Source: a virus. Taken from it: a stretch of 21,088 nt of DNA. The DNA is taken from positions 1-21,088 of the IMG/VR virus record IMGVR_UViG_3300032561_001745. One strand, written 5' to 3'. The notes beneath the pieces are model-generated. The model was not told where the DNA came from, did not search any database, and was given only the letters and a program-made list of their open reading frames with translations. Each line of letters opens with the position of its first letter. Positions within the stretch are counted from its first letter, which is position 1. A program made the position numbers and the translations under genes. Shown here piece after piece: positions 1 to 21,088 of the stretch.

Positions 1-326
1 CCACCACCGAGGCCAGCCTTTCCCGGCTCGAAACCGGCAAGCAGCAATACACCGAACGCGTGCTGCTCGCTCTGGCCGACATCTACAAATGCGAACCCCA
101 TGAACTGATCGGGCGCAACCCGCTTGTCGGTGGCGCGGTGATCGACATGGTGGCCAAGCTGGACGCCCGGCGCCAGGCACAGGTCGCCGCGTTCATCGCC
201 GCGACCGAAGAAGCGGAAAAGGTCGAAGATCATCTCGCGGTCGCCGAACCGGCAATGTCATTTCGCGGGCAAACCGATTCGTTCACCCCGGTGCCCACCA
301 CACCGGTTCGCCGCAGAAAGCGGTAA
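1..326 (+). CDS. XRE-family HTH transcriptional regulator, C-terminal part
   Basis: The reading frame is open from position 3 and has no start inside the window, so the gene begins upstream. The visible part opens in the recognition helix and last helices of a Cro/CI-type helix-turn-helix: a segment reading ASLSRLETGKQQYTERVLLA, followed by a typical 'LADIYKCEPHELI' end. A short tail of alternating charged and Ala-rich residues follows, with a basic end (RRRKR). There is no sign of a peptidase or dimerisation domain, so this is a small single-domain regulator. Its position just upstream of the early promoter suggests a lysogeny or early-gene repressor, but it is on the same strand as the early genes, unlike a classic divergent cI. 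Family assignment is firm; role is inferred. Confidence 0.8.
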   Translation, partial: TTEASLSRLETGKQQYTERVLLALADIYKCEPHELIGRNPLVGGAVIDMVAKLDARRQAQVAAFIAATEEAEKVEDHLAVAEPAMSFRGQTDSFTPVPTTPVRRRKR

Positions 327-334
327 CCAAAGCC

Positions 335-865
335 GTGACCGCAGGCAATTCGGCAAGCGATTCCATTGATACAACAACACCATCGCGCGATTATGCGCTG
401 CGCCTGGTCGGTGAACGATATTGCCAGCCGGGCGTCATGCAGTGCCGCATCGGTGAACGGGTCGCGATTCTGCACCAGCTCGAAAATCCGGCCGACGCGC
501 GGACATTGCTGGTCCGCAACGCAAACGGTCACAACATCGGGTTCATCGGGCGCAACAGTTGGCTGCACCGCGCGGTGATCGACGAAGGCCGGGGCGCGCG
601 CGCCGTGATCAAGGATCTGTACACGGGTCAGGCTGGGTATCGGCGCGTCGTCATTGCGGTCGAGTTGGTGCCAGGCCCGATCGAGACATGCACCTACATT
701 CGGCCCTTGATTGGACTGCCGGACAAAAAGCCGGTGACCGTGATCGCCACCCGCAATCGGCGCCGCCAGCCGCCGGTCGAACTTGGCAAAACCGCCCAGG
801 TCTTGTGGAGTATTGCGCTGGGTGTCGTGTTTGTCGTCGCGGCGGTTTTGGCCATCCTCAAATAG
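335..865 (+). CDS. HIRAN-domain protein with C-terminal membrane anchor
   Basis: The protein is 176 residues with a GTG start 8 bases after the XRE gene. Residues about 22-112 fit a HIRAN domain: LVGERYCQPG, then GERVAILHQLENPADARTLLV, then NGHNIGFIGR. HIRAN domains bind DNA ends or damaged DNA and are usually fused to helicases or nucleases; here the domain stands alone. Residues about 155-175 (LWSIALGVVFVVAAVLAIL) form one hydrophobic helix, preceded by a basic stretch (RNRRRQ). This suggests a tail-anchored protein with its DNA-binding domain in the cytoplasm. The combination is uncommon. A role in tethering phage DNA or in host interference is only speculation. Confidence 0.72.
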   Translation: MTAGNSASDSIDTTTPSRDYALRLVGERYCQPGVMQCRIGERVAILHQLENPADARTLLVRNANGHNIGFIGRNSWLHRAVIDEGRGARAVIKDLYTGQAGYRRVVIAVELVPGPIETCTYIRPLIGLPDKKPVTVIATRNRRRQPPVELGKTAQVLWSIALGVVFVVAAVLAILK

Positions 866-884
866 ACTTACACCGGGTGCAAGT
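866..884. promoter_or_regulatory. Dyad operator-like site upstream of the early promoter
   Basis: ACTTACACCGGGTGCAAGT is an imperfect inverted repeat: arms ACTTxCACC and GGTGxAAGT around a central G, with one mismatch. It lies immediately upstream of a good promoter. A second dyad, TTACGTGGTGCGTAA (902-916), overlaps the spacer and -10 box and shares the TTAC and GGTGC elements. Paired sites of this kind fit repressor binding, for example by the XRE protein. The binding protein is inferred. Confidence 0.5.
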
Positions 885-890
885 TTTCGC

Positions 891-919
891 TTGACCTGAT
901 GTTACGTGGTGCGTAAGTT
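891..919 (+). promoter_or_regulatory. Probable sigma70-type early promoter
   Basis: A TTGACC -35 box (891-896) is followed by a 17-base spacer and a TAAGTT -10 box (914-919). The perfect-arm palindrome TTACG-TGGTG-CGTAA (902-916) covers the spacer and the first bases of the -10 box, so a protein bound there would block RNA polymerase. Transcription would begin near 926, leaving a short leader before the ATG at 957. This is the only convincing promoter at the head of the rightward gene series. Confidence 0.6.
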
Positions 920-956
920 TTGGCCCATACCCGGACCCCGGGCATGGAGCCAGCCA

Positions 957-1280
957 ATGCAATTCGCTTCACCAACCATCCGCGACCTGACCGATCGCTA
1001 CGACGATCAGGACGAACCCGAAGAAGAAACCTGCGCGCATCGGCGCCAGCCGGTCGGCCGTTGCCCGGCCGGGTGCGATCATGGCTTTGCCCCCGCGCGG
1101 CCGCTGCGCACGCTTCACCCGTTGGCCGAGGCGATCATCGCCGCCGGCGCCGCGTCGCTGCGCGCCGGTCACCCGGCCGTCGCTGGCGAGTTTGCCGAGG
1201 CCAAGCGCCGCATGCTGCACGAATTCGCCCAGATCGGCGTCTCTCCCGAATGGCTGATGCTGCTGCGGCGGGTGCTGTGA
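957..1280 (+). CDS. Phage hypothetical protein with Cys/His cluster
   Basis: The product has 107 residues. The ATG at 957 is chosen because GGAG lies 7 bases upstream and the alternative GTG at 906 would fall inside the promoter. The N-terminal third is acidic (DDQDEPEEE). It is followed by a Cys/His-rich stretch (CAHRRQPVGRCPAGCDHG, residues about 26-43) that could bind a metal ion. The C-terminal half is predicted helical and Ala-rich. It is the first gene of the early operon. I do not recognise the family. Confidence 0.7.
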   Translation: MQFASPTIRDLTDRYDDQDEPEEETCAHRRQPVGRCPAGCDHGFAPARPLRTLHPLAEAIIAAGAASLRAGHPAVAGEFAEAKRRMLHEFAQIGVSPEWLMLLRRVL

Positions 1281-1552
1281 TCAACGCGCCGGACCTCGAT
1301 CACAACGGCCTCGATCTCGGGCCCGTGCGCGCGCTGTTCACCGATGAAGAGCGCGCCGCGGCCAAGCGCTTGGCCCGCGCCCACCGCAATCTGCCCGGAA
1401 CGATCGATCGCGATCCGGCCGGCCAGGGCTGGCGCTGGCTGCGCGATGCCAAGATCGCGCTGCGCGGCATCGATCCGGGCCCGGCCTACCGCGAAACCCC
1501 ATCACGCCCGGCGCCCAACCGCCGTGTCTACGCAAAGGGATCACCCCGATGA
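1277..1552 (+). CDS. Phage hypothetical protein
   Basis: The product is about 91 residues with a GTG start in a GTGA overlap with the previous stop codon, the same coupling used along this operon. The sequence is rich in Arg and Ala. It has a helical segment (TDEERAAAKRLARAHRNLPG), a Trp-containing middle (GQGWRWLRDAKIALRG) and a basic, Pro-rich tail. There is no membrane segment. The compact basic character would suit nucleic-acid binding, but no family is recognised. The start is supported only by the overlap. Confidence 0.6.
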   Translation: MINAPDLDHNGLDLGPVRALFTDEERAAAKRLARAHRNLPGTIDRDPAGQGWRWLRDAKIALRGIDPGPAYRETPSRPAPNRRVYAKGSPR

Positions 1553-1698
1553 CCCGTTCCCCCGGCTTGCGCGCCAGGATTCGCGCGCTCAACGATCAGG
1601 CCCTGGCACTCGGCCATCCGCCCGTCACGCCCATGCGCACCATCACCGCAGGTTTCTGCCTCTACCTGGTCCTGCTGTCGATCTGGTGGTGGGCATGA
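1549..1698 (+). CDS. Small single-span membrane protein
   Basis: This is a 49-residue ORF starting with an ATGA overlap on the upstream stop codon and ending in a TGA that overlaps the next start. The first 28 residues are basic and helical (GLRARIRALNDQALALG). Residues about 31-48 (TITAGFCLYLVLLSIWWW) form one membrane helix ending in three tryptophans. The tight overlap on both sides is the main support that it is a real gene. Its function is unknown. Confidence 0.6.
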   Translation: MTRSPGLRARIRALNDQALALGHPPVTPMRTITAGFCLYLVLLSIWWWA

Positions 1699-1925
1699 CC
1701 GCGCCTCGCACCCTTCGCACCAGCAGCGATGCCTGCTGGCCGCTGCGCTGCCCCGATGGCCGCACTTTCGCCCAGCGCGCCGCCGATCGCGCCGCCGGCA
1801 TCCCCGATCCTGAACCCGCCACCAAGCGCCGCCGCCAGCCGGCCGCCGGTGTCGAACGCATGCGCGTGGTGAAGGACATCGAAGCGCGCGTGGTGGCGTT
1901 TCGCCTGCGTAATGGAAAGGACTGA
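1695..1925 (+). CDS. Small basic phage hypothetical protein
   Basis: The product has 76 residues and starts with an ATGA overlap on the membrane-protein gene. It is strongly basic: 'KRRRQ' near residue 44 and 'FRLRNGKD' at the end. It carries two cysteines (residues about 13-19) and no hydrophobic span. The following HTH gene begins 5 bases after its stop, and that gene's ribosome binding site lies in this gene's last codons. No family is recognised; its charge and location suggest a nucleic-acid-associated early protein. Confidence 0.6.
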   Translation: MTAPRTLRTSSDACWPLRCPDGRTFAQRAADRAAGIPDPEPATKRRRQPAAGVERMRVVKDIEARVVAFRLRNGKD

Positions 1926-1929
1926 ACCT

Positions 1930-2118
1930 ATGGAGCAGCTGCTCTATTCGATCGAAGACACCTGTCGCCTGCTCAGCCTGGGCCAGACCAAGGTTTTCGA
2001 ACTGCTGTCCACGGGCCAGCTCAAAAGCGTGAAAATCGGCCGCAAACGCCTGATCCAGGCCGCATCGATCCGCGAGATCGCCGAGCACGGCCTGCCGCCC
2101 AAACCGAAGAAGGATTGA
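1930..2118 (+). CDS. Excisionase/MerR-like helix-turn-helix DNA-binding protein
   Basis: The product has 62 residues. The ATG at 1930 is preferred over 1912 because AAGGA lies 8 bases before it. The sequence is that of the HTH_17 excisionase-type winged helix: YSIEDTCRLLSLGQTKVFEL (helix, turn, helix), then the wing STGQLKSVKIGRKRLI, and a last helix beginning AASIREIAEHG. Proteins of this size and fold act as excisionases (with a tyrosine integrase such as the one at 10389) or as small phage regulators. Family assignment is firm; whether it directs excision is inferred. It sits far from the integrase gene. Confidence 0.82.
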   Translation: MEQLLYSIEDTCRLLSLGQTKVFELLSTGQLKSVKIGRKRLIQAASIREIAEHGLPPKPKKD

Positions 2119-2122
2119 GCCG

Positions 2123-2692
2123 ATGGCAACTGCGCCCCTTGACGACGAATTTACGCCGACCGCGCTCGGACATCTGGCCGTCTCGCATTCCGAAGATGTT
2201 GCCGCCGGCATCGATTTTGTGATGGCTTGGCTCAACGATCACCCCGATTGCCGCGATGCCTGGCGCGAACAGATCGAGCGCGCCTTTGCCCGCGACATCG
2301 TGTCCGCCGCCATGACCAGCAAGCGCGGGCGCATTGACCGGCAAGAGGCGAAGGCCGGCGCGGTTATCGGAACGATTGAACCCAAGGCGACCAAGCGCGC
2401 GGCGCCGGCGCCCGTGGTCAGCATGGGCGATGTCATTCGCCTCAATAGCGAGCGTTATCTCGATACGCCGATCTGGGGCGGCAAGCGGTTGCGCGATGCG
2501 ACCATCGCCGAGGTGCGCGATTGCGCCCGAAACTACCACATCACCGGCACCACCATGATCACCAACAGCCGCCGTTATGCCGCGATCGCTGCCGCTGCCG
2601 CGCGCACCGGCGCGGACGACACTGCAACGATCGGCAGCACGCTGGACGAACAGACCGTTCGCCACATCTGGGAGAAGACCGATGGACAGTAA
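2123..2692 (+). CDS. Phage hypothetical protein
   Basis: The product has 189 residues and its ATG is preceded by AAGGA 9 bases upstream. The N-terminal part (residues 1-60) is acidic and helical (DVAAGIDFVMAWLNDHPDCRDAWREQIERAFARDIV). A basic, Ala/Pro-rich linker follows near residues 65-98. The C-terminal half (VIRLNSERYLDTPIWGGKRLRDATIAEVRDCARNY, then an Ala-rich helix) looks like a compact helical domain. No catalytic motif is apparent. It is probably a DNA-metabolism or regulatory protein by operon context only. The hairpin array starts 8 bases after its stop. Confidence 0.7.
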   Translation: MATAPLDDEFTPTALGHLAVSHSEDVAAGIDFVMAWLNDHPDCRDAWREQIERAFARDIVSAAMTSKRGRIDRQEAKAGAVIGTIEPKATKRAAPAPVVSMGDVIRLNSERYLDTPIWGGKRLRDATIAEVRDCARNYHITGTTMITNSRRYAAIAAAAARTGADDTATIGSTLDEQTVRHIWEKTDGQ

Positions 2693-2700
2693 TTTTGAAA

Positions 2701-3209
2701 TTGGGGCGGCTTGTGAGGCATTGACACCCATTGCCTGGGTGCTGCCCCAAACCGACTTTGAGCGGGCCCTGAATGTGATGACATCCTTCGAACTCGTGCC
2801 CGCTCAAATTCCTTTGGCTGACCAGAAGTCCTGTGACATCCCTCTGCGCGTTGTCAGCCAAAACCCTTTCGGCAGCGATGCCGACGCGCGCGGCCTGGAG
2901 TTGCTTGTTACCCGGGTTTCTGATGCCGCGCGCGACAATTTGGGAGGCCAGCCGTCATGTGTTGCCCATATTCCGACTGCCTCCCAATTCGATTTCGGTG
3001 GCCTAGCAACCGATGATACCCTTGCGGGTTCTGCCACCGAACCCCATTGCGACGCGCCCGAAATGTCGTGTTTACCTTTTGTCAGGTGCGCGTCGCAAAC
3101 CCCTTCCACCGCGCCTTTGTACTTGAGTGACCCAATCAATCAGTGTGCGGACGGAAGCACCCCGACTGGCCTGCCCCGTGCTGAAATCCATGATGGAAGT
3201 GCTAATCGG
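2701..3209 (+). repeat. Array of nine 30-base-loop stem-loops with unit-specific stems
   Basis: Nine hairpins follow one another, each with exactly 30 bases between the arms. Left arm / loop / right arm: A 2701-2710/2711-2740/2741-2750; B 2757-2767/2768-2797/2798-2808; C 2813-2822/2823-2852/2853-2862; D 2885-2894/2895-2924/2925-2934; E 2940-2948/2949-2978/2979-2987; F 2994-3002/3003-3032/3033-3041; G 3047-3057/3058-3087/3088-3098; H 3104-3114/3115-3144/3145-3156; I 3162-3170/3171-3200/3201-3209. B-G have perfect arms of 9-11 bp, for example TTTGAGCGGGC/GCCCGCTCAAA. A has one G:U. H has a bulge and one G:U; I has one mismatch and one G:U. Stem sequences differ between units, but most begin TT and end AA. 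Loops begin C (T in A), end T, carry CC at positions 18-19, and carry TG at 12-13 in all but H (core TGWYAYCC). Spacers are 4-6 bases except 22 between C and D. Structured RNA, ssDNA hairpins or protein-binding sites are all possible. Confidence 0.9.
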
Positions 3210-3227
3210 CGCGGCGGCCGGCGCAAG

Positions 3228-3956
3228 GTGGCGGCGCGTCCGCCAGCCGAGCCGGCCGCCGTCGTGGCCGAGATCGTCATGCATTACCGCCGCTATGAAG
3301 ACTTGCGGCGCGCCTATCAGCGGATCGAACTGCAAGCCATCGCCACGTGCCGGGCGATCTGTGGGGGAGACAAGACCGCCGGGATGAAGCTCTACAAGGC
3401 GGCGGACAACGCCGACGCAGAGCTGTGGCTTACGCCCTATCGCATGGCCATGGCGCCGTTGACCGACGCGATCAAGGCGCAGGAAAAGATGCTGGCCGCG
3501 CTGGCCCGCGAATTGCCCGTGTACGAATGGGCCCAGGCTGTGGCCGGCCTTTCTGATCGGTTTCTTGCCATGATCGTCGGGGCCGCCGGGCGGCCGATCA
3601 CGGATTATCGCAACCCGTCATGCTTGTGGAAACGCATGGGCATGGCCGTGATCGACGGCGAGCGCCAGCGGCGCGTGACCGGCGATGCCGCGCTCGTCCA
3701 CGGTTACAATGCCGGGCGCCGGGCGCTGATGTGGAACATCGAGGAATCGATCCTGAAACAACAGTTGCGCAAGGACGAAGAGGCCACGCGCATCGCCAAC
3801 GGTTATTACGGCCAGGTCTACATCGACCGCCGCGCGCACGAGGTTGCGAACAAGGGCGAAAAGTACAGCCACCACCGGGCCAAACGCTACGTTGGCAAAC
3901 GCCTGCTGCGCGAACTCTGGCGCGCATGGCGCGATGGGAAGGGCGGTGCGGCATGA
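3228..3956 (+). CDS. Transposase_20 (IS110-type C-terminal domain) protein lacking the DEDD nuclease half
   Basis: From the GTG at 3228 the product is 242 residues; ATG 3279 is also possible. The frame stays open back to an ATG at 2682 with a good GGAG, which would give 424 residues, but that extension runs straight through the hairpin array and looks non-proteinaceous. The N-terminal half is helical. The C-terminal half matches the helix-hairpin-helix-type IS110/IS116/IS902 domain: VAGLSDRFLAMIVGAAG, then a segment beginning NPSCLWKRMGMAV, NAGRRALMWNIEE, and HHRAKRYVGKRLLRELWRAWR. The RuvC-like DEDD domain that precedes this in IS110 transposases is absent. The serine usually found after the 'GL.P' motif is replaced (MGMAVIDGERQRRV). 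It is therefore probably a domesticated or accessory nucleic-acid-binding protein, not a self-sufficient transposase. Family call is good; role unknown. Confidence 0.72.
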   Translation: MAARPPAEPAAVVAEIVMHYRRYEDLRRAYQRIELQAIATCRAICGGDKTAGMKLYKAADNADAELWLTPYRMAMAPLTDAIKAQEKMLAALARELPVYEWAQAVAGLSDRFLAMIVGAAGRPITDYRNPSCLWKRMGMAVIDGERQRRVTGDAALVHGYNAGRRALMWNIEESILKQQLRKDEEATRIANGYYGQVYIDRRAHEVANKGEKYSHHRAKRYVGKRLLRELWRAWRDGKGGAA

Positions 3957-4231
3957 CCTCGCGCAGCACCAGCACGCTCGGCCAGCCGCTCGCGGTCGAT
4001 CCCGCCGATCCACATCTGCCAGAGGCGCGCGTCAACTGCGCCGCCAACTTGCGCAACCGCGGTTATTACGAAGAGGCGGCGATGTTCGAATGCGGCGCGC
4101 GCGATCAGACCTGGCAGATGAAGCACGAGCTGGCGCGCCTGCGCACCCAGGCCGCGCTGGCCACACCGGCGGCGCCGGGCGCGCGCATCGTGCCGCTGCG
4201 CGGCAGGGCAGCCGATGGCCAGCCGTCATGA
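3953..4231 (+). CDS. Phage hypothetical protein
   Basis: The product has 92 residues and begins with an ATGA overlap on the Transposase_20 gene, so the two are probably translationally coupled. The central part is helical with a tyrosine-rich turn (ANLRNRGYYEEAAMFECGARDQTWQMKHELARLRTQ), resembling a short helical-hairpin repeat. The tail is Ala/Pro/Arg-rich and low in complexity. No family is recognised. Coupling to the preceding gene makes a shared role worth considering. Confidence 0.62.
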   Translation: MTSRSTSTLGQPLAVDPADPHLPEARVNCAANLRNRGYYEEAAMFECGARDQTWQMKHELARLRTQAALATPAAPGARIVPLRGRAADGQPS

Positions 4232-4523
4232 ACCCGATCGGGTTTACCAGGCCCCGCCCGGTATCGCGCGCGGCGAAGTCCTGCCGCCATGGCCGGGCCC
4301 GGATTGGCACCCCAATCTCGGCGATCTGCCCGCCGCCTGCCAGATCATCCATCCCGAGCTGGGCCATGTCACCGGCTATCGCGCTGTTGATGTGGTGCTG
4401 CGCAACGGGTCGGACAGCCGGCACCAAGGCATGCCCTGGCCCGCGGCCGGGCGCTTTCCGCCCACGCGTTGGTCCCTTCTGGGCCACGCGTTCGACATCA
4501 TCTGGTGGCGCCTTTCCGAATGA
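4215..4523 (+). CDS. Phage hypothetical protein
   Basis: The product has 102 residues; its ATG overlaps the previous gene by 17 bases. It is rich in Pro, Trp and His (VLPPWPGPDWHPNLGDLP; HQGMPWPAAGRFPP) and ends in an aromatic, moderately hydrophobic helix (WSLLGHAFDIIWWRL). The pattern suggests a small soluble domain with an amphipathic C-terminus rather than a membrane protein. No family is recognised. About 50 bases without a gene follow, ending in the GGAGG ribosome binding site of the next gene. Confidence 0.6.
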   Translation: MASRHEPDRVYQAPPGIARGEVLPPWPGPDWHPNLGDLPAACQIIHPELGHVTGYRAVDVVLRNGSDSRHQGMPWPAAGRFPPTRWSLLGHAFDIIWWRLSE

Positions 4524-4577
4524 TTTCGCGCTGAACCACGCCGCGTCGCCCGCCATCGACCGCAAACGGAGGCACTG

Positions 4578-5078
4578 ATGCCCGAAACGCTGACCCCCGA
4601 ACCTTTGGTCCAGCCGACCATCACCGGCCCCCGTGGCCGCGCTTGGCGCTGCGATCGCGTCGCCGCGCGCCGCGCTCACCGGCTCGATCGCGATCCCGTG
4701 GTGGCCGACTGGATTGTCGAGCTGCCCGGCCTGCACCAGGCGTTTAGCGCCATCCACATTGCGCTGCAGCACTTGCGCCCGCTCCACTGGCTCGATCGCA
4801 TCGAGCGCGCGGTGCCCGATGCCAGCCACGAACTGTGGATCATGGGCCTCGATCCGCAACACCGCCTGGGCGAAACCGTCCGCGGCACCGGCGATCCACG
4901 CCGCGTCGACTACTGCGCGCAGATCTTCGCCGCCCAACTGCCCGCCCACACCGATGCTGATGCCATCACCCGCATCACCGCCACGATCACCCTGATCTGC
5001 AACGGCGAGCTGAACCCGATCGACCAGGCCCAATGGATCAGCCTCTTCGGCGACGCCATGCTGAAGGGGGCAGCGTGA
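4578..5078 (+). CDS. Phage hypothetical protein
   Basis: The product has 166 residues; GGAGG lies just upstream of the ATG. After a Pro-rich N-terminus the protein is mainly helical, with conserved-looking aromatic and charged positions (VVADWIVELPGLHQAFSAIH; LRPLHWLDRIERAV; ITRITATITLICNGELNPI). There is no membrane span and no recognisable catalytic motif. Its stop codon overlaps the start of the next gene. The function is unknown; its place in the early operon suggests replication-region accessory or host takeover. Confidence 0.65.
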   Translation: MPETLTPEPLVQPTITGPRGRAWRCDRVAARRAHRLDRDPVVADWIVELPGLHQAFSAIHIALQHLRPLHWLDRIERAVPDASHELWIMGLDPQHRLGETVRGTGDPRRVDYCAQIFAAQLPAHTDADAITRITATITLICNGELNPIDQAQWISLFGDAMLKGAA

Positions 5079-5296
5079 TGGCTGGCCACCAGACACACCT
5101 GAATCGTGTGGCGATGAGGATGTTTGACCTTGTCGCGCAAGTCATCGCTGCCGAGAACCGCACCGGCCCCGGCCAGCGCACCTACGCCCGAAGCCGCGAC
5201 CAGTTCACCCCCGCCAACATCAACCGCAACACCGGTAAGCCGCACGAACACAAACGCGAGATCGCGCGCCGGCTGCGCCAATCGGAGGGCAAGTGA
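5078..5296 (+). CDS. Small phage hypothetical protein
   Basis: The product has 72 residues. The ATG at 5078 is preceded by AAGGGGG 7 bases upstream; a GTG one codon earlier is an alternative. The N-terminal half is helical (HLNRVAMRMFDLVAQVIAAE). The C-terminal half is very basic and rich in Asn, His and Arg (NINRNTGKPHEHKREIARRL), which suggests nucleic-acid binding. No family is recognised. The next gene starts at its stop codon. Confidence 0.6.
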   Translation: MAGHQTHLNRVAMRMFDLVAQVIAAENRTGPGQRTYARSRDQFTPANINRNTGKPHEHKREIARRLRQSEGK

Positions 5297-5475
5297 TGGA
5301 CATTACCTTACACTGGCACTGGCCGCAATGGACCTACCTGACCCTGATTCTGCTGAGCTTGGCCAGCCATTGCAGAAAGCACGGCCAGCCGCGCGATCCC
5401 TACAACGCCTTCGACGCGTTGATCGCATTCATGATCACGATCTTCATCCTCACCTGCGGAGGCTTTTTCGCATGA
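5296..5475 (+). CDS. Small two-span membrane protein
   Basis: The product has 59 residues and GGAGGG stands about 6 bases before the ATG at 5296. Two hydrophobic segments are visible: residues about 9-24 (WPQWTYLTLILLSLAS) and 43-58 (LIAFMITIFILTCGGF). They are separated by a short basic, polar loop (HCRKHGQPRDPYN). The size and topology are common for phage inner-membrane proteins of unknown role. It lies far from the lysis genes, so a holin role is unlikely. The end overlaps the following start by 4 bases (ATGA). Confidence 0.65.
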   Translation: MDITLHWHWPQWTYLTLILLSLASHCRKHGQPRDPYNAFDALIAFMITIFILTCGGFFA

Positions 5476-6164
5476 TCAACAGCGACCGCCCCGGCCACAT
5501 CGACCAGGACACCGACCCGGCCCCGATCGCCGCGGGCGGCGTGGAGGTGATGTTCAAGGTGAAGCCATGCAAAAATGGCCATCTGCCTGGTCTTCGTGTC
5601 GGGCTGTCCGGTGGACACTATGCTTTTGTCTGTTCTTGCGATCAGGACACGCCGCGGTCCGCAACCATTGGTGACGCGGTGAAGGCATGGAACACCCGCG
5701 TCGCTGAGCAGGGCGCCTCGCCGAATGACAGGTACGTGATCACGAAGGGTGGCTACTATTACCGCCCAAACGCTCAAGGCTACACGACCGATGTCGAGCA
5801 GGCCGGTCGCTTTACGCTGCACGAGGCGATCCAATATTCGCATCCGAACGGACCCGATGGGCCGCGCGACGGGATTGATTACACGCCCGCGCCGCCCGCC
5901 ACTTTTGATGTGGCCCGCGAAAATGCGCGGTTGCGCGTAGAGGTTGAAGCCAAAAGTCAATGGATCGAACGCCTTGACCGCGAGGTAGCTGCCAAAGACG
6001 CCGAACTCGCCACGCTGCGGGTCGCATTGATCGCGGCAAAAACGTGGCATGAAGACGAACTCAAAGCGATTTCAAAGGGGCACGATTACGGATGGGCCAG
6101 GCACAAGCACCTGGAGCAGATTGAGACGATCGACGCCGCCTTGGGTGCGGGAGATGGCGCATGA
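5472..6164 (+). CDS. Lar-like anti-restriction domain protein with coiled-coil tail
   Basis: The product has 230 residues with an ATGA-overlap start. Residues about 27-80 resemble the Lar/restriction-alleviation zinc-finger family: 'KPCKNGHLPGLRVGL', then 'FVCSCDQDT' and 'DAVKAWNTR'. The first CxxC of the family (PCPFCG) is reduced to a single Cys followed by His (PCKNGH), so the metal site may be altered. Residues about 87-140 form a second small unit common in phage proteins (RYVITKGGYYYRPNAQGYTT, ending in PDGPRDGIDY). Residues about 145-215 are heptad-like and probably coiled coil. Two methyltransferase genes follow, consistent with a local anti-restriction cluster. Confidence 0.6.
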   Translation: MINSDRPGHIDQDTDPAPIAAGGVEVMFKVKPCKNGHLPGLRVGLSGGHYAFVCSCDQDTPRSATIGDAVKAWNTRVAEQGASPNDRYVITKGGYYYRPNAQGYTTDVEQAGRFTLHEAIQYSHPNGPDGPRDGIDYTPAPPATFDVARENARLRVEVEAKSQWIERLDREVAAKDAELATLRVALIAAKTWHEDELKAISKGHDYGWARHKHLEQIETIDAALGAGDGA

Positions 6165-7825
6165 GCCGCATTTTGATCGCCTGCGAATTCAGCGGCACCG
6201 TGCGCCGCGCCTTCACCGACCGGGGCTATGATGCATGGTCATGCGACCTGTTGCCCGCCGAGGACCGCAGCAACCGGCATATTACCGGCGACGTGCGCGA
6301 CATCCTGGCCGATGGCTGGGACCTGCTGATCGTTGCCCACCCGCCATGCTTTGCCGGCGACACGCTGGTGCTTTGCGAAACCGGCTACAAACCGATCGCA
6401 GAGGTTCAGCCTGGCGAAAAGGTGCTGACCCATCTTGGCCGTTGGCGCAGGGTGACCGAGGTCATGAAGCGGGTGGCGCAAAATGTCGTGGTCGTGAAAT
6501 CGACCAACAGCTTGCGCACCGTGACCACGCCGGAGCATCCCTATTATGCCCGGTACCGCGAGCCCTATCGCAACAAATTCCGCACCAAAGGAGAACGCGA
6601 CGGCGCGCCGGAATGGGTGCCCGCAAGCCAACTGACCACGCGGCATTTCACCGCATCGGTGCTTTGCCCCGAGCGGCGCGCCGACGTGTCCGACGACGAT
6701 CTGTGGCTGATGGGTCGCTATGTCGCTGATGGCCACATGCGAGATAGCCGGTGGACCCCGGGCAAGTATGAGGAAATGCTGATCGCGGTCGGCAAGCACG
6801 AGACCGAATCGTTCCTTGCCCGCGTGACCCGCAAGGTGGCGATGCATTGGAACGGCACGGCCTACAAGGCGACGTTCTATGGCCACGATGCCATCGCGCC
6901 TTTTGCCCAATTCGGTCGCAGCTGTGAGACCAAGCATTTGCCCGAATGGGTGCTGGCGCTGCCGGTCGAACAAGCGAGGCATTTTCTCGACGGCTACATC
7001 AGCGGCGATGGCCATATCCATCAGAAGCGCATCGAGGCAAGCACCGTCTCTCCGATGCTTGCGCTTGGCGTTGCCCACCTGATGCAACGCGTGCACGGCA
7101 AATGCCCGGCATTGCAAAACCTCAAGGCCCGGAAAAATCACTTCATCCAAGGGCGCGAGGTGACGAATGCCGAGCAGTTCAAGGCATCAGTGCCTCAATC
7201 GAACGAGCGTCTGCGCAACTATGTCGCAGGCATCTATGCTTGGGGCCATGTGCGCGAAATCGCCCACGCCAGCGAGCCGACTGTGGTTTTCAATCTGGCG
7301 GTCGAGGAAGACGAGACCTACACCGCAAACGGCGTGGTCGTTCACAATTGCACGCGCCTGTGCAACAGCGGCGTGCGCTGGCTGACAGAACCGCCAGCCG
7401 GCCGCAGCCGCGCCGACATGTGGGCCGAACTGGATCAGGGCGCCGCGCTGTTCTCGACGCTGTGGAATGCCCCTGTGTCGCGCGTGGCGGTCGAGAACCC
7501 GGTCATGCACAGGCACGCCAAGGAACGCATCATCGGTTACCAGCCGGCCACACAGAGCGTCCAGCCGTGGGAATACGGCGACTGGGAGACAAAGCGCACG
7601 TGCCTGTGGCTGCGCGGCCTGCCGCCGCTGGTGCCGACTTGGCGCACGCTTCATGAAGCGCGCACCGCGCTGGGCCACACCCGCGATCCCGTCGCTCGCG
7701 TCCACCGCATGGCGCCCGGCCAGGATCGCGCGAAAGAGCGCAGCCGGTTTTTCCCGGGCATCGCTCGCGCCATGGCAACCCAGTGGGGTCCGGTGGTCGA
7801 TCGCGAGGAGGCGAGCGCGGCATGA
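6161..7825 (+). CDS. DNA cytosine methyltransferase-like protein interrupted by an intein
   Basis: The 554-residue precursor has an ATGA-overlap start. Removing the intein (residues 63-396) gives a 220-residue host protein of the short phage 'DNA cytosine methyltransferase' type. The cofactor-side segment is ILIACEFSGTVRRAFTDRGY, and the motif IV equivalent is HPP|CTRLCNSG. A 'VENP' resembles motif VI. There is no target-recognition domain of normal 5mC methyltransferase length, so base methylation is plausible but unproven. The intein sits exactly before the Cys of the PPC motif, so the protein is inactive until spliced. Expected role: modifying phage DNA or another nucleotide reaction. Family call is moderate; presence of the intein is strong. 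Confidence 0.82.
   Translation: MSRILIACEFSGTVRRAFTDRGYDAWSCDLLPAEDRSNRHITGDVRDILADGWDLLIVAHPPCFAGDTLVLCETGYKPIAEVQPGEKVLTHLGRWRRVTEVMKRVAQNVVVVKSTNSLRTVTTPEHPYYARYREPYRNKFRTKGERDGAPEWVPASQLTTRHFTASVLCPERRADVSDDDLWLMGRYVADGHMRDSRWTPGKYEEMLIAVGKHETESFLARVTRKVAMHWNGTAYKATFYGHDAIAPFAQFGRSCETKHLPEWVLALPVEQARHFLDGYISGDGHIHQKRIEASTVSPMLALGVAHLMQRVHGKCPALQNLKARKNHFIQGREVTNAEQFKASVPQSNERLRNYVAGIYAWGHVREIAHASEPTVVFNLAVEEDETYTANGVVVHNCTRLCNSGVRWLTEPPAGRSRADMWAELDQGAALFSTLWNAPVSRVAVENPVMHRHAKERIIGYQPATQSVQPWEYGDWETKRTCLWLRGLPPLVPTWRTLHEARTALGHTRDPVARVHRMAPGQDRAKERSRFFPGIARAMATQWGPVVDREEASAA
6347..7348 (+). mobile_element. Intein with LAGLIDADG homing endonuclease
   Basis: The element encodes 334 residues inside the methyltransferase-like gene. 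It begins with Cys63 (block A: CFAGDTLVLCETGYKPIAEV). The TxxH block is at residues 123-126 (TPEHPYY). The end is block F/G: FNLAVEEDETYTANG then VVVHN, with Asn396 and Cys397 as the +1 nucleophile. Between them are two LAGLIDADG-type motifs, LWLMGRYVADG (181-191) and HFLDGYISGDG (274-284), each ending with an acidic residue and Gly as in active homing nucleases. All key splicing residues (Cys1, His of block B, His-Asn end, +1 Cys) are present, so splicing and homing should both be functional. Confidence 0.93.
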
Positions 7826-7859
7826 CACACCCCATCCTCTTCGGGCGCAGGTAAGGACC

Positions 7860-7940
7860 ATTGACCTCGACGTGCGCCTCTGCGTGCCGACCTGGGTGCT
7901 GCTGGCCAGCGTCGGCGCGGTCGTGGGGGCGGTGATTTGA
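7860..7940 (+). CDS. Possible very small membrane protein
   Basis: The open segment of about 26 residues encodes DLDVRLCVPTWVLLASVGAV and ends VGAVI, a single membrane helix with an N-terminal charged cap. No ATG, GTG or TTG stands at the natural N-terminus. An ATT at 7860 directly follows AAGGA with too short a spacing, and an in-frame GTG at 7872 is the alternative. Its stop overlaps the TTG start of the next methyltransferase gene, as in the rest of the operon. It is too short and too weakly started to be certain. Confidence 0.35.
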   Translation: MDLDVRLCVPTWVLLASVGAVVGAVI

Positions 7941-9271
7941 CAGCGCACCGGGTCATCCACGGCGATTGCACCACGGTCCTGCGCGATCTCGCGCGCGAGG
8001 GCGTGCTGGTCGACGCGGTGGTGACCGATCCGCCTTACCACCTTGCCAGCATCGTTGCGCGCCTCGGCCAGCCGGACAGCGCGCCAATCCAGATCGGCGT
8101 GACCGGCGCCTATGCCCGCGCCAGTCAGGGTTTCATGGGCCAGCAGTGGGATGGCGGTGATGTCGCGTTTCGGCCCGATACTTGGCGCCGCGTGTTCGAT
8201 GTCATGAAGCCAGGTGCGCACTTGGTCGCTTTCGCCGCGACCAAGGGGTATCACCGCATGGCCTGCGCGATCGAGGATGCCGGTTTCGAGATCCGCGACA
8301 TGATCGCATGGCTCTACGGCACAGGCTTTCCCAAATCGCATAACCTGACCGAGGATCGGGACGGGTGGGGCAGCGCGCTCAAACCCGCGATCGAACCGAT
8401 CGTCTTTGCCCAGCGCCCCTGCAGCGAGGACAGCATCGCGGCCAATGTCGCGCGGTGGGGCGTGGGCGCGATAAACATCGACGCCAGCCGGGTCCACGGC
8501 GACGACATACCCGCCGCACGCGAAGGCGAAGCGACTCAAGATCAGCTCTACACCGATGCCGGGGCGGTGACCTTGGCTGCGAAGCCAGGGCGCCGGTACA
8601 AGGTCAAACGCTTTGCCCCCTGCGCCGATGTCAACAAGATCGGCGCATGGAAACAAGACGAGGTCTATGAGGGCGAATTGAAGCCCGGCCGCTGGCCGGC
8701 GAACGTCTGCCACGACGGCAGCGAACAGGTGCTGGACGCTTTTGCCGCCTATGGCGATCGCGGCGCGCTCGCGCCGGTTCACACGCGCGGCGCCGACAAG
8801 TTCCGCAACACCTATGGCGCGTTCGGCGGCAACATCGATGAAGCCGCGTCTACCTTTCGCGGCGATAGCGGCACCGCAGCGCGGTTTTTCTACAGCGCCA
8901 AGGCCACTCAGGGCGAGCGGATCTTCGAATGCCGCCAGTGCGGCGCGCACACGCTCGGCAAGCCACGCTGCGGCCATGCAGACATGCGCACGCATCCCAC
9001 GGTGAAGCCAGCCGGCCTGATGGAATGGCTGACCCGCATGATTACGCCGCCGGCCGGTCTGGTGCTCGATCCGTTTGCCGGCACCGGCACCACCGCCGCG
9101 GCCGCGCGCGCGATCGGTGCCCAGTCGCTGTCGATCGAGGCCGACGAGAACCACGTGCGCGACATCGGGGTGCGCCTGGCGATCGACGTGGCCGAGCTGC
9201 TGGCCGCCAAGGTTCAGGCGCGGCGCCCGGAAAACGACGATCAGCTCGATATGTTCGGAGGCGCAATATGA
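7937..9271 (+). CDS. Beta-class DNA methyltransferase (N6-adenine/N4-cytosine)
   Basis: The product has 444 residues with a TTG start overlapping the preceding stop. Domain order is that of beta-class amino-methyltransferases. Catalytic motif IV is DPPY (31-34) near the N-terminus. A target-recognition region of about 200 residues follows (with LKPAIEPIVFAQRP at 148-161). Then come HPTVKP (353-358) and the S-adenosylmethionine-binding motif DPFAGTGTT (378-386). A Cys/His cluster (C332, C335, C345, H347) in the recognition region may bind zinc. It probably methylates phage DNA to evade host restriction or mark replication. Specificity cannot be read from sequence. The assignment is secure. Confidence 0.93.
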   Translation: MTAHRVIHGDCTTVLRDLAREGVLVDAVVTDPPYHLASIVARLGQPDSAPIQIGVTGAYARASQGFMGQQWDGGDVAFRPDTWRRVFDVMKPGAHLVAFAATKGYHRMACAIEDAGFEIRDMIAWLYGTGFPKSHNLTEDRDGWGSALKPAIEPIVFAQRPCSEDSIAANVARWGVGAINIDASRVHGDDIPAAREGEATQDQLYTDAGAVTLAAKPGRRYKVKRFAPCADVNKIGAWKQDEVYEGELKPGRWPANVCHDGSEQVLDAFAAYGDRGALAPVHTRGADKFRNTYGAFGGNIDEAASTFRGDSGTAARFFYSAKATQGERIFECRQCGAHTLGKPRCGHADMRTHPTVKPAGLMEWLTRMITPPAGLVLDPFAGTGTTAAAARAIGAQSLSIEADENHVRDIGVRLAIDVAELLAAKVQARRPENDDQLDMFGGAI

Positions 9272-9558
9272 GCCGGTGTTTCCACCCGAGCTACACCCGG
9301 CGCCATGTGCTGCCGATCAAGGATCGCATTCAGGCCGCGTTGGTCGCTGCTGGCGGCAGCATGCCTTTCTACAAGCTGGCCGAAGTGATCTACCCGAACC
9401 CCGACAGCCACAACGCGCCCAACCGAGGCGGCCCACCAGGCTGCTATTTCGCCCTCGTTGCCGCGCTGAACCGCCACAAGTTCCCGCAACACCTGCGCGG
9501 CGGCACCGCTTGGTCGTCGCGCATTGTCTATGCCCTTGGAAAGGGACCAGCCGCATGA
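9268..9558 (+). CDS. Phage hypothetical protein, possible winged-helix fold
   Basis: The product has 96 residues with a 4-base overlap start (ATGA) and GGAGG before it. A helical region (IKDRIQAALVAAGGSMPFYK) is followed by LAEVIYPN, a Gly/Pro turn (NRGGPPGCYFALVAALNRHK) and a basic end. This layout resembles the small winged-helix-like proteins next to phage methyltransferases and replication genes, but no definite family can be named. A DNA-binding role is suggested by the basic residues in the second helical part. Confidence 0.65.
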   Translation: MSRCFHPSYTRRHVLPIKDRIQAALVAAGGSMPFYKLAEVIYPNPDSHNAPNRGGPPGCYFALVAALNRHKFPQHLRGGTAWSSRIVYALGKGPAA

Positions 9559-9719
9559 TCACGAAGGAAACCGCCGCTGATATCGCAGCGCTGCATGACG
9601 ATGCAGCGTTTGCTCATATGCTGCTGCAACGAGCGAAGGAAATCGCCCAGCGAGACAGGGATTCCGGCGCGCGTGATAAGTTGGGCCGGATACCCCGTTG
9701 CCTGTGGAGCAAGCCATGA
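9555..9719 (+). CDS. Small helical phage protein
   Basis: The product has 54 residues and starts with an ATGA overlap. It is almost entirely helical and charged (MITKETAADIAALHDDAAFA, then LLQRAKEIAQRDRDSGARDK) and ends in a short Trp-containing tail. Overlaps on both sides with neighbouring genes support expression as part of the operon. No family is recognised. Confidence 0.55.
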   Translation: MITKETAADIAALHDDAAFAHMLLQRAKEIAQRDRDSGARDKLGRIPRCLWSKP

Positions 9720-10222
9720 CCCCCGAGACCGCAGCCGGTGCAATCGGCCAACTGCTATGCGTTCGTTGCGAGCATGACCATATCGAGCAAATCCTCGAAT
9801 TGGTCCGCCAAATCCGCGCAGCCGGGTACGAAGCTGGTCAAGTGCAGATGCGGGAGCGGTGTGTGGCCGAAGTGCGGTCACGTTCAGATAGGGCGCCAGA
9901 AGGCATAGAAAGCCCTGGGCAATGGCAACAGTCGCAAATACGCGCCGCCATCCGCAACCTCACACCGGAGCCGAGCGAGGACATCATGACGATTGAGGAT
10001 TGTGACCGCGAGGCTGCGAAGGCAGCGTATCGCGAATGGCTGAAGGGCCCAATGGATGGCACCGACTATTGCGAAATTGCTGATATCGCCGCAAGGATCA
10101 GTCGCAAAGCCACGATCGCTGGCGTGGTCGCATATTTGCGCACGATACCACTTGATCAAATGGACGGGGCAATGATCGACGCCATCGAATGCGGCGAGGC
10201 CTTTGGCGAGCTGAAGCCATGA
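9716..10222 (+). CDS. Phage hypothetical protein
   Basis: The product has 168 residues. The ATG at 9716, overlapping the previous stop, is preferred over the upstream ATG at 9698. A short Cys pair (LLCVRCEHDH) near the N-terminus is followed by an amphipathic helix (IEQILELVRQIRAAGYEAGQ). The middle is charged (SDRAPEGIESPGQWQQSQIR). The C-terminal part is helical and acidic (DIAARISRKATIAGVVAYLR, then IDAIECGEAF). There is no membrane segment and no catalytic motif. The base composition is somewhat less GC-rich than its neighbours. Function unknown. Confidence 0.62.
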   Translation: MTPETAAGAIGQLLCVRCEHDHIEQILELVRQIRAAGYEAGQVQMRERCVAEVRSRSDRAPEGIESPGQWQQSQIRAAIRNLTPEPSEDIMTIEDCDREAAKAAYREWLKGPMDGTDYCEIADIAARISRKATIAGVVAYLRTIPLDQMDGAMIDAIECGEAFGELKP

Positions 10223-10554
10223 CCGACCACACCGATTCCCTGGTCAGGCTTGACCGCAAGGTGTCTCGCGCGCTGGCGATCGGCAAAGGCGTGCGGCTGA
10301 CGGGTGACGAGCTGGAATTGCTTGCCAGCATCGGCATGATCGAACAGCTATCCGATTCGAAGGCTGTGGCATTGAGGGAGCAGGCGCGGTGTCGGCAATC
10401 AAGGGTGGCGTCTATCAGCGCGGGCCGTTCTGGCTCGACCTTGTCCGCGGCGCCGATGGACGGCCCGCCAGCGATCGGTGGTATATCTGGTGGTACGACA
10501 CTGCCGCCGGCCGCCAACAGCGCAAAAGCACGCGCACGTCAGACGTTCGCATAG
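10219..10554 (+). CDS. Hypothetical protein overlapping the integrase start by 166 bases
   Basis: The product has 111 residues with an ATGA-overlap start. The first 60 residues are a clean helical domain (a segment starting TDHTDSLVRLDRKVSRALAI; VRLTGDELELLASIGMIEQL; KAVALREQARCRQSR). The tail is Ser/Gly/Pro-rich and basic, ending AKARARQTFA, and is encoded by the same DNA as the integrase N-terminus in another frame. Helical phage proteins with this kind of Ser/Gly tail are plausible, so the overlap may be genuine. A truncated product or a start error of the integrase is the alternative. Function unknown. Confidence 0.55.
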   Translation: MTDHTDSLVRLDRKVSRALAIGKGVRLTGDELELLASIGMIEQLSDSKAVALREQARCRQSRVASISAGRSGSTLSAAPMDGPPAIGGISGGTTLPPAANSAKARARQTFA

Positions 10555-11708
10555 CCTGCGACGCGCTCGATCAGCATTACCTGGCTACCCACCGCGCGAC
10601 GCCAGCCGAACAGGACGTCTACACCGTCCACGAGGCGCTGAACGACTACTGGCAAGAGCATGGGCGCCATCTGCCCAGCGCCGACCCGATCCGCGCCCGG
10701 ATCAAGCTGTTGGTGCGGTTTTTGGACCATGAGGAAGCCGCCGGCCGTCTGCCAACCGTGCTGACGCCCGACGCGCTGGACGATCGCCTGCTCGATCGGT
10801 TTCGCGCGTGGGGCCTTGCCGATCCGATCGTCGCGCGCCGCAAGGATCAGGCGGGCGCATGGGCGCCCGGCCAGTCGCGCCAGCGCGCGGCCTCCACGGT
10901 TGAGGAAAGCGTGATCCAGCTGAAGGCGGCGCTCAATCACGCGTGGCGCGCGCGGCGCGTGCGCTATGTGCCGCCGCTGGCCCACAAGACCCGCGATCAG
11001 GTCACGGCCATCCGCACCTACCGCTTGTCGATCGACGCGCTGGGCGAGCTGCTGGACTACAGCCTGCGCGGCGCCGGCAACTATGCCGGCCATGGCGCGC
11101 GCCTGCTGCCGCTGCGCCGGTATCTGATCGCCGCGATCTGCACGCTTGCGCGCCCGGATGCGATCTTGGACATGAGCGTCAACCCGGCGCGCGAACAATG
11201 GCTGAAAGAGCACGGCCTGTTCGCGCTCAACCCCGCCGGCCGGATCCAGACGAAGAAGGTGCGCCCGATCGTGCCCGTGGTGCCGCTGCTGAATACTTGG
11301 CTCGACACCACGCAGGAATGGTTCGTTTGCATCGAATCGACGCGCATCGATCCGAAAACCCGCGCGGAAATCACCGTGCAGGCCCCGGTCGACGGCATCC
11401 GGTCAGGATGGAACAGCGCGCGCGGCCAGCTTGGCATACCAGCCGGGTGGGGCCCGAAACTGGTGCGCCACAGCATGGCCACGATTTTGGCCAACCGCGG
11501 GGTTGATCTGGTGCAGCTCGAAATGGCGCTCGGCCACCGCGTGCTGAGCAAGACAACGGGCCGATACGCGATCTTCGATCCCAACTATCTGGCCACCGTC
11601 CGGCAAGGCATCGAGGACGTGATCGCGGACCTGACCAAAGCAGCCGGCCCGGCACTTCACGCAAAGCTCACGCAAAAAGACGAGAATGTCCGCGTCCTGC
11701 GCGCCTAA
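10389..11708 (+). CDS. int: Tyrosine-type site-specific integrase
   Basis: The product has 439 residues with a GTG start. The N-terminal part carries an arm-binding-like domain (GGVYQRGPFWLDLVRGADG, then DRWYIWWYDTAAGRQQRKST). A core-binding helical domain spans residues about 75-190. The catalytic domain follows, with R255 (LARPDAIL), a K289/K290 beta-hairpin, K357-R360 (GPKLVRHSMA, with Lys in place of the first His of HxxR), H383 (ALGHR) and the nucleophile Y393 (GRYAIF). It catalyses recombination between attP and the bacterial att site. The adjacent tRNA-Val fragment and flanking arm-type repeats support this. It is the last gene of the rightward operon and is followed by a terminator. 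Confidence 0.92.
   Translation: MSAIKGGVYQRGPFWLDLVRGADGRPASDRWYIWWYDTAAGRQQRKSTRTSDVRIACDALDQHYLATHRATPAEQDVYTVHEALNDYWQEHGRHLPSADPIRARIKLLVRFLDHEEAAGRLPTVLTPDALDDRLLDRFRAWGLADPIVARRKDQAGAWAPGQSRQRAASTVEESVIQLKAALNHAWRARRVRYVPPLAHKTRDQVTAIRTYRLSIDALGELLDYSLRGAGNYAGHGARLLPLRRYLIAAICTLARPDAILDMSVNPAREQWLKEHGLFALNPAGRIQTKKVRPIVPVVPLLNTWLDTTQEWFVCIESTRIDPKTRAEITVQAPVDGIRSGWNSARGQLGIPAGWGPKLVRHSMATILANRGVDLVQLEMALGHRVLSKTTGRYAIFDPNYLATVRQGIEDVIADLTKAAGPALHAKLTQKDENVRVLRA
11656..11678 (+). promoter_or_regulatory. Left pair of integrase arm-type repeats
   Basis: TCACGCAAA occurs twice, starting at 11657 and 11668 (11-base spacing), inside the last codons of the integrase gene. The same 9-mer with the same spacing appears on the other side of the att core at 11891 and 11902. 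Paired direct repeats on both sides of a core are the layout of arm-binding sites for lambda-type integrases. The assignment rests on geometry and identity. Confidence 0.65.
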
Positions 11709-11710
11709 AG

Positions 11711-11747
11711 AAAAAGCCGCCAACCCCATGGGCAAGCGGCCTTTTTT
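11711..11747 (+). terminator. Rho-independent terminator after the integrase
   Basis: GCCGC (11716-11720) pairs with GCGGC (11736-11740), and a CCCATGGG element lies in the loop region. A run of six T (11742-11747) follows, and five A precede the stem, so the A/T flanks can extend the hairpin. It begins 3 bases after the integrase stop codon. The A-rich side could also terminate leftward transcripts. Confidence 0.8.
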
Positions 11748-11750
11748 CGA

Positions 11751-11797
11751 TGGTGGGCGTAGCAAGGATTGAACTTGCGACCCCTACGATGTCAACG
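11751..11797 (-). other. attP: Phage attachment core: 3' half of a tRNA-Val(GAC) gene
   Basis: Read on the minus strand, this segment is the 3' part of a tRNA: anticodon loop TTGACAT (anticodon GAC), 3' anticodon stem CGTAG, variable region, T arm GCAAG-TTCAATC-CTTGC, acceptor strand TACGCCC, discriminator A and encoded CCA. The D arm, the 5' acceptor strand (GGGCGTA) and most of the 5' anticodon stem are absent upstream, so this is a fragment and not a tRNA gene. It lies between the integrase terminator and the toxin-antitoxin pair. Phages of this type integrate into the tRNA and rebuild its 3' end. Confidence 0.85.
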
Positions 11798-11890
11798 CAA
11801 GGATTTGCGCATTTTGTGGCGGATTTCTGCGGTTTTTTCGTTCATCCTCTTTGGAACAAACCATAAACAAACACCGATTTTGGGTGAGTT

Positions 11891-11910
11891 TCACGCAAAA
11901 GTCACGCAAA
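11891..11910 (+). promoter_or_regulatory. Right pair of integrase arm-type repeats
   Basis: TCACGCAAA at 11891-11899 and again at 11902-11910 (11-base spacing) repeats the pair found left of the core. The distance from the core is 94-113 bases on this side and 73-94 on the other. Together with the core these make a POP'-type attP. The rest of 11798-11940 is AT-rich, with no gene. Confidence 0.65.
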
Positions 11911-11948
11911 GGAATCGAGCCGAAAAACGGTGCGGCGCGGCAATCAAT

Positions 11949-12011
11949 GTATGGTGACGGCATACTTTTTTGTTGACGGGTTTGCCTTTGATGTGTATTG
12001 TGATGGCATAC
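11949..12011 (+). promoter_or_regulatory. higB promoter with two operators
   Basis: The -35 box TTGACG (11973-11978) and -10 box TATTGT (11996-12001) are 17 bases apart. Two 17-base operator copies flank and overlap them: GTATGGTGACGGCATAC (11949-11965) and GTATTGTGATGGCATAC (11995-12011). These have GTAT/CATAC-type half-sites and match at 15 of 17 positions. The second overlaps the -10 box and start point. A full AAGGAGG (12018-12024) precedes the higB ATG. This fits autorepression by the HigA antitoxin or the HigBA complex. Confidence 0.7.
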
Positions 12012-12029
12012 AACACGAAGGAGGCAAAT

Positions 12030-12329
12030 ATGGAAATCGTTTCTGTTCTCGACCGTCGCATCAAGCAGCTGGTCGAAAACCCGAATGTTACCAAGGTGAA
12101 GGGGCTTTCGCCCGCGGATGCCCGCAAGATCATCGAAATGATCGCGGTGATCCGGGTCATGACCCACCCGCTTCAGCTTCGCGCCATCCCTTCGTGGCGG
12201 GCGCATGAACTGTCGCCGGGGCGCCCGACGTTCTGGAGCCTGCGCGTCAATCCGAATTTCCGCTTGGTGTTCAAGGTCGATATCGAGGAACAGGAAGTCC
12301 ATTTCCTGAATTACGAAGACTACCACTGA
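12030..12329 (+). CDS. higB: HigB-family toxin (RelE-like mRNA endonuclease)
   Basis: The product has 99 residues. The ATG at 12030 is chosen for its complete AAGGAGG 5 bases upstream; an earlier in-frame ATG at 11970 lies within the promoter. The C-terminal half carries the HigB 'killer protein' signature: LRAIPSWRAHELSPGR, then FWSLRVNPNFRLVFKVDIEE and VHFLNYEDYH. These toxins cleave ribosome-bound mRNA and are neutralised by HigA. The toxin gene comes first, as is usual for higBA. Unusually, 129 bases with their own operators separate it from the antitoxin gene. The location next to attP makes it a phage accessory module. Confidence 0.9.
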   Translation: MEIVSVLDRRIKQLVENPNVTKVKGLSPADARKIIEMIAVIRVMTHPLQLRAIPSWRAHELSPGRPTFWSLRVNPNFRLVFKVDIEEQEVHFLNYEDYH

Positions 12330-12336
12330 TCGGGGC

Positions 12337-12354
12337 GGGCGGGGAAACCCGCCC
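12337..12354 (+). other. GNRA-capped hairpin after higB
   Basis: GGGCGGG-GAAA-CCCGCCC is a perfect 7-bp stem with a GAAA tetraloop starting 8 bases after the higB stop. No T run follows, so it is not a standard terminator. It could protect the higB mRNA 3' end or attenuate read-through into higA. Confidence 0.5.
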
Positions 12355-12383
12355 AAACCGCCGCCGCTTGGCGACGTTTATTT

Positions 12384-12432
12384 GTATGGTTGCGGCATAC
12401 TTTTTTCTTGTTTTTGTATGGGGACGTGATAC
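12384..12432 (+). promoter_or_regulatory. Second operator pair, upstream of higA
   Basis: GTATGGTTGCGGCATAC (12384-12400) differs at two positions from the first higB operator, and the similarity extends into the following TTTTTT run (25 of 28 bases alike over 12383-12410 versus 11948-11975). A weaker copy, GTATGGGGACGTGATAC, lies at 12416-12432. The antitoxin gene therefore seems to carry its own duplicated control region. I see no fully convincing -35/-10 pair here. AAAGGAG (12445-12451) is the higA ribosome binding site. Confidence 0.6.
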
Positions 12433-12458
12433 ACCTGCTAGGGTAAAGGAGTGTCCCG

Positions 12459-12884
12459 ATGTCAGAAAACCCCCATGCCGAACACAAGATCGTGGATGCG
12501 TACGAAATGCTTGTTGGCCCCATGCCTCCGGTCACCAAGCACCCCGGCGAATTCATCCGCGATGTGCTGCTGCCCGAATACGGGTTGAACGTCGCCAAGC
12601 TGGCGCGCTTGATCGGCGTGAATCGGCCGAACCTGCACAATGTGCTGAGCGGGCGGGTCGATGTCAGCCGCGACCTGGCCTATCGCCTGGGCGCGCTGAT
12701 GAACGACCATGTGGCCGATTTCCTGATCTCGTACCAGATCGCCTGGGACAAGACGCAGGACGCCGAGCGCCGGCAGGCGTACAAGGGCACGATCGAGCGG
12801 ATTACGCCGATCGATCCCGACGCGCGGAAAGCCCGGGCGCCGCGATCGGCGCCGGCCGGTGCGGTGGAAAGCGCAGAGGCATGA
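12459..12884 (+). CDS. higA: HigA-family antitoxin (XRE helix-turn-helix)
   Basis: The product has 141 residues with AAAGGAG 7 bases before the ATG. After a variable N-terminus, the HigA signature appears: a segment starting HPGEFIRDVLLPEYGLNVAK, then the helix-turn-helix LARLIGVNRPNLHNVLSGR and VDVSRDLAYRLG, then a C-terminal helix (SYQIAWDKTQDAERR). Typical HigA proteins are about 95-105 residues, so this one has an N-terminal addition of about 25 residues and a Pro/Ala-rich tail. It should neutralise HigB and repress the operators before both genes. Its stop overlaps the next start by 4 bases. Confidence 0.9.
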   Translation: MSENPHAEHKIVDAYEMLVGPMPPVTKHPGEFIRDVLLPEYGLNVAKLARLIGVNRPNLHNVLSGRVDVSRDLAYRLGALMNDHVADFLISYQIAWDKTQDAERRQAYKGTIERITPIDPDARKARAPRSAPAGAVESAEA

Positions 12885-13075
12885 TTGACGTGCAAGACAT
12901 CCTGCGACAAGGCGCCACAGCGCGCGCTGTGGGTCGCACCGAAATCGAAAACCCGTTTTACCAGCCGGAAAAGATGCCATCGACGACCGGTGAGCCGGTC
13001 GATGCTTGGGCGAGCAAAGCCGAGGCCTGGAACACTGGGTGGCGCATCGAAGATGCCATGAAAGGCAACGCATGA
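12881..13075 (+). CDS. Small Rmf/CrpP-like phage protein
   Basis: The product has 64 residues and starts with an ATGA overlap on higA. The pattern 'GATARAVGRTEIENPFY' followed by 'AWASKAEAWNTGWRIEDAM' resembles the ribosome modulation factor/CrpP fold: a short G-rich N-terminal helix, an NPY/F motif and a final W..GW helix. Such proteins occur widely in phages with unknown roles. Similarity is by pattern only. Confidence 0.6.
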   Translation: MIDVQDILRQGATARAVGRTEIENPFYQPEKMPSTTGEPVDAWASKAEAWNTGWRIEDAMKGNA

Positions 13076-13299
13076 TTGATCCATCTGATCTGCACGCGCG
13101 GCTTGAGGCGCTGTATCACCGCCTGCGCGACTTTCCCGAGGGTGCCCGATGCGAGCATGGCGTGCACCTGAAGCGCGACGCCTATGTGGCGTTTCTGGAT
13201 CTGCGAAAGCTGATCGAGACCGAGGTGCTGCCGTACTTGGGGCAGGCCTCTACCGCGCCCGCGCGACCAGCCGGCGATGCAGGGCCATCGCCGCGGTGA
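13072..13299 (+). CDS. Phage hypothetical protein
   Basis: The product has 75 residues with an ATGA-overlap start. It is a helical protein (LHARLEALYHRLRDFPEGAR; LDLRKLIETEVLPYLG) with one Cys-Glu-His (CEHGVHLKR) and a Pro/Ala-rich tail. Its 3' end overlaps the convergent minus-strand membrane-protein gene by 50 bases, with no terminator between. No family is recognised. Confidence 0.58.
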   Translation: MIDPSDLHARLEALYHRLRDFPEGARCEHGVHLKRDAYVAFLDLRKLIETEVLPYLGQASTAPARPAGDAGPSPR

Positions 13300-13510
13300 T
13301 GCCGAACGCTCCGGACAGGCCGTAGGTAAGCGCGTCGGCCGTGGTGGCGTCCGGGGCGGCGATTCGATGCCACAGGGTGGATTGGGCGATGCAGACGAGG
13401 AAGCTCGTGGCCGCGGCCCAGCCGTAGTTGCCGTTGTTGACGTTGCGGCTTTGGAACCCGAGCAGGAACACCGAGGCGAAGCCGGCGGCGAAAATCTGGA
13501 TGAAATGCAT
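13250..13510 (-). CDS. Phage membrane protein
   Basis: The product has 86 residues; GGGGA lies upstream of the ATG. It has hydrophobic stretches at residues about 3-19 (FIQIFAAGFASVFLLGF), 30-46 (GWAAATSFLVCIAQSTL) and 63-80 (TYGLSGAFGITAAMALHR), so two or three spans are likely. It is the last gene of the leftward lysis-side block. Small multi-span proteins of this kind are common in alphaproteobacterial phages; the role is unknown, and a holin function is possible but not indicated. Confidence 0.68.
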   Translation of the reverse strand: MHFIQIFAAGFASVFLLGFQSRNVNNGNYGWAAATSFLVCIAQSTLWHRIAAPDATTADALTYGLSGAFGITAAMALHRRLVARAR

Positions 13511-13513
13511 CGG

Positions 13514-13693
13514 CTATCCCCGCAACATGTAAGCAAGCCTTACAAGTTCGTCGGCCGCATCGGGCGCGCCGCGCTCGGCCATCTGGATGATCAGCAGCGC
13601 GAGTGTGCCGGCGGCATAATCGACCTTGGGCGAAGGCTGACGATCGCGCAGGACCTGGGCGGCACGTTCCAGCAGCTCGGGCGCTGTGTTCAC
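13514..13693 (-). CDS. Small phage hypothetical protein
   Basis: With the GTG at 13693 (GTGA overlap with the metallophosphoesterase stop) the product is 59 residues; an ATG at 13714 would add 7. It is helical throughout (NTAPELLERAAQVLRDRQPS; LALLIIQMAERGAPDAADEL) with no charged clusters or membrane span. No family is recognised. Confidence 0.58.
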   Translation of the reverse strand: MNTAPELLERAAQVLRDRQPSPKVDYAAGTLALLIIQMAERGAPDAADELVRLAYMLRG

Positions 13694-14739
13694 GCCACTT
13701 TGCGCCGTTTCCACGCGAGAAATTCGACGCCTTCAAAGGGATCGGCGAAACAGGTCAGGGCGTTGAGCTTTTCGGCCGCGGGGTCGACCACGGCGAGCAC
13801 CGAGGCGGCATATTGCTGGCAACCGAAGCCGAGGTGGTCGGCGTAGCTGTCGATGAACTTGTAGCCGCGCAGACGAGCCAACCAATAGACGAAGTTGCGG
13901 TCTTCGTTCTCTTCGTGGTGAAGTGCCCAGTTGTGGTGGTGGCCGGCGACGTAGAGGTGCGCCCAGTCGCTCATGCGAGCGGCGCGCTGCGCGCCGTGCA
14001 GCTTGTTCCACATGCTGTGGCCAGGGAAGTTGTGCGTGGCCCACAGGCGCAGCTTGTGGCCGTTGGGTGAGGCGAGCGTGACCTTGGCCTGCCAGTCTTC
14101 CATGACGATCTGGTTGACGTTCATGCCCTCAATGATCGGGATACCATCGGACCATGCATCATGGTTACCGTGGATCCACAGCCACCAGGGCACGCCGCTT
14201 TCGGTCATGAACCACTTGATCAGGCGGCGCGCGGTCGAAACGCTGGTTTCCTGTTCGGCATAGAGCTTTGCCAGACGGCCGGTCCAGTTGTTGGTGACAT
14301 CGCCGATCGACACGGCATAAAGGTGCCTGGTGTTGCGGGCCAGCTCGCAATGGCTGTGCAACAAATCCCAGTTGCATCCGTCATCATCAATATGCGGATC
14401 GCCGAACAGCATCAACGCATAGGGCCCGCTGGTCGGCACTTGAAATTCGCGCCAGCGCTTGGCCTTCTGATGTTCCCACCGCTTGGCGAAGCGGCGGCGC
14501 ATCATGCCGATGACATCCTCGATCTCGACATCGGATTCGGGCAACGGCGCTGCCGTCGGCACGATCGCCACTTTGCTTTTCAGGCGATTGCGCGCGCGGG
14601 TGAGCGCGGCGGTCGCGGCCTTAGGATTCATGCCAAGCGCTGCGCTGGCGGCGCGGGCCGAGCCGTGTTGTTTGATGGCTTCGATCAGTTCCTTTTCCCG
14701 AGGCGTGGCGATTTCGAACAAGCGCGCGTCGATATCCAT
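13690..14739 (-). CDS. Metallophosphoesterase with N-terminal helix-turn-helix
   Basis: The product has 349 residues; AAGGG stands before the ATG at 14739. Residues about 10-55 form a helix-turn-helix-like segment (IKQHGSARAASAALGMNPKA). The calcineurin-like fold follows with its metal-binding motifs: GDPHID (113-118), GDV (146-148), GNHD (191-194), H236 and GHHH (266-269). It should be a di-metal phosphodiesterase or nuclease. The helix-turn-helix suggests that it acts on DNA; this architecture occurs in large-terminase or DNA-processing neighbourhoods of phages. Substrate unknown. It lies downstream of the spanins in the leftward block. Confidence 0.85.
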   Translation of the reverse strand: MDIDARLFEIATPREKELIEAIKQHGSARAASAALGMNPKAATAALTRARNRLKSKVAIVPTAAPLPESDVEIEDVIGMMRRRFAKRWEHQKAKRWREFQVPTSGPYALMLFGDPHIDDDGCNWDLLHSHCELARNTRHLYAVSIGDVTNNWTGRLAKLYAEQETSVSTARRLIKWFMTESGVPWWLWIHGNHDAWSDGIPIIEGMNVNQIVMEDWQAKVTLASPNGHKLRLWATHNFPGHSMWNKLHGAQRAARMSDWAHLYVAGHHHNWALHHEENEDRNFVYWLARLRGYKFIDSYADHLGFGCQQYAASVLAVVDPAAEKLNALTCFADPFEGVEFLAWKRRKVA

Positions 14740-14765
14740 GATCAGCCCTTGCGGTTGTGAACGAT

Positions 14766-15053
14766 TCAGTGCGTCGGCGTCACCGTGCACGGGCCGACCA
14801 GCGCCATCAGCTGATCGACCGCGGATCGCAGCGCCAAGTCGGTGCGGGCCAGCGTGCCGACATCGCGGACGGCATCGCCGGACAGATCGGCGCGCGGCAC
14901 GGGGCCGGGCACTTTGGCCGGATCGATGCAACGAACCGCGACCGGCACGTCGACCTCGACGGTTTTGGCCTGGATCACCGGCGGCGGGGTTTGCGCGCAC
15001 GCGGCCAGCGCGAGGCAGGCCGCAACGGTCAAGGATTGCTTGACGGTTCGCAT
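14766..15053 (-). CDS. Rz1-like outer-membrane spanin lipoprotein
   Basis: The product has 95 residues; GGGGG is 7 bases before the ATG at 15053. A lipoprotein signal is clear: charged start (MRTVKQS), hydrophobic stretch and lipobox LAAC (Cys19), followed by the Pro-rich AQTPPPVI. The rest is a short periplasmic segment with a Cys pair (C43 and near the C-terminus). It lies immediately after the inner-membrane spanin with a 1-base stop/start overlap. It should join the Rz partner to fuse the membranes in the last step of lysis. Confidence 0.78.
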   Translation of the reverse strand: MRTVKQSLTVAACLALAACAQTPPPVIQAKTVEVDVPVAVRCIDPAKVPGPVPRADLSGDAVRDVGTLARTDLALRSAVDQLMALVGPCTVTPTH

Positions 15054-15511
15054 CACAATTCCCCCTTGGCTGCCATCACCGCGTCGGGCGTGCGGCAGGT
15101 GTTGCCGGTCGGCGCCGGCGCGATGGCGATGGCTTGGGACAGGTCGGCGCGGTGTTTCGATCGATCGAGCGCGGCCTGGTCATCCTTGGCGCCTTGTGCC
15201 TGGGCGGTGGAGCTGGCTTTGCCGACGGCCATTGTTGCGAGGTTCTGGCGCGCGATCGCGGCCTGAAGGTCTTTGATCGACGCCGCTTCGATGTCGAGAT
15301 CGTGGCGCAGCGTGGCGTTGGTGGCGGTCAGGGTGGCGACGGCGCGATCCTTTACCGCCCATTCGTGCCAGCAGAGCGCGCACAGCACCGCCAGCGCGGC
15401 GCACAGGGCCCACGCGGGGTTGCGGGTGGCCCAGCCGGCAGCGGCGGCCAGAAACGCGCGCAGGCGCCCCAGCCAGCCGCCCAGCAGCAGCTTTATCGCC
15501 AGCCAAGTCAC
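15053..15511 (-). CDS. Rz-like inner-membrane spanin
   Basis: The product has 152 residues with a GTG start in a GTGA overlap. A hydrophobic N-terminal region (residues about 30-48, NPAWALCAALAVLCALCWHE) serves as the membrane anchor. A long helical periplasmic stretch follows (VATLTATNATLRHDLDIEAA, then KDLQAAIARQ) with the heptad character of i-spanins. The end, GNTCRTPDAVMAAKGEL, contains a Cys that may form a disulfide. The tandem arrangement with Rz1 supports the call. Confidence 0.72.
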   Translation of the reverse strand: MTWLAIKLLLGGWLGRLRAFLAAAAGWATRNPAWALCAALAVLCALCWHEWAVKDRAVATLTATNATLRHDLDIEAASIKDLQAAIARQNLATMAVGKASSTAQAQGAKDDQAALDRSKHRADLSQAIAIAPAPTGNTCRTPDAVMAAKGEL

Positions 15512-15726
15512 CGGAGGCGGCCCAGAATAAAGCCGGCCACAAACGCGAGCGCCGTGAACAGCATCAGGTGTTCCGGGGTCAGCGCCTTGGCGGCCAGATC
15601 GTCGATCCGGGCGTGGATGTTCGACAGCGCGCGGCCGATTCCGGCTTCGGCTTCCTGTTCGACCTTCTTGGCGTCATCGACGGCGGTTTTGATCTTGGCG
15701 CCGGCGGTTTTCACGGGATTTCGCAT
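15508..15726 (-). CDS. Small tail-anchored protein of the lysis block
   Basis: The product has 72 residues; AAGGA lies before the ATG. The first 50 residues are charged and helical (GAKIKTAVDDAKKVEQEAEA; LSNIHARIDDLAAKALTPEH). One membrane helix follows at the C-terminus (LMLFTALAFVAGFILGRL). The layout resembles ElaB/YqjD (DUF883)-type tail-anchored proteins, but it may equally be a phage holin or lysis accessory. The 4-base overlap with the i-spanin supports a lysis-related role. Confidence 0.6.
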   Translation of the reverse strand: MRNPVKTAGAKIKTAVDDAKKVEQEAEAGIGRALSNIHARIDDLAAKALTPEHLMLFTALAFVAGFILGRLR

Positions 15727-15771
15727 GGTCGGTCCTTTCGGATGGTTTTGCTTTGTGAAATGGGCGTAATT

Positions 15772-15786
15772 GGTTCATGATGAACC
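15772..15786. promoter_or_regulatory. Perfect palindrome abutting the endonuclease start
   Basis: GGTTCATGATGAACC is a perfect 7-base inverted repeat around one G, placed 1 base before the ATG of the plus-strand endonuclease gene, over its ribosome binding region. It lies between two divergently transcribed genes, so it could be an operator for either or the nuclease's own binding site. Confidence 0.5.
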
Positions 15787-15787
15787 C

Positions 15788-16462
15788 ATGGCCAGACCCT
15801 ATGCAGTTCCTCTCGAAATCGGCGCAAAATACGGAAAATGGACCGTTTTGCGCGAACTCCCGTCGAAGCCGCGGAAGCCAAAGGGCAATATCAGGTTTGC
15901 CGAATGCCAATGTGAATGTGGCGGCGTGGCGTCCGTTCAGGTGCCCCATCTGCGCAGCGGCGCTTCATCGGGGTGTTCGAATTGCGCGGGCCGCAAAGAG
16001 CATCCGCGAAATGGTGATCGCAATCGAACCTATCGAATTTGGGTCGCGATGCGGAACCGGTGCAAATACCCCAGCACCTACGCGTGGAAATGGTACGGCG
16101 CGAAGGGTATCCGCGTGTGCGAGCGCTGGGACTCTGACTACGGCAACTTCTTGGCAGACATGGGCGAAGCGCCCGAGGGTATGTCGATCGACCGGATCGA
16201 CCGGCACGGTCATTACGAGCCCGGCAATTGCAAATGGTCTGATCAAAAGACCCAGATGAACAACACCGCTCGAAATATCATCGTTGAGTATGACGGCCAG
16301 AAGATGTCAGTCACTCAGCTTTGCGACCTGACCGAATTGCCTTATCGGCCGGTGCACTGGTTGATAAAACGTCGCGGCATGAGCGCGGCCGAAGCTGTCG
16401 AAACCATCCGCGCTCGCCAGCCGCAAAACCTCACCGGGCTGCAGCGCCGCCAGTCGGTTTAA
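15788..16462 (+). CDS. Free-standing HNH homing-type endonuclease
   Basis: The product is 224 residues from the ATG at 15788. A zinc-ribbon-like pair of Cys motifs (CQCECGG at about residues 41-47, GCSNCAG at about 68-74) precedes the HNH core typical of phage homing endonucleases (SIDRIDRHGHYEPGNCKWSD; residues about 138-157). A C-terminal helix-turn-helix-like segment (MSVTQLCDLTELPYRPVHWL) follows. It is the only plus-strand gene inside the minus-strand lysis block, lacks coupling with its neighbours and overlaps the convergent HNH gene by 32 bases. This fits insertion of a selfish homing gene. Confidence 0.85.
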   Translation: MARPYAVPLEIGAKYGKWTVLRELPSKPRKPKGNIRFAECQCECGGVASVQVPHLRSGASSGCSNCAGRKEHPRNGDRNRTYRIWVAMRNRCKYPSTYAWKWYGAKGIRVCERWDSDYGNFLADMGEAPEGMSIDRIDRHGHYEPGNCKWSDQKTQMNNTARNIIVEYDGQKMSVTQLCDLTELPYRPVHWLIKRRGMSAAEAVETIRARQPQNLTGLQRRQSV

Positions 16463-16889
16463 GCACGATCACGCCATCGCGCGCGACGACCTGAGAAATC
16501 CAGTTCGGGAACGGCACCAAATGGATGCCGGTGCCAGCGCCGCGGTGACATTTCGCGCAGATGACCACCAGGTTGCGGATATCATCCGGTGACGCGATCG
16601 GTTTGTCGCCCAGCTGGGCCGCATAGCCATAGACATCGAGCCGGTGACACCATTGCAGCACCTTGGCGGGATCCGCGTTTTCCCATTCGGCCCATTCGAT
16701 CACGAAATGGTGCACCTCGCGATGTTCCCGACCGCCGCAGCAAGCGCACGGCGTGTCGAGCTTCTGAACCAGCGTGCGCTTGTTGGCAGCGAATTCCGGG
16801 CTTTCGGTGCGCGCGGCATGATCCGGGTATTCAACATCGATGGTGATCGTCTCGCGCTGTTCGTGCGCGGCTACTTTCGGGTCAGCCAT
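16431..16889 (-). CDS. HNH nuclease-like zinc protein
   Basis: The product has 152 residues and starts with an 8-base overlap with the upstream membrane-protein gene. CACCGG (residues 48-53) and CAKCHRG carry four cysteines in CxxC-type positions. REVHHFVIEWAEW supplies the histidine pair and NLVVICAKCH the Asn and last His expected of an HNH fold (beta-beta-alpha metal). It may be a phage-encoded HNH nuclease for DNA packaging or processing. It is unlike the homing endonuclease downstream. Catalytic activity is inferred. Confidence 0.68.
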   Translation of the reverse strand: MADPKVAAHEQRETITIDVEYPDHAARTESPEFAANKRTLVQKLDTPCACCGGREHREVHHFVIEWAEWENADPAKVLQWCHRLDVYGYAAQLGDKPIASPDDIRNLVVICAKCHRGAGTGIHLVPFPNWISQVVARDGVIVLKPTGGAAAR

Positions 16890-17154
16890 TGTCGGAATCC
16901 TTGGGCTTGGGTTCGGTGTGGTTGGTGCCCCAGATCAGGGTGGTGATGCCGCCGACGATCAGGGGGACGTAGAATTGCAGCGCGGTCAGCAGCGCGGCCC
17001 AGCGCTCGACCGGAACGCAGTTGAACACCGTGGTGGTGGCGGCCACCAACGGCAGCACGATCAGCAGCACGAAGCCGACGGCGAAGCCGATCAGGCGTCC
17101 GATCGCGACGGTTTGGTTGTCGGGCCCGGTGAGGGCCTGTTTCAGCCAGATCAT
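16882..17154 (-). CDS. Two-span membrane protein next to the endolysin (holin or antiholin candidate)
   Basis: The product has 90 residues starting 1 base after the lysozyme stop. There are two membrane helices (residues about 18-40, RLIGFAVGFVLLIVLPLVAA, and 55-75, LLTALQFYVPLIVGGITTLI) and a charged, Pro-rich C-terminus (HTEPKPKDSDNG). The two-span shape and position match class II holins or accompanying lysis regulators. Which of this protein and the one at 17717 is the holin cannot be told from sequence. Confidence 0.62.
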   Translation of the reverse strand: MIWLKQALTGPDNQTVAIGRLIGFAVGFVLLIVLPLVAATTTVFNCVPVERWAALLTALQFYVPLIVGGITTLIWGTNHTEPKPKDSDNG

Positions 17155-17155
17155 G

Positions 17156-17713
17156 TCAGGCGCCCCCCAGGATCGATTGGACGATTGGCGTGATGTCGGT
17201 GTCGGTGGGCTTGATCGGGTGGTATCCGGGCTTGCTGACCTTCCACACGGGGCAGCGCAGATCGGCGGGCCATTGGCCGTCGAAGAACAGCGCCGCTTCC
17301 CGGTTGCGGCGTTCCTGGAGCTGGCCGCCGCCGAGGTAATTGGTGGTCAGTTCGTGCCGGGCCTGCGCCGCGTTGCCCGCCAGCCAGTCCTGAACCCAAT
17401 GCGCGCGGCCAATCGCATCGGTGTTCCAATGGAAACTGAGCGCGGCGGCGAGCTGCGCCTCATTGAGCGCGTGGCCGGCAAAGACCTTGTTGATTTCGGG
17501 CAGATAGGCCGCGTTGACCCGGTCGATGCTGGCGTGGATGCAGGCCTCGATAGGGGCGGGGCGGTTGATGTAGGCCCGGGTCTTGATGCCGGCGGCATCG
17601 GTCAGGCCGATCGCCCAGGTCCAGGTCGGCGGATTGCCGCTGTCAAGGTAGGACTCGAGCGCCAGGCCTTCCTCGTGCGCGAGGTTGACGAAGGCGCGGA
17701 CGGTGAGCCGCAT
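17156..17713 (-). CDS. Endolysin, GH24 lysozyme family
   Basis: The product has 185 residues. The T4-lysozyme-type catalytic spacing is present near the N-terminus: E15 (HEEG), D24 (YLD) and T30 (NPPTW), followed by TWAIGLTDAAG. The middle, with FAGHALNEAQLAAALSFHWN and GGGQLQERRNREAALF, fits the helical second lobe. An additional tail of about 35 residues (PADLRCPVWKVSKPGYHPIK) is present. It degrades peptidoglycan at lysis. No signal peptide is visible, so it depends on a holin, and membrane-protein genes lie on both sides. Confidence 0.88.
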   Translation of the reverse strand: MRLTVRAFVNLAHEEGLALESYLDSGNPPTWTWAIGLTDAAGIKTRAYINRPAPIEACIHASIDRVNAAYLPEINKVFAGHALNEAQLAAALSFHWNTDAIGRAHWVQDWLAGNAAQARHELTTNYLGGGQLQERRNREAALFFDGQWPADLRCPVWKVSKPGYHPIKPTDTDITPIVQSILGGA

Positions 17714-17716
17714 GGA

Positions 17717-17950
17717 TCAGTGCCCGGCCGTGTGCGAGGGCGTGGTGGGGCTGACGTGCGCCATATATGCCCAGCCCCACAGCGCGATCGCCACCAGGAT
17801 CAGCACCATCGCCTTGCCGAACATCGCCAGCACGCCGCGCCCGACGTATTTGCTGATGTTGCTGCTGACCTCCGCCAAGACCTCCTTTGCGATCAGCTGG
17901 GCATCCTCCTTCGTGATCGGCGGACGCGGCGGCGGGCAATCGTCGGACAT
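17717..17950 (-). CDS. Holin candidate (single-span, directly before the lysozyme)
   Basis: The product has 77 residues; GGAGAA precedes the ATG. A Pro-rich, acidic N-terminus and a helical stretch (EDAQLIAKEVLAEVSSNISK) lead to a membrane helix (residues about 45-66, GKAMVLILVAIALWGWAYMA) and a short polar tail. Position before the lysozyme gene in transcription order and size are typical of phage holins. Single-span (class III-like) topology is read from sequence; function inferred. Confidence 0.66.
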   Translation of the reverse strand: MSDDCPPPRPPITKEDAQLIAKEVLAEVSSNISKYVGRGVLAMFGKAMVLILVAIALWGWAYMAHVSPTTPSHTAGH

Positions 17951-18015
17951 GGCATTCTCCTGGCGGTGGGGATCAGGCGGGCATCAGGTCAGGGTGCGCG
18001 GGCGCGGTCGACGCG

Positions 18016-21000
18016 TCAGACCAGCCGGGTCGTGGAGATCAATCCGGCGGTCTGGAATGCCGTCAGCTCGTATTTTGCGGCCAGCGGCAGAGTCGGGTTG
18101 TTCATGTGCAGCTGATCGCTTTGAAGCCCCGGCACCGCGGTGGCATCGCCAACCGAAGAAATCACGCCGAGCGCGGCGCGCAGGTTGGCGCCGGCGAAGA
18201 CGTTGGGATTGCCGGCAAACGCGGCGAGCGCGGCGGCATAGCCGGGCAAAAGCTGCGCCGAATACCACGCGTCGAGGCCGGTCGAGGCGCCGTAGCATGT
18301 GAACCCGAGCGCGACCTGCACGTTGTTGGCCAGGAAGTAGTTGGCCGCGTTCTGGTACCCGGTGGAAAATTCGGCCGACAGCGTGCCCATCGTCTTGTCT
18401 GTCTGGCCGAGCGAGATCAGCACCACCTTGTTGGTGTAGCCGCCGCGATTCTGGTGCGGCCACAGGGCGCCCGCGCAGAACCCGTTCGGATCGAAATAGG
18501 CATCGGTGTACGGGTAGATATACCCGGCCACGTCCTGCGACCGCGCCGCCGCCATGAACGTCCAGGCGATGCCGTCGCCGCCGGTGACCGTGCCGCTGGT
18601 GTGCGTCGGCTGCACGGTCGAGGTGACCGGCGCGGTGTTCGAATAGATCCCGGTCGTGTTCTTGTAGACGTAGCCGCCGGCCAGAATGTAGGTGCCGCGC
18701 GTGACCAGCATCGAGCTGGTCCAGGCGCGCAGCACGCCGACCCAGTTGTGAATGATCGAGGTCGTGCCGATCGCGGTGGGGTGGATATCGGCCCAGGTGC
18801 CATAATCACCGGCGAACGAGGCAAAGCTGCACCACATGCCGCGCGTGCCGCCGGCCGTCAGCGTGCCGCCGACGTAAGAGGCATAGATCGGATCGCGGTG
18901 CGGCGCGGCAAGCTGCCCGGTTTTCAGCGGGTCGGTGGCGGCGCCCTGTTCGTTCGACTGCCCGACAAGCGAAAGCACCATGCTGCTGGTCGGCACCACA
19001 ACCTCGCTGTAGGTCAGCGGCAGGCTGGGGAACTGGTAGAGGCGCTGCGCGATGTTATCGAGGTTGAGCGGCAGATTGCCGGTAAAGGCCATCGCGTGGA
19101 ACAGGCCCGACCAGCCGATCGCGTAAGTCGTCGCGGTGTTGCCGTTGGTATTGGCCGACTGGCCATTGGTGCCGAACCAGAAATGGCTGTTTGTGGCGGT
19201 GGCGCCGGTCGGGCCCAGCTTGTCGACCTTTCGCACCATATAGTCGAGGTTGCCGTCGACGTAGACGTAGACGTTTCCCTTTGGCCCATCGACCGCGACC
19301 ATGACCGTGTGATCGGTGCCGTCGAACACCGTGGCGGTGGTGTTGAGCGTGACCACCGTGCCGGTGCTGGTGTCGCCCAGACTGGTGTTGATGTAGATTC
19401 CGAGCTGGCCACTGGCGCGCGCGGCGAACCAGATGCCGTTGACATTGGTCGTGGCCGCCGGGCTGCCGTTGCCCATGAAATATTCGGTGGCGCCGGGCGC
19501 GCCGGCCTTCACGCGGAACCCGAAAAGCACGCATTGCGTGGCCAGATTGAACGACAGGAAGTTCGCCGGGATAAAGCCGCACAGGCCGGTGCCCGCGCCG
19601 CTGGTGAAATAGCCCGCCGTCGTCCACGCCGAATTGCCGAGGCCCGGCAAGACGGTCAGGTTCGCGCCATTGCCCGACAGGTCGATCGAATCGCCGCCGC
19701 CGCTGTAGACCGCGCCCTGGCTCATGCTGACGCAGGCCATGTAGTAATTGCTGGCGATGCCCTGAATCGGAATCGTCAGCCCGGCCAGCTGGGTTTGCAG
19801 CGCCGTAACTTGCGACTGGGTCGATGCGATCGCGGTGGTGTTGGCGGCGGTCTGGGTGGCGAGATTGCCGGCGCCGTAGAACCGGATGCTGATCGCCGCC
19901 GAGGCAAGGCCGGTGATGCCGATATAGGCCGCGTTGGTCGGCACGGTCAGCGCCTGGTTGGTGTAGGTGGTGGTGGTGCCGTTCACGCCGATGAATTGGT
20001 AGCTGATGAACGTGTTCGTGTTGTCGTAATAGCAGGCAAGGCACGTGGCCACGCCGTTGACCGCGGCCGAGGCCTGCACCTGGGTGGCCGTGGGATCGAT
20101 CGGTACCTTCAGATATTGGTAGCTGGCCCCGGCGGTCGCGACGCCCGCGGTGTTGAGGTAATAGCCGGTGACTGCGGTGAAGCTGGGCACATACCACGAC
20201 AACAGCGCGGTGCTGAGCCCGGAGATCTGGGTCTGTGCCGCGGCGATCGCGGCGGCCATCGTGACATTGTTGGCGGTGCTGGTGTTGACCTGCGCGGTCA
20301 GCCCGGCCAGGCAATAGAACTGCAGCTGCATCGTGCCGACCGTGGTCGAACAGATGCCGATCGTGGCGCAGTTGCTGGGAACGGTCAGGGTCTGGTTGGT
20401 GTACTGGTTCGGGCTGCCGTTCACGCCGACGAATTGCGAGCTGATGAAGGTGCCCGACCCGTCATAATAGCAGGCCAGCGCCATCGCCGCGCCGCTGGTA
20501 CGGCCGCTCGCGCGGAACGCCGTTGCCGTGGGATCGACCGCGACCTTGGTATATTGGAAGCTGGCCGAAGCCGTGGCGACACCATTGGCCGAATTGAGGT
20601 AATAGCCGGTGGTGACGGTCTGCGCCGGCGTGTACCACGCGCTGAGCGAGCCGAAGGTGGCCGTCATGAAGGTGGACAGCGGCAGCTTGGTCTGCGTGCT
20701 GCTGAACGGTGCGGTGGCCAGCGAACCGGCGCTGTTGCCCCAGGCGCCGAGATAGTTGCCATCGGCGGTGGGTGCGGCGAAAATGCGGTTGACCGGGATC
20801 GTGCCGACGGCGGCGGTGGGCACCGTGGCGCCGGTCAGGCCGCCCGAGGGCAGTGACAGAGTGGGCGCGGTGTTCGAGGTGCTGATCCCCGGGTTGATGA
20901 TCGCATAGCTGGCCAGTTTGCCCGTGCCGTCGATCGTGTAGGTCCACTGGAACCCCGAAGGGCCGCCCGATACGCCGCCGGCATATGTGCCAGCCGTCCC

Positions 21001-21088
21001 ACCACTGCCCGTGCCGACGCCGCCGCTGATTCCGGTGACTTCGTAGGGCAGCGCGGCGGGCGTGGTGGCCAGCACGTTCTGGATGCCG
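18016..21088 (-). CDS. Large tail/fibre protein with LamG-like and SGNH-esterase domains (5' end outside window)
   Basis: At least 1023 residues are present and the frame runs off the right edge. Numbering from the GTG at 21075: a Gly-rich start; two tandem repeats (about 147-260 and 294-405) sharing TGYYLN, CYYD..TFIS.QF.GVNG and YTNQ.LTVP; a short coiled stretch (QSQVTALQTQLAGL); a LamG/concanavalin-like sandwich (about 440-690, with DGTDHTVMVAVDG and VYVYVDGNLDY); and a C-terminal SGNH hydrolase. The last has block I GQSN (705-708, Ser707), GQTD in the block III place (about 890-893) and the D987/H990 pair (SDQLH). It probably binds and deacetylates a surface polysaccharide. A tail-associated receptor-binding depolymerase is the likeliest role. 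Confidence 0.85.
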   Translation of the reverse strand, partial: GIQNVLATTPAALPYEVTGISGGVGTGSGGTAGTYAGGVSGGPSGFQWTYTIDGTGKLASYAIINPGISTSNTAPTLSLPSGGLTGATVPTAAVGTIPVNRIFAAPTADGNYLGAWGNSAGSLATAPFSSTQTKLPLSTFMTATFGSLSAWYTPAQTVTTGYYLNSANGVATASASFQYTKVAVDPTATAFRASGRTSGAAMALACYYDGSGTFISSQFVGVNGSPNQYTNQTLTVPSNCATIGICSTTVGTMQLQFYCLAGLTAQVNTSTANNVTMAAAIAAAQTQISGLSTALLSWYVPSFTAVTGYYLNTAGVATAGASYQYLKVPIDPTATQVQASAAVNGVATCLACYYDNTNTFISYQFIGVNGTTTTYTNQALTVPTNAAYIGITGLASAAISIRFYGAGNLATQTAANTTAIASTQSQVTALQTQLAGLTIPIQGIASNYYMACVSMSQGAVYSGGGDSIDLSGNGANLTVLPGLGNSAWTTAGYFTSGAGTGLCGFIPANFLSFNLATQCVLFGFRVKAGAPGATEYFMGNGSPAATTNVNGIWFAARASGQLGIYINTSLGDTSTGTVVTLNTTATVFDGTDHTVMVAVDGPKGNVYVYVDGNLDYMVRKVDKLGPTGATATNSHFWFGTNGQSANTNGNTATTYAIGWSGLFHAMAFTGNLPLNLDNIAQRLYQFPSLPLTYSEVVVPTSSMVLSLVGQSNEQGAATDPLKTGQLAAPHRDPIYASYVGGTLTAGGTRGMWCSFASFAGDYGTWADIHPTAIGTTSIIHNWVGVLRAWTSSMLVTRGTYILAGGYVYKNTTGIYSNTAPVTSTVQPTHTSGTVTGGDGIAWTFMAAARSQDVAGYIYPYTDAYFDPNGFCAGALWPHQNRGGYTNKVVLISLGQTDKTMGTLSAEFSTGYQNAANYFLANNVQVALGFTCYGASTGLDAWYSAQLLPGYAAALAAFAGNPNVFAGANLRAALGVISSVGDATAVPGLQSDQLHMNNPTLPLAAKYELTAFQTAGLISTTRLV
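19860..20640 (-). repeat. Two tandem coding repeats in the tail protein
   Basis: The segments at about 20305-20640 and 19860-20200 encode two copies of a domain of about 112 residues. Each runs from 'WY.P..T..TGYYLN' through 'CYYD' and 'YTNQ' to a final 'FY..G.L'. They diverge mainly in surface positions. Such beta-rich repeats occur in carbohydrate-binding fibre shafts and can expand or contract by recombination. Confidence 0.75.

What the first reader, a model, noticed from the sequence alone, without database searches (positions are those of the whole stretch)
2701..3209. Array of nine hairpins with invariant 30-base loops and unit-specific stems
Nine consecutive inverted repeats have exactly 30 bases between the arms. 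Seven have fully paired arms of 9-11 bp (one G:U among 70 pairs). The stem sequences differ from unit to unit, so complementarity is kept while sequence is not, the pattern expected from selection on structure. The loops are not random: C first, T last, TG at positions 12-13, CC at 18-19, giving a directional core TGWYAYCC. Spacers are 4-6 bases. It does not match CRISPR, attC, REP, riboswitch or tRNA patterns known to me. Possible meanings: a multi-hairpin phage RNA (immunity, sponge or guide), single-stranded DNA hairpins recognised by the neighbouring transposase-like protein, or an array of recombination or binding sites.
Basis: seen in the sequence. Interest (0 to 1): 0.95.

Follow-up and report, generated by a model that had tools for sequence, protein, structure and literature searches.

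The report
Guide-RNA array inside its partner gene
The nine hairpins are a stem-loop array of the recently described TIGR-Tas RNA-guided DNA-targeting systems of phages, and unexpectedly the array lies inside the protein-coding sequence of its own partner protein, so one stretch of phage DNA appears to encode both the guides and the front end of the protein that uses them.

Summary
Nine same-strand hairpins with 30-nt loops lie at 2701-3209; the stems covary (95.8% paired, 0/500 shuffles). Each unit reads stem-C|C-N10-TG-N4-CC-N10-T|G-stem', with box C (CC) and box D (TG) each present twice around two 10-nt spacers. This is the anatomy of the TIGR stem-loop arrays of Faure et al. 2025 (PMC12045711). 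The adjacent protein folds like TIGR-TasR and TasH, contains only the Nop domain (TasA type), and matches NCBIfam TIGR_Tas. A covariance model built only from the window finds units beside relatives of this protein in other phages and prophages, always on the tas strand. So this is a member of a known kind.

Two features are not described in that paper. (1) The array is embedded in the tas reading frame: ATG 2682 with a Shine-Dalgarno site, nine hairpins, then the Nop domain, with no stop. In a frame-blind test of 26 loci, 21 have zero tas-frame stops across the array (shuffles: mean 4.4, maximum 11). (2) Orthologous arrays keep stems (95%) and boxes (93%) while the spacers are replaced (18-30% identity).

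No natural target was found in phage contigs, lysogen genomes or viral databases. Function remains inferred.

The parts
2701..2750 (+). Unit 1: stem TTGGGGCGGC/GCTGCCCCAA (one G:U), spacer A TGTGAGGCAT, spacer B ATTGCCTGGG
2757..2808 (+). Unit 2: 11-bp stem, spacers CTGAATGTGA / TTCGAACTCG
2813..2862 (+). Unit 3: 10-bp stem, spacers AGAAGTCCTG / CTCTGCGCGT
2885..2934 (+). Unit 4: 10-bp stem, spacers TGGAGTTGCT / GGGTTTCTGA
2940..2987 (+). Unit 5: 9-bp stem, spacers AGCCGTCATG / ATATTCCGAC
2994..3041 (+). Unit 6: 9-bp stem, spacers TAGCAACCGA / TTGCGGGTTC
3047..3098 (+). Unit 7: 11-bp stem, spacers CGAAATGTCG / TTTTGTCAGG
3104..3156 (+). Unit 8: imperfect stem (6 bp + internal loop + 4 bp), box D is AG, spacers TTTGTACTTG / AATCAATCAG
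   Evidence: found by the covariance model, 27.9 bits
3162..3209 (+). Unit 9: weaker stem, spacers TGCCCCGTGC / ATGATGGAAG
2682..3956 (+). tasA reading frame of 424 aa that contains the whole array: codons 1-184 = start and array region, rest = Nop domain. ATG 2682 has GGAG 7 nt upstream and overlaps the stop codon (TAA 2690-2692) of the gene before it
   Evidence: no stop in this frame across the array (6 and 10 stops in the other two frames)
3234..3953 (+). Nop domain of the Tas protein (no nuclease domain), same fold as TIGR-TasR and TasH
2671..2674 (+). Shine-Dalgarno-like GGAG of tasA
2123..2692 (+). Upstream gene (189 aa, no Pfam match); its stop overlaps the tasA start, so translational coupling is likely
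1912..2118 (+). Helix-turn-helix (HTH_17) gene, first of the three closely packed genes

Best explanation
This is a TIGR-Tas system of the stem-loop-array type with a nuclease-less TasA protein. Steps: (1) the array is transcribed with the operon (inferred from gene order and strand); (2) each hairpin is bound through its two box C/box D pairs by a Nop-domain dimer and cut out at the short linkers as one guide RNA (inferred from the published stem-loop TasA system); (3) spacers A and B, 10 nt each, pair with opposite strands of one roughly 20-bp DNA target and the protein binds and bends it without cutting (inferred from TasR/TasH; no nuclease domain here). What is shown here is that the array also sits in the open tasA reading frame, so ribosomes starting at ATG 2682 must read through all nine hairpins to make the Nop domain, and that in relatives the spacers turn over completely inside fixed stems. 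The likely consequence (inferred) is that each transcript is used either as tasA mRNA or as guides, so that TasA binding its own hairpins limits its own synthesis and balances protein against guides.
For: Unit plan equals the published one. AlphaFold model (pLDDT 93): best PDB match TIGR-TasR 9mty (Z 17.4), then TasH, IS110 recombinases and, more weakly, Nop5/Prp31. Profile search: 9mty E 2.1e-23, TasH 6.9e-12. NCBIfam TIGR_Tas_endo E 2e-15. A covariance model from the window alone finds 117 further matches at E<=1 in the 27 other loci searched, none on the opposite strand. Embedding: 26 loci with the array cluster chosen without reference to frame, 3219 codons: 9 stops in the tas frame against 67 and 101 in the other frames; 21 zero-stop loci against 5 and 4; shuffles give 61.5 stops on average (minimum 39) and at most 11 zero-stop loci. 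Hairpin phase relative to the tas frame is biased in adjacent arrays (65/10/45, p 4e-9) but not in distant ones (26/27/32, p 0.69). The Shine-Dalgarno start lies before at least some units in 21 of the 23 loci where one was assigned, and a conserved start peptide (MNM..SP..ICA) precedes embedded units in the Rhizobium group.
Against: No RNA or protein data exist for this phage. The window protein alone scores below the NCBIfam cut-off (57 against 100 bits) and has no Pfam hit of its own. A few relatives carry the array before the tas start (L017, L018, L106, L108, L110), so embedding is not required for function. No target was found, so the guide role of the spacers is inferred from architecture and from their variability. 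The autoregulation step has no direct evidence.
Confidence: 0.82

Rival explanations
1. Same TIGR stem-loop array, but the open frame serves only to keep ribosomes on the transcript (protection from Rho-dependent termination or RNase), with no regulatory switch.
For: The array-encoded peptide is not conserved (spacers differ). In the Mycobacterium prophage the array lies in a separate leader ORF whose end overlaps the tas start, so translation through the array rather than an N-terminal extension may be what is kept.
Against: Arrays far upstream or downstream of tas are not kept open in the tas frame and still have intact hairpins; translation through hairpins would be expected to disturb their folding.
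Confidence: 0.35
2. The N-terminal region encoded by the array is itself a functional protein domain, and the hairpins are secondary.
For: Open frame of 184 codons in the window and 66-297 in relatives.
Against: No domain match; no sequence conservation; absent in relatives that start right at the Nop domain; stem covariation, box motifs and strand bias.
Confidence: 0.03
3. Array of single-stranded DNA hairpins or recombination sites for a truncated IS110 transposase.
For: Transposase_20/IS110 relationship of the protein.
Against: No DEDD/RuvC recombinase domain was detected; the protein is closer to TasR and TasH than to IS110 in sequence and fold; units follow the tas strand in every locus; stems are swapped freely while boxes are fixed.
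Confidence: 0.03

Closest known systems
TIGR-Tas stem-loop arrays with TasA (Faure et al. 2025, PMC12045711, Fig. 7; Peromyscus gut contig)
   Same: Nop-only protein; tandem hairpins with palindromic, unit-specific stems; [quoted passage not shown] short linkers between units; phage location
   Different: [quoted passage not shown] inner linker is fixed at 4 nt in most units; box C is CC and box D is TG in the window (CCA and CG/TG in relatives); in-place spacer replacement documented here
TIGR-TasR / TasH dual-repeat arrays
   Same: Nop dimer fold, box C/D pairs, tandem spacers of about 9 nt
   Different: No nuclease domain, no conserved edge repeats; 10-bp unit-specific stems take their place
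IS110/IS621 bridge-RNA recombinases
   Same: Nop-like RNA-binding domain, box C/D-like guide loops
   Different: No DEDD recombinase domain detected, many short guides instead of one two-loop bridge RNA; element ends were not examined
Box C/D snoRNP (Nop5/Prp31)
   Same: Nop fold (Z about 8), boxes C and D around guide segments
   Different: No fibrillarin or L7Ae seen, no K-turn stems, DNA rather than RNA is the presumed target

Membership tests
TIGR-Tas, stem-loop array type (TasA) | Nop-domain protein related to Tas proteins | tested here: met
TIGR-Tas, stem-loop array type (TasA) | No HNH or RuvC nuclease domain (TasA) | tested here: met
   No nuclease domain match for the 424-aa protein; the 240-aa model is Nop only
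TIGR-Tas, stem-loop array type (TasA) | Tandem units with variable but palindromic stems next to the tas gene | tested here: met
[quoted passage not shown]
   CC-N10-TG-N4-CC-N10-TG
TIGR-Tas, stem-loop array type (TasA) | Spacers variable between otherwise related loci | tested here: met
   (in relatives; no near-identical relative of the window itself was found)
TIGR-Tas, stem-loop array type (TasA) | Array expressed and processed into single hairpin RNAs bound by Tas | not testable with these tools
   needs RNA pull-down and sequencing
TIGR-Tas, stem-loop array type (TasA) | RNA-guided DNA binding through both spacers | not testable with these tools
   needs binding assays; the target search by sequence stayed at chance level
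IS110 transposon | N-terminal DEDD/RuvC recombinase domain plus C-terminal Transposase_20 | tested here: not met
   Only the C-terminal Nop/Transposase_20-like part; residues 1-184 have no Pfam match and are encoded by the array
CRISPR array | Identical 25-36-nt direct repeats with similar-sized spacers | tested here: not met
   Only short, imperfect direct repeats among units; stems differ between units
Known Rfam family | Match to a curated RNA model | tested here: not met
   No significant match

The most novel reading that the evidence does not exclude
A phage RNA-guided system stores its guide array inside the coding sequence of its effector, so one transcript is a choice between making guides and making protein (a built-in self-limiting switch), and it refreshes its guides by replacing both spacers in place inside fixed stems rather than by adding new units.
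Probability: 0.4. Interest if true: 0.88.

Novelty: new variant of a known kind. Interest (0 to 1): 0.72.

Why it matters
TIGR-Tas systems are new; the origin of their spacers, the maturation of their guides and the role of nuclease-less TasA are stated as open questions in the founding paper (PMC12045711). A family of temperate-phage systems in which the array lies in the effector's own reading frame gives a concrete, testable idea for control. Pairs of near-identical prophages whose spacers were replaced while stems stayed give natural material for finding how spacers change. Gene callers hide these arrays as N-terminal extensions or small hypothetical genes (as in GenBank MW960032 and BK061308), so such systems are probably under-counted.

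Tried and rejected
Natural targets. The composite target spacer A + 0-3 nt + reverse complement of spacer B was searched for 219 units in 1.15 Mb of their own and sibling phage contigs: 0/3/59 matches with 0/1/2 mismatches, the same as three other arrangements and re-paired spacers. Five window units in IMG/VR gave 8 scattered exact 18-mers in unrelated contigs, consistent with chance. Seven window targets in the phage collection: no match. Gapless composites of 37 units in four bacterial genomes carrying these prophages: nothing longer than 16 nt; one pattern with gaps: none. Gapped targets in whole host genomes were otherwise not tested.

Spacer-level stop depletion computed only for units inside the SD-ATG frame (0/344) was discarded as circular; the frame-blind version (5/500 against 57/1180, p 5e-5; control units no difference) is. 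The per-locus shuffle test of SD-ATG-to-domain regions has the same selection problem and is not used as main evidence.

No close relative of the window protein was found with the single sequence in IMG/VR or plasmids. Rfam and PADLOC gave nothing for the array or protein.

Full report
WHAT IS THERE. The window is a 21,088-base phage contig from IMG/VR, about 64% GC, with an integrase, a DNA methylase, a lysozyme and a HigB-like toxin gene, so a temperate phage or a prophage fragment. At 2701-3209 there are nine hairpins on the + strand with 30-nt loops. The stems differ between units and covary (69 of 72 inner pairs formed, covariation score 0.924 against 0.241 in shuffles). Loop plan: C, 10 variable nt, TG, 4 nt, CC, 10 variable nt, T. 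The last stem base before the loop is always C and the first after it always G, so each unit reads ...C C-N10-T G-N4-C C-N10-T G...

WHAT IT IS. Faure et al. [quoted passage not shown] The units here match point for point: CC = box C, TG = box D, two spacers of 10 nt. The protein that follows is a Tas protein: a profile of the family hits TasR 9mty at E 2e-23 and TasH at 7e-12; the AlphaFold model (pLDDT 93) has TIGR-TasR as first match, Z 17.4, ahead of TasH, IS110 recombinases and the Nop5/Prp31 proteins; NCBIfam TIGR_Tas_endo matches at 2e-15, below its cut-off. No nuclease domain was found.

RELATIVES. Searches gave 36 related loci from IMG/VR and GTDB genomes, including Shinella and Rhizobium prophages, plus three phage records, of which Rhizobium phage RHph_X2_25 and a Mycobacterium prophage carry such hairpins, and further Rhizobiaceae prophages (6 of 395 genomes). 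Most carry the same hairpins; 219 units with a 4-nt inner linker were collected from 29 loci. A strict scan finds none on the strand opposite to tas in any locus. A covariance model made from the nine window units alone finds 126 matches at E<=1 in 28 sources, nine of them in the window itself, all on the tas strand. In relatives box C is mostly CCA and box D mostly CG, so spacers there are 9 nt.

NEW FEATURE 1: THE ARRAY IS INSIDE THE tas READING FRAME. In the window the tas frame is open from 2559 to 3956. The Shine-Dalgarno-preceded in-frame start is ATG 2682 (ctGGGAGaagaccgATG), overlapping the stop of the gene before it, 19 nt before the first hairpin; all nine hairpins lie between it and the Nop domain. 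The array has 0 stops in this frame and 6 and 10 in the other two. To avoid circularity I took, in 26 loci, the hairpin cluster adjacent to the Nop domain regardless of frame: 3219 codons with 9 stops in the tas frame against 67 and 101 in the others; 21 loci with no stop against 5 and 4. Dinucleotide shuffles give 61.5 stops on average, never fewer than 39, and at most 11 zero-stop loci. Hairpin phase is strongly biased in these clusters (65/10/45) but not in arrays far from tas (26/27/32); in the avoided phase box D (TG followed by A) would be a stop codon. In Rhizobium-group relatives a conserved start peptide (MNM..SP..ICA) with a good Shine-Dalgarno site precedes zero to three embedded units, always in frame with the Nop domain; related L022 and L027 differ by exactly 69 nt there. 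GenBank already annotates the phage X2_25 gene from that start, with three hairpins inside, and in the Mycobacterium prophage the hairpins lie in a separate 74-codon annotated gene whose end overlaps the tas start. The loci are related, so they are not fully independent; but the arrays themselves differ in sequence. [quoted passage not shown] figures and supplements were not available.

NEW FEATURE 2: SPACERS ARE REPLACED IN PLACE. In L022 and L027 (Tas 97% identical) orthologous units keep stems (213/224), boxes and neighbouring bases (74/80), while spacers A agree at 27/90 and B at 16/90, i.e. about random. In L106 and L109 some units are identical or nearly so while others keep the stem and have wholly new spacers. 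L108 and L110 are about 96% identical over 3.8 kb, yet their two hairpin units keep the stems and differ in the spacers. Within a locus, units with the same stem have spacers as different as any others. This fits guides under strong turnover; the process is unknown.

TARGETS. None found (see Tried and rejected). The spacers do not match the phages that carry them nor, for gapless targets, four bacterial genomes carrying such prophages. This fits foreign targets such as other phages or plasmids, but it is only an absence of evidence.

HOW IT MOST LIKELY WORKS. Shown: anatomy, family, embedding, spacer turnover in relatives. Inferred from the published systems: processing into single hairpin guides, binding as a Nop dimer, pairing of the two spacers with opposite strands, no cutting. 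Inferred only here: because a transcript cut into guides can no longer make TasA, and TasA bound to the hairpins should hinder ribosomes, the arrangement should limit TasA to the amount of guide RNA. The main rival is that translation merely protects the transcript.

VERDICT. A real and well-supported member of a known kind, in a form (array inside the effector gene, spacers rewritten in place) that I could not find described.

Noticed in passing
window 2863-2884: The only long gap in the array (22 nt, between units 3 and 4) holds a small extra hairpin TCGGC-AGCGAT-GCCGA.
   Followed up: no
window 6161-7825: ORF with Hint, intein-splicing and LAGLIDADG matches: probably an intein inside a phage gene.
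   Followed up: partly
window 11970-12884: HigB-like toxin gene followed by a possible antitoxin gene (no Pfam match), next to the integrase.
   Followed up: partly
L025 2221-2649 (same in L026): Five units have an 8-nt inner linker of the form CC-NNNN-GG (CCTACGGG, CCGCAAGG, CCTTTGGG), i.e. a mini-hairpin, in two of the three forms closed on a UNCG- or GNRA-like tetraloop, in place of the usual 4-nt linker.
   Followed up: partly
L008 2439-2986: Two stem sequences (TGAGCGGGC and TTCCGGCGGC) recur through the array while the spacers all differ, suggesting copying of units followed by spacer change.
   Followed up: partly
L106, L110 (genome G042): One Rhizobiaceae genome carries two different Tas genes.
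   Followed up: no
L006 3711-3776, L008 3699-3764: The first hairpin downstream of tas has its 5' stem arm overlapping the last codons of tas (...EWRR...).
   Followed up: no
window 15251-15304: Isolated hairpin with most of the unit motifs far from tas, probably chance.
   Followed up: no

What the first reader, a model, noticed from the sequence alone, without database searches (positions are those of the whole stretch)
2701..3956. Hairpin array directly precedes a Transposase_20-only gene: possible RNA- or hairpin-guided system
IS110-family recombinases are known to use a structured bridge RNA encoded next to the gene. Here a gene holding only the IS110 C-terminal domain (no DEDD nuclease half, altered serine region) is preceded by a unique structured array within 20 bases. 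This could be a derived system in which the protein binds the array transcript or DNA hairpins. No insertion-sequence ends are visible around it.
Basis: partly seen in the sequence, partly recalled or inferred. Interest (0 to 1): 0.82.

Follow-up and report, generated by a model that had tools for sequence, protein, structure and literature searches.

The report
Phage RNA-guide array inside its effector gene
The hairpin array and the gene after it form a phage TIGR-Tas system, a recently described CRISPR-like RNA-guided family, and the guide array appears to lie inside the effector gene's own translated reading frame, which is not described in the papers I could read.

Summary
Window 2701-3209 holds eight (not seven) stem-loops on the gene's strand. 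Each has an exactly 30-nt loop: C, spacer A, UG, 4 nt, CC, spacer B, U(G). A covariance model built only from other phages finds the first seven as its seven best window hits; the eighth is weaker. The protein is a TasA-type (nuclease-less) Nop/IS110-C-terminal-domain protein: its model's best PDB matches are TIGR-TasR and TasH, then IS621, then box C/D Nop5. The array is the stem-loop type of TIGR array reported by Faure et al. 2025, so the system is a known kind. The IS110-derived RNA-guided guess was close; the right name is TIGR-Tas.

Two features go beyond the published text I could read. (1) In this clade the array lies inside the tasA reading frame: 9 in-frame stops across 27 upstream arrays, against 62 and 84 in the other two frames; a Shine-Dalgarno/ATG precedes the array and no Shine-Dalgarno-preceded start follows it. 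One RNA would be both message and guide precursor. (2) Between close relatives the spacers are replaced wholesale (62% different) while stems, boxes and gene differ by 6-9%. Natural targets were sought and not found.

The parts
2670..2684 (+). Shine-Dalgarno-like GGGAGAAG and ATG (2682-2684) that opens the tasA frame; overlaps the end of the upstream ORF (stop 2690-2692)
   Evidence: sequence; same layout in most relatives
2682..3956 (+). tasA open reading frame including the guide array (424 aa)
   Evidence: no in-frame stop in the array against 5 and 6 in the other frames
2701..2750 (+). tigRNA unit 1: spacer A GTGAGGCAT, spacer B TTGCCTGGG
2757..2808 (+). tigRNA unit 2: A TGAATGTGA, B TCGAACTCG
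2813..2862 (+). tigRNA unit 3: A GAAGTCCTG, B TCTGCGCGT
2885..2934 (+). tigRNA unit 4: A GGAGTTGCT, B GGTTTCTGA
2940..2987 (+). tigRNA unit 5: A GCCGTCATG, B TATTCCGAC
2994..3041 (+). tigRNA unit 6: A AGCAACCGA, B TGCGGGTTC
3047..3098 (+). tigRNA unit 7: A GAAATGTCG, B TTTGTCAGG
   Evidence: E 0.26
3246..3953 (+). TasA Nop / IS110 C-terminal-like domain, all-helical, no nuclease domain detected
   Evidence: AlphaFold2 pLDDT 91.5; best structural matches TasR and TasH; sequence profile hits

Best explanation
This is a phage-borne TIGR-TasA system with a stem-loop guide array. The RNA made from 2682-3956 is both the tasA message and the guide precursor. TasA, expected to act as a dimer, binds the box D (UG) and box C (CC) motifs that flank the two spacers of each stem-loop. 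Host RNase trims the linkers, giving stem-loop tigRNAs. The RNP then finds double-stranded DNA by pairing spacer A with one strand and spacer B with the adjacent stretch of the other (top strand 5'-A then reverse complement of B-3'), unwinding and bending it. With no nuclease domain, TasA most likely blocks transcription or replication of rival mobile elements instead of cutting them. Because the array is in the reading frame, one RNA molecule cannot serve as intact message and as released guides, so guide release and TasA synthesis should limit each other. Shown here: family, array anatomy, frame embedding, spacer replacement. Inferred from the solved relatives: RNP assembly and DNA pairing. 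Inferred with little evidence: purpose and targets.
For: Family: model's top PDB matches TasR 9mty (Foldseek E 2e-6; Z 17.4, 189 residues), TasH (Z 16.3), IS621 (Z 13.8), archaeal box C/D Nop5 3pla (Z 8.3); profile against PDB sequences: 9mty E 4e-15, TasH E 2e-6; NCBIfam TIGR_Tas_endo E 2e-15. Array: 225 distinct units in about 29 loci, CC(A)-9 nt-YG-4 nt-CC(A)-9 nt-YG, loop-length peak at 30 and the same boxes without any motif requirement; box D letter covaries between the two positions across loci, r = 0.85; stems paired in 94% of cells with 86 two-sided changes (units were preselected for pairing). Frame: in-frame stops 9 vs 62 and 84; 24.6 +/- 4.3 expected if only the spacers are randomised; 21 of 27 arrays fully open vs 11.6 expected; no Shine-Dalgarno-preceded start after the last unit in any of 23 loci, and no start codon at all in 11. 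Spacer replacement. Pairing rule and dimer: PMC12045711.
Against: No natural target was found: no match above decoy level in 1.45 Mb of TIGR-phage contigs, none for the window spacers in phage and plasmid records or, for three of them, in IMG/VR, and only one independent site, at chance level, in 394 genomes of the host family of the rhizobial arrays. No expression data for this locus. Unit 8 is weak. Two of 30 loci (L022, L046) have no upstream unit in frame, so translation through the array is not obligatory in the wider clade. Box C here is CC without the A that dominates in relatives. The NCBIfam score is below its cut-off.
Confidence: 0.85

Rival explanations
1. Same TIGR-TasA system, but the array is an untranslated leader and TasA starts inside, for example at GTG 3228 or ATG 3279; the open frame through the array is chance in GC-rich DNA.
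For: No direct protein evidence; window has candidate in-frame starts after unit 8; GC-rich DNA has few stops.
Against: Other two frames of the same arrays carry 62 and 84 stops against 9; none of 23 loci has a Shine-Dalgarno-preceded start after the last unit and 11 have no start codon there; randomising the spacers alone nearly triples the stops.
Confidence: 0.12
2. A degenerate IS110/IS1111 element: the C-terminal half of a recombinase with leftover bridge-RNA-like loops.
For: Shared fold with IS621 (Z 13.8); weak Transposase_20 hits in 11 of 27 relatives; two-guide loops resemble bridge-RNA loops.
Against: Many intact relatives in diverse phages with 2-14 guides each; no DEDD domain found; structure and sequence closer to TasR and TasH than to IS110; spacers are diverse, not leftovers.
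Confidence: 0.03
3. The hairpins act as DNA (folded single strands or cruciforms, like integron attC or REP sites) bound by the protein.
For: Arms are long and perfect, and would fold as DNA too.
Against: All units lie on the coding strand, none on the other in most loci; box motifs and 9-nt spacers match tigRNAs shown to be RNA in relatives (PMC12045711); frame embedding is expected of a transcribed, translated region.
Confidence: 0.03

Closest known systems
TIGR-Tas systems with stem-loop arrays and TasA (Faure et al. 2025, PMC12045711)
   Same: Solo Nop-domain protein; tandem palindromic stems; [quoted passage not shown] in phages
   Different: Here the array lies inside the tasA reading frame (not mentioned in the text available); spacer turnover between close relatives documented; box C is CC without A in the window
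TIGR-TasR and TasH with dual-repeat arrays (PDB 9mty, 9w04 and others)
   Same: Nop domain fold, two-spacer guides
   Different: No RuvC or HNH nuclease; stem-loops instead of edge repeats. Microcystis phage Mvi-JY20 (L003), a distant relative, has a dual-repeat array after its gene
IS110/IS621 bridge-RNA recombinases
   Same: C-terminal domain fold; guide loop with left and right guides
   Different: No DEDD domain; array of many guides; no recombination expected
Box C/D snoRNPs (Nop5, Prp31)
   Same: Nop fold and box C/D logic
   Different: No fibrillarin-binding domain, no K-turn; DNA rather than RNA targets expected

Membership tests
TIGR-Tas | Nop-domain protein related to TasR/TasH | tested here: met
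   Foldseek and VIA top hits TasR and TasH; sequence profile 9mty E 4e-15; NCBIfam TIGR_Tas_endo E 2e-15 but 57 bits against cut-off 100
[quoted passage not shown]
TIGR-Tas (stem-loop type) | Variable but consistently palindromic stems in place of edge repeats | tested here: met
[quoted passage not shown]
   box D letter at the two positions, r = 0.85 over 27 loci
TIGR-Tas | Array expressed and processed into guide RNAs bound by Tas | not testable with these tools
   needs RNA pull-down
TIGR-Tas | Spacers direct binding to both strands of a DNA target | not testable with these tools
   no natural target found; binding needs a bench test
IS110/IS1111 recombinase | N-terminal DEDD (RuvC-like) catalytic domain | tested here: not met
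   no Pfam match on the whole 424-aa ORF; structure model covers only the C-terminal-type domain
IS110/IS1111 recombinase | A single two-loop bridge RNA beside the gene | tested here: not met
   array of eight dual-spacer units instead of one two-loop RNA
IS110/IS1111 recombinase | Element ends and insertion site | not tested
   element ends were not searched for

The most novel reading that the evidence does not exclude
A dual-purpose RNA: the guide array is translated as the N-terminal part (in some relatives also the C-terminal part) of its own effector, so one transcript is either message or guides, and a dedicated, unknown process rewrites the 9-nt spacers in place while keeping stems, boxes, linkers and reading frame.
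Probability: 0.6. Interest if true: 0.8.

Novelty: new variant of a known kind. Interest (0 to 1): 0.64.

Why it matters
How TIGR arrays gain their spacers, how guide and protein levels are balanced, and what TasA does are open questions; the first and last are stated as open in the founding paper. An array locked inside the effector's reading frame ties guide supply to translation, and the L027/L031 pair gives a direct natural experiment: 13 of 14 spacers replaced with the scaffold nearly unchanged. Both make the acquisition question testable.

Tried and rejected
Targets: spacer pairs (5'-A + 0-2 nt + revcomp B) against 0.86 and 1.45 Mb of TIGR-phage DNA with mispaired decoys, no excess; host genomes of four rhizobial and alphaproteobacterial loci; 394 genomes of the host family, one independent exact site where about two are expected; phage and plasmid records; three exact 18-mers in IMG/VR. 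One suggestive hit: the L040 unit at 5673 matches, with one mismatch, the conserved WKRMGL-coding site of the tasA gene of two other phages, while its own tasA has no match within 4 mismatches there; one case, about chance level, not claimed. Rfam: nothing relevant. First viral scan with the single protein found nothing. Neighbour genes are not conserved, so no partner gene could be named. PADLOC has no model for it. The one search count of 'downstream' arrays as an untranslated control is imperfect, because some downstream units also lie in frame.

Full report
What was checked. The window is the whole of a 21,088-base virus record. At 2701-3098 there are seven stem-loops, each with a loop of exactly 30 nt. 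Read in register the loops are C, spacer A, TG, four bases, CC, spacer B, T, followed by the G of the 3' arm; TG at loop positions 12-13 and CC at 18-19 are invariant. An eighth unit with a weaker stem lies at 3162-3209. The RNA fold of the seven-hairpin stretch is far better than shuffles (z -6.5).

Relatives. The window protein alone found no relative in IMG/VR, but two phage records did match: Rhizobium phage RHph_X2_25 and Microcystis phage Mvi-JY20. RHph_X2_25 has the same 30-nt-loop hairpins on both sides of its gene; Mvi-JY20 has a dual-repeat array with a terminator after its gene, the classic TIGR layout. Alignments seeded with these gave 15 and then 34 viral loci and four in bacterial genomes. 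Units are found in about 30 loci, 225 distinct ones, nearly always on the gene's strand, with 0-0.4 per locus in shuffled sequence for the loci tested. With no motif requirement, stems near these genes peak at loop length 30 (259 against about 70 at 29 and 31) and show the same boxes. The relatives' consensus is CCA - 9 nt - (C/T)G - 4 nt - CCA - 9 nt - (C/T)G. Three loci have a 36-nt version with a small middle hairpin. Loci L054, L055 and L020 show no such units; L055 has its gene near a contig end and L020 is only distantly related.

Independent test of the array. A covariance model made from 31 units of other loci ranks the seven window units first to seventh in the window; unit 8 is eighth, at the top of the noise. 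In four whole bacterial genomes 32 of 34 hits at E <= 0.1 lie at the tas locus, so array and gene go together. Stem pairs covary (the units had been chosen for pairing, so this is a check and not a proof), and the letter of box D covaries between its two positions across loci (r 0.85), as Faure et al. reported for TIGR arrays.

The protein. The conserved domain is modelled with pLDDT 91.5. Best PDB matches are TIGR-TasR, TasH, then the IS110-family recombinases ISCro4 and IS621, then archaeal Nop5 and Prp31. The family profile hits TasR (E 4e-15) and TasH (E 2e-6) by sequence. NCBIfam's TIGR_Tas_endo matches at E 2e-15, below its cut-off, as fits a nuclease-less member. Pfam finds nothing, DEDD included. 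This is TasA in the terms of PMC12045711, whose section on stem-loop arrays describes the same anatomy: palindromic stems, two 8-12-nt spacers, box C and box D.

The array is in the gene. The frame of the window tasA is open from an ATG at 2682 with a Shine-Dalgarno GGGAGAAG, 19 bases before the first stem, through all eight units. Over 27 loci the upstream arrays hold 9 stops in the tasA frame against 62 and 84 in the other two. Replacing only the spacers with random spacers from the set gives 24.6 +/- 4.3, never below 12 in 1000 trials; 21 of 27 arrays are fully open against 11.6 expected. Units sit in different phases (58, 13, 55), so this is not a by-product of one fixed phase. Between the last upstream unit and the domain no locus of 23 has a Shine-Dalgarno-preceded start and 11 have no start codon at all; a start with an SD-like stretch lies before the first in-frame unit in 19 of 28 loci (loose pattern). 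In several relatives downstream units also lie in frame, as a C-terminal extension. A word search of PMC12045711 found no mention of this. Possible reasons, all inference: protection of a long structured leader from Rho, self-limiting balance between guide release and protein synthesis, or assembly on the same RNA.

Spacers are replaced, not mutated. L027 and L031, two versions of one phage locus from one metagenome, align without gaps: spacers differ at 78 of 126 positions (62%), the rest of the units at 6%, the remainder of the aligned stretch at 8.6%; 13 of 14 spacers are replaced. The two contigs share an exact 127-base end and flanks at 89-93%, so they may be strain variants or two copies; the inference holds either way. 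Three units of L023 and L052 that keep recognisable stems, and units of L002 and L024, show the same. Shared half-units (same A with different B, or the reverse) occur.

Targets. Following the published rule the target is A followed by the reverse complement of B (the order is my derivation from the published cut positions and 8-nt 3' overhangs). No excess over mispaired decoys was found in TIGR-phage DNA, and no exact target in host genomes beyond chance, nor in phage, plasmid or IMG/VR searches. This argues against self-regulation and against conserved host genes in the sets searched, and leaves unsampled mobile elements as the likeliest targets.

Verdict. A true TIGR-TasA system of the stem-loop type: known kind, new variant. 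Membership confidence about 0.95; translated array about 0.85; anti-mobile-element role about 0.4.

Noticed in passing
window 6161-7825: DNA-methyltransferase-like gene interrupted by an intein-like insertion (Hint, LAGLIDADG_3, intein splicing hits).
   Followed up: no
window 11970-12884: HigB-like toxin and HTH antitoxin pair beside the integrase.
   Followed up: partly
window 335-865: Protein with a weak HIRAN domain match.
   Followed up: no
window 2863-2884: Small extra hairpin (CGGCAGCGATGCCG) between units 3 and 4, in place of the usual 4-7-nt linker.
   Followed up: no
L040 5673-5720: Unit whose predicted target is the conserved WKRMGL-coding site of other phages' tasA genes (one mismatch in L023 and L044), while its own tasA differs there.
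   Followed up: partly
L003 3500-3860: Unannotated dual-repeat TIGR array with terminator after the tas gene of Microcystis phage Mvi-JY20.
   Followed up: no
L029, L036, L039: Variant arrays with 36-nt loops and a middle mini-hairpin (CCTGAAAAGG-like), possibly intermediate between stem-loop and dual-repeat forms.
   Followed up: partly
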